From assembly GCF_003336875.1 (NCBI RefSeq), contig NZ_QGNJ01000008.1, positions 124,001 through 188,000 on the forward strand: 64,000 nucleotides of DNA, given 5' to 3'. Source of the DNA: Oleisolibacter albus. GTDB lineage: Bacteria > Pseudomonadota > Alphaproteobacteria > Azospirillales > Azospirillaceae. How positions within the stretch are numbered: the first letter of the stretch is position 1; each line of letters starts with the position of its first letter. The position numbers and the translations under genes were made by a program. Below are positions 1 to 64,000 of this stretch, in pieces. The notes under the pieces were generated by a model, which saw only the letters and a list, made by a program, of their open reading frames with translations, was not told the origin of the DNA and made no database searches.

Positions 1-88
1 GGATGCGGTCGGCCAGATTGGTCCCGATGAACCCGGCGCCGCCGGTGATCAACACGGGGCGGTCGCGCCCTTGCGCATCCACACTCAT
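1..88 (-). CDS. NAD-dependent epimerase/dehydratase family protein, N-terminal fragment
   Basis: Only the first 29 codons lie inside the window; the gene continues beyond base 1. The N-terminus reads VLITGGAGFIGTN, the glycine-rich Rossmann NAD(P)-binding loop of extended SDR enzymes such as nucleotide-sugar epimerases and dehydratases. The start ATG (88-86) overlaps the stop TGA (87-85) of the upstream epimerase gene in an ATGA arrangement, so the two are probably translationally coupled and act in one sugar-nucleotide pathway. The substrate cannot be judged from this fragment. Confidence 0.85.
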   Translation of the reverse strand, partial: MSVDAQGRDRPVLITGGAGFIGTNLADRI

Positions 89-1200
89 ACCGTCAGCCCC
101 CGCATGGCCAGTTCCCTGGCCGCTTCCTCGACGCGGTCGATGGCGATCTGGCCGGACAGCCAGTCGGCCAGGTCGGCCAGTCCCCGATCCAGATCCATCT
201 GCGGCGCATAGCCCAGCAGTGCCTGCGCCTTGCCGATATCGGCGAAGCAATGGCGGATGTCGCCGACGCGGAAACGGCCGGTGATCTCCGGCCCCAGATC
301 GGGGCGCCCGACCGTGGCGGCGATGCGCTCACCAAGATCCCGGATGGCGATGGCCTGGCCGCTGCCCACATTGATGGCCGCACCGGCCGCAGCCGGCTTG
401 TCCAGCGCCAGCATGCAGGCGCGCGTCACGTCCTTCACATGCACGAAGTCGCGCATCTGGCGGCCATCCTCGAACACCAGCGGGCGCTTGCCGTTCAGCA
501 GCCGCGACCCGAAGATGGCCAGGACCCCGGTATAGGGGTTCGACAGGGCCTGGCGCGGGCCATAGACATTGAAGAAGCGCAGCGCGGTGGTCGGGATGCC
601 GTAGGCCGCCCCCACCAGCAGGCATTGCCGCTCCTGCACATATTTGTTCAGCGCGTAGATGGAAGCCAGCGCCGGCTGCTTGCCCTCCGGCGTCGGCACC
701 GGGGTGAGCGCCTGCCCGTCCGCAGCGCGGATCTCCCAGTCGCCGCGCTCCAGCCGGTCGCGCGGGCGCTCGCCGGCGGGCACGCTGTCCCCGGCCGGCC
801 CGTGATACAGCCCCTCGCCATAGATGCTCATGCTGGAGGCGACCACCAGACGTTCCACCGGGCGCTTGATCAGCGCCTCCAGCAGCACGGCCGTCCCCAG
901 GTCGTTGACCCCGGTATAGTCGGCCACCTGGTACATGCTCTGGCCGACACCGACCATGGCGGCGAAGTGATAGACGACATCGGCGCCCTGCAGCGCCCGC
1001 GCCACGGCAGCCGGGTCGCGCACATCGCCCACCTGCAGCTCCACCCGGAGATCAAGATAGGCGGGGCGGCCGCCTTCGGGATGAACCTGCGGCAACAGGC
1101 AATCGAGAACACGCACCGTGTGGCCGGCGGCCAACAAATCATCGGCCAGATGCGACCCAATGAAACCGGCGCCACCTGTGATAAGGATCGTCTTCGCCAT
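85..1200 (-). CDS. NAD-dependent epimerase/dehydratase (extended SDR, UDP-glucose 4-epimerase-like)
   Basis: The 371-residue cytoplasmic protein has the SDR cofactor loop GGAGFIGS at residues 9-16, a serine-rich strand (ASSMSIYGEG, residues 121-130) and the catalytic pair Tyr182-Lys186 in YALNK. NVYGPRQ and a C-terminal DIRHCFADIGKA-like segment are typical of UDP-sugar epimerases and dehydratases. An insertion of about 45 residues (roughly 132-178) lies between the serine strand and the YxxxK motif and is longer than in plain GalE. A GAGGAA ribosome-binding site lies 5 bases before the ATG. It overlaps the next gene by 4 bases, suggesting an operon of sugar-nucleotide genes for polysaccharide or glycan synthesis. 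The exact substrate is not assignable from sequence alone. Confidence 0.9.
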   Translation of the reverse strand: MAKTILITGGAGFIGSHLADDLLAAGHTVRVLDCLLPQVHPEGGRPAYLDLRVELQVGDVRDPAAVARALQGADVVYHFAAMVGVGQSMYQVADYTGVNDLGTAVLLEALIKRPVERLVVASSMSIYGEGLYHGPAGDSVPAGERPRDRLERGDWEIRAADGQALTPVPTPEGKQPALASIYALNKYVQERQCLLVGAAYGIPTTALRFFNVYGPRQALSNPYTGVLAIFGSRLLNGKRPLVFEDGRQMRDFVHVKDVTRACMLALDKPAAAGAAINVGSGQAIAIRDLGERIAATVGRPDLGPEITGRFRVGDIRHCFADIGKAQALLGYAPQMDLDRGLADLADWLSGQIAIDRVEEAARELAMRGLTV

Positions 1201-1580
1201 GTATTCCTCGGATCTCCGACGTGGCCGTTTTCAAGAAAAGCCGTGATGATCGGTGGATCAACTGGCTCGCCCGGCCCGCGGCGGAGGCGGGCAAACGGCA
1301 AGGTCAGGGTGGTGGCGGGCAATGTTTCGTTTCGAAAGGTATGTACGCCCGTAAACGTCGGCTCTCCCTGATGGTTCCGGGACAGCTTCATCATCTATTC
1401 ACAACCGGCCTTTTGGAGAGGGGTAGCCCCCCAACGGGCCGGAGCGGACCAGTCCGGCCGCGGCGGCGGAACAGGCGCGACGGATAAACACTTGCGCCGG
1501 CCCGGCCGCCTGCGCTGCTGTTGATCCCCTTGGCCGTGGAACACCCGACGGCCCATATGCAACGCAGGGAAAGCCCGCTA
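1201..1580. other. Divergent intergenic region without a gene
   Basis: This 380-base stretch separates the minus-strand epimerase from the plus-strand PLP enzyme and must carry promoters for both. I see no convincing -35/-10 pair, no SAM-II-like pseudoknot and no coding frame with a good ribosome-binding site. The final 60 bases are open in the frame of the downstream enzyme, which could therefore start earlier, at TTG 1521 or ATG 1557. Confidence 0.5.
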
Positions 1581-2723
1581 ATGACCGTGGAACAGGGGCA
1601 GTCACCCGAAACCTGGCTCGCCCGGGCGCTGGGCAGCCATGATGCGGAAACCCACGGGGTGGTGCCCGGCATCCATCCCGCGACCACGTTCCTGCGCGGC
1701 GGTGACCTGACCTATCCCGGGCTGGTCTATGCCCGCCCGGCCAACCCCACCTTCGCCACGCCCGAAGCCTTGCTGTCGAAACTCGAGGGGGCGGCGGAAT
1801 CGTTGCTGTTCGGGTCCGGCATGGCGGCGGCCACGGCGGTGTTCCAGGCCCTGCAGCCGGGCGACCATGTAGTGGCGCCCAAGGTCATGTACTGGGCGTT
1901 GCGCCGCTGGCTGAAGCAGTTCTGCGCCCACTGGGGCCTGGGCCTCGATCTGGTGGACATGACCGACAGCGACGCCATCGCCGCCGCGGTGCGGCCGGGC
2001 CGGACGCGCATCGTCTGGGTGGAGACGCCGGCCAATCCCACCTGGGACATCACCGACCTCGCCGCCGCCGCCGACATCGCCCATCGGGCCGGCGCCCGGC
2101 TGGTCGTCGATAATACGGTGCCCACGCCGCTGCTGACCCGCCCCATCGAGCACGGGGCCGACATCGTCATGCATGCCGCCACCAAATATCTCAACGGACA
2201 CAGCGACGTGTTGATGGGCACGCTGTCGGTGGCGACGCCGGACGCGTTCTGGCAGCGCATCCGCGGCGTGCGCGGCGATCTGGGCGGCATTCCCGGCCCG
2301 TTCGAAGCCTGGCTGCTGCTGCGCGGCATGCGGACCCTGGCCCTGCGGGTGGACAAGGCCTGTGCCAACGCCCAGGCCGTGGCCGAGCATTTCCACGGCC
2401 ATCCCCGCAGCGCCGGCATCCTCTACCCCGGTCTGCCGGATCATCCGGGCCACGGCATCGCCGCCCGGCAGATGCGGGGCGGCTTCGGCGGCATGCTGTC
2501 GCTGCGGGTGGCCGGCGGTGAAGCGGCCGCCGTCCGGGCGGCGGCGCGATTGCAGCTCTGGACCCGGGCCACATCGCTGGGCGGGGTTGAAAGTCTGGTG
2601 GAACACCGGGCCTCGGTGGAGGGGCCGGACAGCCCGTGCCCACCGGACCTGCTGCGCCTGTCCTGCGGCATCGAATCTGCCGCCGACCTCATCGCCGATC
2701 TGGAACAGGCCCTGGCGCCTTAG
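1581..2723 (+). CDS. metC: Cystathionine beta-lyase / Cys-Met metabolism PLP-dependent enzyme
   Basis: This 380-residue enzyme belongs to the Cys/Met metabolism PLP family (fold type I), whose members cleave or form cystathionine-type thioethers. Visible family marks are the FGSGMAA phosphate-binding turn, VETPANPTWDI, the cofactor-pairing aspartate in VVDNTV (Asp177) and the Schiff-base lysine in ATKYLNGHSD (Lys202). The C-terminus contains the SLGGVESL motif that supports beta-lyase over gamma-synthase. ATG 1581 is chosen because AGGGAA lies about a dozen bases upstream; in-frame TTG 1521 and ATG 1557 are alternatives. No other methionine genes are adjacent, so the symbol is by family resemblance. 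Related members with the same fold (gamma-synthase, methionine gamma-lyase) cannot be excluded. Confidence 0.85.
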   Translation: MTVEQGQSPETWLARALGSHDAETHGVVPGIHPATTFLRGGDLTYPGLVYARPANPTFATPEALLSKLEGAAESLLFGSGMAAATAVFQALQPGDHVVAPKVMYWALRRWLKQFCAHWGLGLDLVDMTDSDAIAAAVRPGRTRIVWVETPANPTWDITDLAAAADIAHRAGARLVVDNTVPTPLLTRPIEHGADIVMHAATKYLNGHSDVLMGTLSVATPDAFWQRIRGVRGDLGGIPGPFEAWLLLRGMRTLALRVDKACANAQAVAEHFHGHPRSAGILYPGLPDHPGHGIAARQMRGGFGGMLSLRVAGGEAAAVRAAARLQLWTRATSLGGVESLVEHRASVEGPDSPCPPDLLRLSCGIESAADLIADLEQALAP

Positions 2724-2753
2724 CAACACGCGCGGAGCGCATCGCCTGCGCCG

Positions 2754-3224
2754 TCACGGCTGCATCAGCAGGTCCAGCTTGGTCATGAAGGGCACCACCG
2801 CGGCGCGGTCTTTCTCGGTTTCCGCGGCCAGGACGGCCAGATCGGTCCGTTGCAGCCGGACCAGCGCCATCATCTCCGAGCGCTGTTCCGGTGTCAGGCT
2901 GCGGTCGGCGGCCAGCCTCGTGGCCGCCTTGGCGGCATCCAGGGGCGCACCGCCGCGCCGTTCCATCTGATACGCGGCCAGGATGCGCTGTCCGATGACA
3001 CGCCAGCGCTGGGCATTGAAACCATGATGATCGAGAACATCGGGCGCCGCCGCCGCCAGGGCCGGCAACTGTCCCGGAGCATGGATCGATGGCAGATCCG
3101 GCCGGGCCGCCATCTCCTCCGCCGCGGCGATGAAGCGCGCCACCTCCTGCGCCGGCAACGGATCGCGGGCGAAATCAGGGGCGGACAGGATGACAAACAA
3201 CGACAACAGGATCGCCGTGCGCAT
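2754..3224 (-). CDS. Exported protein of unknown function
   Basis: The predicted 156-residue protein begins with a short signal peptide (MRTAILLSLFVILSAPDFA). A mostly helical mature part follows, rich in Ala, Arg and Leu, ending in FMTKLDLLMQP. No cysteines or catalytic motif stand out. An alternative ATG at 3242 adds six residues before the hydrophobic stretch; 3224 gives the more typical signal peptide. It is convergent with the PLP enzyme, with a 30-base gap. I do not recognise the family; an envelope location is inferred from the leader only. Confidence 0.7.
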   Translation of the reverse strand: MRTAILLSLFVILSAPDFARDPLPAQEVARFIAAAEEMAARPDLPSIHAPGQLPALAAAAPDVLDHHGFNAQRWRVIGQRILAAYQMERRGGAPLDAAKAATRLAADRSLTPEQRSEMMALVRLQRTDLAVLAAETEKDRAAVVPFMTKLDLLMQP

Positions 3225-3767
3225 CTTCGAACCGGGGAGCATGAGGGCACAGTTTTGTACTCTATCCCCCGAAGGGTTACTACCGTTCTAACGGCGCCGT
3301 TCCGGTGGATTCAGCGTTTCGTCGCCGATTTTCAAAGAAATTTTAATATTCTCCGCTCCCTTTCCCGGTATGGACACACGGACAGGCCAAATGCAGGGGA
3401 TTACAAGGGGATGGCAGCAGCGCTGAACAGCCGGCCATAGCCCCGGTTCCACCGGCCAGAGGATGAGTCCGGGCCGTGCAAACGGCGAATCGACGGGACG
3501 GAGTCACGGGCCTGACCGGGATCGACGGCGACCATACCGGTTCGCCGCCCGCCCGTGCGGGAGGTCGCCCGGAAGCCTCGTTGCCGCCCCTGTCATTGTC
3601 CGCCACCGGCCCGCCCTTGTCCGGTTGCAGGGTCCGGTTTCGTGAATTTTCGACGGCAACCGCCGGCGGAAATGAGGTTTCCCTGAGCCGTCCCTTGGAT
3701 CGACCTTGCAAGGCGCCCGGCAAGGGCCTAGGGTCCCCTCGCCAGTGTAGAGGGGGATTCTACTTCC
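3225..3767. other. Long intergenic region, no gene seen
   Basis: About 540 bases lie between two divergently transcribed exported-protein genes. Open frames exist on both strands but lack ribosome-binding sites and family resemblance. The only compositional landmark is an AT-rich stretch near 3328-3352 (contains TTTTAATATT) in otherwise GC-rich DNA, a plausible promoter zone. No terminator, riboswitch or RNA fold was recognised. Confidence 0.5.
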
Positions 3768-5096
3768 GTGGTTCGGTCCGTTTCGCGTCCGCTCGTGCGC
3801 CTGCTGCTTGCCGGTGCCGCGTTCACTCTGGCGGGGCAAGCCGCCGCCCAGTCATCCAGCAACACCGGTGCCGCCGGAACCGTGCAGCAGCCGTCCGCCC
3901 CTGCGGGTGGCGGGCTGATCCTGCCGGGTCAGGTGCAGACCGGACCGGCCGGATCGCCGGCCGCCGGCACCATCGCCCCGCGGCCCCAGCAGGCCCCGAC
4001 CGCGGCACCTGCTCCGCAGCAGCCGGCCCAGGCAGCGCCGCAGCAGCAGCCGTCGGCCCAGCCGGCCGCCGCACCGAAGGCGCCGGGCAAGCCCGCGGCA
4101 CCGAAGGGCGCCTGGCAGGTGGGTCCGCAGGTCTTCACCGACGGCAGCTTCAAGCTCTGTGCCGCCGGTGTCGAATTCGACAACAACCTGCACCTGCTGC
4201 TGCTGCAGAATCCGGAAAAGCACACCAACATGGTGCTGGGCGTCCCTGGCGCCCGCATGCCACCCGGCCGGCAGCTGAAGGTCAAGCTGACCGTCGATGG
4301 CAAGAACAAAATCACACGGGAACAGCCGGCTGTGGTCAGCCAGCCCGAGGCCATCACCATCGGCCTGGGCAATGACGCCGAGCTGCTGAAGGCGCTGTCC
4401 AACGGCAGCGCGCTGATCGTGGAAGTGCCCGGCGACACCGCCAGCTTCCAGCTGAAGGGCACCACCAAGGCCCTGTCCGATCTGTCCACCTGCGTCGATC
4501 AGGCCAAGGCCGGCACGCTGAAGCTGCCGCCCTCCCCGATCCCGGTGATCGATGAGGATCTGGCCAAGATGCTGGTCAAAGCCGGTCTGCAGGATGCGCG
4601 GGCCATCCCCGTCGACAAGCTGCCGCCGCAGCAGCGTCCGGGTGATTACGCCTGGCAGCTGGGTGACAAGGTTCTGGGGTCCGTCCGCGGCTTCCCCGTG
4701 GGCGAGGAGGCCGGCGATTTCGCCGCCGTCACCCAGAAATACATGGATCAGCTGAAGGCCAGCTGCGAGGGCACCTTCACCCCGACCCTGGGCCAGATCG
4801 AGACGGTGCCGGCCTATCAGGTCCGCAACGTGTCCGCCCAGTGCGAGGCCAAGGAAGGCAAGATCTATGTCTCCATGGTCCTGCAGTTCATCCCCATTCC
4901 CAAGCAGCCGGGCCAGGACAAGGAAGTCCGCCTGCTGACCGTCTTCACGCATGAGACGGTGGAAGCGGAGAAGGCCAAGGCCGACTCGGCCAGCCAGGGC
5001 ATCCTCAAGGTGCTGAAGGAAAAGGGTAAGCAGCCTCTGGCCCAGCCGGGTCAGGCCCAGGATGGCAAGGCGCCGGCCAAGCCCGCCGGCAAGTAA
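3768..5096 (+). CDS. Exported protein with Ala/Pro/Gln-rich linker, unknown function
   Basis: The 442-residue protein starts at GTG with GAGGGGG about 12 bases upstream. Residues 1-28 form a signal peptide ending AAAQS. Residues 30-115 are a low-complexity Ala/Pro/Gln linker. The folded part begins near GAWQVGPQVF and contains cysteines spaced through an invasion-associated-locus-B-like segment (FKLCAAG, LSTCVDQ). A second half (about 255-410) has Cys residues in KASCEGTF and VSAQCEAKEG. The tail is again Lys/Pro/Ala rich. This pattern suggests a periplasmic protein with disulfides, tethered or spaced by disordered ends. The IalB resemblance is weak and is my inference. A strong hairpin terminator follows 25 bases after the stop. 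Confidence 0.75.
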   Translation: MVRSVSRPLVRLLLAGAAFTLAGQAAAQSSSNTGAAGTVQQPSAPAGGGLILPGQVQTGPAGSPAAGTIAPRPQQAPTAAPAPQQPAQAAPQQQPSAQPAAAPKAPGKPAAPKGAWQVGPQVFTDGSFKLCAAGVEFDNNLHLLLLQNPEKHTNMVLGVPGARMPPGRQLKVKLTVDGKNKITREQPAVVSQPEAITIGLGNDAELLKALSNGSALIVEVPGDTASFQLKGTTKALSDLSTCVDQAKAGTLKLPPSPIPVIDEDLAKMLVKAGLQDARAIPVDKLPPQQRPGDYAWQLGDKVLGSVRGFPVGEEAGDFAAVTQKYMDQLKASCEGTFTPTLGQIETVPAYQVRNVSAQCEAKEGKIYVSMVLQFIPIPKQPGQDKEVRLLTVFTHETVEAEKAKADSASQGILKVLKEKGKQPLAQPGQAQDGKAPAKPAGK

Positions 5097-5120
5097 CAGC
5101 CGGTTCCATCGCAGGATCGA

Positions 5121-5147
5121 CGGCCGGGCGGCAACGCCCGGCCGTTT
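5121..5147 (+). terminator. Intrinsic terminator after the exported protein gene
   Basis: A perfect 10-base-pair stem (CGGCCGGGCG with CGCCCGGCCG) closed by a GCAA tetraloop is followed by TTT. It lies just after the stop at 5096 and before glgE. Confidence 0.75.
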
Positions 5148-5245
5148 GCGTAATGGGCGACTTTTCCGTGCCTGCGCGGGGAACAGGGGGCCGGTCCAAG
5201 GGGTTGAGACAAAGCTCCTTTCCCCTTCTGTCCATGGGACGGACC

Positions 5246-8200
5246 ATGTCTGATGCCGCGCTCGCCCGCCCCTTCCCCCCCGAAGCCGCGGCGCCGTCGC
5301 CGCAGGGGGCGCCGGGACCGGGTCCCCGCATCTACAACCTGTTCCCCCTGCTGCTCGGTCCCATCGGCGGCTGGTCCCGGCATCTTCCGCGGATCGCCGG
5401 CATGGGCTTCGACTGGATCTATCTGAACCCGATCCAGTATCCCGGCTTCTCCGGCAGCCTGTATGCGGTGAAGGATTATTGGCGCCTGCATGACCGGGTG
5501 CGGGGCGATACGGACGAGGATGCGGATTCGCTGCTGCGCCGGTTCCACGCCGACGCCGCGGCACACGGCCTGTCGGTGATGCTGGATCTGGTGGTGAACC
5601 ACACCGCCAAGGATGCCGTCCTGGTGCAGGAGCATCCCGACTGGTTCCGGCGCGAGGCGGACGGCGAACTGCGCAGCCCCCGCGCCGTCGATCCCACCAA
5701 TCCGGCCAATGTCACGGTCTGGGGCGACCTGGCCGAGTTGGACTATGATCGTCCGGACTCGCGTGAGGGGCTGATCCGGACCTTTGCCCACTGGGTCCGG
5801 CATCAGGTCGAGCTGGGGGCCAAGGGCTTCCGCTGCGATGCGGCCTATCAGGTGCCGGCGGGGGTCTGGCGCGCCCTGATCGAGGCGGGGCGCAGCATCG
5901 ATCCCGAGGTGAAGTTCTTCGCCGAAACGCTGGGCTGCACGCCGCATCAGGTGACGGATCTGGCCGATGCCGGCTTCGACTACATCTTCAACAGCGTGAA
6001 ATGGTGGGACCTCAGGCAGGACTGGTTCATCGACCAGTACAACCTGTTCCGCACCATCGCCCCCTCCATCGCCTTCCCCGAAAGTCATGATACCGAGCGG
6101 CTGGCGGCGGAAGTGGGGAGCGACGATCCCCGCCGGCTGGCCGCCATCGCCAAGATGCGCTACCTGCTGGCGGCCTCCATCAGCAGCGGGGTGATGATCC
6201 CCGCCGGGTTCGAGTACGGCTTCACCCGCAAGCTGGACGTGGTCGATAGCCGGCCGGAGGATTGGGAGGCCGAGGCCGCGCGTCCCCGCCTGGACCTGTC
6301 CGGCTTCATCGCCGATGTCAACGCCATGAAGGCGGCGGTCCCGGCCCTCAATGGCGAGGGTCCGATGGCGCGGCTCAGCCCGCCCGGCAACAGCATCACC
6401 ATCCTGCTGCGCCGCGACCCGGCCGGCGGGGGCGCGGCACTGCTGCTGGTCAACACCGATGAAACCCGCAGCCGGACCGTCGATCCCGCCCCCCTCCTCG
6501 TTGCTGCAGGCGGACTGTCTTTCCGCGATGTCACGCCGGGCAAGACCCCGTCCGCCCTGGTTCCCGGCCAGCCGCTGACCCTGGAGCCGCTGGAACTGCG
6601 TGTCCTGCGCGGAGAGACCAGCCTGACGCGGCGGGAGCCCAGCCACGAGCAATCGCTGGAACGCCTGCACGCGCTGGCCGCGTCCAGGGTGGCCATCGAG
6701 GATGTCTACCCGGCTGTCGATGCCGGACGCTTCCCGGCCAAACGGGTGGTCGGCGACCTGCTGGAGGTGTGGGCCGACATCTTCTGCGACGGTCATGACC
6801 GGATCGCCGCCTGCGTCCAGGCCCGGGTCCAGGGGGAGGAGGGCTGGATCGAGGCGCCGATGGCGCTGATCGACAATGACCGCTGGCATGGCCGGCTGCC
6901 GCTGGACCGCAATGCCCGGTGGGAGTACCGGATCGAGGCGTGGCGCGATCTCTGGGCCAGCTGGCGCTCCGGCATCGGCAAGAAGCGGGATGCCGGTCGC
7001 GACATCGCCCTGGAACTGGTGGAGGGCCGCCGCTTGCTGGAAACGGCGGTGGACAAGGCCGAGGGACGGGCCAGAACCACACTGGCGGCCCATCTCGACC
7101 ATGTGCGGGCCGTACCGGACTGGGACAAGGACCGCGCCTATGCGCTGCTGACGGCGGAAACGCTGGCGGCGGACATGGCCCGGTTCGGCGTGCGCACCAA
7201 CCGCACCTGGTCGCGGACCTTCGATCTGGTGGTGGACCGGACGGCCGCCCGTTTCAGCAGCTGGTACGAGCTGTTTCCCCGCTCCATGAGCGATGATCCC
7301 GGACGCCATGGCACCTTCGACGACGTCATCGCCAAGCTGCCCTATGTCCGGGACATGGGGTTCGACGTTCTGTATTTCCCGCCCATCCATCCCATCGGCC
7401 GCAGCCACCGCAAGGGCCGCAACAACAGCCTGACTGCCGGCCCCGACGATCCCGGCAGCCCCTATGCCATCGGATCGGATGAGGGCGGCCACGATGCCGT
7501 GCATCCCCAGCTCGGCACGCTGGAGGATTTCCAGCGGCTGGTGGCCGCGGCACGCCGGCACGGGCTGGAGATCGCCTTGGATTTCGCCATCCAGTGCAGC
7601 CCCGACCACCCCTGGATCAGACAGCACCCGGACTGGTTCGACTGGCGCCCGGACGGCACCATCGCCTATGCCGAGAACCCGCCGAAAAAGTACGAGGACA
7701 TCGTCAATGTCCATTTCTACCGCGACGCCCTTCCTTCCTTGTGGCTCACCCTGCGGGACGTGGTGCTGTTCTGGGTGGAGCAGGGTGTGCGGATCTTCCG
7801 CGTGGACAATCCCCACACCAAGCCCCTTCCCTTCTGGGAATGGATGATCCGCGAGGTCCAGGACCGGCACCCCGATACCATCTTCCTGGCCGAAGCCTTC
7901 ACCCGGCCCAAGATGATGAAGCGGCTGGCCAAGGCGGGCTTCACCCAGAGCTACACCTACTTCACCTGGCGCCGTCACAAGCAGGAGATGACGGAGTATC
8001 TGGTGGAACTGACCCAGGGGCCGGCCAGGGAGTATTACCGGCCCAATTTCTTCGTGAACACGCCCGACATCAACCCGCCCTATCTCCACAGCGGCAATCC
8101 CGCCTGGTTCAAGGCGCGGGCCGTCCTGGCGGCGACCCTGTCCAGTGTCTGGGGCATGTATTCGGGGTTCGAGCTGTGCGATGGCACGCCGGTTCCCGGC

Positions 8201-8629
8201 AAGGAGGAATATCTCGACAGTGAGAAGTACGAGATCAGGGCGCTGGACTGGAATACTCCGCGGAATATCCGCGATTACATCCGCACGCTGAACCTGGCCC
8301 GGCAGCGCTTCCCGGCCCTGCAGCAGCTGACCAATCTCCGCTTCTACAACGCCTACAACGACCAGGTCCTCTATTACGGCAAGATGTCACCGGCCGGGGG
8401 AGAGATGATCCTGACCGCCGTCAACATGGTCCCGGATCAGGCCGTCCATCAGGTCTCCATCGAAGTGCCGGTCTGGGAGTTCGGCCTGCCCGACGACGGT
8501 GTGGTCGAGGTGGAGGATCTGTTCAGCGGCGCCCGCTGGTTCTGGTACGGCAAATGGCAGCAGATCACGCTGGACCCGGCGGTGAATCCCTGTGGCCTCT
8601 GGCGCATCACGCCCCCGCGTTCCGGCTGA
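5246..8629 (+). CDS. glgE: Maltose-1-phosphate maltosyltransferase GlgE with extra N-terminal GH13 (alpha-amylase) module
   Basis: GlgE transfers maltosyl units from alpha-maltose-1-phosphate to alpha-1,4-glucan. The 1127-residue protein is much longer than usual GlgE (about 650-700). Residues ~25-450 form a separate GH13 module with all catalytic positions: Asp198 in GFRCDAA, Glu227 in FFAETLG, His281-Asp282 in ESHDTE. Residues ~475-600 match the GlgE N-terminal DUF3416 region. The GlgE catalytic core follows, with ELFPRS, IHPIGRSHRKGRNN, nucleophile Asp854 in FRVDNPHTKP, acid/base Glu883 in AEAFTRP and Asp941 in NTPDINP. ATG 5246 is chosen; ATG 5234 and 5153 are in frame but the latter abuts the terminator. 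It heads the cluster with treS-mak and glgB. The N-terminal module may trim or extend glucan ends; this is inference. Confidence 0.92.
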   Translation: MSDAALARPFPPEAAAPSPQGAPGPGPRIYNLFPLLLGPIGGWSRHLPRIAGMGFDWIYLNPIQYPGFSGSLYAVKDYWRLHDRVRGDTDEDADSLLRRFHADAAAHGLSVMLDLVVNHTAKDAVLVQEHPDWFRREADGELRSPRAVDPTNPANVTVWGDLAELDYDRPDSREGLIRTFAHWVRHQVELGAKGFRCDAAYQVPAGVWRALIEAGRSIDPEVKFFAETLGCTPHQVTDLADAGFDYIFNSVKWWDLRQDWFIDQYNLFRTIAPSIAFPESHDTERLAAEVGSDDPRRLAAIAKMRYLLAASISSGVMIPAGFEYGFTRKLDVVDSRPEDWEAEAARPRLDLSGFIADVNAMKAAVPALNGEGPMARLSPPGNSITILLRRDPAGGGAALLLVNTDETRSRTVDPAPLLVAAGGLSFRDVTPGKTPSALVPGQPLTLEPLELRVLRGETSLTRREPSHEQSLERLHALAASRVAIEDVYPAVDAGRFPAKRVVGDLLEVWADIFCDGHDRIAACVQARVQGEEGWIEAPMALIDNDRWHGRLPLDRNARWEYRIEAWRDLWASWRSGIGKKRDAGRDIALELVEGRRLLETAVDKAEGRARTTLAAHLDHVRAVPDWDKDRAYALLTAETLAADMARFGVRTNRTWSRTFDLVVDRTAARFSSWYELFPRSMSDDPGRHGTFDDVIAKLPYVRDMGFDVLYFPPIHPIGRSHRKGRNNSLTAGPDDPGSPYAIGSDEGGHDAVHPQLGTLEDFQRLVAAARRHGLEIALDFAIQCSPDHPWIRQHPDWFDWRPDGTIAYAENPPKKYEDIVNVHFYRDALPSLWLTLRDVVLFWVEQGVRIFRVDNPHTKPLPFWEWMIREVQDRHPDTIFLAEAFTRPKMMKRLAKAGFTQSYTYFTWRRHKQEMTEYLVELTQGPAREYYRPNFFVNTPDINPPYLHSGNPAWFKARAVLAATLSSVWGMYSGFELCDGTPVPGKEEYLDSEKYEIRALDWNTPRNIRDYIRTLNLARQRFPALQQLTNLRFYNAYNDQVLYYGKMSPAGGEMILTAVNMVPDQAVHQVSIEVPVWEFGLPDDGVVEVEDLFSGARWFWYGKWQQITLDPAVNPCGLWRITPPRSG

Positions 8630-8894
8630 ATCACCGCTGTGGCCGGCACAAAACGGCAGGAGAAAAAGGTCGAAACGATATATTTACTGCGTCCGCACTA
8701 TGATTACCGCTTTCGTCACGGGTCCTGGCCATGCAAATGGCCGCCATCTCCAGGGATGTTACATTTTTCCGGCTGAAAACGTGTCTTGTGCGACACACCT
8801 TCTTGGTTCCCGGCGACCCTGTCGCTACCTCCCAATCGTGGTCGCATGACTCTGCGCGGGGTCTTCGCTAGAGTATGGTCGTGGAGTTTGAGCG

Positions 8895-9548
8895 ATGAAC
8901 ACGTTTACGACCGCTGGCCTTGCCCTTGCCGCCCTGCTGATGCTTGCCGCCACCGCCCTCGCGCAAGAGGGGGGGGCTGACGGGAAGGCCGGGAACGTGT
9001 CTGTGCAGGGTCTCAGTGGCCGTCCGATCGACGACGGGTTCGGGATCGGCCTGCCGCCGGTATCCGGGGCTATGGCCCTGACCGGTGGCGGACCGAGCAT
9101 GGGTTCGGTCGGCTGGCAGCCGTTGGAGAGCCTGCGCGTCGAGCTGGAATATGCGCAGCGCAATGGCAGCCGCTCGATGCCCCTGGATCTCGGCAGCAGC
9201 GACGGCACGCTGGCATCCCGCAGCCTGATGGCCAACGCCATGATCGATCTGCGGGTGTCGGATTGGCTGACCCCCTATGTCGGCTTCGGCGTGGGCATGG
9301 CCCGCATCGCGCCGGACGCCACCGGCGCCCCCTCGCTCAGCGCCCGCAGCGGCGATGCCGTGGCCTATCAGGGCATCGTCGGATTGTCGGTGCCGTTCAG
9401 CGACAGCCTGTCCTTCTTCGCGGACGGGCGCTATCAGCGCACCGACGATTTCAGCCTGTTGCCCAGCACCTCAGTCGACCACAGCCTGCAGACCTGGTCC
9501 GCCCTGGCCGGGCTGCGCTTCACCTTCGGCGGCGGCGGCGGCAAGTAG
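8895..9548 (+). CDS. Outer-membrane beta-barrel protein (OmpA/OprF-like 8-strand barrel)
   Basis: The 217-residue protein has a signal peptide (residues 1-24, cleaved after ATALAQ). The mature part alternates hydrophobic and polar residues in strands such as WQPLESLRVELEYAQRNG, LTPYVGFGVGMARI and WSALAGLRFTFGGGG, the pattern of small outer-membrane porin-family barrels. It lacks a C-terminal peptidoglycan-binding domain. The last 78 bases overlap convergently with the 3' end of the minus-strand glycosyltransferase-like gene. It sits inside the GlgE cluster but has no obvious link to glucan metabolism. The start follows GGAG about 13 bases upstream. Confidence 0.75.
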   Translation: MNTFTTAGLALAALLMLAATALAQEGGADGKAGNVSVQGLSGRPIDDGFGIGLPPVSGAMALTGGGPSMGSVGWQPLESLRVELEYAQRNGSRSMPLDLGSSDGTLASRSLMANAMIDLRVSDWLTPYVGFGVGMARIAPDATGAPSLSARSGDAVAYQGIVGLSVPFSDSLSFFADGRYQRTDDFSLLPSTSVDHSLQTWSALAGLRFTFGGGGGK

Positions 9549-10475
9549 GTCCGGCGCACCGTCGGCCAGCCGCTTGGCCCAGACGGGATAGCGCAGCGTC
9601 AGCCAGTGCAGCTTCCCGTCCGTGCCCAGGAATTGCTCGCGCACATCCGGATCGCGGCGCATGGCATCGGCGCCCGCCATATGCACGATGCCGACGGGCC
9701 GGTTCGGAAGGTAATGCTCCACCCAGGGCTTCGGCCCGGCGGGATCATAGCGCCACGGCCCCAGGTAATTGCACCATTCCGGCAGCAGTTCGACCGGCAT
9801 CCCGTCGATGAAGATGCCGAGGGCGAAGGCCAGCTGGACCGAGGAAAACAGCCGGCAATGGTGGATGACCTCGGCATGGCGGCGCTGGAACACGGCCCAA
9901 TGCGGCGCATCGCTGCGGGCCGAGAACACACCGCCATTGAGGTTCGGCCGCAGGGCCAGGTCCTGTTTGACCTTGGCCGGTAGCTTGGTCTTGCGCGCCG
10001 CCTTGCCCAGGATCGAGCGGATGCGTCCCAGATCATGGAACAGCCAGCGCACCGTCACTTCGGTGGGCCGGAACCGTCCGGTCTGGGCCACGATGCCGAA
10101 CCGCCCCATCTCCGCCGCCTGCAACAGCAGGTCAATGGCTGCCCAGTCCTGGACCCAGGCGTCGGCATCGATCCAGATGATCGAGCCGAAACCGGGGAAA
10201 TGGCGGGGCAGGAAGATCTTGGCGATCTCGGCCCGGACATGATCCTGCCCCATGGTCCGCATGGTCGAGAGATCATATTCCCAGCCCGGCGTGGCCAGCA
10301 GGCAGCCTTCGGCGGCCAAGACACCGCGCTGCTCCTCCGTCAGGCCGGCATCGATGATGCCGATCGGACAGTGGCGTCCCTGGGGAAAGGTGCGGATGGA
10401 CTCCACCAACTCCCGCATCAGCGGATAGTACCGGCTGTCGCCACCGGTGACGATGATGAAGCGCTCTTGGGCCAT
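9471..10475 (-). CDS. Glycosyltransferase-like protein (GT-A fold, DxD motif)
   Basis: The 334-residue cytoplasmic protein begins FIIVTGGDSRYYPLMREL and carries IIWIDADAWVQDW, where DAD resembles the metal-binding DxD of GT-A nucleotide-sugar transferases. LNGGVFSARSDAPHW and YLPNRPVGIVHMAG are also reminiscent of GT8/capsule-type transferases that move along polysaccharide chains. It may act on a glucan or surface sugar; no acceptor can be named. ATG 10475 is the likely start because upstream residues to 10544 look non-coding. It lies antisense to its neighbours and overlaps the barrel gene's 3' end by 78 bases. It could alternatively be an unassigned protein of the same fold. Confidence 0.7.
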   Translation of the reverse strand: MAQERFIIVTGGDSRYYPLMRELVESIRTFPQGRHCPIGIIDAGLTEEQRGVLAAEGCLLATPGWEYDLSTMRTMGQDHVRAEIAKIFLPRHFPGFGSIIWIDADAWVQDWAAIDLLLQAAEMGRFGIVAQTGRFRPTEVTVRWLFHDLGRIRSILGKAARKTKLPAKVKQDLALRPNLNGGVFSARSDAPHWAVFQRRHAEVIHHCRLFSSVQLAFALGIFIDGMPVELLPEWCNYLGPWRYDPAGPKPWVEHYLPNRPVGIVHMAGADAMRRDPDVREQFLGTDGKLHWLTLRYPVWAKRLADGAPDLLAAAAAEGEAQPGQGGPGLQAVVD

Positions 10476-10636
10476 CGGGCTACATCCAACGGGGGAGTTC
10501 GTGCACCTTGTATGGCCGGGATGGAGACCGGTCAAGCCGGCCATCCCCTCTCCCGGCCTCGACAGCCGGTCCCGCCGAAACCAAAGTGCGTTACCGGTGT
10601 TCAGAAGAGACCCGCCCTGGATGTCATACGGCCATC

Positions 10637-13978
<3,342 letters not shown>

Positions 13979-14096
13979 CCCGGGGCCTTAAACCTTTTGC
14001 GCCGGAAAATTGCTGTCATCGCCGGACCGGCCCCTGCAAATCGCGGAGGCCGGTCTGTTGTAGGGGCATTGCCCACAGTTTCGTGTTGAGGGAACC

Positions 14097-16304
14097 ATGC
14101 CCGACCTGCCCATGCCCGACCGCATCGACAGTGCCTTCCACGCCGCCATCGAGGCCCTGCTGCGCGCCGATCATGGCGACCCCTTCTCCGTCCTCGGCCC
14201 CCATCCCGGACCGGACGGCACCTGGCAGGTGCGCGCCCTGTTCCCGGACGCCCGCAGCCTGTGGATTATTGCCGCCGACGGCCAGATCCTGGGGGAGGCC
14301 GTGCGGGTGCATGACGACGGCTTCTGGCTGGCCGAGATGCGGGGCGGGCAGCGGCCCTATCGTCTGCGCATCGATTTCGGCGCCGGCCCGGTCGAGATTG
14401 ACGATGCCTATCGCTTCAGCCCCTGGCTGGGCGAGTTGGACCGCCATCTGCTGGGCGAGGGCAGGCACGAGCGCATCTGGGAGAAGCTGGGCGCTCATGT
14501 GGTGGAGCATGAAGGTGTGCGCGGCACCGTTTTCGCCGTCTGGGCCCCCAGCGCCCGCCGCGTCGCCGTGGTCGGCGACTTCTGCACATGGGACGGCCGG
14601 CGCCTGCCCATGCGCCTGCATCACGGCATCGGCGTGTGGGAGGTCTTCGTGCCCCATGCGGGGGCCGGCGACCGCTACAAGTTCGAGATCAAGGGGCCGC
14701 AGGGCGAAATGCTGCCCTGGAAGGCCGATCCGCTGGCCTTCCGGGCCGAACAGCCGCCGGCCACGGCCAGCGTCGTCCATGGGCTGCCGCGCTGGGACTG
14801 GCAGGACCAGCTCTGGCAGGATGCCCGTGCCCGCGCCAACGACCGGGAAAGCCCGATCAGCATCTACGAGGTGCATCTGGGCTCGTGGAAGCGGGGTGAC
14901 GGCAACCGCTACCTGACCTACCGCGAACTGGCCGACGATCTGGTGCCCTATATCAAGGAGATGGGCTTCACCCATATCGAGATGCTGCCGATCACCGAAT
15001 ATCCGTTCGACGGCAGCTGGGGTTATCAGCCGATCGGCCTCTACGCCCCCACCAGCCGCTTCGGCAGCCCGGAGGATTTCAAGCATTTCGTCGAGACCTG
15101 CCACCGTGAAGGCATGGGCCTGCTGCTGGACTGGGTGCCGGGGCATTTCCCCACCGATGCCCACGGGCTGGGCCTGTTCGACGGAACGCACCTGTACGAA
15201 CATGCCGACCCGCGCCAGGGCTTCCACCAGGACTGGAACACGCTGATCTATAATTACGGCCGGCGGGAGGTGCGCAACTTCCTGCTGGGCAATGCGCTCT
15301 ACTGGCTCGACCGTTTCCATCTGGACGGGCTGCGCGTCGATGCGGTCGCCTCCATGCTGTACCTGGATTACAGCCGCAAGGCGGGGGAATGGGTGCCCAA
15401 CCGCTTCGGCGGGCGGGAGAATCTGGAGGCCATCGACGTCCTGCGCCGCATGAACGAGCTGAGCTATGGCCGCCATCCCGGCAGCATGACCGTGGCCGAG
15501 GAAAGCACCGCCTGGCCCGGCGTGTCACGGCCGGTCTATCTCGGCGGGTTGGGCTTCGGCTTCAAATGGAACATGGGCTGGATGCATGACACGCTGCAAT
15601 ACATGGCCCAGGACCCCATCCACCGGCGCTGGCACCATCACGATCTGACCTTCGGCCTGCTCTACGCCTTCACCGAGAACTTCATCCTGCCGCTGTCCCA
15701 TGACGAGGTCGTCCACGGCAAGGGCTCGCTGCTGAACAAGATGCCCGGCGACCGCTGGCAGAAATTCGCCAATCTGCGCGCCTATTACGGCTTCATGTGG
15801 ACCCATCCCGGCAAGAAGCTGCTGTTCATGGGCGGAGAGTTCGCACAGGAGCGGGAATGGAGTCATGACCGCGGCCTGGACTGGTTCCTGCTGGACCTGC
15901 CGGAGCATCAGGGGCTGCGCACCCTGGTCCGCGATCTCAACCATCTCTACCGCAGCCTGCCGGCGCTGCACCGGCTCGACTGCGACCCCGCCGGCTTCGA
16001 CTGGCTGGAAGGCGGCGACAACGAGAACTCGGTCCTGGCCTATCGCCGGCTGGACGGGCACGGCAACAGCGTCACCGTCGTCTGCAACTTCACCCCGATC
16101 CCACGTCAGGGCTACCGGCTGGGCGTGCCGGAGGCCGGGCATTATGTGGAGCGTCTCAACACCGATGCCGAGATCTATGGCGGCTCCAATGTGGGCAATG
16201 GCGGCGGGCTGGACAGCGAGGATATCCCCTCCCACGGCCGGCCCAACAGCCTGTCGCTGACGCTGCCGCCCCTGGGGACCCTGGTGTTGCAGCGGGAAGG
16301 ATAG
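14097..16304 (+). CDS. glgB: 1,4-alpha-glucan branching enzyme
   Basis: GlgB forms alpha-1,6 branches in glycogen-like glucan. The 735-residue length matches the full-length family with an N1-CBM48-GH13-C layout. The N-terminal domain spans ~1-115. A CBM48 begins near [22 protein letters not shown]13 marks are [15 protein letters not shown], nucleophile Asp415 ([10 protein letters not shown]), acid/base Glu468 ([10 protein letters not shown]) and Asp536 ([12 protein letters not shown]). GAGGGAA precedes the ATG. It completes the GlgE pathway in this cluster by branching the linear maltosyl polymer. GlgA and GlgC are absent here, so the window shows the GlgE route rather than the classical ADP-glucose one. 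Confidence 0.96.
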
Positions 16305-16323
16305 ACCGCCCCCGCCGGCCGCC

Positions 16324-16530
16324 TCACGCCTGCCGGGAAAGACCGGGCGGCGGCGGAAAGGCATCCGCGGCCGCATACAGGGCCGCGGGGTCCTGCCGGG
16401 CCAGCAACGGCCCCGACAGCGGAGCGGTCCAGACAGCCATGGCGGTCCCGCCGATGATGCCGGTCAGCAGGCCCAGTACAGCGCCCAGGCCACGCCGGTC
16501 CTCCTCCGCGATAACCCCGTAATGCCGCAT
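16324..16530 (-). CDS. Small single-pass membrane protein, unknown function
   Basis: A 68-residue frame begins MRHYGVIAEEDRRG. One hydrophobic segment (GAVLGLLTGIIGGTAMAVWT, about residues 14-33) is followed by a Pro-rich tail. The start is supported by a near-perfect AGGAGG eight bases before the ATG, one of the best ribosome-binding sites in the window. The Gly-rich transmembrane segment and small size suggest a membrane-embedded accessory or signalling peptide. It is convergent with glgB (19-base gap). Family unknown. Confidence 0.65.
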   Translation of the reverse strand: MRHYGVIAEEDRRGLGAVLGLLTGIIGGTAMAVWTAPLSGPLLARQDPAALYAAADAFPPPPGLSRQA

Positions 16531-16670
16531 GATCGGGTCCTCCTGCCAGGAGCAACAGCCGGACTCGTCTCCTGGTGCCGGGTGGTCCAACAATGATCCC
16601 AGTGCCGGTCCGGGGCCAGCGCACCTCCGCATAGGGTGGGCGTTGGCCGGGAAGCCACAATCGGGCCGGA

Positions 16671-17354
16671 TCAGACGATCTCGCTGACCAGCTTGGCCAG
16701 GAAGGCGTCGGCGAAGCTCTCCGGGCTGTCGACCGTGCGCACGAAGGCCCCGTCGCCGACGATGACATTGTCGGCGTAATAGCGTTCCAGCCAGTCATAC
16801 TCGTCCAGGATGGCCAGGGCGTTGACCGTCACGCCCGCCGCCGCCGCATAGGCCCGGGCGGAGATCGGGTCCAGGCCGGCATTGCTGAAGCCGTTGGACA
16901 CCACATCGATGGTGCGGCGGTCGGTGGCGAAGGGGGCGGCGTCCACCTGCCGCACCAGCGCGGCCACGGCCCCGCCCAGGGCCGTGCTGCCGCCCATGGC
17001 CACCCCCGGCGCCGCATCGATGGTGGCCGCCATGGCCTGGCACTCATCGGCACTGGCCAGCACGCGCCAGGGCACCAGCGTGGTGACGGCATCCGGCCCG
17101 GCGAACTGCGCCAGCATGACAGCGATGCGGCGGCGGGCGCCGTTGGCGATGGCCTGCGGCACCGCCGGGTGGCGGAAGGCAGCGGCATGGCCGCGCAGCT
17201 GGAAATCCAACGTCCCCCTGCTAATGCTGGCGGAGGCGTCGACCGCCAGCACCAGGGCCAGATCCACCGGCTCCGCCGCCGCATGGGCCGGCAGCGCCAT
17301 GGCTGCCGGTGCCGCCACCAACCCCGTCAGAACCGCACGCCGATTCACCCGCAC
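16671..17354 (-). CDS. DUF1194 protein, VWA-like, exported
   Basis: The 227-residue protein has a signal peptide with a twin-arginine-like start (VNRRAVLTGLVAAP) cleaved after AHAAA. A von Willebrand A-like domain follows: LALVLAVDASASIS supplies a DxSxS metal-site (MIDAS-like) motif, and RTIDVVSNGFSNAG and a later AYAAAAGVTVNALAI strand fit the DUF1194 family. It probably acts in the periplasm in metal-dependent adhesion or assembly, but the family has no settled role. It runs in the same direction as mutY, 30 bases downstream of it, and could share its transcript. Confidence 0.85.
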   Translation of the reverse strand: MRVNRRAVLTGLVAAPAAMALPAHAAAEPVDLALVLAVDASASISRGTLDFQLRGHAAAFRHPAVPQAIANGARRRIAVMLAQFAGPDAVTTLVPWRVLASADECQAMAATIDAAPGVAMGGSTALGGAVAALVRQVDAAPFATDRRTIDVVSNGFSNAGLDPISARAYAAAAGVTVNALAILDEYDWLERYYADNVIVGDGAFVRTVDSPESFADAFLAKLVSEIV

Positions 17355-17384
17355 CGCAGCACCGCCTCGTCTGGCCTGGATCCA

Positions 17385-18521
17385 TCATCCCTGGTTCAGG
17401 GCATGGCGGACCATCTTGCGCATGACCGTGGGCAGCGCCTCGTCGCCCAGCCGGTCGGGCGCCACCCATCGGCATCCCGCCAGGGCCGGGGCCGCTGCCG
17501 CCCGTCCGCTCCAGACCACAATCTCCAGTTCGAAATGGGTGAAAGTATGACGCACCAGACCCGGCAGAACGCGCCAGTCGGCCGGCAGCGGCGCCTGTCC
17601 CGCCGCCTCCCCGTCCGTGGGCATCGCCGCGGTCCAGGCGGTGGACGGCACCTCCATCATGCCGCCCAGCAGCCCCTGCTCCGCCCGGCGCCGCAGCAGC
17701 ACCGACCCGTCGGGCGCGCTGACGAAGAAGGCGATGCCGCGGCGGACCGGCTTGGCCGCCTTCTCCGCCTTGGCCGGCAGGCCGTCCTGGATCCCGGCGG
17801 CACGGGCGGCACAGCCGGCTTCCCAGGGGCAGAGCATGCAGCGGGGCTTCTTCGGCGTGCAGATCGTGGCCCCCAGGTCGAACAGGGCCTGGGTATAGTC
17901 GCCGGGCCGCGTGGCCGGCACCAGTCCGGCGGCCAGATCCCGCAGCCGGCCCTTGGACCCCGGCAGCGGCTCGGTCACCGCGAAGATCCGGGCCATGACC
18001 CGCTCAACATTGCCGTCCACCGCCACCGCGGGGAGGTCGAAGGCGATGGCGGCCACGGCGGCGGCAGTATAGGCGCCCACGCCTGGAAGCTGCCGCAATT
18101 GCTCCTCATCGTCGGGGAAGACACCGCCGTGCCGGTCGGCCACGGTCTGGGCGCAGCGATGCAGGTTGCGGGCGCGGGCGTAATAGCCCAGCCCGGCCCA
18201 GGCCCGCAGCACATCGTCCAGGTCCGAACCGGCCAGGGCGGAGACGGTCGGCCAGCGGCGGGTGAAGTCCTGGAAATAGGGAACCACGGCCGCCACCGTG
18301 GTCTGTTGCAGCATGATCTCCGACAGCCAGACCCGGTACGGATCCGCCGTCTCGCCGGGAGCGAAGCGCCAGGGCAGGATGCGACGGTGCCGGTCGTACC
18401 AGTCCAGCAGCCGTGCGGCCATGGCACGCGCCCTTTCCTCCGCGGCAGGGCGGGCAACAGGCTGGTCAGCCGGGCGGGCTTCTGCTTTAACGGACGGCAT
18501 CGGGCTGGAGCGTTTCGCCAT
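17385..18521 (-). CDS. mutY: A/G-specific adenine DNA glycosylase MutY
   Basis: MutY removes adenine opposite 8-oxoguanine. The 378-residue protein shows ILPWRF, the catalytic glutamate in SEIMLQQTT, the helix-hairpin-helix LPGVGAYTAAAV and the aspartate in AVDGNVERV. The iron-sulfur cluster ligands are spaced C-x6-C-x2-C-x5-C in CTPKKPRCMLCPWEAGC. A C-terminal Nudix-like 8-oxoG recognition domain (about 235-370) follows, with GLLGGMMEVP. ATG 18521 is chosen; ATG 18500 is also plausible. Its start codon overlaps that of the divergent dciA gene by two bases. The frame stays open another 255 bases upstream but that part is antisense to dciA. Confidence 0.95.
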   Translation of the reverse strand: MAKRSSPMPSVKAEARPADQPVARPAAEERARAMAARLLDWYDRHRRILPWRFAPGETADPYRVWLSEIMLQQTTVAAVVPYFQDFTRRWPTVSALAGSDLDDVLRAWAGLGYYARARNLHRCAQTVADRHGGVFPDDEEQLRQLPGVGAYTAAAVAAIAFDLPAVAVDGNVERVMARIFAVTEPLPGSKGRLRDLAAGLVPATRPGDYTQALFDLGATICTPKKPRCMLCPWEAGCAARAAGIQDGLPAKAEKAAKPVRRGIAFFVSAPDGSVLLRRRAEQGLLGGMMEVPSTAWTAAMPTDGEAAGQAPLPADWRVLPGLVRHTFTHFELEIVVWSGRAAAAPALAGCRWVAPDRLGDEALPTVMRKMVRHALNQG

Positions 18522-18978
18522 GACAGGACCACAGAGGTTGGGTCGCACCCTGACCGCCGTTGCGGGCAAGGCGCTGGGAAAGAACGGGCTTGCCTTCGGC
18601 GCCCTGCTGACGGACTGGGCCAGCATCGTCGGCTCGCGCCTGGCCGAACAGACATCGCCGCTGAAGCTGGTCTTCCCCGCCGGCAAGCGGGAGGAGGCGG
18701 TGATGCATCTCCGCGTCTCCAGCCCGGCGGCACTGCTGCTGCAGCATGAGGAACCCCAGCTGATCGAACGGATCAACGCCTATATGGGCTGGCGCGCGGT
18801 GGCGCGGCTGAAGCTGGTGCATGGCGGGCCGGCGCTCAAGTCCAAAAGCTATGTGGTGCCGCCCAAGCGCATCACCCCGCAGCAGGAAAAATCCATCGCC
18901 GCCACGGCCGCCACGGTGGAAGATCCCGACCTGCGGGAAGCGCTGGAACGGCTGGGCCGTGCCCTGGGCGCCGGGTGA
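18520..18978 (+). CDS. dciA: DUF721/DciA family protein (replicative helicase loader-like)
   Basis: The 152-residue protein contains the DUF721 domain, recognised as DciA, which assists loading of the DnaB helicase in bacteria lacking DnaC. Visible features are FGALLTDWASIVGSRLAEQTSPLKL, a K-homology-like N-terminal fold, and AALLLQHEEPQLIERINAYMGW. The basic C-terminal stretch (residues ~95-150) is probably flexible. GGAG lies about 9 bases before the ATG. It is divergent from mutY with overlapping start codons and is followed by dsbA and smc; this neighbourhood recurs in alphaproteobacteria. Confidence 0.85.
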   Translation: MTGPQRLGRTLTAVAGKALGKNGLAFGALLTDWASIVGSRLAEQTSPLKLVFPAGKREEAVMHLRVSSPAALLLQHEEPQLIERINAYMGWRAVARLKLVHGGPALKSKSYVVPPKRITPQQEKSIAATAATVEDPDLREALERLGRALGAG

Positions 18979-19040
18979 CCGGCTTGCTCCGCCCTCACCC
19001 CTCTGTTTATAGTCCAACATCTTGTGTGCAGGAGGCAATT

Positions 19041-19715
19041 TTGCGCCGACATGTTCGCTCCCACCTGACCCGTCGCGGCCTGATGGGCCTGACGGCCGCC
19101 GCCCTGTCGCTGGCGGCCCTGCCGCTGGCCGCGGCACCGGCCCTGGCCCAGGATGCCGGTTATGATCCGGTGAAGGCCGCCACCGAGGGTGTGATGATCG
19201 GCGACCCCAAGGCCCCGATCACCGTGATCGAATACGCCTCGATCGCCTGTTCCCATTGCGGCCATTTCGATGCCGAGATCCTGCCGAAGATCAAGGCGGA
19301 GTTCATCGACAGCGGTCAGGTCAAGCTGATCTTCCGCGACTACCCGCTGAATGCGCCGGGCCTGCGCGCCGCCATGCTGGTGCATTGCGGCGGACCGGAA
19401 AAGGGCAAGGCGCTGAAGTCGGTCTATTTCAAGACCCAGGCCAAGTGGCTGAACCAGGATTTCCTGCAGCACCTGACGCAGACGGCCAAGCTGGCCGGCA
19501 TGTCCCAGCCCCAGATCGATGCCTGCCTGGCCAACAAGCCGCTGGAGGATGCCATCATCCAGAGCCAGATGGTGGCGGCCGAGAAGTACAAGATCGACAG
19601 CACCCCGACCTTCCTGATCAATGAGGGCGCCGGCCGTGTCAATGGCGCCAACGAGCAGGAACTGATCGATGCGCTGGTGAAGGCCGGCGCCAAGCGCGGC
19701 AAGCCCGCCGGCTGA
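19041..19715 (+). CDS. DsbA-family thiol:disulfide interchange protein
   Basis: The 224-residue protein uses a TTG start with GGAGG five bases upstream. The leader carries TRRGLMGLTAAALSLAALP, a likely twin-arginine signal cleaved after AAPALA. The mature part has a thioredoxin-like fold with the redox motif CSHC in IACSHCGHFD, an inserted helical domain and the cis-proline segment STPTFLIN. Its periplasmic role would be oxidation or isomerisation of disulfides. The related alphaproteobacterial type with this motif often lies beside dciA and smc, as here. Confidence 0.88.
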   Translation: MRRHVRSHLTRRGLMGLTAAALSLAALPLAAAPALAQDAGYDPVKAATEGVMIGDPKAPITVIEYASIACSHCGHFDAEILPKIKAEFIDSGQVKLIFRDYPLNAPGLRAAMLVHCGGPEKGKALKSVYFKTQAKWLNQDFLQHLTQTAKLAGMSQPQIDACLANKPLEDAIIQSQMVAAEKYKIDSTPTFLINEGAGRVNGANEQELIDALVKAGAKRGKPAG

Positions 19716-19836
19716 GTGATCCGCATGCGCCGCCTCCCCCGCCGCCCTGACCGTCCGGCCCGCCGCCCGTGCTGCGCCGGCCGCGGAGTGCGGGCCGGGG
19801 TGGGGCGGCCGGCCCTGCCGTGACAGGGATACCGCC

Positions 19837-22800
19837 GTGCAGTTCACCAGGCTCCGTCTTTCCGGCTTCAAATCCTTCGTCGATCCGACCGAACTGCTGA
19901 TCGAGCCGGGCATGACCGGCGTCGTCGGCCCCAACGGCTGCGGCAAATCCAACCTGCTGGAAGCGCTGCGCTGGGTCATGGGCGAGACCTCGGCCAAGAA
20001 GATGCGCGGCGCCGATATGGACGACGTCATCTTCGGCGGCACCGCCACCCGCCCCGCCCGCAATCTGTGCGAGGTGGCGCTGGTCCTGGACAATGCCAGC
20101 CGCACGGCGCCGGCCCAGTTCAACGACCTGGACGAGCTGGAGATCACCCGCAAGCTGACCCGCGGCGAAGGGTCGGATTACCGCGTCAACGGCAAGCTGG
20201 TGCGCGCCCGCGACGTGCAGATCCTGTTCGCCGACAATGCCTCGGGCGCCAACAGCCCGGCCCTGGTCAGCCAGGGGCGCGTCGGCGCCCTGATCAACGC
20301 CAGGCCCGGCGACCGCCGCCAGTTGCTGGAGGAAGCCGCCGGCATCAGCGGCCTGCATGCCCGCAAGCATGAGGCCGAGCTGCGGCTGCGCGCCGCCGAG
20401 ACCAATCTGACCCGGCTGGACGATGTGCTGACCACCATGGATCAGCAGCTCCAGGGCTTGCGCAAGCAGGCGCGGCAGGCCAGCCGCTACCGGAACCTGC
20501 AGGAGCATATCCGCCGGGCCGAGGCCATCCTGCTGCATCTGAAATGGACCGAGGTCGAGGCACAGGTGCAGCGCGCCCGTGCCGGATTCGCCACCGCCGA
20601 GGAGGCGGTGCGCGGCCTGATGCTGGCGGTGACCCAGGCCACGGCGCGGCGGCTGGAGGAAGCCGAGGGGCTGCCGGCCCGGCGTCAGGCCGAGGCGGCA
20701 TCGGCCGCGGCCCTGCAACGGCTGCTGCTGGCGCGTGAACAGCTGGACACGGAGGAGCGCCGGGCCAGGGAGGCCTTCGCCGCCGTGCAGCGCCGGCTGG
20801 CCCAGCTCGATGGCGACCTGTCGCGCGAGACATCCCTGGCCCAGGACGCCCGCCAGGCCCTGGAGCGGCTGGCCGAGGAACGCCTGTCGTTGCTGGAGGC
20901 GCAGGAGCAGGAAGCCATCGAGCAGGAGGAGGCGCAGGCCGCCCTGCTGGAGGCCCGCGATGCCGTGGATGCCGCCGACCGTGATCTGGCCCGTTCCCTG
21001 GAGGCGGCCGCCGCCGACGAGGCACAGCGCAGCGCCCTGGAGCGCCAGCTGCGGGACCTGGAGACCCGGGTCACCGCCACCCGCCGCCGGCTGGAGGAGC
21101 AGCGGGTGCAGCAGGCGGCGTTGCAGGCCGAAACCGGCGGCCGCGCCGACCTGGAGGAGGCCGAAGCCGCCATCGCCGAGGCCGAGGAACGGCTGGACCT
21201 GGCCCGCGCCGAGGCCGAGGCGGCCGAGCGGGCCAAGGCCGAGGCCGAGCATGCCGCCGAGCAGCGGCGGGCCGAGGGTCAGGTGGCCCAGGCCCGCGCC
21301 CGCGATGCCCTGGCCCAGGCCGACCAGCATCGCGGCCGGCTGCGGGCCGAGCGCGACGGTCTTCAGGCCTTGCTGAAGGTCAACAAGGCCGACCTGTTCC
21401 CGCCGCTGATCGACGCCGTGACGGTGACGCCGGGCTATGAACAGGCGCTGGCCGCCGCCCTGGGCGATGATCTGACGGCACCGCTGGACGAGGCGGCGCC
21501 GGTGCATTGGCGTGCCCTGCCCGCCCTGCCCGATCCGGCCCCCCTGCCCGCCGGCAGCGATCCGCTGGCCCGGCAGGTGCGGGCCCCGGCGGCGCTGGCC
21601 CGCTGCCTGTCCCATGTGGCCCTGGTGCCCGATGCCGCCACGGCGGCGCGGCTGGCCCCGGACCTGCGGCCGGGTCAGGTGCTGGTGACCCGCGATGGCG
21701 GCGCTTGGCGCTGGGACGGGCTGACCACGGCCCCGGGCGCCCCCACCGCCGCCGCCATCCGCCTGACCCAGCGCAACCGGCTGGCCGAGCTGGAGCTGGA
21801 ACTGGCCGCGGCCGAGGACCGGGTCACCGAGGCCCGGGAGACGGTCGAGCAGGTGCGCGCCGGGGCGGAGGCCGCCGCTGCCGCGGCCCGCGTCGGGCTG
21901 GATCAGGCCGCCGCCCGCGACCGGACCGCCCGCGATGCCGTGCGCACCGCGTTCAGCGCCAGCAGCCAGGCCCGCGACGCCCATGCCCGGCTGGCCCAGG
22001 CCGCCGCCGCCGCGGCGTCGCGGCTGCAGGCCCTGGCCGAAGCCGTCGCCCAGTCCGAGGCCGACCGGCTGGCCGCCGAGGAACACTGGACCGAGGCCCG
22101 CGAGGCCCTGGCCGGGCTGCCCGACCCGGCGGAGGGCCGCAACCGCATCGCCGAGCTGCGGGCGCGGGTGGCGGAGCAGCGGACCCGTCTGGCCGGCTGC
22201 CAGAACGCCGCCGACCGGCTGGTGCGCGATGCCGAGTCCCGCCGCCGCCGTCTGGCCGCCATCGCCCAGGAGCACGCCTCCTGGACCGGCCGCATGGCCG
22301 GCACCGACGGCCGTCTGGCCGAGTTGGAGGAGCGCGCGGCGGAGGCGCGGGCCGAGCTGGATCTTCTGGCCGAACGCCCGGCCGAGATCGAGCTTCAGCG
22401 TGAGGATCTGGCCGGCCGCATCGCCGAGGCCGAGCGCGTGCGCAAGCGCGCAGCCGATGCGCTGGCTGAGCTGGAAACCCGCATGGCCGAGATCGAACGC
22501 CAGTTGAAGAATGCGGAGAACGGTCTTGCCGATGCGCGCGAGGCCCGCGCCCGCGCCGAGGCGGCCGTGGCCGCCGCCCAGCAGGCGCAGCAGACCGTGC
22601 GCGAGCGCATCGCCGAGCGGATCGACTGCGATCCGGACACGGTGCTGTCGGTGGCCGGCATCGACCCGGCCGAGGACCTTCCCGATCCCGCCGCCGTGGA
22701 GTCCCGGCTCGACCGGCTGCTGGCCGAACGGGAGAATATGGGGCCGGTCAATCTGCGCGCCGAACAGGAGGTGCGGGAGCTGGAGGAGCAGATCGGGGTC

Positions 22801-23358
22801 ATGCGCGGCGAGCGCGAGGATCTGGTCAGCGCCATCTCCCGCCTGCGCCAGGGCATCGCCAGCCTGAACCGCGAAGCGCGGGAACGGCTGCTGGCCGCCT
22901 TCAGCAAGGTCGACGCCCATTTCCAGGAGATGTTCACCAGCCTGTTCGGCGGCGGCCGGGCGCATCTGAAGCTGACCGAGGCCGAGGACCCGCTGGAGGC
23001 CGGGTTGGAGATCTATGCCAGCCCGCCGGGCAAGAAGCTGCAGGTGCTGTCGCTGCTGTCGGGCGGCGAACAGGCGCTGACGGCCCTGTCGCTGCTGTTC
23101 GCCGTGTTCCTGTGCAATCCCGCGCCGATCTGCGTGCTGGACGAGGTGGATGCGCCGCTGGACGAGGCCAATGTCGGCCGCTTCTGCGATCTGGTCGAAC
23201 AGATGGCCCGCGGTGGACAGACGCGTTTCCTCATCGTCACCCACCATCGCCTGACCATGGCGCGCATGGACCGGCTGTTCGGCGTCACCATGATGGAGCG
23301 GGGCGTCAGCCAGCTGGTCTCGGTCGATCTGGCCGCCGCGGAAAGCATGGCGGCATGA
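19837..23358 (+). CDS. smc: Chromosome segregation protein SMC
   Basis: The 1173-residue condensin ATPase starts at GTG. The Walker A loop is GPNGCGKS (31-38), in VVGPNGCGKSNLLEALRW. Two long Ala/Glu/Arg coiled coils (about 165-505 and 655-1005) flank the hinge (about 510-650, VNKADLFPPLIDAVTVTPGY). The C-terminal head holds the signature LLSGGEQALTALSLLFA and Walker B VLDEVDAPLDEANVGRF. It compacts and segregates the chromosome with ScpA/ScpB, which are not in this window. Length and domain order are typical. Confidence 0.97.
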   Translation: MQFTRLRLSGFKSFVDPTELLIEPGMTGVVGPNGCGKSNLLEALRWVMGETSAKKMRGADMDDVIFGGTATRPARNLCEVALVLDNASRTAPAQFNDLDELEITRKLTRGEGSDYRVNGKLVRARDVQILFADNASGANSPALVSQGRVGALINARPGDRRQLLEEAAGISGLHARKHEAELRLRAAETNLTRLDDVLTTMDQQLQGLRKQARQASRYRNLQEHIRRAEAILLHLKWTEVEAQVQRARAGFATAEEAVRGLMLAVTQATARRLEEAEGLPARRQAEAASAAALQRLLLAREQLDTEERRAREAFAAVQRRLAQLDGDLSRETSLAQDARQALERLAEERLSLLEAQEQEAIEQEEAQAALLEARDAVDAADRDLARSLEAAAADEAQRSALERQLRDLETRVTATRRRLEEQRVQQAALQAETGGRADLEEAEAAIAEAEERLDLARAEAEAAERAKAEAEHAAEQRRAEGQVAQARARDALAQADQHRGRLRAERDGLQALLKVNKADLFPPLIDAVTVTPGYEQALAAALGDDLTAPLDEAAPVHWRALPALPDPAPLPAGSDPLARQVRAPAALARCLSHVALVPDAATAARLAPDLRPGQVLVTRDGGAWRWDGLTTAPGAPTAAAIRLTQRNRLAELELELAAAEDRVTEARETVEQVRAGAEAAAAAARVGLDQAAARDRTARDAVRTAFSASSQARDAHARLAQAAAAAASRLQALAEAVAQSEADRLAAEEHWTEAREALAGLPDPAEGRNRIAELRARVAEQRTRLAGCQNAADRLVRDAESRRRRLAAIAQEHASWTGRMAGTDGRLAELEERAAEARAELDLLAERPAEIELQREDLAGRIAEAERVRKRAADALAELETRMAEIERQLKNAENGLADAREARARAEAAVAAAQQAQQTVRERIAERIDCDPDTVLSVAGIDPAEDLPDPAAVESRLDRLLAERENMGPVNLRAEQEVRELEEQIGVMRGEREDLVSAISRLRQGIASLNREARERLLAAFSKVDAHFQEMFTSLFGGGRAHLKLTEAEDPLEAGLEIYASPPGKKLQVLSLLSGGEQALTALSLLFAVFLCNPAPICVLDEVDAPLDEANVGRFCDLVEQMARGGQTRFLIVTHHRLTMARMDRLFGVTMMERGVSQLVSVDLAAAESMAA

Positions 23359-23523
23359 TCCTGCCGACGGCACGCTTTGGCGCGGAAATTGTTGGATGAT
23401 CGGTGATTTGGATCACTGCAACGTCACAAGGCTGCCCCAATATGATGCAATGGGCTTGTTGGGGGGCTGCTGGGGTGCCGTGGCACGGGTAACCGGGCCC
23501 GACAGGTTTGAGGAGCGAGCAAA

Positions 23524-24033
23524 ATGACGTCTCGTCGCGCCCTGAAAGTACTGGCCGCCGCGGCCATGCTGGGCGGTCTTGCGGCCTGCGCCAATCCGCA
23601 GGCGGATCAGGCCCTGTATGCGCAGCAGGCCTTCATCGGCATGCCGAAGCAGACGCTGCTGTCCTGCGCCGGTGTGCCGGCACGGTCGGCCACCATCGAC
23701 AATGTCGACTATTTCACTTATGTCAGCCAGCGCATCACCACGGACCGCTATCCGTCGCCGCGCTTTGGTGCCGGCTACTACCATCCCTGGTACGGGCCGG
23801 GCTGGGGTCCCTGGGGCGGCTATGGCGCCTGGGGCTGGCCGGACGAGGTCGAGATCGAAAGCCGCGACTGCCAGGCCACCTTCACCCTGCGCAACGGCAC
23901 GGTGACGCAACTGGTCTATGGCGGCGCCACCGACAGCCAGTCCCGCCGGCTGGGCCAGTGCTACCAGATCGTCGAGAACTGTCTGGCCCTGATCCCGCAG
24001 CAGCAGGTGCAGCCGGCCAGCACCTCCCGTTGA
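23524..24033 (+). CDS. Predicted lipoprotein with Gly/Trp/Tyr-rich loop, unknown function
   Basis: The 169-residue protein has a lipobox LAAC at residues 19-22 after a charged hydrophobic leader, so it should be lipidated at Cys22. QQAFIGMPKQTLLSCAGVP is reminiscent of the BamE/SmpA or small outer-membrane assembly fold. A Gly/Trp/Tyr/Pro-rich stretch (residues ~80-105, YYHPWYGPGWGPWGGYG) is unusual. Four further cysteines suggest disulfides. GAGGAG lies about 9 bases before the ATG. A good hairpin terminator follows. Confidence 0.75.
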   Translation: MTSRRALKVLAAAAMLGGLAACANPQADQALYAQQAFIGMPKQTLLSCAGVPARSATIDNVDYFTYVSQRITTDRYPSPRFGAGYYHPWYGPGWGPWGGYGAWGWPDEVEIESRDCQATFTLRNGTVTQLVYGGATDSQSRRLGQCYQIVENCLALIPQQQVQPASTSR

Positions 24034-24063
24034 TCGGCTTCCGTCTTTTCATCCCGATCCCGA

Positions 24064-24090
24064 GGCCCGCACCGCTGGTGCGGGCCTTCT
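24064..24090 (+). terminator. Intrinsic terminator after lipoprotein gene
   Basis: A 10-base-pair perfect stem (GGCCCGCACC with GGTGCGGGCC), GCT loop, then TTCT. It begins about 30 bases after the stop. Confidence 0.75.
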
Positions 24091-24284
24091 GCGTTGTTGA
24101 GGGGCTCGGCCGGAAGTCATAGCGGGATGATCGATCTGCCGGCGATATGTCATAGGCTGTATTGTTCGGTCACAAATCCTCTTGCGCGTGCGCCGCAACA
24201 TCCCGTTCCCTGTATGCAACAGGGCACCTGCCCCGCGATCCGCGGGCCGGATGCCCCACACCCGGACAGGTGGGGGACACTGGC

Positions 24285-24719
24285 ATGCACGTCTCGGCGA
24301 TCCTGAAGACCAAGGGCGCGACCATCATCACGGCGCGGCCCGAGGATATGGTGGGCACCACGGCCCAGCTTCTCAGCATCAACCGCATCGGCGCCGTGCT
24401 GGTGGTCGATGCCGCCGGCGGCATTGCCGGTATCCTGTCGGAACGCGACATCGTGCGGGCGCTGGCCAGCTATGGCGCCCCGGTGCTGCAGATGCCGGTG
24501 TCCGACCTGATGACGCGCCGGGTCATGACCTGCAGCCCCGACGACACCGTGGCCAGCATCATGGCGCGCATGACGGACGGCCGCTTCCGCCATATGCCGG
24601 TGCTCGACCGCGGCCGGCTGGTCGGCGTCATCAGCATCGGCGACGTGGTGAAGTTCCGCCTCGACGAATACACGCACGAGGTGGAGAGCCTGCGCAGCTA
24701 CGTCGCCGGCAGTCTCTGA
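24285..24719 (+). CDS. CBS-domain protein
   Basis: This 144-residue cytoplasmic protein consists of two CBS motifs (about 8-60 and 75-125): ILKTKGATIITARPEDMVG, GAVLVVDAAGGIAGILSERDI and RFRHMPVLDRGRLVGVISIGD. Such stand-alone pairs bind adenosine nucleotides or SAM and act as energy sensors. The true start is ATG 24285; upstream open frame is non-coding. It lies 19 bases before a UspA-type gene, so both are probably one stress-related transcript. Confidence 0.88.
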   Translation: MHVSAILKTKGATIITARPEDMVGTTAQLLSINRIGAVLVVDAAGGIAGILSERDIVRALASYGAPVLQMPVSDLMTRRVMTCSPDDTVASIMARMTDGRFRHMPVLDRGRLVGVISIGDVVKFRLDEYTHEVESLRSYVAGSL

Positions 24720-24738
24720 CCCCGCGGAGGGCATCGGC

Positions 24739-25296
24739 ATGTTCCTGACCGTCCGACAGGCGCCGGCACCGCCGGCGCCAGCGCCCCCTCTCGCCCTTGC
24801 CGCCCCCTGGCCGCCAGCACCGGCCACGGCACCGGAACGGTTCAAGTTCCTGGTCTGTGTCGATGGCAGCCCGCAATCCCGTGCCGCCTTGCGCTTCGCA
24901 GCCCTGCGCGCCCGCAATGTCGGCGGGTTGCTGGCCCTGCTGCATGTCATTGAACCGGCCGAGTATCTGGGCTGGATGAGCATCGCCGACGCCATGGAGC
25001 AGGAGAGCCGCGCCGAGGCGGAGCTGCTGCTGCATGGTCTGGCCGGCGAGGTGCAGCGGCTGACCGGCCTGATCCCGGAACTGCATATCCGCCAGGGCCA
25101 GATCGGCGAGGAAATCCTGGCCGCTATCGCCGAGGATGGCGACATTCACGCCCTGGTGGTCGGCGCCGCCCCGCCGGCGGTGCGCAAGGGCCGCCTGATC
25201 TCGTGGCTGGCGGGTGAACTCGCCGGGACCTTGGACATTCCGCTGCTGGTGGTTCCGGGCAACCTGACAACCGAACGCATTGACCGTCTGGCCTGA
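24739..25296 (+). CDS. Universal stress protein (UspA family)
   Basis: The 185-residue protein has a 30-residue Pro/Ala-rich N-terminal extension before the Usp domain, which begins FKFLVCVDGSPQSRAALRF and ends IPLLVVPG. The usual ATP-binding G-x2-G-x9-G(S/T) loop is not intact (VVGAAPPAVRKGR), so it may be a non-ATP-binding type. GGAGGG lies before the ATG. It follows the CBS gene closely; the pair may sense energy or envelope stress. Confidence 0.85.
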   Translation: MFLTVRQAPAPPAPAPPLALAAPWPPAPATAPERFKFLVCVDGSPQSRAALRFAALRARNVGGLLALLHVIEPAEYLGWMSIADAMEQESRAEAELLLHGLAGEVQRLTGLIPELHIRQGQIGEEILAAIAEDGDIHALVVGAAPPAVRKGRLISWLAGELAGTLDIPLLVVPGNLTTERIDRLA

Positions 25297-25336
25297 GCGA
25301 CGGCACCATGCCGGGACCTTTGGGCCTGGGGAACCG

Positions 25337-26158
25337 TTGTCCCTGGAGGCCGGCCGTCCGGAGTTCCTGCGTATCTTGCCCGATAATCCCCTTCTGGCCG
25401 GCACCTTGGCCAGCCTGATCGCCGGCGCCGCCACCGGTCTGGGCGCCGCCCCCATGCTGCTGATCCGCCGCCTGACCGACCGCTGGCAGGACACGCTGCT
25501 GGGTTTCGCCGCCGGCGTCATGCTGGCCGCCAGTTTCTTCAGCCTGATCATCCCGGCGCTGGACATCGTCGAACACAGCGGCCACAGCCGCTCCAGCGCG
25601 GCACTGACCGTGCTGACGGCGGTGCTGCTGGGGGCCGCAGTGCTCTGGCTGATCAACCGGACGGTCCCGCACGAGCATTTCATCCCCCAGGCGCACAGCC
25701 CCCTCCATGCGGCTAAGCTGCGGCGGATCTGGCTGTTCGTGCTGGCCATCACCCTGCACAATGTGCCGGAGGGGCTGGCCGTCGGCGTCGGCTTTGGTGG
25801 TGGTGATCTGGCCCAGGGCCGGACCATCGCCCTGGCCATCGGCCTGCAGAACATGCCGGAAGGGCTGGCCGTGGCCGCCAGCCTGATCGGGCTGAACTAT
25901 CGGCGGAGCGTGGCCGTGGGTGTGGCCCTGCTGACCGGACTGGTGGAACCGCTGGGCGGGCTGCTGGGGGCCGCCGCCACCAGCCTGTCGCAACCGCTGC
26001 TGCCCTGGGGTCTGGGCTTCGCCGCCGGCGCCATGCTGTTCGTCATCAGCAACGAGATCATCCCGGAAACCCACCGACAGGGGCATGAGACTATGGCCAC
26101 CGGCGGGGTCATGGTCGGGCTGGCCGTGATGATGTATCTGGACGTGACCCTGGGCTGA
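25337..26158 (+). CDS. ZIP-family metal cation transporter
   Basis: The family mediates zinc or related divalent-metal uptake. The ~273-residue product has eight predicted membrane segments. Hallmark TM4 and TM5 metal-site motifs are LHNVPEGLAVGVGF and QNMPEGLAVAASLIGL. The start is uncertain: TTG 25337 is chosen, but in-frame TTG 25280 (overlapping the UspA end) and TTG 25376 are possible. A short His-containing loop between TM3 and TM4 (EHFIPQAHSPLHAAK) may bind metal. Confidence 0.88.
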   Translation: MSLEAGRPEFLRILPDNPLLAGTLASLIAGAATGLGAAPMLLIRRLTDRWQDTLLGFAAGVMLAASFFSLIIPALDIVEHSGHSRSSAALTVLTAVLLGAAVLWLINRTVPHEHFIPQAHSPLHAAKLRRIWLFVLAITLHNVPEGLAVGVGFGGGDLAQGRTIALAIGLQNMPEGLAVAASLIGLNYRRSVAVGVALLTGLVEPLGGLLGAAATSLSQPLLPWGLGFAAGAMLFVISNEIIPETHRQGHETMATGGVMVGLAVMMYLDVTLG

Positions 26159-26262
26159 GGGCGGATTTGCAGCGGCCGCCGGGTGTGAAATCGCGCATAG
26201 TCACGGGCGCCGGCTGTTTGTTAGGGTCCGGACCTCTGTGCAATTCCCGAGGAAGCGAACCG

Positions 26263-26955
26263 ATGGCCATCGATCTCTATGTCTGGCCCACGCCGAACGG
26301 CTACAAGGTTTCCATCGCCCTGGAGGAGATGGGGCTGCCCTACACGGTGCATGCCGTCAATATCGGCGCCGGTGACCAGTTCAAGCCGGACTTCCTGAAG
26401 ATCAGCCCAAACAACCGCATGCCCGCCATCGTCGATTCCGACGGGCCCGGCGGCAAGCCGCTGAGCCTGTTCGAATCCGGCGCCATCCTGATCTATCTGG
26501 CGGAGAAGACCGGCAAGTTCCGTCCGCAGGACCCGGCCACCTGGTACACGCACCTGCAGTGGCTGATGTGGCAGATGGGCGGCGTCGGCCCCATGTTCGG
26601 CCAGGCCGGCCATTTCATGTTCTATGCGCCGGAGAAGATCCAGTACGGCATCGATCGCTACGGTGCCGAGGCCAAGCGGCTGATGAAGGTCGCCAATGAG
26701 CGGCTGGCCGCATCGGCCTATCTGGGCGGCGACGAATACGGCATCGCCGACATGGCCACGTTCCCCTGGCTGCGCCTGCATGAGCGCTATGGCATCGAAA
26801 CCGCCGAGTTCCCGCATGTGAAGCGCTGGATCGACGCCATCGCCGCCCGCCCCGCCGTGCAGCGCGGGCTGGAGCTGCTGAAGGAGAATGTGCGCCCCGC
26901 CGGCCAGTCCCTGACCGACGCCGAGCGGGAAAACATGTTCGGCAAGAAGCGCTGA
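26263..26955 (+). CDS. Glutathione S-transferase family protein (YfcG/YghU-like)
   Basis: The 230-residue protein has an N-terminal thioredoxin-fold domain (LYVWPTPNGYKVSIALEEMG) with a TPNG motif typical of the Nu-class GST/disulfide-bond oxidoreductases. NRMPAIVDSDGP and ESGAILIYLAEKTGKF complete the glutathione site. The helical C-terminal domain runs from about residue 95. ATG 26263 is supported by GAGGA about 10 bases upstream. Its likely role is glutathione-dependent reduction of disulfides or peroxides. Confidence 0.9.
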   Translation: MAIDLYVWPTPNGYKVSIALEEMGLPYTVHAVNIGAGDQFKPDFLKISPNNRMPAIVDSDGPGGKPLSLFESGAILIYLAEKTGKFRPQDPATWYTHLQWLMWQMGGVGPMFGQAGHFMFYAPEKIQYGIDRYGAEAKRLMKVANERLAASAYLGGDEYGIADMATFPWLRLHERYGIETAEFPHVKRWIDAIAARPAVQRGLELLKENVRPAGQSLTDAERENMFGKKR

Positions 26956-26965
26956 CGGCGAACAC

Positions 26966-26990
26966 GGCCCCGGGTCCGTCACCCGGGGCC
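26966..26990 (+). terminator. Terminator-like hairpin after the GST gene
   Basis: A perfect 10-base-pair stem (GGCCCCGGGT with ACCCGGGGCC) and CCGTC loop follow 10 bases after the stop. It has no T-run, so termination is weaker evidence than for the others. Confidence 0.45.
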
Positions 26991-27046
26991 GGACCGCACC
27001 CAGATCCGCGCCATGCTGCGCGCCCGGCCACGGCCGCCGGCTGCTA

Positions 27047-27583
27047 TTACTCTGCGTAGTAGATATGGCGACCGATGGACGCCACCGGACGGAAGGCGGT
27101 CTTCCAGGTGGGATGCACGTCATCGCGGTGGAAATAGAGGGCGCCCCGGGTCGGATCGCGCTCCGGCGCGCGGGCCATCTCCTCGGCGATGCGCAGCGCC
27201 TCCTGCCAGGAGCGGGCGTCCTGCGCCGCATCGCTGCGGCCATCGCACCACCAGGAGAACTGACAGGGGCCCTTTGATCCGCCCTGGCGGACGACACCGC
27301 AGATGCTGTCGGGAAAGTCCGGATGCCGGGTCCGGTTCAGCACCACCGCGGCCACGGCCCGCTTGGCGGTTTCCGGCTCGCCGCGCGCCTCGAAATAGAC
27401 CGCCTGGGCCAGACAGTGCTTCTGTTCCGGCGCCAGCGCCAGGGCCGGCAGCGCTTCTGCCGCGGGAACACCCGCGATCTCCTCCACCACACGGTCCGGC
27501 GTTCCGCCCAGCCGCGATACGCCCCAATCCGCCACGACCAGAGTAAGCGCCACCGCCGTCATCTTCCCGATATCGCTCCGCAT
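27047..27583 (-). CDS. SleB-family cell wall hydrolase
   Basis: The 178-residue protein has an N-terminal hydrophobic leader (MTAVALTLVVADWGVS) and a Hydrolase_2/SleB domain: LAQAVYFEARGEPETAKRAV includes the catalytic glutamate in YFEARGE, and VVLNRT, CQFSWWCDG and GALYFHRDDVHP follow. It likely trims peptidoglycan in the periplasm. The start is ATG 27583 with GAGGGA just upstream. It shares direction with the upstream thioesterase gene, 127 bases away. Confidence 0.9.
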   Translation of the reverse strand: MRSDIGKMTAVALTLVVADWGVSRLGGTPDRVVEEIAGVPAAEALPALALAPEQKHCLAQAVYFEARGEPETAKRAVAAVVLNRTRHPDFPDSICGVVRQGGSKGPCQFSWWCDGRSDAAQDARSWQEALRIAEEMARAPERDPTRGALYFHRDDVHPTWKTAFRPVASIGRHIYYAE

Positions 27584-27710
27584 GGGTCCCTCGCCCCGTT
27601 GTTGCCGACGGGCCGACAACGGGACGATGCGGACAGAGGTTCGGTGGTACGGCTCTTACCCCGCTTCCTGCGGCTCCCTGCCCCTTCCGAGGAGAGGAGA
27701 GCCGGGGGTT

Positions 27711-28250
27711 TCATGCCGCGCGGGCGGACTCTGCCATGGCCTGCTCCGCCGTCTGCCAGGCGAAGACCTCGGGCGGCATGGGCGGGCTGTCATAGTGGCG
27801 GCCCATGGCCTCCAGCACATCGCTGGTGGGAACCGTGCGCGATCCGGCCTTGAACAGGCCCTTGACCCAGACCACGGCGGCCAGCTCCCCGTCCATGGTC
27901 TCGAACACATGTTCCATATAGACCCATTTGGCGTCCCAGCAGAGCAATCGCGTCTTCAGGCGATAGCGCTGGAACGGCAGCAGCGAGCGGCGGAAGCGCA
28001 CGGTTGCACCGCCCAGGATCGGCGCCCAGCGCTGGCGCACCAGCGTGCGTACCATGCCGGTGCGCAGCATCATGTCGATGCGCCCCAGATCGGCAATGGT
28101 CAGATAGCGGCCATTGTTGATGTGCAGATTGACGTCCAGGTCATTGGGCAGGACCCGGAAGGTCAGCTCCGACACATCCAGCGGCTCCAGCCGCCGCCGG
28201 GACAGCAGCGCCGTGGCAATGACCCACAGCATGCGGAAAAACAGATTCAT
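27711..28250 (-). CDS. Acyl-CoA thioesterase-like hotdog protein (THEM6/4HBT_2)
   Basis: The 179-residue protein shows FRVLPNDLDVNLHINNGRYLT, where D-x-x-x-H-x-N marks the hotdog thioesterase active-site helix, and then WVYMEHVFETMDG. A hydrophobic N-terminus (MNLFFRMLWVIATALLS) suggests membrane attachment. It could hydrolyse acyl-CoA produced by the neighbouring beta-oxidation enzymes. The acyl-CoA dehydrogenase lies upstream in the same direction but is separated by a terminator. Confidence 0.85.
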   Translation of the reverse strand: MNLFFRMLWVIATALLSRRRLEPLDVSELTFRVLPNDLDVNLHINNGRYLTIADLGRIDMMLRTGMVRTLVRQRWAPILGGATVRFRRSLLPFQRYRLKTRLLCWDAKWVYMEHVFETMDGELAAVVWVKGLFKAGSRTVPTSDVLEAMGRHYDSPPMPPEVFAWQTAEQAMAESARAA

Positions 28251-28479
28251 GGCCCTGGATGTTCATGGTTGTGCAGGGAAAGCCGGATGCCCTCGGCGGG
28301 CTGTCCCCGCTTCATCCCCCACGAAGATGAAGGAGCCAGGGATCAGCAGGCCCGATCGGCGTACACACGACCCCGGGGCCGCCTGCGCAGGCACGGCGCG
28401 AAGACAGGAAAACGGGAGGCCCCGGAAATGACAGGGCGAGCCGATCAACCGGCCCGTCCCCACGGGCCAGCCGGCGGGC

Positions 28480-28509
28480 AAAGGCCCCGGCGGCGTCAGC
28501 GCCGGGGCC
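28480..28509 (-). terminator. Intrinsic terminator after acyl-CoA dehydrogenase
   Basis: Read on the minus strand, a perfect 10-base-pair stem (GGCCCCGGCG/CGCCGGGGCC) with a 7-base loop is followed by TTT. It starts 11 bases after the stop codon at 28521. Confidence 0.7.
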
Positions 28510-28520
28510 CTTCCTCAGTG

Positions 28521-30314
28521 TCAGAACTGCTCGACGGCCAAGTCCATCATGCTCTTGCCGCCGGCCATCAGGCTGCGGAAGCGGAATTCCACCTCCGGCA
28601 GCATCTTCTCGACGAAGAAGCGGGCGGTCTTGATCTTGGCGTCGTAGAAGTCGGCCTTGCCGTCGCTGCCATCCGCCAGCTTGGCCTGCGCGACCTTCAC
28701 CATCTTCAGCCACATCCAGCCCAGGCTGACCAGACCGAACATGCGGAGATAATCGGTGCTGGCGGCACCGGCCTCATCCGGCCGGGCCATGCCCTTCTGG
28801 GCCACGATGGCGGTGGCCTGCTGCAGCTTGCCGAAGGCCTTGGCCAGCGGCACCACGAATTCCAGCAGCGCCGGGTTCTCCTGGCTCTGCTCCAGCTCGG
28901 CCTGCATCGGGTGGAAGAAGCGGCGCAGCAGGCGGCCCATGTTCTGCGGCATCTTGCGGCCCACCAGATCCAGCGCCTGGATGCCGTTGGCGCCTTCATA
29001 GATCATGGCGATGCGGGCATCGCGCACGAACTGCTCCATGCCCCATTCCCGGATATAGCCGTGGCCGCCATACATCTGCTGGCTGTTGGTGGCGACCTCG
29101 TAGCCCATGTCGGTGAAGTAGGCCTTCACCACCGGCGTCAGCAGGGCGACGAAATCCTCCGCCTCCTGCCGCACCTTCGGGTCCGGGTGCTTCTCATAGG
29201 TGTCGATCATCATGCCGACCCAATAGCCCAGCGCGCGGGCGCCCTCAATGAAGGCCTTGCCCTGCAGCAGGTTCTTGCGCACGTCGGGATGCACGATGAT
29301 GGGATCGGCGGCCTTGTCCAGCGCCTTGGCCCCGGACAGCGACCGGCCCTGGATGCGGTCCTTGGCATAGACGACGGCGTTCTGATAGGCGACGGCGCCC
29401 ACGCCCAGGCCCTGCATGCCGACGCCCAGACGGGCCGCGTTCATCATGGTGAACATGGCGCGCATGCCCTTGTGGGCCTCGCCCACCAGCCAGCCGGTGG
29501 CGTCGTCGAAGTTCATGACGCAGGTGGCGTTGCCGTTGATGCCCATCTTGTGCTCGATGGAGCCGCACATCACGCCGTTGCGCACGCCGGGCTCGTTGTC
29601 ATCGTTGGGCAGGAACTTCGGCACCAGGAACAGGCTGATGCCCTTGATGCCCGGCGGGGCGTCGGGCAGCTTGGCCAGCACCAGATGGACGATGTTCTTC
29701 GTCAGGTCGTGCTCACCGGCGGAGATGAAGATCTTGGTGCCGGTGATCTTGTAGCTGCCATCCTCATTGGGGACGGCCTTGGTCTTCAGCAGGCCCAGAT
29801 CGGTGCCGCAGTGCGGCTCGGTCAGGCACATGGTGCCGGACCACTCGCCGGCCACCATCTTCGGCAGGTAGCGCTGCTTCAGCTCGTCATTGGCATGGGC
29901 CTTGATGGCGCTCATGGCGCCGTGGGTCAGGCCCGGATACATGGCGAAGGCCATGTTGGCGGAGCACATCAGCTCCTCCAGCACGAAGCCGATCGTGTGC
30001 GGCAGCCCCTGCCCGCCGAATTCGGGATCGAAGGCCATGCCCTGCCAGCCGCCCTCGACATACTTGTCATAGGCTTCCTTGAAGCCCTTGGGCGTGCGCA
30101 CCACACCGTTCTCGTAGTGGCAGCCTTCCTCGTGGCCGACGCGGTTCAGCGGCTGCAGCTCGTTCTCACAGAGCTTGGCCGCCTCCTCCAGCACGGACTG
30201 GATCAGGTCGGGCGTGGCATCCTCGTACCCCGGCAACTGGGCCAGGGTCTGGGCGTTCAGAACGTCGTTGAGGACGAAATTGATGTCCTCAAGCGGAGCC
30301 TTGTAGACGGGCAT
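28521..30314 (-). CDS. Acyl-CoA dehydrogenase with C-terminal extension (DmdC/FadE-like)
   Basis: This FAD enzyme oxidises acyl-CoA to enoyl-CoA. The 597-residue length and N-terminus (MPVYKAPLEDINFVLNDVL) match the long acyl-CoA dehydrogenase subgroup with an acyl-CoA dehydrogenase C-terminal domain, including DmdC (methylmercaptopropionyl-CoA dehydrogenase). FAD/substrate motifs are MCLTEPHCGTDLGLLKTKA and QMYGGHGYIREWGMEQF. ATG 30314 follows GAGGAAGGA. A TTGACGTAAACGTTA palindrome 143 bases upstream matches one before merR. It probably performs step 1 of beta-oxidation for the thiolase and hydratase upstream; specificity is not predictable. Confidence 0.93.
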   Translation of the reverse strand: MPVYKAPLEDINFVLNDVLNAQTLAQLPGYEDATPDLIQSVLEEAAKLCENELQPLNRVGHEEGCHYENGVVRTPKGFKEAYDKYVEGGWQGMAFDPEFGGQGLPHTIGFVLEELMCSANMAFAMYPGLTHGAMSAIKAHANDELKQRYLPKMVAGEWSGTMCLTEPHCGTDLGLLKTKAVPNEDGSYKITGTKIFISAGEHDLTKNIVHLVLAKLPDAPPGIKGISLFLVPKFLPNDDNEPGVRNGVMCGSIEHKMGINGNATCVMNFDDATGWLVGEAHKGMRAMFTMMNAARLGVGMQGLGVGAVAYQNAVVYAKDRIQGRSLSGAKALDKAADPIIVHPDVRKNLLQGKAFIEGARALGYWVGMMIDTYEKHPDPKVRQEAEDFVALLTPVVKAYFTDMGYEVATNSQQMYGGHGYIREWGMEQFVRDARIAMIYEGANGIQALDLVGRKMPQNMGRLLRRFFHPMQAELEQSQENPALLEFVVPLAKAFGKLQQATAIVAQKGMARPDEAGAASTDYLRMFGLVSLGWMWLKMVKVAQAKLADGSDGKADFYDAKIKTARFFVEKMLPEVEFRFRSLMAGGKSMMDLAVEQF

Positions 30315-30455
30315 GGGAGGGGTCCTTCCTCTCATCGGCGGCCGGCACGGCTCCACCCCGGCAACAGGCGTCATTGCCCGAATTCGGGGAAGAAGGCACC
30401 GGAACGCGCGGGTGGGCGACAGTCTTGCGGGTCTTGATGACCCGATCTAGCTTAC

Positions 30456-30472
30456 CTTGACGTAAACGTTAT
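30456..30472. promoter_or_regulatory. Putative MerR/LiuR-type operator before acyl-CoA dehydrogenase
   Basis: TTGACGTAAACGTTA (30457-30471) is an imperfect inverted repeat with an ACGT-AA-ACGT core. The same core, with one TTGACGT arm, occurs before the merR gene at 35316-35330. This resembles the operator class of MerR-family regulators of fatty-acid or branched-chain catabolism (LiuR). Binding is inferred. Confidence 0.55.
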
Positions 30473-30511
30473 TTCCAGCATCCGACCGACGCCGGGAGCC
30501 GACGGATGATG

Positions 30512-30805
30512 CTACATGCGCCGTTCCCATTGGCGTGGGTCGCGGCTCGTGTGGAAGACGGCAATGATCTCCACCTCCTCCGGAAAAAGGCGGAAAAGTA
30601 AACCGTAGGGAAAGTGGCGGAAGCCGGCTCTGCGTATGTCATTGCGCACGCTTGGGAACTGATGGGGATTCTCGCGGAGCCGGAGGAGGAGACGCTCATA
30701 TTCGTCCAGCAGGCGGCCGGCCAATTCCCGGCGGATCTCCCCATACCAGCGGAGAGCATCGGCGAGTTCAGCCTCGGCTGCCGACGTCAGGCGGACATGG
30801 ATCAC
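30512..30805 (-). CDS. ParE/RelE-family toxin
   Basis: The 97-residue protein matches ParE-like toxins: VRLTSAAEAELADALRWYGE at the start, a central RLRENPHQFPSV and FRHFPYGLLFRLFPEEVEIIAVFHTSRDP, including the conserved Arg/Tyr-rich beta-strands. ParE toxins act on gyrase, RelE-like ones on ribosomal mRNA. Its ATG overlaps the upstream antitoxin stop as ATGA (30802-30805). The pair stands between two fatty-acid catabolism units. Confidence 0.88.
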   Translation of the reverse strand: MIHVRLTSAAEAELADALRWYGEIRRELAGRLLDEYERLLLRLRENPHQFPSVRNDIRRAGFRHFPYGLLFRLFPEEVEIIAVFHTSRDPRQWERRM

Positions 30806-31011
30806 CCAAAGCGCTTCCGAAGGTCAGCCAACGCTTCGAAGGCATCCCGCCCCTCCCCTGGACGCTTGTCGAGCTGGGCGAGCCTGCGGTCGACCTCGAT
30901 GGCCTGCGCCTCCGTCAACGGAAGTCTGTCCCGGTCGATGCTGTCCCACAGTTCCTCGATCAGGATCAGCCGCTCCTGAGTGGAAAGGTGGCTAAAGTCC
31001 AAGGTCGACAT
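30802..31011 (-). CDS. Addiction-module antitoxin (TIGR02574 type)
   Basis: The 69-residue protein has the sequence pattern of putative addiction-module components: LSTQERLILIEELWDSID, followed by a charged C-terminal helix (EVDRRLAQLDKRPGEG) that neutralises the partner. ATG 31011 is used; an earlier in-frame start at 31035 is less likely. It precedes the toxin with a 4-base overlap, the standard antitoxin-first order. Confidence 0.85.
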   Translation of the reverse strand: MSTLDFSHLSTQERLILIEELWDSIDRDRLPLTEAQAIEVDRRLAQLDKRPGEGRDAFEALADLRKRFG

Positions 31012-31108
31012 GGAGGATATTCCGCCTCGATGCATGATGGCCCGACGTCACCCCACGGTCCGGAAGAATACCCGAGCTGCAGGGGAGCCGTCGAAATGCC
31101 CCGGGATA

Positions 31109-31141
31109 GGAGGGTTGGGCCAGACTCTAACCCAACCCTCC
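31109..31141 (-). terminator. Hairpin after the HADH/ECH gene
   Basis: A perfect 11-base-pair stem (GGAGGGTTGGG with CCCAACCCTCC) and 11-base loop lie 12 bases after the stop at 31154. No T-run follows; it may end the operon or protect the mRNA end. Confidence 0.55.
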
Positions 31142-31153
31142 CGGTCCAGCCTA

Positions 31154-33499
31154 TCAATTCCGCAGCGGCTTGCCGGTTTCCAGCATGTGCTCGATGCGCT
31201 CGATGGTGCCGGTGGTCTTGGTCAGGGCCAGGAACTGCTCCCGCTCCAGCGCGAACAGGTCGTCCTCGGTCATGACGCGGGTGATGTCGGTGTCGCCACC
31301 GGACAGCACCGTCGCCACCGCTTTCGACACCACCACATCGTGGGGCGTGGCCTTGCCCTGCAGGGCGAAGCCCTCCACCGCCAGTTCCAGCGCGGCCTTG
31401 GCCGCCGGACCCGGCAGGCGGATCTCCACCGGCTCCGGCGCGGTATAGCCGGCGGCGACCATGTCCAGAGCCTTCTTCTTGGCGTCGGCCAGCAGCCGGT
31501 CCCTGTTGAAGGTGATGCCGTCATGGCCGCGCAGGATCAGCATGTCCCGCGCCTCGAAAGCCGACTTCGCCACCTTGGCGGTGGAGATGGCCTCGAAGGC
31601 GGCGGCCAGCGGCGGCATCGGCCCGCCCGGACGCTTCTTGTTGGCGGTGTGGCGCAGGACCAGCTCCTTGCAGCCACCCCAGCCCGGCAGCACACCCACG
31701 CCCACCTCGACCAGACCGGCATACAGTTCGGCATGGGCCTGGACGGCCGCGGAATGCAGCAGGATCTCGCACCCGCCGCCCAGCGCCATGCCACTGGGCG
31801 CGGCCACGCTGGGGAACGGCGCGAACTTCAGCGCCTTGTAGGTCTCCTGCCCCTCGGCGATGGACTGCTCCACCTGCGGGTACATGCCGATGTTGATGGC
31901 GAACAGGGCCAGGCCCAGATTGGCGCCGACGGAGAAATTCGGCGCCTCGTTGTGGATGACCAGGGCCTTGAACGGGCCGGACTTGCCGTCGCCGATGATG
32001 CCGATGGCCTTGCGGAGCATCGCCATGATGTCCGGGTCCAGGGCGTTCATCTTCGAGGTGAATTCCAGGCACAGCACGCCGTCGCCAATGTCCCACAGGC
32101 TGGCGGAGCCGTTCTTGGCCACCGGCTTGGAGGCGCGCTTGATGTCCGACAGCAGCAGCACGCCCTCGGGGCGGACCACCGGACGATAGGCGCCGTCGGT
32201 GCCCAGGAACTCCAGCGTCCCGGCCTCCACCCGGTAGAAGGGGCGCCCGGCGGCGACCTCCACCATGTGCGGGACCGGCTTGCCCTCGGCCTTCAGCTTC
32301 TCGGCGAACCAGCCGGTGCCGAGCTGGTCGATCATCTCGAACGGGCCGAACTTCCAGTTGTAGCCCAGGCGCATGGCCTCATCGACGGCGGCCACGGTGT
32401 CGGCGATCTGCGGCACCAGATCGGCGGCATAGGTCAGGCTCTGCGACAGCACGCGCCAGGCGTACTGGCCGCCCTTGTCCGGGCTCTCCACCAGGGCGCG
32501 CAGACCGCGGGCATTGGCGCTGTCCAGGGACGCGCGCTGCTGCTTGCGGTACTCGCCGGTCTTGAGATCGATGGCCTCGCGCACGCGCTTGCCGTCCGGC
32601 AGCTTGGTCTGGCGGTAGAAACCGCCCTTGCCCTTGCGGCCGGTATAGCCCTCCGCGATCATCTTCATGGCGAGGGGGTTCTCGCGGAAGATGCGGCGGT
32701 AATCGTCGTCCTGGGGCAGGGTCGACAGCAGCGACTTCGAGATCAGCGGCATCAGATCGAGGCCGACCAGATCGATCAGGCCGAAGGTGCCGGTCTTGGG
32801 CAGGCCCATGGGCTTGCCGGAGATGGCATCCGCCTCCTCCACCGTCAGGCCGCCGTCGATGGCCTCATTGACCGCCGCCTGCATGAAATAGGTGCCGATG
32901 CGGTTGGCGATGAAGCCCGGCGTGTCCTTGCACGCGACCACGCCCTTGCCCAGCACCACGTCGCAGAAGCGGGCCACGGTGTCCAGCGCCTCGGCGCGGG
33001 TCTGCGGCCCCTTCACGATCTCCAGCAGCCGCATGTAGCGCGGCGGGTTGAAGAAATGGGTGATGCAGAAATCCTGGGCGAACTGCTCGCTCTGGCCCTG
33101 CAGCAGGATGTTCAGCGGGATGGTGGAGGTGTTGGACGACACCACCGAGCCGGGCTTCCGCACGGCGTCCAGCTTCTTGTACAGGTCGTGCTTGATCTGC
33201 GGATTTTCGAGGACGGCCTCGATGATCCAGTCCACATCCGCCAGCTTGGCGAGGTCGTCCTCGATATTGCCGGGGGTGACCAGGCTGGCCGCCTTCTTGT
33301 GCATGAAGGGGGCCGGGTCGGTCTTCAGCATCTTCTCGATGGCGGTCTTGGCCACCACCGACCGGTCGCCCCCCTGCTCCTTCACCGCGTTGGGCACGAT
33401 GTCGAGCAGGAAGACGGGAATGCCGGCATTGGCGATGTGGGCAGCGATGCCGCTGCCCATCACGCCGGCGCCGATCACGGCGCAGGATTTGATTTCCAT
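31154..33499 (-). CDS. 3-hydroxyacyl-CoA dehydrogenase/enoyl-CoA hydratase (FadN-like)
   Basis: The 781-residue bifunctional protein carries the hydroxyacyl-CoA dehydrogenase at the N-terminus: the NAD loop GAGVMGSGIAAHIANAG (residues 9-25), FFNPPRYMRLLEIV and DTPGFIANRIG. The crotonase/enoyl-CoA hydratase domain is C-terminal (from about 480), with ALGGGCEILLHSAAVQAHAE. This order (HADH then ECH) matches FadN rather than FadB/FadJ. It would perform steps 2-3 of beta-oxidation. GGGAGGA precedes the ATG. It lies 30 bases downstream of the thiolase gene. Confidence 0.94.
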   Translation of the reverse strand: MEIKSCAVIGAGVMGSGIAAHIANAGIPVFLLDIVPNAVKEQGGDRSVVAKTAIEKMLKTDPAPFMHKKAASLVTPGNIEDDLAKLADVDWIIEAVLENPQIKHDLYKKLDAVRKPGSVVSSNTSTIPLNILLQGQSEQFAQDFCITHFFNPPRYMRLLEIVKGPQTRAEALDTVARFCDVVLGKGVVACKDTPGFIANRIGTYFMQAAVNEAIDGGLTVEEADAISGKPMGLPKTGTFGLIDLVGLDLMPLISKSLLSTLPQDDDYRRIFRENPLAMKMIAEGYTGRKGKGGFYRQTKLPDGKRVREAIDLKTGEYRKQQRASLDSANARGLRALVESPDKGGQYAWRVLSQSLTYAADLVPQIADTVAAVDEAMRLGYNWKFGPFEMIDQLGTGWFAEKLKAEGKPVPHMVEVAAGRPFYRVEAGTLEFLGTDGAYRPVVRPEGVLLLSDIKRASKPVAKNGSASLWDIGDGVLCLEFTSKMNALDPDIMAMLRKAIGIIGDGKSGPFKALVIHNEAPNFSVGANLGLALFAINIGMYPQVEQSIAEGQETYKALKFAPFPSVAAPSGMALGGGCEILLHSAAVQAHAELYAGLVEVGVGVLPGWGGCKELVLRHTANKKRPGGPMPPLAAAFEAISTAKVAKSAFEARDMLILRGHDGITFNRDRLLADAKKKALDMVAAGYTAPEPVEIRLPGPAAKAALELAVEGFALQGKATPHDVVVSKAVATVLSGGDTDITRVMTEDDLFALEREQFLALTKTTGTIERIEHMLETGKPLRN

Positions 33500-33529
33500 G
33501 GGCTTCTTCCTCCCGTCAGGCGCCGCGGA

Positions 33530-34669
33530 TCAGACCGCTTCCAGGATGGTGGCGATGCCCTGGCCGCCGCCGATGCACTGGGTGGACAGGGCCAGGGCCT
33601 TGCCCTCGCGCTGCAGCAGGCTGGCGGCCTTGCCGGTGATGCGGGCGCCGGTGGCCCCCAGCGGATGGCCCAGCGCGATGGCGCCGCCATCGATGTTGAC
33701 CTTCTCCGGGTCGAAGCCCAGCTCGCGCGCCACGGTCATGGACTGGACGGCGAAGGCCTCGTTGCTCTCGATGATGTCCAGGTCCTTCACGGTGATGCCG
33801 GCGCGGTCCAGCGCCTTCTTGCTGGCGGGCACCGGGCCGTAGCCCATGATGGTGGCATCACAGCCGGCCACGGCGATGGCGCGGATCTTGGCCAGCACCT
33901 TCAGCCCGTGGGCGCGGGCGAAATCCTCGGAGCAGATCAGCGTGGCGGAGGCGCCGTCGGTCAGCGGCGAGGAGGTGCCGGCAGTGACGGTGCCGGTGGC
34001 ATCGAAGGCCGGCTTCAGCGTCGACAGGGTCTCGGCCGTGGTGTCGGGGCGGATGCAGCCGTCCTTGGACACGACCTTGCCGCCCGGCACGGTGATCGGG
34101 GTGATCTCGGCCTCGAACCGGCCCTCGGCCTGGGCCTGGGCGGCCTTGCGGTGGGACAGGGCGGCATAGGCCTCCTGCTCGGCGCGGGAGATGCCGAACT
34201 TCTTCGACAGGTTCTCGGCGGTGATGCCCATGGACATGTAGGCGCCGGGTTCGACCTGGGCCAGCGCCGGGTTCGGCATGGGGTTGAAGCCCATCATCGG
34301 CACGCGGGTCATGCTCTCGATGCCGGCGGCGATGAAGGCTTCGCCGGCATTCATGCGGATGGCGCCGGCGGCCATGTGGATGGCCTGCATCGAGCTGCCG
34401 CAGAAGCGGTTGACGGTGGTGCCGGCCACGGACTTCGGCAGGCCGGCGATCATGCCGATCAGCTTGGCCACGTTGAAGCCCTGCTCGCCCTCGGGGAAGG
34501 CGCAGCCGACGATCAGGTCCTCGATCTCGGCCCCGTCGACGCCCGTCTTCTCAAGCAGGCTCTTCACCACGGCGGCGGCCAGATCGTCCGGACGGACCCT
34601 GGTCAGCTCGCCCTTGTTGGCCAGGTGGAACGGGGACCGGGTATAGCCGGCAATGACGACGTTCTTCAT
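33530..34669 (-). CDS. Acetyl-CoA C-acyltransferase (thiolase)
   Basis: The 379-residue enzyme has the thiolase catalytic Cys90 in NRFCGSSMQAI, GGAIALGHPLGATGARI with the general-base histidine and the C-terminal Cys in STQCIGGGQGIA. It cleaves 3-ketoacyl-CoA in the last step of beta-oxidation. GAGGAGA lies about 9 bases before the ATG. It is first of the pair with the FadN-like gene; merR lies 104 bases upstream in the same direction, so the three are probably co-transcribed. Confidence 0.95.
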   Translation of the reverse strand: MKNVVIAGYTRSPFHLANKGELTRVRPDDLAAAVVKSLLEKTGVDGAEIEDLIVGCAFPEGEQGFNVAKLIGMIAGLPKSVAGTTVNRFCGSSMQAIHMAAGAIRMNAGEAFIAAGIESMTRVPMMGFNPMPNPALAQVEPGAYMSMGITAENLSKKFGISRAEQEAYAALSHRKAAQAQAEGRFEAEITPITVPGGKVVSKDGCIRPDTTAETLSTLKPAFDATGTVTAGTSSPLTDGASATLICSEDFARAHGLKVLAKIRAIAVAGCDATIMGYGPVPASKKALDRAGITVKDLDIIESNEAFAVQSMTVARELGFDPEKVNIDGGAIALGHPLGATGARITGKAASLLQREGKALALSTQCIGGGQGIATILEAV

Positions 34670-34773
34670 CGACAGGGATCTCCTCGCCTAGGTTGCCTGC
34701 CCGTCCGGGTGGACCCCGGTGCATTCGGCAGGATGTTTATGATCTTGGGTCCGGCGCGGGTGTCGCCACCCGC

Positions 34774-35202
34774 TCAGCCCTGGCCGGCCTCGGCGCCCTG
34801 TTGGCGCAGATGGGCCAGGATAAGGTCGTCGATCTCGCGCAGTTCCTTCAAGGTCTGCTGCACATCGCGCAGTTGCTGTTCCAGCTGCACGATGCGGTCG
34901 CGGGCACGGGTATGCAGGAAGCGCATCTGCTCCACCTGCGCCTCGTCGCTGTCGTACAGATCCAGGAAATCCTTGATCTCGCCGATGGAAAAGCCCAGCC
35001 GCTTGCCGCGGCAGATCAGCTTCAGCCGCGCCCGGTCGCGGTGGGAATAGACGCGCACCGTGCCCAGCCGGGCCGGGGCGATCAGCCCCTCATCCTCATA
35101 GAAACGCAGCGTGCGCAGGGTCAGGCCGAATTCCTCGGCCAGTTCGCCGATGCCGTAGGTGCGGCCGCCACCGGCCTGTGCCTTACCGCCCCCATCCAGC
35201 AT
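34774..35202 (-). CDS. MerR-family transcriptional regulator
   Basis: The 142-residue protein has the MerR winged helix near the N-terminus: TYGIGELAEEFGLTLRTLRFYEDEGLIAP, then a coiled-coil dimerisation helix (DRIVQLEQQLRDVQQTLKEL). It lacks the effector-binding cysteines of metal sensors, fitting acyl-CoA-linked LiuR-like members. ATG 35202 is chosen because GGGAGGA lies about 10 bases upstream; ATG 35244 is possible. The operator-like palindrome at 35316-35330 lies in its own promoter region, implying autoregulation, and control of thiolase and the acyl-CoA dehydrogenase is inferred. Confidence 0.9.
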   Translation of the reverse strand: MLDGGGKAQAGGGRTYGIGELAEEFGLTLRTLRFYEDEGLIAPARLGTVRVYSHRDRARLKLICRGKRLGFSIGEIKDFLDLYDSDEAQVEQMRFLHTRARDRIVQLEQQLRDVQQTLKELREIDDLILAHLRQQGAEAGQG

Positions 35203-35618
35203 GGCGCGATCATCCTCCCGCACGGCCGCCCTTCCCTCCCGCATGCAGCCCGTACCGGACGGCGGAGCCAAGGAACCGGAGGTCGGCGCTGACGTTAGCC
35301 GACACTGACTTCCCCTTACGTAAACGTCAAGAGATTTTTCACCAGGGCGCGGCTGTCTATCGGCCTGATCGACCACCCCGCCACCGGCGCCACCTTCCCC
35401 GTCTAGATCGATTGGACGAGACGGGGACATCTCCCCTGACCAAAACCCTAAACGGGCAAGATGGAAAGCCGCCGGGACTTTCCCTAGGATAAGGCAGCAC
35501 TCCCGCGGCGGACGGGACTGCCGGCCCCGCACCCTCGCCCGTTCGGGACCCGTTGCCATCTCCGCCGCACTGTCCGGACGGCCGAAGGACCGTCCCCCCG
35601 CAGTCCGGAGCTCCCGCG
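35203..35618. other. Divergent intergenic region merR / response regulator
   Basis: About 415 bases with no supported gene. It contains the operator-like palindrome (35316-35330), a related half-site GACGTTAG (35291-35298) and AT-rich GAGATTTTTC next to it, suggesting the merR promoter. The half nearest 35619 holds the response-regulator upstream region, where no clear promoter is seen. Confidence 0.5.
35315..35331. promoter_or_regulatory. Putative MerR operator before the merR-thiolase-fadN-like operon
   Basis: TTACGTAAACGTCAA (35316-35330) reads TTGACGTTTACGTAA on the minus strand. It shares the 10-base ACGTTTACGT core with the site before the acyl-CoA dehydrogenase. It lies 114 bases upstream of the merR start codon. 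Confidence 0.55.
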
Positions 35619-35981
35619 TTGCATGTGATCATTGTCGAGGATGAGGCGCTTGTGGGCATGATGTTCGAAGCGGCGCTCAGTCAGGCGGGATACCGGGTCT
35701 CCCTGACCCGTGACGGGGTGGAAGCGCTGGCCCTTGACGCCCTCGATCCTGCCGATGCCGTCGTCACCGATCTGCGCATGCCGCGCATGGACGGCCGCAC
35801 CCTGATTCCGCGGCTGCGGGAGCGGAACGCGGCGCTGCCGATCCTGGTGGTCACCGGCTATCAGGGGGATGCTGGGCCGGTTGGTCTGGGCGACCCCCTG
35901 ATCCGATTCTTCACCAAGCCGATCAGCCCCCGCATCCTGGCCCAGAAGCTGGACGAGATGCTGGATCGCCGGGTGGCCTGA
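35619..35981 (+). CDS. Single-domain response regulator
   Basis: The 120-residue protein is only a receiver domain: acidic pocket Glu7-Asp8-Glu9 (VEDE), phosphoacceptor Asp51 in VVTDLRMPRMDG, Thr79 and Lys100 in FFTKPIS. There is no output domain, so it likely works through protein contacts like CheY or as a phosphate sink. TTG 35619 is chosen with CCGGAG upstream. The nearest kinase is the HisKA_2 gene at 37164, with a TPR gene between; partnership is inferred. Confidence 0.88.
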   Translation: MHVIIVEDEALVGMMFEAALSQAGYRVSLTRDGVEALALDALDPADAVVTDLRMPRMDGRTLIPRLRERNAALPILVVTGYQGDAGPVGLGDPLIRFFTKPISPRILAQKLDEMLDRRVA

Positions 35982-36034
35982 GCCGGCGGTCGCTCAGCCC
36001 GTGACCTCCACCCGTGCCGTCCGGCCCATCATGC

Positions 36035-36880
36035 TCACCCCATGACATGGAACGGATCACCGGGCAGGCGGGCCGCCGGGCCGGGGGGCAGCATCGATGG
36101 CACGGATATCCGCTCTGCCTCGCCCGTCACCTGCATCAGCGCCAGGGTCACCGCCACATGGCCCGGCATCCGCGCCAGCACACCCCGCAGCAGATGGCGG
36201 GCATCCTCGTGACGTCCCTGCCCCAGGAAGGACTGGGCCAGACCGATGGCCGCCTCAGCCCGGCTGCGGTCGCCGGCCAGAACCCGGGCGAACAGGGCCG
36301 CTGCCTCGTCGAAATGCTCCCGCAGCAGCAGCAGGCCCGCCAGTTCATAGGCGATGTCCAACCCGTCCGGCCGCAGGGCCAGAGCATGGCGCAGGCAGAA
36401 CTCCGCCTCTTCCGCCTCGCCCCGCGCGCGCAGGACCGCGGCAAGGTTGGCATGGGCCTCGGCATAGCCCGGCCACAGGGCCACGGCCCGGCGGAAGGCG
36501 GCCTCCGCCGGGCCGGAACGGCCCAGCGCCAGCAGGGCATTGCCCAGATTGTTGTGGCAGACGGGCGCGGTCGCATCCAGGCGCAGCGCGCGCCGGAAGG
36601 CCGCCACGGCTGGCTGGAACCGTCGGCGGTGATACAGGATGATGCCGCGGGCGTTATGGAACTCGGCCCGCTCCCGGTCCAGGGCCACGGCGCGCGCCGC
36701 CAGCGCCGCCGCCTCGTCCAGCCGGTGCGAGCGCAAGGCCACCAGCGACAGCAGATGCACCGCCTCGGCATTGTCCGGCTCGTCCGCCATCACCGACCGG
36801 CAACCGCTCTCGGCATCGGCCAGCAATCCGGCCGCCAACTGGTGGCGGCACAGGTAGAGACAGTCCGGACCCGGCGACAT
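36035..36880 (-). CDS. Tetratricopeptide repeat protein
   Basis: The 281-residue protein consists of TPR-like helical pairs, e.g. CHNNLGNALLALGRSGPAEA, EAHANLAAVLRARGEAEEAE and LDIAYELAGLLLLREHFDEA, covering most of the chain. TPR arrays mediate protein-protein contact. ATG 36880 follows AGGGAG at a good distance. It has no signal peptide. It lies between a receiver-domain gene and a sensor kinase. Resemblance to TPR parts of protein-glycosylation or secretion factors is possible but not specific. Confidence 0.85.
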   Translation of the reverse strand: MSPGPDCLYLCRHQLAAGLLADAESGCRSVMADEPDNAEAVHLLSLVALRSHRLDEAAALAARAVALDRERAEFHNARGIILYHRRRFQPAVAAFRRALRLDATAPVCHNNLGNALLALGRSGPAEAAFRRAVALWPGYAEAHANLAAVLRARGEAEEAEFCLRHALALRPDGLDIAYELAGLLLLREHFDEAAALFARVLAGDRSRAEAAIGLAQSFLGQGRHEDARHLLRGVLARMPGHVAVTLALMQVTGEAERISVPSMLPPGPAARLPGDPFHVMG

Positions 36881-37163
36881 GGCAACACTCCCTGGACAGG
36901 TGGAACCCGGATGGTTCCCGATCACACTGCTCTGCCTCAGCAACCGCCGTGCCAAAGGCCGGAGGTCGGCACGCCGCGGCTTCCCAGAGGATGTGCTGGC
37001 AGATTCTGCCCGCCGCGCGGGGACCGGGAGGAAAAAGCTGCCCGCCGCGGAATCATCCGCCCTCCGCCCGGATTCGGGCTGGCGCCACACCGCCGGGACG
37101 GCTAATCAATGGACCGGCCCTGCAACCGGCGGCAGTCCCGCCGCCCGCCAGACGAGGCCTGCT

Positions 37164-38777
37164 GTGTCGGATCGGACCCCTGCCACCGCCGGCGCCCGCC
37201 GGATCAGGCTGCTGCTGCTGCTGCTGCTGGCGACCACCCTGCTGCTGATCGCCGGCCTGCTGGGGATCTTCCTGTCCCTCGAATACCGGCGCGCCATCGC
37301 CCGGGCCGAAGCGACGACCCGCGATCTGACCCTGGTGCTGGAGCAATTCGCCATCCGCACCTTCGAGAATGGCGACCAGGTCGCCGCCCGCATCGCTGAC
37401 GAGATCCTGGCGGCGGGCGGTGTCTCCGGCATCCGCCCGCCGGTCCTGCATCAGCTGCTGGCCCGGCTGTCGGCCAACATGGCGGGCGACTACCTGATGG
37501 TGGTGGACCGCACGGGCATGCCGGTGTCCATCTCCGACCGCCGGGATGTGCCGGCCACATCGCTGGCCGACCGGGCCTGGTTCCAGGCCCATCTCCACGG
37601 GGCGGAACAGCATGTGGGCGAGGCTCTGTTCAGCCGCATCACCGGCGAAGTGCTCTATACCTACAGCCGGCGCCTGATCGCACCCGACGGCCGTTTCGAT
37701 GGGGCCGTCCAGGTCTCCTTCCGCCAGCGTTTCTTCTCCACCGCCGGCATCGGGCTCAACCAGGGGCGCGACACGGTGTTTTCCCTGCTCGGGCCCGCGG
37801 GCGGCATCATCGCACGCTCCAATCTGGCTCCGCCGGACGTGGACCGGACCATGGCCGCATCCCCCATCTTCAGCGCCTACGCCACACAGTCGACGGGCAC
37901 CTTCCGCGCCGCGTCGATCTTCGACGGGCGCGAGGAGATCACCTCCTTCCGCCGGCTGGAGCGCTGGCCTGTGGTGGCCGTGACCTCGCTGCCCGTGACC
38001 ACGGCCCTGGCCAGCTGGTATGGCAGCCTGTGGTGGAGCGGCGCCATCGCCCTGCCGGCTTTCGGCAGCCTTGTCCCGCTGGTCTTCCTGCTGCTGCGGG
38101 CCAGCGCCACCGAAGCGCGCACGCGTGACGCGCTGAACCGCGCCCTGGCCGACAAGGAGGTGCTGTTCCGCGAGGTGCATCACCGGGTCAAGAACAACCT
38201 CCAGGTCACCTCCAGCCTGGTCCAGCTGCAATCGGCAAAATTCTCCGACCCGGCGGTGCGGGCCGCATTCGAGGAGACGGCGGAGCGGCTGCGCGCCATC
38301 GGCCTGGTGCATGAGACGCTCTACGGCAGCAATCAGGCCGCCGAGGTCGATCTGCCCAGCTATCTGACCCGGCTTGCCCAGGGACTGGCGGACACCTACG
38401 CTGCCGGGGAGCGGGGCATCAAGCTGCAGTTCCGCCTCAACCCCAGCAGCATCGATCTGGAGCGGGCGGTGCCCGTGGCCCTGATCGTGACCGAAGTGCT
38501 GAGCAACGCCATGAAACATGCCTTCCGGCCGGGGGACGGTGGCAGCGTGACCATCGCCGTCAGCCAGGATCGGACCGGCCATCGGGTCGAGATCTGCGAT
38601 GACGGCCGCGGGATGCCGGCCGACACCCAGCGCGACGGCAGCATCGGCATGAAGCTGATCCAGGCCCTGACCCGCCAGCTCTATGCCGATTCCGGCTTCA
38701 CCCCCCCGCCCGCGGGCCACGGCACCTGCTTCCATATGCAGATCCCGCCCCTGTCCCCCCTGCCGCCCGGCGCCTGA
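37164..38777 (+). CDS. Membrane sensor histidine kinase (dCache/PDC sensor, HisKA_2)
   Basis: The 537-residue protein starts at GTG with GAGG six bases upstream. TM1 (residues 16-39) contains a Leu run coded by seven CTG triplets. A periplasmic PDC-like sensor (about 45-280) follows, with SDRRDVPATSLADRAWFQAH typical of the family, then TM2 (about 285-312). The kinase core has the HisKA_2 helix REVHHRVKNNLQ with likely phosphoacceptor His340, and the ATPase motifs VTEVLSNAMKHAF, CDDGRGMP and IGMKLIQALTR. Such kinases often feed general stress or light responses; the ligand is unknown. Confidence 0.92.
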   Translation: MSDRTPATAGARRIRLLLLLLLATTLLLIAGLLGIFLSLEYRRAIARAEATTRDLTLVLEQFAIRTFENGDQVAARIADEILAAGGVSGIRPPVLHQLLARLSANMAGDYLMVVDRTGMPVSISDRRDVPATSLADRAWFQAHLHGAEQHVGEALFSRITGEVLYTYSRRLIAPDGRFDGAVQVSFRQRFFSTAGIGLNQGRDTVFSLLGPAGGIIARSNLAPPDVDRTMAASPIFSAYATQSTGTFRAASIFDGREEITSFRRLERWPVVAVTSLPVTTALASWYGSLWWSGAIALPAFGSLVPLVFLLLRASATEARTRDALNRALADKEVLFREVHHRVKNNLQVTSSLVQLQSAKFSDPAVRAAFEETAERLRAIGLVHETLYGSNQAAEVDLPSYLTRLAQGLADTYAAGERGIKLQFRLNPSSIDLERAVPVALIVTEVLSNAMKHAFRPGDGGSVTIAVSQDRTGHRVEICDDGRGMPADTQRDGSIGMKLIQALTRQLYADSGFTPPPAGHGTCFHMQIPPLSPLPPGA

Positions 38778-38780
38778 CGG

Positions 38781-38808
38781 CCGATACAAACGAACCCGAT
38801 ACAAACGA
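38781..38808. repeat. Two-copy 15-base tandem repeat
   Basis: CCGATACAAACGA occurs at 38781-38793 and 38796-38808, separated by AC. It lies right after the kinase stop and beside a hairpin. Confidence 0.8.
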
Positions 38809-38839
38809 CAGGGGCCGCCGGATCACCCGGCGGCCCCTG
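38809..38839. terminator. Shared hairpin between convergent kinase and POT genes
   Basis: A perfect 13-base-pair stem (CAGGGGCCGCCGG / CCGGCGGCCCCTG) with a 5-base loop lies 31 bases after the kinase stop and 28 bases past the POT transporter stop. It lacks a T-run on either side but is positioned to stop both transcripts. Confidence 0.55.
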
Positions 38840-38866
38840 CCCTGCTGACATCCCTGGGGGATCAGC

Positions 38867-40459
38867 TCACTCGGCCGACGCCTGGACCTTGCGTTCCGGC
38901 TCGGCGCCGAGATTGGCCTCCTTGCCCATATGCATCTTCCGGGTCAGGAACGGGCTGATCACGGCCACCAGCACGGCGATGATGGTGGCGGCGATGAACA
39001 GGTCGTAGAAGACGCCGCTATAGACCGGCAGGCTTTCCTGGGCGGACATGACCCGGCCCGGCTCCGAACTGGTGCTGGCCATGGCGGCGACGATGCCGGC
39101 CAGGAAGTGGGCACCGGCCGAGGCCAGGAACCACACGCCCATCATCATCGCGGTGACCCGCGCCACCGACAGGCGGGAGATCATGGACAGGCCCACCGGG
39201 GACAGGCACAGCTCGCCGGTGGTGTGCAGCAGATAGCCCAGCGCCAGCCAGAACAGGCCGGTCTGCGCATCCTCACCCGCCAGCGACGCACCGAACACCA
39301 GCGCGCCGAAACCCAGGCCCACCTGGAGGATGGCCAGGGCGAACTTCAGCGGCGTCGGCGGCTCCAGCCCCTTCTGCGCCAGCTTGACCCACCCCCAGGA
39401 GAACACCGGCCCCAGCAGCACGATGAACATGGGGTTGAACACCTGCACCACCGACGCCGGGATGATCAGCCCGAACAGCGAGCGGTCGGAGTTGCGGTCG
39501 GCGAACAGGGTCAGCGAGGTGCCGGCCTGCTCGAACAGGGTCCAGAACACCACCGACAACGCCGTCAGCACCAGCACGACGAACATGCGGTCGCGCTCGA
39601 TCTTGCTGCACTGGGTGAAGCTGAACCACAGCACACCGGCCAGTGCCGTCGCCACGATGACCAGCAGCAGGCTGCCGACCACGGCATGCAGCTGCACCAG
39701 CTGCCAGTTGACGCCGACGGCGGCCACGGCGCCCAGATAGATCAGCCATTCGCGCGGCAGGCCGATGGCCGTGCGCTGCTTCAGCAGCGCAGGATTGGGC
39801 GGCTCGGCATTGCGGTACCATTTGGTTCCGCGCGAAAACGCGAACAGGCCGGCGATCATGCCGATGCCGGCCAGACCGAAACCATAGGCCCAGCCATAGG
39901 TCTCGCCCAGATAGCCGCAGGCGATGGTCGAGAAGAACGAGCCCAGGTTAACGCCCATGTAGAAAATGGTGTAACCGGGATCGCGGCGCGGATCATTCTT
40001 GTCGCTGTAGAGCTTGCCGACCATGGTCGAGATGTTCGACTTCAGGAAGCCGACGCCGACGATGATGAAGGCCAGCGACAGGAACATGATCTGGTCATAG
40101 GGCGACTGGCGCACGATGACGCCGTCGACGATCTGGGCCGGGCTGCCTTCGAAGGCCATGCCGATATGGCCGCACACCAGAAGGATGGCGCCCAGCATCA
40201 CCGCCTTGCGGTTGCCCAGGAACCGGTCGGCGATCAGGCCGCCGATGACCGGCATGGCGTAGTTCAGCGAGGCATAGCTGGCATAGATGAAGCCGGCCTG
40301 TTCGTCGGAATAGAGGAAATGCTTGACCAGATAGAGGGTCAGCAGCGCCCGCATGCCGTAGAAGCTGAAACGCTCCCACATCTCGGCGAAAAAGAGGGGG
40401 GCAAGGCCGCGCGGATGGCCAAAGAAACCGCGCTCGGGATCGGAGGAGATCAGAGCCAT
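38867..40459 (-). CDS. POT-family proton-dependent oligopeptide transporter
   Basis: The 530-residue inner-membrane protein has the POT signature with EMWERFSFYGMRALLTLYL early (ExxER proton/peptide site) and about 14 membrane spans. Further motifs are FIIVGVGFLKSNISTMVGKLY and a PTR2-like C-terminal half (LFWLALGYLLHTTGELCLSPVG). It imports di- or tripeptides with protons. The charged tail (KVQASAE) is cytoplasmic. Confidence 0.94.
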   Translation of the reverse strand: MALISSDPERGFFGHPRGLAPLFFAEMWERFSFYGMRALLTLYLVKHFLYSDEQAGFIYASYASLNYAMPVIGGLIADRFLGNRKAVMLGAILLVCGHIGMAFEGSPAQIVDGVIVRQSPYDQIMFLSLAFIIVGVGFLKSNISTMVGKLYSDKNDPRRDPGYTIFYMGVNLGSFFSTIACGYLGETYGWAYGFGLAGIGMIAGLFAFSRGTKWYRNAEPPNPALLKQRTAIGLPREWLIYLGAVAAVGVNWQLVQLHAVVGSLLLVIVATALAGVLWFSFTQCSKIERDRMFVVLVLTALSVVFWTLFEQAGTSLTLFADRNSDRSLFGLIIPASVVQVFNPMFIVLLGPVFSWGWVKLAQKGLEPPTPLKFALAILQVGLGFGALVFGASLAGEDAQTGLFWLALGYLLHTTGELCLSPVGLSMISRLSVARVTAMMMGVWFLASAGAHFLAGIVAAMASTSSEPGRVMSAQESLPVYSGVFYDLFIAATIIAVLVAVISPFLTRKMHMGKEANLGAEPERKVQASAE

Positions 40460-40645
40460 TGTCGCCTGCGGTTGGGGTGGCGAAAGCCGGGCCTATATCA
40501 TGGGGACCCACACCGCGAAAGCACGGACCGATACGAATGCGACATTTTTATGCGCGCTTCTGGAAGAAGCGCAGGCGCGACGCCCGGCCCTCGCAATAAA
40601 ACGCAAGGGACGAGCCGCCATTCCGCCCGATTATTGCACCGAACT

Positions 40646-41563
40646 TTAGCCGAGAACGGCACGCACCTCGTCCGCCGTCGGCATGGCCGTGCCGGTGCCG
40701 ACGCGGGTCACGCTGATGCTGGCGGCGACATTGGCATAGCGCATGGCCGCAGCCAGATCGTCTCCGGCAGCCAGCCGCGCCGACAGGCTGCCGACGAAAC
40801 AGTCGCCGGCCCCGGTGGTGTCCACCGCCTTGACGGCGCGGCCGGGCACCAGGATCTCGCCCTCGGCCGTCACCGCCACGGCCCCGCGCACGCCCAGCGT
40901 GGCGATGACCGTCTGGCCCGGCCGCTGGATCAGCCGGCGGGCCACATCGCCCACCTCGGCCACCGGCGCGTCACCGCTGACGGGGACTCCGGCGAAATGG
41001 CTGAGTTCGGTCTCGTTGACCACCAGGATGTCGGTGTCGGCCCACAGCGACTCCGGCGCATCGTCCAGGGCCGGGGCGGCATTGAGGATGGTGCGGGCAC
41101 CGGCCTGCCGGGCCCGTCTGAACACGGCGGCAATGGTGGTGCGGGGGATCTCGAACTGGCTGACCACCACGTCGCCGGCCGCGATCTCCAGCCGCTCGGC
41201 ATCCGCCGGGCAGGTCTCGGCGTTGGCGGCCGGGATGACCACGATGTAGTTCTCCGCCGTGCCGTCGACCAGGATGATGGCATTGGCCGTGGGCGCCGTG
41301 CCGGTGCGAATGATGGCGCCGGTGTCGATGCCCTTCTCCCGGAAGAAGGCGATGACCTGATCGCCGAAGGCATCCTGGCCGACACGGCCGACAAAGGCCA
41401 CGGGCAGCCCCTGCTGCGCCGCCGCCACCGCCTGGTTCAGCCCCTTGCCGCCGGGCATGAAGGCGACGGTATCGCCATTGACCGTCTCACCGGCGCGCGG
41501 CGCGCGCGTCATGGTGGACAGGATATCGATATTGATGCTGCCGGCGATGACGACCTTGGCCAT
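40646..41563 (-). CDS. rbsK: Ribokinase (PfkB family)
   Basis: The 305-residue sugar kinase contains VVIAGSINIDILSTMTRAP, MPGGKGLNQAVAAAQ and the catalytic-base motif DTTGAGDCFVGSLSARL. These are PfkB signatures 1 and 2, and length is typical of RbsK. It phosphorylates ribose with ATP; no transporter is adjacent. GGGGGAG precedes the ATG. Another sugar or nucleoside kinase of the family cannot be excluded. Confidence 0.85.
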   Translation of the reverse strand: MAKVVIAGSINIDILSTMTRAPRAGETVNGDTVAFMPGGKGLNQAVAAAQQGLPVAFVGRVGQDAFGDQVIAFFREKGIDTGAIIRTGTAPTANAIILVDGTAENYIVVIPAANAETCPADAERLEIAAGDVVVSQFEIPRTTIAAVFRRARQAGARTILNAAPALDDAPESLWADTDILVVNETELSHFAGVPVSGDAPVAEVGDVARRLIQRPGQTVIATLGVRGAVAVTAEGEILVPGRAVKAVDTTGAGDCFVGSLSARLAAGDDLAAAMRYANVAASISVTRVGTGTAMPTADEVRAVLG

Positions 41564-41652
41564 GGGCTCCCCCTGGAAACGCTTTTGCGCTTCCTAACGC
41601 AATGGGGAAGCCGACGGAAGGGGCGAATGGGACCGGCCGGCGGACAGACGAA

Positions 41653-41677
41653 GGGCCGGCGGTCATGCCGCCGGCCC
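41653..41677 (-). terminator. Hairpin between ligase and ribokinase genes
   Basis: A perfect 10-base-pair stem (GGGCCGGCGG/CCGCCGGCCC) with a 5-base loop lies 33 bases downstream of the acyl-CoA ligase stop; on the minus strand it is followed by TTCGTC. Confidence 0.5.
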
Positions 41678-41709
41678 CATCCCCGTCCGCCAGAGCGTTC
41701 CAGGCCGGC

Positions 41710-43419
41710 TCACGCCGACTTCTTGCCGGCGTCCATCTCGTCCAGCAGGGCCTTGCGCGACAGCTTGCCGATCATGGTCTTGGGCAATTCGTCGCGGAAC
41801 TCATAGAGCTTGGGCTGCTCGATCGGCGACAGCTTGTCGGCCAGGAATGCCTTCAGCTCCTCCGTGGTCAGCGGCTGCCCGTCGCGGGTCTTGATATAGG
41901 CCTTCACCGTCTGGCCGCGGTACGGGTCGGGCACGCCCAGCACGATGCATTCGGCCACGGCCTCATGCTGGTACAGCGCCTCCTCGACATTGCGGGGATA
42001 GACGTTGTAGCCGCCGGCCAGGATCATGTCCTTGATGCGGTCGACGATATAGATGAAGCCGTCCGCATCCATGTAGCCCACATCGCCGGTGTGCAGCATG
42101 CCGTCGGCCAGGGTCTCGGCCGTGGCGTCGGGCTTGTTCCAATAGCCCTTCATCACCTGCGGGCCGACAATGCACAGCTCGCCGCGCTCGCCCATCTGCA
42201 CCGGGGTCTTGCGGTCCTCCAGGCTGATGATGCGGATATCGGTGCCCGGCACCGGCAGGCCGATGGAGCCGGCCCGGCTGTTGAGCGGCGGGTTGATGGT
42301 GGCGATCGGTGCGCTTTCCGACAGACCGTAGCCTTCCACCAGCTTGCAGCCCGTCAGCTTCTCGAACTCGGCCTTGACCTCGACCGGCAGCGGGGCGCCG
42401 CCGGAATTGCACAGCTTGATGGAGGACAGGTCGTACTTGTTCCGGTCCTTGTGATTGTTGATGGCGGTGTAGATGGTCGGCACCGCCGGAAAGAAGCTGG
42501 GCTTCTTCTTGTCGATGGTCTGCAGCACCTGATCCAGGTCGAAGCGCGGCAACAGGATGATCAGCCCGCCCATCAGCAGGGTCAGGTTCATCACGCAGGT
42601 CATGGCGAAGACATGGAACAGGGGCAGCACGCCCAGCATGCGCTCCTTGCCCTCCAGATGCTCGGGGAACCACAGCGCGGCCTGACGCATATTGGCCGTC
42701 AGGTTGGCGTGGGTCAGCATGGCGCCCTTGGGCACGCCCGTGGTGCCGCCGGTATATTGCAGCACGGCCACGTCCTGCTGCGGGTCGATGGCGACCGGGG
42801 CCGGACGGTTGCCATGGCCGGTCACGCTCTTGAACCAGACATGCCGGTCGTCACCGGGGATGGCGGCGATATCGGCCTTCTTGACGAAGGGGAACAGCAG
42901 GTTCTTCGGGAAGGGCAGGATGGCCGCCATCGGACAGACGATGATGGTCTTCAGCCGGCTCTGCCCGAACATCTTGGCCAGCTTGTCATAGGTGACCTTC
43001 AGGTCCAGCGTCACCATGATCTCCGCCTCGGCGTCGTTGATCATGTGCTGGATCTCCCGCTCGGCATAGAGCGGGTTGAAGTTCACCACCGTGCCGCCGG
43101 CCTTCAGGATGCCGAAATAGCAGATGATGGAATAGGGCGTGTTCGGCAGGAACAGGCCGACCTTCTGCCCCTTCTTCAGACCCATGGCCTGCAGGCCGCG
43201 GGCGAAGCGGTCCACCAGATCCGCCGTCTGGCGGTAGCTGTAGACCTTGTCCAGGAAATCGATGCAGGGAAGGCTGGCGAACTTCGCCGTGACCGTGTCG
43301 AAGAACTCGACCATGGAGCTTTGCGGGATCGGCGCATGCCAGTCGACCCCGGCAGGATAGCTCCGTTCCCAGATCTGGACGCTGCTCTGCTGCTGCGAAA
43401 GCGTCGCCGCTTCGGCCAT
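41710..43419 (-). CDS. Long-chain fatty acid-CoA ligase
   Basis: The 569-residue adenylate-forming enzyme activates fatty acids to acyl-CoA. The AMP-binding P-loop YTGGTTGVPKGAMLTH and GYGLSESAPIAT, plus the C-terminal DRIKDMILAGGYNVYPRNVEE, place it with FadD-type long-chain ligases. ATG 43419 is chosen because GGGAGGA lies six bases upstream; an earlier in-frame ATG (43434) precedes it. It could feed the beta-oxidation genes elsewhere in the window. No operator of the merR type was found in its upstream region. Confidence 0.92.
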   Translation of the reverse strand: MAEAATLSQQQSSVQIWERSYPAGVDWHAPIPQSSMVEFFDTVTAKFASLPCIDFLDKVYSYRQTADLVDRFARGLQAMGLKKGQKVGLFLPNTPYSIICYFGILKAGGTVVNFNPLYAEREIQHMINDAEAEIMVTLDLKVTYDKLAKMFGQSRLKTIIVCPMAAILPFPKNLLFPFVKKADIAAIPGDDRHVWFKSVTGHGNRPAPVAIDPQQDVAVLQYTGGTTGVPKGAMLTHANLTANMRQAALWFPEHLEGKERMLGVLPLFHVFAMTCVMNLTLLMGGLIILLPRFDLDQVLQTIDKKKPSFFPAVPTIYTAINNHKDRNKYDLSSIKLCNSGGAPLPVEVKAEFEKLTGCKLVEGYGLSESAPIATINPPLNSRAGSIGLPVPGTDIRIISLEDRKTPVQMGERGELCIVGPQVMKGYWNKPDATAETLADGMLHTGDVGYMDADGFIYIVDRIKDMILAGGYNVYPRNVEEALYQHEAVAECIVLGVPDPYRGQTVKAYIKTRDGQPLTTEELKAFLADKLSPIEQPKLYEFRDELPKTMIGKLSRKALLDEMDAGKKSA

Positions 43420-43583
43420 GGTCGTTCCTCCCAAAGTCGTCGGGTTGCCGTCCAGCGGACTCCCGTTATCCTTGACCTATATCGGCAGGACAGGCGCGTT
43501 CACAAGTGTTTCTTGATGCGTGCTGGTTTTTTGCGCGCAAGACGGAACCGTGTGCCGCCCGAAAGGCCGGAACCGGGCACGGG

Positions 43584-43979
43584 TCAGGGGCCGCCTGTCC
43601 GCTCTACCCCAGGCCCCGCCTGCCCCAGCAGAAGCCGGCGGGGATTGTCCTTGGTGTCCTTCAACTCGTCGGCGATGGTGCCGGCGCACAGTTCGACGCC
43701 ACACGCATAGGCGGCCCGGCCGATCATGTGCGCCGCCACCGGCGTGCTGATCAGCAGGAAGGCGATGGCCGCCAGCGCCCGCGCCATCACCCCGCCCTCG
43801 GGGAAATGCAGGGCGACCGACAGCAGAATCAGGCCGCAGCCCACGGTGCCTGCCTTGCTGGAGGCGTGCATGCGCATGATCGGATCGGGCAGCCGCACGA
43901 TGCCCAGCGCGGCCACGAAACAGAAGCAGGCGCCGCCCAGCACCAGCAGCCCCGCCAGGATCTGAAGCAGGTCAGTCAT
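43584..43979 (-). CDS. mrpG: Na+/H+ antiporter subunit G (MnhG/MrpG)
   Basis: The 131-residue membrane subunit begins MTDLLQILAGLLVLGGACFCF and shows the MnhG core GIVRLPDPIMRMHASSKAGTVG. It is the last gene of the seven-gene Mrp operon and overlaps mrpF by eight bases. MrpG is needed for complex assembly and activity. Upstream open-frame extension from 44024 is in the mrpF gene and is rejected. Confidence 0.92.
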   Translation of the reverse strand: MTDLLQILAGLLVLGGACFCFVAALGIVRLPDPIMRMHASSKAGTVGCGLILLSVALHFPEGGVMARALAAIAFLLISTPVAAHMIGRAAYACGVELCAGTIADELKDTKDNPRRLLLGQAGPGVERTGGP

Positions 43980-44265
43980 CGGCATTGGTCTCCTCCACGG
44001 TGCGGCGCTCGACGAAGCGGGCATAGGCCACGGTTCCGAAGAAGGCGACCAGGGCCAGGGCGATGGCGGCGTCGATGAAGACGGGCTGGTCGGTATAGAG
44101 CGCCAGCAGGGCGATGGCGGCCACGCACAGCGTGCCGAACAGATCGACGGCGATGATGCGGTCCGGCAGGCTGGGGCCGCGCAGGATGCGCACCGATGCC
44201 AGCACCAGCGCCAGCAGCAGCACGCCCAGGGCGATCTCGATGCAGATCTGCAGGAAGGGGATCAT
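43972..44265 (-). CDS. mrpF: Na+/H+ antiporter subunit F (MnhF/MrpF)
   Basis: The 97-residue subunit has three membrane helices, with RILRGPSLPDRIIAVDLFGT typical of MrpF. Its ATG overlaps the mrpE stop by four bases (44262-44265) and its end overlaps mrpG by eight bases, indicating translational coupling. Confidence 0.92.
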   Translation of the reverse strand: MIPFLQICIEIALGVLLLALVLASVRILRGPSLPDRIIAVDLFGTLCVAAIALLALYTDQPVFIDAAIALALVAFFGTVAYARFVERRTVEETNADD

Positions 44266-44735
44266 CGCAGGAACTCCAGGATGCGCCGTTCCATGGTCTC
44301 CTTGGTCTCCCGCCGCAGCGCCTCCACATCCTCGGTGAACATGGAATGGATATAGAGCGTGCGCCGGTCGGGGGAGACATCCAGGCTCAGCGTGCCCGGC
44401 GTCAGCGTGATGCAGCAGGCCAGCAGCGTGATCTCCAGGTCGGTGCGTGCGTCCAGCGGAATGGCGACGACAGCGGGCGTGGGCTTCGGCCCGATGCCCA
44501 GCACACCCTTGGCCACGCGCACGCTGCTGACCCAGACCTCTTTCAGGAACCACAGCAGGAAGCCCAGCGCGCCCCACAGCGTGTGGAAATAGCGCTGGCC
44601 GGGATAAAGCGGCCGGGCCAGGAACAGGATCAGATGCGCCAGGATGAAACCGGCCACGAAGCCGCCCAGGCTGAAATCCCCGTTCACGGCGACCCAGGCC
44701 AGGGCCAGCAGCAGGTTGGTGACGAACAGGCTCAT
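44262..44735 (-). CDS. mrpE: Na+/H+ antiporter subunit E (MnhE/MrpE)
   Basis: The 157-residue protein has N-terminal membrane helices (FVTNLLLALAWVAVNG) and a cytoplasmic C-domain with TLTPGTLSLDVSPDRRTLYIH, the MrpE mark. ATGA overlaps bind it to both neighbours. Confidence 0.93.
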   Translation of the reverse strand: MSLFVTNLLLALAWVAVNGDFSLGGFVAGFILAHLILFLARPLYPGQRYFHTLWGALGFLLWFLKEVWVSSVRVAKGVLGIGPKPTPAVVAIPLDARTDLEITLLACCITLTPGTLSLDVSPDRRTLYIHSMFTEDVEALRRETKETMERRILEFLR

Positions 44736-46267
44736 GGCAGTTCCCCCACCAGCACCGGCGGCGGCGGCGGCTCGCCCAGGATGGCGCGGATATAGGGCTC
44801 CGGCGACAGCAGGTCAGCGGCGGCCCGGCTCGACAGATCCATGACCGGCTGGGCATAGAGGCCGATGGCCACGGTGATGCCCGACAGCAGCACCAGCGGC
44901 GCCACCAGCGCCAGACGCTGGCCCGCGGGCAGGGCCGCGGTGCCGGCGATATCGCCGTCGGGATGGGGCTTCCACACCACCTCGGCCCAGACCCGGCCCA
45001 CCAGCGCCATGGTCAGCAGGCCCGTGACCAGCGCCACGGCGACAATGGCCCAGGATTGCTGCTCCAGCCCGGCCTGGACCAGCACCAGCTTGGACCAGAA
45101 GCCCGACAGCGGCGGGAAGCCCGCCAGGCTGGCCATGGGCACGAACAGCAGCACGGCCAGCAGCGGCGCCGCCTTGAACAGCCCGCCCAGGCCGGCATAG
45201 TCGGCGCTGCCGCCCAGGCGGCGGACCACGCCGGCGCCCAGGAACAGGTTGGTCTTCACCACGATGTCATGCACCAGATAGAAGACCACGCCGGCCACGG
45301 CCAGCGGCGTATAGAGCGCCAGACCCATGATCATGTAGCCGATATGCGCCACCACCTGCCAGGACCAGGCCCGGCGCAGGTCGCGCACCGCCAGCGATCC
45401 CAGCACGCCCGCCAGCATGGTCAGCCCGGCGATCCACATCAGGATGCCGCCATGGGTCCAGCCGGTATCGCCGGTGAAGATCAGGGTGAAGGTGCGCAGC
45501 AGCGCATAGACGCCGACCTTGGTCAGCAGGCCGGCGAAGATGGCCTGCACCGCCACCGCCGGCGTGTGATAGGCGGCCGGCAGCCAGAAGAACAGCGGGA
45601 ACACCGCCGCCTTCATGCCGAAGGCCACGATGAACAGCACGGCGATGGTGGTGACGATGCCCTGGTTCGGCACCATCCGCACCCGCAGCGCCAGCTCGGC
45701 CATGTTCAGCGTGCCGGTGACGCCATAGAGCAGGGCCACGGCCAGCAGCAGCGCCGCCGTGGCCACCAGGTTCAGGCAGGCATATTTGATGGCCCCGTCC
45801 AGCTGCTCCTTGCGCCCGCCCAGGGCCAGCAGCACGAAGCTGCCGATCAGCATGACCTCGAACCACACATACATGTTGAACAGGTCGCCGGTGACGAAGG
45901 CGCCGCCCACCCCCACCATCAGGGCGCAGAACACAGGATGGAAACCGGTGCGGGCGCGCACCGGGTCGATGTCGCCCAGGCTGTAGACGGCGACAGCCAG
46001 CGCCATCAGGGCCGAGACCAGGACCATGATGGCCGTCAGCATGTCGGCCACCAGGGTAATGCCGAAGGGGGCGGCCCAGCCGCCCATCTGCATGACCAGG
46101 ATGCGCCCGTGCTGCACCTGCAGCAGCAGGGCGATGGCGGCCAGCAGCAGCGCCGTCATGCCGGCCAGGGTCAGGGCACGTTGCAGCGGCACGCTGCGCC
46201 AGGCCAGCCCGGTCAGGGCCGCCGTGGCCATGGGGATCAGGATGGGGGCGGCGACCAGCCAGTTCAT
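44732..46267 (-). CDS. mrpD: Na+/H+ antiporter subunit D (MnhD/MrpD)
   Basis: The 511-residue, about 14-helix protein is homologous to complex I NuoM/NuoN-type antiporter subunits. Membrane motifs with buried charge include YSLGDIDPVRARTG, YMIMGLALYTPLAVAGVVF and PLSGFWSKLVLVQA. It likely provides a proton or cation channel. It overlaps mrpC and mrpE by four bases each. Confidence 0.94.
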   Translation of the reverse strand: MNWLVAAPILIPMATAALTGLAWRSVPLQRALTLAGMTALLLAAIALLLQVQHGRILVMQMGGWAAPFGITLVADMLTAIMVLVSALMALAVAVYSLGDIDPVRARTGFHPVFCALMVGVGGAFVTGDLFNMYVWFEVMLIGSFVLLALGGRKEQLDGAIKYACLNLVATAALLLAVALLYGVTGTLNMAELALRVRMVPNQGIVTTIAVLFIVAFGMKAAVFPLFFWLPAAYHTPAVAVQAIFAGLLTKVGVYALLRTFTLIFTGDTGWTHGGILMWIAGLTMLAGVLGSLAVRDLRRAWSWQVVAHIGYMIMGLALYTPLAVAGVVFYLVHDIVVKTNLFLGAGVVRRLGGSADYAGLGGLFKAAPLLAVLLFVPMASLAGFPPLSGFWSKLVLVQAGLEQQSWAIVAVALVTGLLTMALVGRVWAEVVWKPHPDGDIAGTAALPAGQRLALVAPLVLLSGITVAIGLYAQPVMDLSSRAAADLLSPEPYIRAILGEPPPPPVLVGELP

Positions 46268-46674
46268 GCGGCACTCCTGTCCTGCGTCGGGATGGCCGTC
46301 GCCCCGCCGCCGGCGGCCGGCGTCTCCGGCGGCTCGGCCAGACGCAGGGCGTCACCGTCCAGCGTGCCGATCTCCTGATGGCCGCGATAGACCAGCACCA
46401 GCGAAAAGGCCAAAAGCCCGAAGCCGATGACGATGGCCGTCAGGATCAGGGCCTGGGGCAGCGGGTTGGCATAGGGGGCTTCCAGCACCGACCGGCCCTC
46501 GGCGATCAGCGGCGGCGCGCCGAAGGTCAGCCCGCCGACCAGGAAGATGGAGAGGTTGACGGCGTTCGACAGCAGGATCACCCCGAACAGCAGGCGCAGC
46601 AGGTTGCGCGACAGCAGCAGATAGACGCTGCCGGCCACCAGCGCCCCGACGGTGAAGGCGAGGACGATTTCCAT
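46264..46674 (-). CDS. mrpC: Na+/H+ antiporter subunit C (MnhC/MrpC)
   Basis: The 136-residue NuoK-like subunit has three helices with LLFGVILLSNAVNLSIFLVGGL, PLPQALILTAIVIGFGLLAF and a short charged tail. It starts 4 bases after the mrpB stop and overlaps mrpD by four bases. Confidence 0.92.
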   Translation of the reverse strand: MEIVLAFTVGALVAGSVYLLLSRNLLRLLFGVILLSNAVNLSIFLVGGLTFGAPPLIAEGRSVLEAPYANPLPQALILTAIVIGFGLLAFSLVLVYRGHQEIGTLDGDALRLAEPPETPAAGGGATAIPTQDRSAA

Positions 46675-46678
46675 GGGT

Positions 46679-47116
46679 TCAGTCCTCCTCCATCAGCCCC
46701 TGGACCATGGCCAGGATGCCGCCGATGACGACGAGATAGACGCCGATGTCGAACAGGACCGGCGTGCCGATGGCGAAGCTCTTCTCCCCCGCCGGCGTGT
46801 AGGTGACGAACCAGCGCCCCTCCAGATAGGGGTTGGCGAACAGCCCGCCCGGCCCCAGCGCCGCCACGAAACCGGCCAGGATCGACAGCGCCAGCCCGGC
46901 CGCCAGGATGGTGCGCGGATCGAGCACCAGCAGCTTGCGCATGGCGCGCACGCCATAGGCCAGGGCATGCAGGGCGAAGGCTACGGCCACGATCAGACCG
47001 CCGATGAAGCCGCCGCCCGGCTGGTTGTGCCCGCGCCACAGGATGAAGACGCTGAACAGGATCATCAGCCCCAGCAGCAGCCGGGTGGCCGTCTGCAGGA
47101 TCAGGGAATTCATCAT
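46679..47116 (-). CDS. mrpB: Na+/H+ antiporter subunit B (MnhB/MrpB)
   Basis: The 145-residue protein shows [21 protein letters not shown], the conserved MnhB loop, and four helices. Its first ATG overlaps the mrpA stop (TGA 47115-47113) by four bases; a second in-frame ATG follows at once. It ends GLMEED. Confidence 0.93.
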
Positions 47117-49440
47117 GGCGCGGTTTCCCGCTTCTGGTCCTCGGCAGCGGGGGCACCGCGCGCCTTCAACAGCGCCAGCACGCCCAGCCCGGCCATGGCC
47201 ACCACGGCGATCTCGCCCAGCGTATCGAAGCCGCGGAAATCGACGATGATGACATTGACCACATTGTGCCCGAACGCCTCCACATAGGAGGCGGCGGCAT
47301 AGAACTCGCTCAGGTGCGGCGACAGCGGCTGTGCATGCACCGACAGCAGGATGGCGGTGGTCACGGCCCCCGCCAGCAGGGCCAGCCCGGCCTTCAGCAG
47401 GCGCAGTCCCGCCCCCGTCCGCTCCAGCGGGCCGAATTTCGGCAGCCTGGCCAGCACCAGCACGATGATGATAACGGTCAGCGTCTCCACCATCAGCTGG
47501 GTGATGCCCACATCCGGGGCGCTGAAGGCCAGGAAGAACAGGGCGATGGACATGCCGACGATGCTCAGGGCCGTGATGGCGCCCAGGCGGGTCCGCGCCC
47601 AGAGCGCCCCGGCCGTGCCCAGCAGCATCAGCCCGCACAGGGCCCAGCCCACATAATCGTCACCCACGGGCTGGTCGGGCCATTGCAGCCCGCCGCGGGC
47701 CAGCAGTGTCACGCCCGGCAGCAGCGTCAGCACGGCGATGGTGGCCAGCATGTACCAGGTCAGGGCGCCGGTCTGCTGCCGCCGTGTGATGGCACGGGCC
47801 AGGGCGTCGAGCCCGGCCAGCAGCCGGTCCCAGCCCGCATCGAAATCGACGCGGCTGAGCCGGGCCAGCCCGGCCAAGGCCGCCGTCACCGGGCCGAGGC
47901 CGACATAAAGCAGCGCCCCCAGGGCGATGGTAAGGGCCGACAGGCCCAGGGCCGGCGTCAGCCCGTGCCACAGATGCAGTTCCAGCGCCAGCGGCCGCCC
48001 GGCCACGGCGGCGGCCGTGGCCTGCAGCAGGCCGGCCGGCCAGGACCCCATCAGACCGAAGCCCAGCCCCAGCAGCGCCAGCACCGCCGGCCCCAGCAGC
48101 AGGGCCGGACCGTTCTCATGGGCGTGGGCCGTGGCCGGCGTGGGCCGGCCCAGGAACGGCTTCACGAACACCAGCCCGGCCGCGCCCAGCATGGTGGCAT
48201 TGGCCAGCACCACGCCCGCCAGGATCCAGAGCCCGGCGGGGTCGGCCTCCAGCACGCCCTCATAGATCAGCTCCTTGCCGACGAAGCCGAAAAAGGGCGG
48301 CAGCCCGGCCATGGACAGGGCCGCCAGCAGGATGACCAGGCCGGTCAGGCGCATCTTCGGCCACAGTCCGCCCAGATCCCGCACGTCGCGGGTGCCGGTG
48401 CCGTGGTCGACACCGCCGGCCCCCATGAACAGGGCGCCCTTGTACAGGCTGTGGCCCAGCAGGAAAACGCAATAGGCGCGGATGGCATCCTCGCTGCCCA
48501 GCCCGGCCAGCAGGGTCAGCACGCCCAGCGCCATCAGCGTGGTATAGGCCAGCACCTTCTTCAGGTCGGTGGAGCGCAGGGCCATCAGCCCGCCCCACAC
48601 CGCCGTCACCGCCCCGAACCCGGCCAGGGTCCAGATCCAGACCTCGGTCCCGCCCAGGGTGGGCTGCAGCCGCGCCACCAGATAGACGCCGGCCTTGACC
48701 ATGGTGGCGCTGTGCAGATAGGCGCTGACCGGCGTCGGCGCATCCATGGCGTTGGGCAGCCAGAAATGGAACGGCACCTGCGCCGACTTGGTGAAGGCCC
48801 CCAGCAGCAGCAGGCCCAGGATCGGCAGATACAGGGCGGAGCCGCGCAGATCCACCTCCGACGCCTGCACCGCCGACAGGCGGAAGCTGCCGCCCTCCAG
48901 CCCCAGCAGCACCAGACCGGCCAGCAGGGCCAGACCGCCCGTGGCCGTGACCAGCAGCGCCTGCACCGCCGAGCGGCGGCTGCGGGCATCCTCATGGTTG
49001 AAGCCGATCAGCAGGAAGCTGGTGACGCTGGTCAGCTCCCAGAACACGAACAGGCCGATCATGTCGTCGGCCAGCACCAGCCCCAGCATGGAGCCCATGA
49101 AGGCCAGGATGAACAGGTAGAAACGGCCCTGATGCTCGTGCCCGTGCAGGTAGCTCCCGCTATAGACCACGATCAGGCTGCCGATGCCCGTCACCAGAAG
49201 GGCGAACAGCAGCGACAGCCCGTCCAGGCGGAAGGCCAGCTCGACCCCCAGCGCCGGGACCCAGTGCATGGCCTGGGTAAGGACGGCGCCGCCACTGACG
49301 GCGGGGATCTGGCTGGCGAACCAGACGGTGATCGCCGCCGGCCCCAGGGCCAGCACCCAGTGCGACCCGTTGGGCAGCAGGCGATGCAGGCTCGGTGCCA
49401 GGGCTGCCAGCAGAAAGATCGCCACCACGGCGGTGAGCAT
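47113..49440 (-). CDS. mrpA: Na+/H+ antiporter subunit A (MnhA/MrpA, NuoL-like)
   Basis: The 775-residue subunit is NuoL-like with about 20 helices: [15 protein letters not shown]-like start ([16 protein letters not shown]), [21 protein letters not shown] and a lysine-bearing core ([22 protein letters not shown]). The C-terminal extension carries the MbhD/DUF4040 block ([18 protein letters not shown]) and [16 protein letters not shown]. This is the first gene of the operon. ATG 49440 follows GGGCGGA; upstream residues are not needed. The Mrp complex exports Na+ or other cations using proton-motive force. Confidence 0.94.
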
Positions 49441-49957
49441 CCGTGTCCGCCCTTTCCTGTCCGGTGAAGCGGGACCGTCCCGACCGGACGGCGGGGACGG
49501 CGACGCCCGCACGGACGAGCATGGCTCAGGCCGCCGGACGCAGTGGAGATTTCGCGTATATGGGACGAGCCCCGGCCGGATCAACCGAAATCGAGAGCAG
49601 GCGCTGCTGAGAATTCCACAGATGGCTCAAAGGCTGCGTGCCGGCCGGCCAGAGATGGGCGGCAATTCTGTGCGACGAAGGCCGGTGGCAGCTCTGAAAT
49701 GGTCGTGCCTGCTATTGACCGGAATCGGCAGGGCCGGACAGGCCGGACTGGAATGCCTTGGGCCGGGCGCCGGCAGAACTGGGCCGCACCTCCGGCGGCA
49801 AGCCCGGCCGGATACAGCGCCTCACCGTCGCCGTCGTCCGCCCCAGCCCTGCCACAAATCGGGCGCACCCCCTTCATCAGGGTTGCCACCTTCCCGCTCC
49901 GGCTGGACAGTGTCGCCCCCTCCTCGGCCGCAGGCCAATCGTCCGGGACAGGATCGC
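49441..49957. other. Long divergent region between mrpA and the CPA2 antiporter
   Basis: Some 517 bases contain no supported gene. Open frames on the plus strand run into the antiporter but show no coding character. It must hold promoters for two divergent ion-transport units. A TTGACC at about 49716 is a possible -35, but no -10 at the proper distance was seen. Confidence 0.5.
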
Positions 49958-51331
49958 ATGCACGGTCACTTCGACCTCACCGGGATCGCCCTCGTCACTT
50001 CCGTCGCCCTGCTCTGCGGGCTGGCCCTGTCACGCCTGCGCCAGCCTGCCATCGTCGGCTATATCGTAGCCGGTGTGGTGCTGGGTCCCACCGGCTTCGG
50101 CCTGATCGACAATGCCGAATCGGTCCATACCCTGGCCGAGCTGGGCGTGCTGATGCTGCTGTTCCTGGTGGGCATGGAACTGTCGGTGCGGGCCTTCCGG
50201 CAGGTGTACCGCGTGGCCGTCCTGGCCGTGCTGCTGCAACTGGTGCTGTCGCTGGCCGCCGTTTCCGTCGCCGGCCTGCTGCTGGGCTGGCCGCTGGCGC
50301 GCAGCATCGTCTTCGGCTTCATCATCGCCCTGTCCGGCACCGCCGTCGCCATCAAGATGCTGGAGGATATCGGCGAGTTGCGGACCGACATGGGCCGGGT
50401 CACGGTGGGCGTGCTGATCGCCCAGGATCTGGCCTTCGTGCCGCTGCTGCTGGTGACCAACGCGCTGGGACCCCAGTCCAGCGGCCTCGATGCCGGCGTG
50501 CTGGTCAAGCTGGCGCTGGCCCTGGCCGTGCTGGCCGGACTGGTCTGGTTCCTGTCGCGGCGGGAGCGTCTGCAACTGCCCTATGGCGCTTGGTTCCAGC
50601 GCAATCCCGATGTGGTGCCGCTGGCGGCCCTGGCCTTCTGCTTCACATTCGCCTCGGTCACCGGCCTGCTGGGCCTGTCCACCGCCTTCGGCGCCTTCGT
50701 CGCCGGCTTCATCCTGGGCAACAGCACCGGCCGCCCGGTCGCCATCCGCGCCACGCAGCCGATCCAGTCGGTGCTGATGGTGGTGTTCTTCCTCTCCATC
50801 GGCCTGCTGATCGATCTGCGGCACATCTGGGCCAATCTGGGCGAGGTGGTGCTGCTGTTGCTGCTGGTGACCTTGGTCAAGACGGCCATCAATGTGGGCG
50901 TGCTGCGCCTGCTGGGCGAGCCGTGGGAGCGGGCCTTCCCCGCCGGGGCCATCATGGGCTCGCTGGGGGAATTCAGCTTCGTCCTGGCCGCCGCCGGCCT
51001 GTCGGTGGCCGTCATCGACCCGCAGGGCTATCAGATGGCCGTGACCGTGGTGGCCTTGAGCTGGCTGGCCAGCCCGCTCTGGCTCATCAGCGTGCGCCGC
51101 TTCCACAGGCTGGCGCAGACCGGCATCGTCTCCATGCGCGCCACCCTGGGCCAGGTCTACCGGGGGGAAATCGCGCTGGCCAACCGTCTGGCCCGCGCCC
51201 TGCTGCATGCCGGCAGCGCCCTGCTGGACAGTGCCGGCCGCCTGCGGCGGAAAACCCCGGAGGCAGAGATCATTCCGCCGCCGCAACGATCCTTGAGCGG
51301 GCCGGACACACCGGTGGAACCGAAAGGCTAG
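49958..51331 (+). CDS. CPA2-family cation/proton antiporter (KefB-like, no RCK domain)
   Basis: The 457-residue membrane protein matches the Na+/H+ exchanger superfamily CPA2: VGYIVAGVVLGPTGFGLI, LGVLMLLFLVGMELSV and IIALSGTAVAIKMLEDIGEL, then the QD motif in GVLIAQDLAFVPLLLV. A Trk/RCK nucleotide-binding domain is absent; the tail (from ~395) is short and basic. AGGA precedes the ATG. It is divergent from the Mrp operon; both move monovalent cations against protons, so K+/Na+ homeostasis is the probable joint role. Confidence 0.9.
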   Translation: MHGHFDLTGIALVTSVALLCGLALSRLRQPAIVGYIVAGVVLGPTGFGLIDNAESVHTLAELGVLMLLFLVGMELSVRAFRQVYRVAVLAVLLQLVLSLAAVSVAGLLLGWPLARSIVFGFIIALSGTAVAIKMLEDIGELRTDMGRVTVGVLIAQDLAFVPLLLVTNALGPQSSGLDAGVLVKLALALAVLAGLVWFLSRRERLQLPYGAWFQRNPDVVPLAALAFCFTFASVTGLLGLSTAFGAFVAGFILGNSTGRPVAIRATQPIQSVLMVVFFLSIGLLIDLRHIWANLGEVVLLLLLVTLVKTAINVGVLRLLGEPWERAFPAGAIMGSLGEFSFVLAAAGLSVAVIDPQGYQMAVTVVALSWLASPLWLISVRRFHRLAQTGIVSMRATLGQVYRGEIALANRLARALLHAGSALLDSAGRLRRKTPEAEIIPPPQRSLSGPDTPVEPKG

Positions 51332-51394
51332 CACGCCGTCCGCGCACCGCCCACACACCGGCCGGCCGCACGGCGGGCGGGCAGGCCCGGCGCC

Positions 51395-52234
51395 TCAGAT
51401 CCCCGCCGCTTCCTTCAGCCGCCCGCCCACGCGGACAGCCTCGGCCCGCTTGGCCAGGCCGGTGCGGTCGTCGGTTTCCACATAGACGCCGCAGACCGTG
51501 ACCATGGCGTCGTTCTCGCCGGGACTGAAGCGCTCGCCGGGGATCTTGCGCGTCATCCGCCAGATCGCCGCCTCCTTCTTCATGCCGATGACGGTGTCAT
51601 AGTCGCCGCACATGCCGGCATCGGTCTGATAGGCGGTGCCGCCCGACAGGATCTGGGTGTCGGCCGTGGGCACATGGCTGTGGGTCCCGACCACCAGGCT
51701 GACGCGGCCGTCCAGCACATGGCCCATGCCCATCTTCTCGGAGGTGGCTTCGCCGTGGAAATCCAGCACGGCGGCATCGACGCCGGCCGGCCCCATGCGG
51801 GCGCCGCCCAGCTGGTGGATCTTCAGCACCTTCTCCACCGCGGCGAAGGGGTCATCCATCGGGTCCATGAACACGCGGCCCATGGCATTGACCACCAGCA
51901 CCTTGTAACGGCCATTGCGGCTTGGCAGCACGGTGTGGCCGCGGCCCGGCGTGCCCTCGGGATAGTTGATGGGCCGGATCAGGTTCGGCAGCCGGTCGAT
52001 CTGGCCGACCAGATCCTTCTGGTCCCAGCTGTGGTTGCCCAGGGTGATGCAGTCCACCCCGGCGGCGAAGAACTCGGCCGCGATCTTGTCGGTGATGCCG
52101 AAGCCGCCGGCGGCGTTCTCGCCGTTGAGGATGATGAAATCCGGTCTCAGCCGCTCACGCAGCCCCGGCAGGTGCCGCAGCACGCCCTCGCGGCCGCTGC
52201 GGCCGACCACATCCCCCAGGAACAGGATACGCAT
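51395..52234 (-). CDS. ymdB: YmdB-family metallophosphoesterase (TIGR00282)
   Basis: The 279-residue enzyme belongs to the YmdB type, which hydrolyses 2',3'-cyclic nucleotides. Metal ligands are visible: Asp8 (LGDVVG), Glu39-Asn40 (NGENAAGG), Asn67-His68 (GNHSWDQ), and later HGEATSEK and GTHSHVPTADTQIL. Its gene begins 4 bases after the 5-formyl-THF cyclo-ligase stop with the ribosome-binding site inside that gene, so the two are coupled. Confidence 0.95.
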   Translation of the reverse strand: MRILFLGDVVGRSGREGVLRHLPGLRERLRPDFIILNGENAAGGFGITDKIAAEFFAAGVDCITLGNHSWDQKDLVGQIDRLPNLIRPINYPEGTPGRGHTVLPSRNGRYKVLVVNAMGRVFMDPMDDPFAAVEKVLKIHQLGGARMGPAGVDAAVLDFHGEATSEKMGMGHVLDGRVSLVVGTHSHVPTADTQILSGGTAYQTDAGMCGDYDTVIGMKKEAAIWRMTRKIPGERFSPGENDAMVTVCGVYVETDDRTGLAKRAEAVRVGGRLKEAAGI

Positions 52235-52238
52235 GCAC

Positions 52239-52904
52239 TCAGTCCTTTCCGGCGCCGGGCCGGAAGGCGCCCCGCTCCGTCACGATCCAGTCAAGCGGCT
52301 GGTCATAGGCGTCCCGCGGGACCGACGCCACCTCCTGCGCCGCATAGCCGATGCCCACGGCGACAACGCCCCGGCCCGGCCGCCCCTCCTGGCGCAGGGC
52401 GTCCAGGGTACGGTCATAGAAGCCGGCGCCGTAGCCCAGACGCCAGCCCTGCCGGTCGAAGGCCAGCAGCGGCACCAGCACCAGATCGGGCTGCACCACC
52501 GGCGCCTCGGCCATGGGCTCCATGACGCCGAAGGCGCCGGGCACCAGCGGATGGCCGTCGCGCCACAGCCGGAACAGCAGCGGCCAGCCGCGCCCGGCCA
52601 CCACCGGCAGGGCCGTGCGCAGACCGCGCGCGCCCAAGGCCCGCAGCAGCGGCCGCACATCCAGCTCGTCGCCCTTGGGCCAGTAGCCGGCGACGATGGT
52701 GTCGGGCGGCAGATCGGGAAAGCTGTCGAGAACCACGCGGGCGACGGCGTCGCCCAGGCCGGCCGGGGGCACGGCGGCGCGCGCGGCGCGGGCCGCCGTG
52801 CGGGCGGCGCGCTTGGCCGCGGCCAACGGATCGGCCAGCGGATCGGTTTCGGGCGTCGCCTCGGCGGCGGGGGAAACGGGATCGGCGGTCGTCTGCCGGG
52901 TCAT
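52239..52904 (-). CDS. 5-formyltetrahydrofolate cyclo-ligase
   Basis: The 221-residue protein has an Ala/Arg-rich N-terminal stretch (residues 1-45, KRAARTAARAARAAVPPAG) and the family motifs GYWPKGDELDVRPL and GWRLGYGAGFYDRTLDALR. It converts 5-formyl-THF to methenyl-THF. It lies directly downstream of 6S RNA on the same strand, an arrangement (ssrS-ygfA) widely conserved in proteobacteria. Confidence 0.93.
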   Translation of the reverse strand: MTRQTTADPVSPAAEATPETDPLADPLAAAKRAARTAARAARAAVPPAGLGDAVARVVLDSFPDLPPDTIVAGYWPKGDELDVRPLLRALGARGLRTALPVVAGRGWPLLFRLWRDGHPLVPGAFGVMEPMAEAPVVQPDLVLVPLLAFDRQGWRLGYGAGFYDRTLDALRQEGRPGRGVVAVGIGYAAQEVASVPRDAYDQPLDWIVTERGAFRPGAGKD

Positions 52905-53015
52905 CGGGCCATCCGCTCGCCGCGCTGACGCGGCGCAGAATATCCGCCGGGGCTGCCGGCCGGGATCGTTCCGTTACCGGAACATACGGCCTTTTCCGGG
53001 CAGGACAGGGAAAGG

Positions 53016-53185
53016 GTGCGGAAGACAGCCGCCTTGGCCGTTGGTATGTGCGTATCCCTCGTGACCTGCCAGTGCAGGTGGGCGCCGTGTGACCGCACCA
53101 CGATGCGGCCAGGGACAGCTCCCAGAGAGATGGTTATCGGCCCCGGGGATTATGCGACCTGACGCACCAGGCAGCCATCTTCCGC
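53016..53185 (-). ncRNA. ssrS: 6S RNA
   Basis: On the minus strand this ~170-base region has the 6S layout. The closing stem GCGGAAGA (53185-53178) pairs exactly with TCTTCCGC (53025-53018), and GGTGCG pairs with CGCAC further in. The central bubble holds GGGAGCTGTCC and GCGCCCACCTGC, recurrent in alphaproteobacterial 6S RNAs. It lies between zapA and the 5-formyl-THF cyclo-ligase, the usual place. 6S RNA binds the sigma70 RNA polymerase holoenzyme and mimics an open promoter. Ends are estimated from the stem. Confidence 0.88.
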
Positions 53186-53190
53186 TGCCT

Positions 53191-53219
53191 AATCTAGGCA
53201 CGTTCGAGGCGGGCGGCAA
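53191..53219 (-). promoter_or_regulatory. Sigma70-type promoter of 6S RNA
   Basis: Read on the minus strand, TTGCCG (53219-53214) and TAGATT (53196-53191) are separated by exactly 17 bases, and the inferred 6S 5' end lies six bases beyond. The -35 box is inside the 3' end of zapA. Confidence 0.7.
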
Positions 53220-53562
53220 TGTCCTCGATGCGTTTTGCCAGGGTCTCGACGGCATCGGCCACTTTTTCCGCCGGCAGATCGGGCGGCGCCGGGGCCGGTG
53301 CGGGCGGTGCGGCGGCTGTCTCCGCCGTGCGCCGGGCCGTGCGCACGGCCTGCAATTCGGCCTGCATGTCGAACAGCTCGTCGGCCAGCACCAGCGTCAT
53401 CAGCGCCAGCCACTGGCTTTCGCCGCCCACCGGCGCCCCGCCGGAGAGCTGGCGCAGGCGGCTGTCGACATAGGCCGCCAGTTCCCGCAGCCGGGGCTCC
53501 TGCCCGTCCTCGCAGGCCAGGGCATAGGGCTTGCCGTTGAGGGTGACCTCGACCCGGGGCAT
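53194..53562 (-). CDS. zapA: Cell division protein ZapA
   Basis: The 122-residue protein has the ZapA start VEVTLNGKPYALACEDG and the helix RLRELAAYVDSRLRQL, followed by a coiled-coil with a Pro/Ala linker and a second helix (EKVADAVETLAKRIEDIAARLE). It bundles FtsZ filaments. The ATG (53562) comes 1 base after the upstream gene's stop, with GGAGGA inside that gene. The 3' end carries the 6S RNA promoter. Confidence 0.9.
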   Translation of the reverse strand: MPRVEVTLNGKPYALACEDGQEPRLRELAAYVDSRLRQLSGGAPVGGESQWLALMTLVLADELFDMQAELQAVRTARRTAETAAAPPAPAPAPPDLPAEKVADAVETLAKRIEDIAARLERA

Positions 53563-53563
53563 G

Positions 53564-53824
53564 TCAGTCCTCCAGAACGGAGCGCAGCCGTTCGATGGCG
53601 CGGTCCAGACGGGCGGCGACGGCATCGGCGGCCTCGCGGGCCTTCCGCTCCCCGTCCCGCGCCTCGGCCAGTTCCCGTTCCAGGCGCCGCTTCTCCTCGT
53701 CGAAGCTGGCGCGGGCGGCTTCGGTTCCGGCTTCGGTCGCCCGCTCCAGACGCAGGCGGATGGCCTGGTCCAGGCGGCCGATGGCCTCGTCCAGGCGGTC
53801 GAGAGAGGATTGCAGGCGGTCCAA
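53564..53824 (-). CDS. DUF4164 coiled-coil protein
   Basis: The 86-residue protein is one long heptad coiled-coil (RLQSSLDRLDEAIGRLDQAI and EEKRRLERELAEARDGERK) and matches the small DUF4164 family found beside zapA in alphaproteobacteria. The start is uncertain (TTG 53824, weak ribosome-binding site). It may act with ZapA at the septum, inferred from linkage only. Confidence 0.8.
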   Translation of the reverse strand: MDRLQSSLDRLDEAIGRLDQAIRLRLERATEAGTEAARASFDEEKRRLERELAEARDGERKAREAADAVAARLDRAIERLRSVLED

Positions 53825-54088
53825 CGCGAAAAGTCCCGGTCAGTTTGCGTGTGCGAACAGTAGGGGCCGGAGCGCGGCGGCGTCAACGGCGCGCACAGCC
53901 CCGGCCCCCTATCCCGACGGTGATTCGGCGGCATTCAGCCGAAACGCCGCACATGAGCGCCGGCCATGCCGTGCGCACGCTTGACGGGCAGGCCCGGCCT
54001 GCGCAAGGTGCGGCTTGCTGCGGGAAGGCGCGACGCCGTGTCCCGCCCTGTTGTTTTCGCCGTCTTGCGCACCGAAAGGCCCGAGTGA

Positions 54089-56089
54089 ATGTCCTCGTCC
54101 GATCTGATTGAAGGCGTGCCCCACGCCGACATGGCCAACGCCCTCCGCGCCCTCGCCATGGACGCGGTGGAGGCCGCGAAGTCCGGCCATCCCGGCATGC
54201 CCATGGGCATGGCCGACGTGGCGACGGTGCTGTTCACCCGGTTCCTGAAGTTCGACCCCAAGCGCCCGCACTGGCCCGACCGCGACCGTTTCGTGCTGTC
54301 GGCCGGCCACGGTTCCATGCTGCTCTACGGCCTGCTGCACCTGACCGGCTATGAGGACATGCCGCTGGAGCAGCTGAAGCGCTTCCGCCAGCTGGGCAGC
54401 CGCACCGCCGGCCACCCGGAATACGGCATGGCCGCCGGCATCGAAACCACCACCGGGCCGCTGGGTCAGGGCATCGCCACGGCCGTCGGCATGGCCATGG
54501 CCGAGCGCATCATGAATGCCCGCTTCGGCGACGCGCTGGTGGACCATTACACCTATGTCATCGCCTCGGACGGCGACCTGCAGGAAGGCATCAGCCACGA
54601 GGCCGCCTCCCTGGCCGGGCATCTGGGCCTGCGCAAGCTGATCGTGCTGTGGGACGACAACCGCATCAGCATCGACGGCCCCACCGACCTGTCCTTCACC
54701 GACGACACGCTGGCCCGCTTCCGCGCCTATGGCTGGGAAGTGCGCACGGTGGACGGGCATGACCCGGCCCAGATCGCCATGGCCATCGATTACTGCCGCA
54801 CCACCGATGCGCCGTCGCTGATCGCCTGCCGCACCACCATCGGCTTCGGCGCCCCGACCAAGGCCAACACCGCCTCGTCCCACGGTTCGCCGCTGGGCGC
54901 CGCCGAGATCGAGGGCGCGCGCAAGGCCCTGAACTGGCCGCATGCCCCCTTCGTCATCCCCGACGACATCCGTCACGCCTGGCGCACCGCCGGCGGCCGC
55001 AACGCCGATCAGGCCGATGCCTGGGAGCAGCGGCTGGCCGCGGCCGATGCCTCGCAGCAAGCCCTGTTCCGCCAGGCCGTCGACGGCAGCCTGCCGGCCG
55101 AGGTCCCGGCCCTGTTCGAGGCGCTGAAGCGCAAGATCTCCACCGACAAGCCCAGCATCGCCTCGCGCGTGGCCTCGGGCAATGTGGTGGACGTGCTGGT
55201 CCCGGCCATCCCGACGCTGATGGGCGGCTCCGCCGACCTGACCGGCTCCAACAATACCCGCGCCAAGAATGCCGGTTCGGTGCAGAAGTCGAACTGGGCC
55301 GGCCGCTACATCCATTACGGCGTGCGCGAGCACGGCATGGCCGCGGCCATGAACGGCATGGCCCTGCATGGCGGTGTCATTCCGTTCAGCGGCACCTTCC
55401 TGACCTTCAGCGACTATTGCCGTCCGGCCATCCGCCTGTCGGCACTGATGAAGCAGCGGGTCATCTACATCATGACCCATGACAGCATCGGCCTGGGCGA
55501 GGACGGCCCGACCCACCAGCCGGTGGAGCATATGGCCGCCCTGCGGGCCATCCCCGACCTGCTGGTCTTCCGCCCGGCCGACGCGGTGGAAACCGCCGAG
55601 GTCTGGCAGATCGCCCTGGACAGCCGCGACCGTCCCTCGGTCCTGGCCCTGACCCGTCAGAACCTGCCGACCCTGCGTGAGCAGCACACGGCGGAGAACC
55701 TGTCGGCCAAGGGCGCCTATGTGCTGCGCGAGGCGGCGGCCGGCGAACGCCGGGTGACGCTGCTGGCCACCGGCTCCGAGGTCGCCATCGCCGCCACCGC
55801 CCGCGAGGCGCTGGAGGCCGAGGGCATCGGCACGGCCCTGGTCTCCATGCCCAGCTGGGAGCTGTTCGCCGAGCAGCCGGCGGACTACCGCGCCGCCGTG
55901 CTGGGCAGGGGCACCGTCCGCATCGGCGTCGAAGCCATGATCCGGCTGGGCTGGGACCGCTGGCTGGGTGAAGACGGTGTCTTCATCGGCATGCCGGGTT
56001 TCGGCGAGTCCGCCCCCTTCCAGGAGCTGTACAAGCATTTCGGCATCACCGCCGAGGCCATTGTCGCTGCGGCCAAGGCGCGGCTGTGA
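54089..56089 (+). CDS. tkt: Transketolase
   Basis: The 666-residue enzyme moves two-carbon units in the pentose phosphate and, where present, Calvin cycles. TPP/Mg motif [18 protein letters not shown] and [10 protein letters not shown], the catalytic-Glu segment GVREHGM and the C-terminal domain with [13 protein letters not shown] are all present. It is divergent from zapA and upstream of GAPDH. Length is normal. Confidence 0.97.
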
Positions 56090-56467
56090 TCGCGGCCTGA
56101 GCATCGGCCCGCCACCGGCGGGCAGGAACGGCGGGCGCCGGGGCTTGGGTCCCGGCGCCCGTTGTTTATGCCGGATCAGCCGTGTTGCTTCCGATTGATG
56201 CGGATCATTGCGGCATTTTTCACTGTTGCCGATTTTGCCCGCGTGATTTCATCTGTCGACGTCACCCGCACGGTCAGTCCGGGAAAGGGAGACGGAATTG
56301 TCCAATAATTCCGTAGCTCTACCATGGGCGCCGTGCAGCTCATGCATGGGGACCACGCCGCTTGCGCCCTTGTCCTGACGGGCAAGGCCGGCTAATCCGC
56401 CCTGTGAACCAAACGGGATTGCGCCGTCCCTTGGGGGGACGCGCGGACCGCTCAACCGGAGGAAAGC
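56090..56467. other. Intergenic region between tkt and gap
   Basis: It holds the tkt terminator (56132-56168) and an AT-richer stretch (about 56180-56310) that should hold the gap promoter; no exact boxes can be assigned. No gene is supported. Confidence 0.5.
56132..56168 (+). terminator. Intrinsic terminator after tkt
   Basis: A perfect 11-base-pair stem (CGGGCGCCGGG/CCCGGCGCCCG) with an 8-base loop is followed by TTGTTTA, about 43 bases after the stop. Confidence 0.75.
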
Positions 56468-57475
56468 ATGGCTGTTAAAGTTGCGATCAACGGGTTCGGC
56501 CGCATTGGCCGCCTTGTCCTGCGCGCCATCTATGAGAGCGGTCGCACGGACATCGAGGTCGTCGCCATCAACGACCTGGCCGATGCCAAGACCAATGCCC
56601 ACCTGCTGAAGTATGACAGTGTGCATGGCCGCTTCCCCGGCACCGTCGAGGTGGTGGACGGCAATCTGGTGGTCAACGGCCACACCATCCGCTCCGTGCA
56701 GGAGCGTGATCCGGCCCAGCTGCCCTGGGGCGAGCTGGGAATCGACGTGGCCATGGAGTGCTCCGGCCGCTTCACCAAGCGCGACGATGCCGCCAAGCAC
56801 CTGACCGCCGGCGCCAAGAAGGTGCTGATCTCCGCTCCGGCCACGGACGAGGACATCACCGTTGTCTACGGCGTCAACCATGACAAGCTGACGCCGGAGC
56901 ACAAGATCGTCTCCAATGCCAGCTGCACCACCAACTGCCTGGCCCCGGTCGCCTATGTGCTGCACAACGCCATCGGCATCGACCACGGCTTCATGACCAC
57001 CATCCACAGCTACACCGGCGACCAGAACACCGTGGATACCTTCCACAAGGATCTGCACCGCGCCCGTGCCGCTGCCGTCAACATCATCCCGACCTCCACC
57101 GGCGCCGCCAAGGCCGTGGGCAAGGTGCTGCCGGACCTGAAGGGCAAGCTGGACGGCACCGCCATCCGCGTGCCGACCCCGAACGTCTCGGTGGTGGATT
57201 TCAAGTTCGTCGCCAAGCGCGAGACCAGCAAGGAAGAGATCGCCAAGCTGATCAACGACGCCGCAGCCGGTCCGCTGAAGGGCGTGCTGGGCGTCTACAG
57301 CGAGGATCTGGTCTCCACCGACTTCAACCATGATGCGCACAGCTCGATCTTCGCGCTGAATGAGACCAAGGTCATCCAGGGCACCTTCGTGCGCATCCTG
57401 TCCTGGTACGACAATGAGTGGGGCTTCTCCAACCGCATGAGCGACACCGCCGTCGCCATGACCAAGGTCGGCTGA
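56468..57475 (+). CDS. gap: Glyceraldehyde-3-phosphate dehydrogenase, type I
   Basis: The 335-residue enzyme has the NAD loop INGFGRIGR (residues 8-16) and catalytic Cys153 in SNASCTTNCLAP, with the nearby STGAAKAVGKVLP. It oxidises GAP to 1,3-bisphosphoglycerate. GGAGGA lies about six bases before the ATG. It is followed by a strong terminator and not, as often in relatives, directly by pgk. Confidence 0.98.
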   Translation: MAVKVAINGFGRIGRLVLRAIYESGRTDIEVVAINDLADAKTNAHLLKYDSVHGRFPGTVEVVDGNLVVNGHTIRSVQERDPAQLPWGELGIDVAMECSGRFTKRDDAAKHLTAGAKKVLISAPATDEDITVVYGVNHDKLTPEHKIVSNASCTTNCLAPVAYVLHNAIGIDHGFMTTIHSYTGDQNTVDTFHKDLHRARAAAVNIIPTSTGAAKAVGKVLPDLKGKLDGTAIRVPTPNVSVVDFKFVAKRETSKEEIAKLINDAAAGPLKGVLGVYSEDLVSTDFNHDAHSSIFALNETKVIQGTFVRILSWYDNEWGFSNRMSDTAVAMTKVG

Positions 57476-57497
57476 GCCATCACTTTCGCCTGACAGG

Positions 57498-57530
57498 GGG
57501 CGCCGGCCCGTGACGGGCCGGCGCCCTTTG
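57498..57530 (+). terminator. Intrinsic terminator after gap
   Basis: A perfect 13-base-pair stem (GGGCGCCGGCCCG with CGGGCCGGCGCCC), TGA loop, then TTTG. It is among the strongest hairpins in the window. Confidence 0.85.
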
Positions 57531-57626
57531 CTATTATAGGTCGGGGCATCCGTTTCCTGACAGGGTGGTCCACCGGCACCGGACGACCACTGCCCCGTCT
57601 CCATTTCCCGTCAACAAAGGTGTCCC

Positions 57627-57857
57627 ATGACCCCGAACGAGATCAGCCGCCTGCAAACCTACCTGCGCAAGACCTTCGGCAACGAGAAGGTGACCGTCAA
57701 TCCGCCGGCCAAGAAGGGTCAGCCCGTCGAGGTCACCATCGGGGATGAGTTCATCGGCACCCTGTACCGGGACGAGGAGGATGGCGACATCTCCTATGCC
57801 TTCAACATGACCATCCTGGCCGACGACCTGCCCACGGTTGCCCCGGCGAAGAAATGA
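57627..57857 (+). CDS. DUF3126 family protein
   Basis: The 76-residue protein reads TPNEISRLQTYLRKTFGN and VEVTIGDEFIGTLYRDEEDGD, the DUF3126 pattern of small alphaproteobacterial proteins. It is acidic in the centre and Lys-rich at the tail. No function is known. Confidence 0.88.
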   Translation: MTPNEISRLQTYLRKTFGNEKVTVNPPAKKGQPVEVTIGDEFIGTLYRDEEDGDISYAFNMTILADDLPTVAPAKK

Positions 57858-58382
57858 TGCCGAAGGCCAGCGCTCCCCGCGGGCGCTGGCGTCCAGCACG
57901 GGAAAGCGGACCCGATGCCTGGACGGATATCGACCGGTCGCAATGAACGGCCGGAGCGGGAGAAGCCCGCGTCCAGTCGCCCTGCCGGACGGGGCGCTCC
58001 CGGCATGCTCCGCTGAGACGCCCCATGCACGGGCTCGGGCCATGTCATCAGAGGCCGGCCCCCCTGTTTGCGTCACCAGCCGGGTGAAGATCCCCCGCCC
58101 TGTTCGCGCCGGGGAAGCCGCACAACGGCGCTACGGCCCATCCTATCCCGATGAACCCCTGGATCATCTCCCGGCACCCGCCCCGCCTCCTTATGCTGCA
58201 GCGCAGCACCGGGGGCAAGCAGCGTCGTCTGGACCGACAGCAGAGAGCCTGCATCTAAGATACCTGCATTTAGTTGTATGCAAGACATATCTCTTATGGG
58301 GGATTCGATAAACTTCTGGAAAGGTCAGCCGCCTATAAGTTGCAGGACATAAAAACCAATCTTTTGGGATGAAGGTGCCGTG
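57858..58382. other. Intergenic region before the first chemoreceptor
   Basis: About 525 bases without a supported gene. A hairpin GCCAGCGC/GCGCTGGC (57867-57890) may end the DUF3126 transcript. The last 130 bases are AT-richer (TTAGTTGTATGCAAGACATATC near 58270-58295) and probably hold the receptor promoter and leader. Confidence 0.5.
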
Positions 58383-60458
58383 ATGCGCGTCAGAACCCTG
58401 TTCACACTCTGTATCTCTTCGGCCGGCGCGATTGCCGTGGCCATCGCCTTGATGCTGGTGGTCCAGCAGATCAGCCGCTACAACGCCAGCCATGAGGCAC
58501 AGGAACAGATGCGGGCGCTGCATGCCGTCTCGCGCATCGTCGAACGTCTGGCCCTGGAGCGTGGAACGCTCAACGCCGCCCTGCAATCGGACTCGGTGGC
58601 CGACGACAAGGTCCGCGCCCGTATCGCCCAGGACAGCGCCCCCACCGACAAGGCTTTCGCCGACAGTCTGCACGCTGCCAAGGATGTGCTCGGCGACAAG
58701 GGCATCGAGTCGACGCTGACCGACCTCAACAAGCGCTTCCTCGCCATGCGCAGCCGTGCGCTGGAGACCGTCGGCCAGGACAAGGCCGCCCGCGACGCCA
58801 CCCTGGTCAAGGACTTCCAGACCATCGTCGCCAAGCAGATCGACGAGCTGACCCCGATCCTGGAGCAGCTCGAGATTTCGGTCGGCCAGCTGGATGCCCA
58901 TGCCGGCGACTATATCTCCCTGGCCCGGCTCGCCATTGATCTGCGCGGGTCGGCCGGCAACCGTGGCGTGCTGATGACGAAGTTGGTATCCGACGGCGCG
59001 ACAGCGTCGCCGGCATCCCTGGAGAAATATGCCGATCTCTCCGCCCGGGTGGATGAGCTGTGGAAGCGCATCGAAGTCCAGGCCACCCTGACTGGCCGTC
59101 CGCCGAAGATCGCCGAAGCATTGTCGGCCGTGGAGGCCCGCTACTTCAAGGAAGGCGATGACCTCTACGCCGGCATCCTCAAGGCTGCCCGGGCCGACGG
59201 CAAGCATGGGCTCGAACTGGCCACCTTCCGCACCCAGCAGACCGCCTTCCTGCAATCCACCCTGCTGATCCGCGACGCCGCGCTTGATGCCGGCGGCGAC
59301 TATCTGGACGAGCGTGCCGCCAGTGCCATGACCGGCATCATCCTGGAGGCGCTGCTGACCGCGGGTGTTGCCGTGGCCGTTCTGGTCCTGGCCATGATCT
59401 TCAACCGCCGGGTCATCAGCCCGCTGAACAGTCTGACCGCCGTCATCGGCCACATGGCCGAAGGCGAGTTGCAGGTCAGCATCGTCGGTGCCGAGCGCAG
59501 CGACGAGGTCGGCGACATCGCCCGCGGTCTGGTGGTGTTCAACCGCAACGCCCAGGAACGCCAGCGTCTGGAACAGGCCGCCGCCGCCGACCGCAAGGCC
59601 CGCGAGGAGCGCACCCAGCGGGTCGAACTGCTGATCGGCCAGTTCGAAAGCGCCATCGGGGACGTGCTGCAGGCCGTGGCCGCCTCGGCCACCGAGCTGG
59701 ACGGCACCGCCCGCTCCATGACCGACATTGCCCAGGAAACCACCCGGCAGGTCACCGTCTGCGCCACCGCATCGGGCCAGACCTCCAGCAATGTCCAGAC
59801 CGTGGCCTCGGCGGCGGAGGAACTGTCCTCCTCCAGCCAGGAGATCGGCCGTCAGGTGTCCGAATCCTCCCGCATCGCCGCCAGCGCTGTCAATCAGGCC
59901 GAGCAGACCGACGCCACCATGCGCGGTCTGGCCGAGGCGGCGGAACGCATCGGCGCCGTGGTCCAGCTGATCCAGGACATCGCCGGCCAGACCAATCTGC
60001 TGGCGCTGAACGCCACCATCGAGGCGGCCCGCGCCGGCGAGGCCGGCAAGGGCTTCGCCGTCGTTGCCTCGGAGGTGAAGTCCCTGGCCAACCAGACGGC
60101 CAAGGCCACCGAAGAGATCTCGGCCCAGATCGCCGGCATCCAGTCCGCCTCCGGCGGGGCCGTCGCCGCCATCTCCAGCATCGGCCAGACCATCCGCCGT
60201 GTCAGCGAGATCGCCACCACCATCGCCGCGGCGGTGGAGGAACAGGGCGCCGCCACGGCGGAGATCGCCCGCAACGTGCAGCAGGCCGCCGTCGGCTCGC
60301 AGGAGGTCTCCTCCAACCTGGCCCAGGTGGCCGACGCCGCCGGCCAGACCGGTGCGGCCGCCGGCGAGGTGCTGGGGGCCGCCAGCGAGCTGTCGCGCCA
60401 GTCCGAAACCCTGCGCCGCGACATCGAAGGCTTCCTGGCCGGCATCCGCGCCGCCTGA
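58383..60458 (+). CDS. Methyl-accepting chemotaxis protein (copy 1)
   Basis: The 691-residue receptor has TM1 (about 8-30), a ~280-residue helical periplasmic sensor (about 31-310), TM2 (about 318-342, [18 protein letters not shown]), a HAMP domain ([21 protein letters not shown]...) and a long MCP signalling hairpin whose tip reads [20 protein letters not shown]. The sensor start ([14 protein letters not shown]) resembles NIT-like helical domains, but this is not certain. No xWxxF CheR/CheB tether is present; it ends LAGIRAA. ATG 58383 is used (GTG 58380 also possible). Its cytoplasmic half is nearly identical to copy 2. Confidence 0.93.
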
Positions 60459-60481
60459 CCCAGATCGTCTCACCGTCATCG

Positions 60482-60512
60482 GGCGGCGGCCTGTCCGGGC
60501 CGCCGCCTTTTT
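60482..60512 (+). terminator. Strong intrinsic terminator after chemoreceptor 1
   Basis: Stem GGCGGCGGCC/GGCCGCCGCC (10 base pairs), six-base loop, then TTTTT. It shows that the two receptors are separate transcription units. Confidence 0.88.
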
Positions 60513-60741
60513 GATTCTGGCCATCGCGCAGTGTCGCATCGCAACCCTACCCGAAAGGGCATATGCGGGCACATGACAACCCAGCGCTGTGAGTTCATAA
60601 TTTCCGCAAAACCAAAGAAAACTTCACGTATGAATATTCCGTCTGCGACCAAACGCCAGCCGGGATATTTGGTAATGTTTGCTTAATTCCTGCCGATCAA
60701 TGTCCGGTCAGGAAACCTGGGCTCTTCAGGAAGGGTGCGGC

Positions 60742-62817
60742 ATGCGGGTCAAAACTCTTTTCATGGTCTGTATTTCTGCTGCCGGCGCGATCGCCGTCGC
60801 CTTGGCCTTCACCCTCGTCGTGCAGCAGATCGGACGCCACCGCGACAGCCTGGAAGCCAAGCGCTACATGCATTCGCTCTATGCCGTCTCGCGGATCATC
60901 GAGCGGCTGCCGCTGGAGCGTGGAGTCGTCGGTGCGGCCCTGGTGGCCGATGCCCCTGCCGACGAGAAGACCCGGGCCCGCATCGCCGAGGAGGCGGCCA
61001 AGACCGACAAGGCCTTCAACGACAGCCTTGAAACGATCAAGACCGAACTGGGCGACCAGAAAATGCTGGCGACCGTGGGCGAGTTGCGCACGCGCTTCCA
61101 GGCCGTGCGCACACAGGCCGTGGCCGCAGCCAGCCAGGAGAAATCGCAGCGCGATGCGGCTCTGGCCAAGAGCTACCAGGCCAGCATCGGCCAGATCATC
61201 GCCGCATTCACCCCGGTCCTGGAAGCGCTGGAGCTGGGCGTCAACCGGCTCAGCCCCGGCGCCGGTGACTATGTCTCCCTGGCCCGCCTGACCATCGATC
61301 TCCGCGCCGCCGTCGCCAACCGTGGCTCCATCGCCGGCCGCTTCCTCAATGATCCGGCCGCCGGCACTGCCGCCAATCTCGAGGCCTATGCCGACGCCAT
61401 GGCGCGGCTCGATGAGGTGTGGAAGCGGGTGCAGATGCAGGCCAGCCTGATCGGCAGCCCGCCCAAGGTGGTGGCGGCCCTGTCGGCCGTGGAAACCCGC
61501 TACTTCAAGGAAGGCGGCGACCTCTACGACATCATCGTCAATGCCGCCCGTATCGATGGCAAGCACGGGCTGGATGTCCCCGCCTTCCGCGCCAAGCAGT
61601 CCGACTTCGTCCAGCCCATCATGCTGATCCGCGATGCCGCCCTGGATACCGGCGAGACCTATCTGGATGAGCGCGCCGCCAGTGCCATGACCGGCATCAT
61701 CCTGGAAGTGCTGCTGACCATCGGCGTCGGTGTGGCCGTCCTGGTCCTGGCCATGATCTTCAGCCGCCGGGTTACCACACCGATCAATGGCCTGACCCAG
61801 GTCATCGGCCACATGGCCGAGGGCCAGCTCCAGGTCAGCATCGTCGGTGCCGAGCGCAGCGACGAGATCGGCGACATCGCCCGCGGTCTGGTGGTGTTCA
61901 ACCGCAATGCCCAGGAACGCCAGCGTCTGGAACAGGCCGCCGCCGCCGACCGCAAGGCCCGCGAGGAACGCACCCGGCGGGTGGAGCAACTGATCGGCCA
62001 GTTCGAAAGCGCCATCGGCGACGTGCTGCAGGCCGTGGCCTCGGCCGCCACCGAGCTGGACGGCACCGCCCGCTCCATGACCGATATCGCCCGCCAGACC
62101 AACGAACAGGTCAATCTCTGCGCGACGGTGTCGGGCCAGACCTCCAGCAATGTCCAGACCGTGGCCTCGGCGGCGGAGGAACTGTCCTCCTCCAGCCAGG
62201 AGATCGGCCGTCAGGTGTCCGAATCCTCCCGCATCGCCGCCAGCGCCGTGGCCCAGGCCGAACAGACCGACGCCAGCATGCGCAGTCTGGCCGAGGCGGC
62301 GGAACGCATCGGCGCCGTGGTCCAGCTGATCCAGGACATCGCCGGCCAGACCAACCTGCTGGCGCTCAACGCCACCATCGAGGCGGCCCGCGCCGGCGAG
62401 GCCGGCAAGGGCTTCGCCGTCGTGGCCTCGGAGGTGAAGTCCCTGGCCAACCAGACGGCCAAGGCCACCGAGGAGATCTCGGCCCAGATCGCCGGCATCC
62501 AGTCCGCCTCCGGCGGGGCCGTCGCCGCCATCACCGCCATCGGCCAGACCATCCGCCGCGTCAGCGAGATCGCCACCACCATCGCCGCGGCGGTGGAGGA
62601 GCAGGGCGCCGCCACGGCGGAGATCGCCCGCAACGTGCAGCAGGCCGCCGTCGGCTCGCAGGAGGTCTCCTCCAATCTGGCCCAGGTGGCCGACGCCGCC
62701 AGCCAGACCGGTGCGGCCGCCGGCGAGGTGCTGGGAGCCGCCAGCGAGCTGTCGCGCCAGTCCGAAACCCTGCGCCGCGACATCGAAGGCTTCCTGGCCG
62801 GCATCCGCGCCGCCTGA
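60742..62817 (+). CDS. Methyl-accepting chemotaxis protein (copy 2)
   Basis: Also 691 residues, gap-free against copy 1: TM1 (about 8-30), helical sensor (about 31-310), TM2 ([18 protein letters not shown]), HAMP and the same signalling hairpin. The sensor is clearly diverged (e.g. [20 protein letters not shown] against copy 1's [20 protein letters not shown]), whereas the last 340 residues differ at only scattered positions. AGGAAGG precedes ATG 60742; in-frame TTG 60679 is unlikely. The two copies probably sense different ligands but send one identical signal. Confidence 0.93.
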
Positions 62818-62837
62818 CCGAAGTTCCCCCCGCCTTG

Positions 62838-62871
62838 GGCGGTGCTCCTCCGGGGGCACCGCCTTCTTTTT
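62838..62871 (+). terminator. Intrinsic terminator after chemoreceptor 2
   Basis: Stem GGCGGTGC/GCACCGCC, loop of ten bases (with inner CC/GG pairing), then TTCTTTTTG. Confidence 0.8.
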
Positions 62872-62954
62872 GTGTCGGGTTGACGACCGGACGGCCGGGC
62901 CGGCAGAGTCGGGGATCGTCGGCACCGTCCCCCCTTTCCGCGTTCCCTGGCACC

Positions 62955-63380
62955 ATGCCGCTGCCCCCCAATCCCATCCGCATCCGCAGTTTGGCCGATG
63001 GCCGCGCCGCTCTTGCCGTCGCGCGGGAGCTGGGCTGTCCGCTGGTGCTGGTGAGCGATCCCGGTGCCGCCGGATTTGCCGGGCCGGGCTGGTGGGCGGC
63101 ACTGGAGTCGGCCCTGGACACGGCCGCCGACGGCCATCCCCTCGTCGCCCTGCTCGATTGTGCCGACAATCCCGGTCATGTGCTGGCTGCAATCCGAGCC
63201 GGCGTGCGCGACATCGCCTTTGCCGGCCCGGCCGATGTCGGGGCCCGGCTGGCCGACATCGCCGCCCAGGCTGGCAGCCGCCTGCACCCGCCGGTTGCCG
63301 GCGCGCTGGACCTGCGTGGCGGCGCGTCCCCCGCCGCCCTGCGCGCCTGGCTGGCCCGACCTGCTCCCCCAAAGGACTGA
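62955..63380 (+). CDS. Small alpha/beta protein of unknown function upstream of fba
   Basis: The 141-residue protein reads like a compact alpha/beta fold: AALAVARELGCPLVLVSDPG, HPLVALLDCADNPGHVLAAI and VRDIAFAGPADVGARLADI. Similar short frames lie just before class I aldolase genes in Rhodospirillales as far as I recall; function unknown. ATG 62955 is chosen; earlier codons overlap the terminator and lack support. Confidence 0.6.
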   Translation: MPLPPNPIRIRSLADGRAALAVARELGCPLVLVSDPGAAGFAGPGWWAALESALDTAADGHPLVALLDCADNPGHVLAAIRAGVRDIAFAGPADVGARLADIAAQAGSRLHPPVAGALDLRGGASPAALRAWLARPAPPKD

Positions 63381-63507
63381 ATCCGAAGGTTTGTAACGGC
63401 GGCACGTCCGTTACATTTCGCCCGCCCTCCGTTGCAATGGCGAGAAGCGTGGGCTATCAAGCCCACCGTTCGTCCTTTCCATCCCAAAACCGAGGAACGA
63501 GGCGGTT

Positions 63508-64000
63508 ATGAAGCTCACCCGGCGCGTTAAGGAAATCCTGTCCTGGTACGAGAGCGACAATCCCGGGACCAAGGCCAACCTGGCCCGCATCCTGATGGAA
63601 GGCCGCCTGGGCGGTACCGGCAAGCTGATCATCCTGCCGGTGGACCAGGGCTTCGAGCATGGCCCGGCCCGCAGCTTCGGCGTCAACCCGCCGGCCTATG
63701 ATCCGCACTACCATTACCAGCTGGCCATCGACGCCGGCCTGTCGGCCTATGCCGCGCCGCTGGGCCCGCTGGAGGCCGGCGCCGGCACCTTCGCCGGCTC
63801 CATCCCGCTGATCCTGAAGATGAACAGCTCCAACAGCCTGTCCCGTCTGAAGGAAGGCGCTGACCAGGCTGTGACCGCTAGCGTCGACGACGCGCTGCGC
63901 CTGGGCTGCTCCGCCATCGGCTTCACCATCTACCCCGGCTCCGACGCCATGTTCGGCCAGTTCGAGGAGATCCGCGAGCTGTCGCGCGAAGCCAAGTCCA
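63508..64000 (+). CDS. Class I fructose-bisphosphate aldolase (FbaB/DhnA-like), 5' part
   Basis: The first 164 codons are in the window and the frame stays open to the edge. MKLTRRVKEILSWYESDNPG and LIILPVDQGFEHGPARSFG mark the DhnA/FbaB class I aldolase used by many alphaproteobacteria. LILKMNSSNSL is conserved too; the Schiff-base lysine probably lies past the edge. GAGG lies about 10 bases before the ATG. It acts with GAPDH and transketolase in the same central-carbon block. Confidence 0.9.
   Translation, partial: MKLTRRVKEILSWYESDNPGTKANLARILMEGRLGGTGKLIILPVDQGFEHGPARSFGVNPPAYDPHYHYQLAIDAGLSAYAAPLGPLEAGAGTFAGSIPLILKMNSSNSLSRLKEGADQAVTASVDDALRLGCSAIGFTIYPGSDAMFGQFEEIRELSREAKS

What the first reader, a model, noticed from the sequence alone, without database searches (positions are those of the whole stretch)
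5246..8629. GlgE with a second, apparently intact GH13 catalytic module at its N-terminus
The first ~425 residues form a complete GH13 catalytic domain with nucleophile Asp198, acid/base Glu227 and His281-Asp282, ahead of a complete GlgE core (Asp854, Glu883, Asp941). Two active glucan-processing sites in one chain could couple chain trimming or priming with maltosyl transfer. The arrangement sits in a cluster where the other pathway steps (TreS-Mak, GlgB) are also fused or adjacent.
Basis: partly seen in the sequence, partly recalled or inferred. Interest (0 to 1): 0.6.

Follow-up and report, generated by a model that had tools for sequence, protein, structure and literature searches.

The report
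GlgE fused to second glucan enzyme
A bacterial enzyme that builds glycogen-like sugar chains carries a second, apparently intact starch-enzyme domain at its front end; the arrangement is common, but in most of the fused relatives sampled the extra domain has lost its active site, which raises a testable question about what it is for.

Summary
P0001 (window 5246-8629, 1127 aa) has an N-terminal GH13 barrel with all GH13 hallmark residues (D114, N118, H119, R196, D198, E227, H281, D282), then a complete GlgE (D854, E883, D941). TreS-Mak and GlgB follow.

The fusion is not rare: 19 of 33 GlgE-bearing genomes in a sample of 289 Alphaproteobacteria, 22 of 69 in a sample of 397 Pseudomonadota (my row counts). 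Public records already name such proteins as single GlgE-type proteins.

The N-domain family also occurs as a free gene: of the 80 relatives kept from one scan, 48 are fused, 19 lie directly upstream of glgE and 4 upstream of treZ-treY. It resembles GH13_48/GH13_49 amylases but fails some of their markers, and lacks the GlgE signatures tested.

Of 36 distinct fused proteins in the two surveys, 9 keep the catalytic set (the window's among them) and 27 have lost it, often with Trp at the acid/base position.

Best reading: an intact glucan-cleaving or disproportionating helper tethered to GlgE here, from a line of domains that elsewhere became non-catalytic. Activity is inferred, not shown.

The parts
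5246..8629 (+). Fused GH13-GlgE gene, 1127 aa (alternative upstream ATG at 5153)
5327..6535 (+). N-terminal GH13 domain, about residues 28-430
5837..5839 (+). Codon of D198, presumed nucleophile of the N-domain
5924..5926 (+). Codon of E227, presumed acid/base of the N-domain
6086..6091 (+). Codons of H281-D282 of the N-domain
6686..7240 (+). GlgE domain N/S (PF11896), residues 481-665
7241..8626 (+). GlgE catalytic barrel and C-terminal domain, residues 666-1127, with D854, E883, D941
8895..9548 (+). Outer-membrane beta-barrel ORF between glgE and treS-mak; link to the pathway unknown
10508..13978 (+). TreS-Mak fusion
   Evidence: TIGR02456 933.4 bits, TIGR02457 498.5 bits
14097..16304 (+). 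GlgB branching enzyme
   Evidence: TIGR01515 959.4 bits

Best explanation
The protein is a GlgE maltosyltransferase to which a helper GH13 enzyme, elsewhere found as a free gene, has been fused. Shown from sequence: the GlgE half is complete; the N-domain has a full canonical GH13 catalytic set and none of the four GlgE signatures tested. Inferred: the N-domain is an intracellular alpha-1,4-glucan-acting enzyme (alpha-amylase or 4-alpha-glucanotransferase type, nearest GH13_48/GH13_49) that cuts or redistributes maltodextrin chains, so that GlgE, tethered beside it, has acceptor ends of suitable length. Also inferred: in many other lineages the fused domain lost catalysis and was kept for another role, most simply glucan binding or structure.
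For: D198, E227, H281 and D282 are invariant in the 39 N-domains of A3 (these rows were picked by conserved patterns). Confident GH13 fold, nearest 3dhu (Z 34.8) and GlgE 3zss (Z 34.6), tied. None of 57 fused rows carries KGRNN, QxxPDHPW, ENPPKKY or DNPHTK in its N-part, while the cores carry them in 32, 54, 50 and 57 of 57. The domain also lives as its own gene: of 80 loci kept, 48 fused, 19 split directly upstream of glgE, 4 upstream of treZ, 9 neither; of the 9, one is followed by a GH77 gene and one is preceded by GlgA-type and GH57 genes. Strong free-standing copies in the two surveys are intact, 4 of 4. Loss of catalysis goes with fast divergence of the N-part: at 50-60% core identity to the window, N identity is 51.5% (median, n=12) if intact and 25.1% (n=30 rows) if lost; the window has the intact set.
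Against: No activity is known for this N-domain group. Two fused relatives of the same family (L014, L015) have V or T at 198 and D at 227, and 27 of 36 distinct fused survey proteins have lost the set, so activity is dispensable. The window genome already has GlgX (2), GH77 (2), GlgP and GlgA, so there is no obvious gap to fill. Site-to-site geometry is undetermined.
Confidence: 0.55

Rival explanations
1. The N-domain is not an enzyme in practice, even here: it is a glucan-binding or structural (oligomer) module that happens still to have its catalytic residues. GlgE alone does the chemistry.
For: 27 of 36 distinct fused survey proteins have lost the catalytic set yet keep an N-part of similar length. 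In 17 full fusions, five of them dead (L014, L015, L016, L111, L112), G243-F244, S250, W253-W254-D255 and W260 are invariant, a stretch just after strand 6, presumably on the face of the cleft.
Against: In the window's branch all GH13 residues and 12 of 14 catalytic sets are kept, and the N-part diverges little more than the core. Without selection for catalysis the set would be expected to erode, as it does elsewhere. The four free copies of the surveys are intact.
Confidence: 0.25
2. The N-domain acts on a small sugar of the pathway (maltose, trehalose, maltose-1-phosphate or a product of TreS-Mak) rather than on glucan chains, for example to remove toxic maltose-1-phosphate.
For: It sits with TreS-Mak and GlgE, and free copies sit with treZ-treY.
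Against: The GlgE stretches that I recall as forming the maltose-1-phosphate pocket are absent from 57 of 57 N-parts. Closest relatives of known kind are amylases.
Confidence: 0.1
3. The long frame is an assembly or gene-calling artefact joining two neighbouring genes.
For: Free copies directly upstream of glgE exist (19 of 80 loci).
Against: The same fusion is found at 57-77% identity in 13 other genomes of the family and in 36 distinct survey cases, the window included.
Confidence: 0.01

Closest known systems
GlgE, alpha-1,4-glucan:maltose-1-phosphate maltosyltransferase (GH13_3; this number is recalled), e.g. Streptomyces coelicolor GlgE1 (3zss), M. tuberculosis GlgE (4u33)
   Same: Residues from about 476 to 1122 are a full GlgE with the catalytic residues and signature stretches
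   Different: The solved GlgE chains (663-723 aa) have no second GH13 domain in front
Fused 'maltotransferase domain-containing protein' / GlgE of Azospirillum, Burkholderia and Rhizobium records
   Same: Same two-part architecture; in the Burkholderia record the next genes are treS and glgB
   Different: In the Burkholderia and Rhizobium examples examined the N-domain has lost catalytic residues; the window keeps them
GH13_48 (Thermotoga neapolitana AmyB 4gkl, Lactobacillus plantarum 3dhu) and GH13_49 (Haloarcula japonica alpha-amylase)
   Same: 4gkl and 3dhu are the best sequence hits; Cys before the nucleophile and full catalytic set (markers from PMC11239784)
   Different: GFE/GYE instead of GQ at the end of CSR-VII, ESHD instead of NHD in CSR-IV, no [WY]-[GA] at the end of CSR-II
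TreS-Mak (TreS-Pep2) fusions
   Same: Another fusion of neighbouring steps of the same pathway, present in the same cluster
   Different: TreS-Mak fusions have been assayed in two organisms (PMC11046441, passages); the partner of GlgE here has not, as far as I found

Membership tests
GlgE (C-terminal half) | GlgE domain N/S (PF11896) and GLGE_C (PF21702) | tested here: met
   183.2 bits (cut-off 25) and 49.7 bits (cut-off 27)
GlgE (C-terminal half) | Catalytic Asp, Glu, Asp and GlgE signature stretches | tested here: met
   D854, E883, D941; KGRNN at 723, QCSPDHPW at 783, ENPPKKY at 810, DNPHTK at 854
GlgE (C-terminal half) | Maltosyl transfer from maltose-1-phosphate | not testable with these tools
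   no assay
GlgE (N-terminal half as a second GlgE) | GlgE signature stretches | tested here: not met
   0 of 57 fused N-parts carry any of the four
GH13 (N-terminal half) | GH13 barrel fold | tested here: met
   pLDDT 90.1, pTM 0.88; Z 34.8 to 3dhu, 34.6 to 3zss
GH13 (N-terminal half) | Conserved Asp and His of region I, Arg and Asp of II, Glu of III, His and Asp of IV | tested here: met
   D114, H119, R196, D198, E227, H281, D282
GH13 (N-terminal half) | Retaining glycoside hydrolase or transglycosylase activity | not testable with these tools
   no assay
GH13_48/GH13_49 | Cys directly before the nucleophile (shared marker) | tested here: met
   C197; 37 of 39 rows
GH13_48/GH13_49 | GQ at the end of CSR-VII (shared marker, 85.5% in the paper) | tested here: not met
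   GFE 21 and GYE 18 of 39 rows; the placement of CSR-VII is mine
[quoted passage not shown]
   SHD in the window; NHD in 1 of 39 rows
GH13_48 | L-[DN] at the end of CSR-V | tested here: inconclusive
   L165-D166 in the window, but E-I-D is the commonest type, 15 of 39 rows; the placement is mine
GH13_49 | [WY]-[GA] at the end of CSR-II and Asp before the acid/base | tested here: not met
   Y-Q in the window; Ala before the acid/base in 39 of 39 rows
GH13_49/GH13_38 | Glu in CSR-IV (the position before the last three) | tested here: met
   E279; Glu in 39 of 39 rows
Other CAZy GH13 subfamilies | Match to a subfamily HMM | not tested

The most novel reading that the evidence does not exclude
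The N-domain founds an unnamed GH13 subfamily of GlgE-pathway helper enzymes that has been joined to GlgE more than once. After fusion it has repeatedly been turned from an enzyme into a non-catalytic glucan-binding module, in a large group by putting Trp in place of the acid/base Glu. The window's protein is then a still-active bifunctional glucan synthase that both trims or primes and extends.
Probability: 0.35. Interest if true: 0.65.

Novelty: new variant of a known kind. Interest (0 to 1): 0.42.

Why it matters
GlgE needs glucan acceptors, and where they come from in bacteria that use this pathway is, in my view of the field (no tool result), poorly defined. A GH13 helper tied to GlgE by fusion or adjacency is a candidate source. 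Active-looking and dead versions of the same fused domain give a natural series for asking what a catalytic domain still does after it stops catalysing. It also warns that many proteins filed as GlgE, including those of Rhizobium and Burkholderia examined here, are not the actinobacterial form of the solved structures but carry an extra barrel of unknown role.

Tried and rejected
Second GlgE by internal duplication: rejected as a function. The N-domain lacks the four GlgE stretches tested and hits AmyB/3dhu before GlgE by sequence. By fold it ties with GlgE, so a distant common origin is not excluded.

Member of GH13_48 or GH13_49: not filed, since tested markers fail.

Filling a missing pathway step in this genome: rejected as the sole reason, since GlgX, GH77, GlgP and GlgA are present.

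A viral carrier: no relative confirmed in viral contigs (64 pattern matches, none confirmed).

Relative placement of the two active sites: not used, pTM 0.53.

Literature: nine searches aimed at the fusion or GlgE architecture listed no paper whose title or abstract start describes it; one search was for AmyB. The library holds open-licence papers only, the listings are capped, and the 2011 GlgE survey by Chandra et al. (recalled) is not held, so absence from print is not shown.

The Pfam name hDGE_amylase for the N-domain covers residues 35-132 only and does not make it a debranching enzyme. Pfam found nothing in the ORFs that I tested between 2754 and 5564, or in 2362-2970.

Rows dropped or doubled: L114 (the window again) was left out of the identity comparison; L016/L119 and L017/L137 are the same genes and both stand in its 32 lost rows (30 distinct). 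One search left out L114, L016 and L017. The tree used 92 rows that I chose; its free-standing rows come from the 80 kept of 513, picked by conserved patterns and so biased to intact domains, plus L021 and L023. The tree used 64 of these 92, without most lost rows and without L023. In the surveys I counted as fused only frames of 1000 aa or more whose match starts in the N-part. G049 (open frame 1899, gene 732 aa) and G676 (open frame 1284, match from position 427, not fetched) were counted as not fused. Weak GH13 matches (G053, G244, G312, G380, G495, G518, G545) were not counted as N-domains or GlgE.
Full report
What is there. The frame 5246-8629 (+) codes for 1127 residues. Pfam gives GlgE domain N/S at 481-665, an alpha-amylase match with best stretch 677-815, the GlgE C-terminal domain at 1033-1116, and a GH13-type match at the front. 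The eight best solved-structure hits are GlgEs; their best stretches start at residue 475-476 (six) or 545-547 (two). The N-part alone hits 4gkl (Thermotoga neapolitana AmyB, E 9e-21) and 3dhu (Lactobacillus plantarum amylase, E 2e-18) before GlgE (E 6e-14); the order is the same with a 39-row profile. The N-domain is predicted as one confident barrel (pLDDT 90.1, pTM 0.88). Its best fold matches are GlgE by Foldseek (4u33, E 3.1e-27) and, tied, 3dhu (Z 34.8, rmsd 2.8, 378 aligned) and GlgE 3zss (Z 34.6, rmsd 3.1, 399 aligned) by VIA-align. In the full-length model (mean pLDDT 83.6) most of both halves is confident, with weak stretches in the GlgE half (for example residues 711-750 and 971-1000), and pTM is 0.53, so the mutual orientation is not known.

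Surroundings. Downstream lie an outer-membrane barrel ORF (8895-9548), TreS-Mak (10508-13978) and GlgB (14097-16304), then MutY-type (minus strand) and SMC genes. P0001 is the only GlgE found in its genome (one full match and one weak match of 133 residues). The genome also has one GlgA and two GlgX over their cut-offs, one GlgP and two GH77 matches.

How common is the fusion. Of 59 genomes in the relatives search (own included), 14 have a full-length fused match, all in the window's family, and two more outside it (G046, G048) have a fused gene with an eroded N-part. In the same family one genome (G016) has GlgE without the N-domain, and one (G020) has the N-domain without a GlgE match, beside a GH77 gene. 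In 289 alphaproteobacterial genomes 33 hold a GlgE core by my count of rows, 19 of them fused. In 397 Pseudomonadota genomes 69 hold a core, 22 fused (partial cores included). The two samples share five fused genomes (G000, G046, G093, G274, G318), giving 36 distinct fused cases, the window included. In public plasmids the window's N-domain finds 261 records, 128 of them with a place that covers at least 80% of it; Rhizobium gives 141 and Sinorhizobium 50. Among the 60 listed, the annotated ones are called 'maltotransferase domain-containing protein', 'alpha-1,4-glucan--maltose-1-phosphate maltosyltransferase' or, once, 'alpha-amylase'. In a Burkholderia plasmid the fused gene is followed by treS, glgB, glgX, treZ, malQ and treY.

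The domain as a free gene. A profile scan of named genomes gave 513 relatives, of which the best 80 were kept. Of these 80, 48 are fused, 19 have the N-domain as a separate frame directly upstream of glgE on the same strand, 4 are directly upstream of treZ, with treY following, and 9 have neither on the held flank. In 13 of the 19 split cases the two frames differ; in 6 they are the same, so single-base errors cannot be excluded for those. Of the nine, L093 is followed by a GH77 gene and TreS-Mak, L104 is preceded by GlgA-type and GH57 genes, L096 ends 377 bases after the gene, and part of L083 is masked. In the two surveys strong free copies were seen in four genomes: two stand before treZ, one before a glgE match that is broken into two frames (G536), and one after glgA. 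At least three of these four lie on contigs of the same lengths as L069, L078 and L090, so they are not new cases. On a 64-row tree the fused/free label changes 7 times, and holding the free copies as one clade is weakly rejected (p-AU 0.03). Joining or splitting therefore probably happened more than once; support inside the tree is modest.

Catalytic state. In the window and 11 of the 13 other full-length fusions of its family, D198, E227, H281 and D282 are intact; L014 and L015 have V or T at 198 and D at 227. L010 keeps these four but has G-Q in place of N118-H119. Of the 36 distinct survey cases 9 are intact and 27 have lost at least one of the four. The four free survey copies are intact. 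The GlgE core keeps its D, E, D in all 60 rows. All 80 loci keep the four N-domain residues, but they were chosen by conserved patterns and closeness, so this is not an unbiased count. The fewest changes of state on the 92-row tree is three; most lost rows form one long-branched group whose inner order should not be trusted, and one intact row (L118) lies inside that group beside L119. With the core at 50-60% identity to the window, intact N-parts are at 51.5% (median, n=12) and lost ones at 25.1% (n=30 rows). Loss of the active site thus goes with relaxed or redirected evolution of this half only.

What stays in dead domains. Across 17 full fusions, five of them dead, the invariant N-part columns include G243-F244, S250, W253-W254-D255 and W260. 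The model puts this stretch just after strand 246-250, which I take to be the sixth strand, so the stretch should lie on the catalytic face. The Trp pair is also kept in L173, which has lost F244. In 16 of 32 lost rows (30 distinct genes) position 227 is Trp, and L173 shows the same AWT motif; several of these rows are close relatives of each other, so they are not independent events. The reading as a glucan-binding module is inference.

Which family. The N-domain shares with GH13_48 and GH13_49 the Cys before the nucleophile (37 of 39 rows), but has GFE or GYE, not GQ, at the end of CSR-VII (39 of 39), and ESHD (36 of 39) rather than NHD. The markers come from PMC11239784, of which I saw the abstract, section 9 and passages; its held main text has no occurrence of GlgE or Pseudomonadota. 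The N-part carries none of four GlgE stretches in 57 rows, while the cores carry them in 32 to 57 of 57.

Mechanism. Shown: architecture, residues, conservation pattern, gene company. Inferred from the families: the GlgE half adds maltosyl units to glucan ends; the N-domain cleaves or redistributes alpha-1,4 chains. Its company (glgE; treZ-treY; GH77; glgA) fits an enzyme acting on malto-oligosaccharides inside the cell. Fusion to GlgE would put acceptor production next to elongation. Why most fused copies then lost the activity is the open question; a retained binding role is the simplest account.

Literature. The review PMC11046441 (passages only: 12 of 37 places, 12 of 27; the held text is cut) describes TreS-Pep2 fusions and GlgE homodimers, and in the passages seen does not mention a GH13 domain in front of GlgE. 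The nine search listings aimed at it named none in title or abstract start. Subscription journals are mostly not held.

Verdict. A correct observation of a common but, as far as I found, little-discussed architecture. The window holds one of the minority of fused versions that still look active. New variant of a known kind, interest 0.42.

Noticed in passing
window 8895-9548: A small outer-membrane beta-barrel ORF sits between glgE and treS-mak, inside an otherwise glucan-synthesis cluster.
   Followed up: partly
window 2730-5152: About 2.4 kb upstream of the fused gene in which none of the ORFs tested has a Pfam match; could hold regulatory sequence or small genes.
   Followed up: partly
own genome C42 near 141975-145643 (minus strand): GH77 and weak GH13 (GlgX-model) matches both report an open frame of 1868 aa, possibly one TreY-MalQ-type fusion: a further glucan-enzyme fusion in the same genome.
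   Followed up: no
L062, L069, L078, L109: The N-domain as a free gene directly before treZ and treY, in MAG contigs; two survey genomes with contigs of the same lengths as L069 and L078 (G166, G314) carry a plain GlgE on another contig.
   Followed up: partly
L023 5507-6832 (minus strand): A remote free-standing relative (23-26% identity) next to a family-1-type glycosyltransferase gene and a GH13 gene; the catalytic residues appear kept.
   Followed up: no
L112, L120, L149-L152, L154, L155, L158, L159, L173: In fused but dead N-domains the acid/base Glu is replaced by Trp within an AWT motif.
   Followed up: partly
G676 C11:243307-245328 (minus strand): A GlgE core in an open frame of 1284 aa whose extra part does not match the N-domain model; not fetched.
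   Followed up: no
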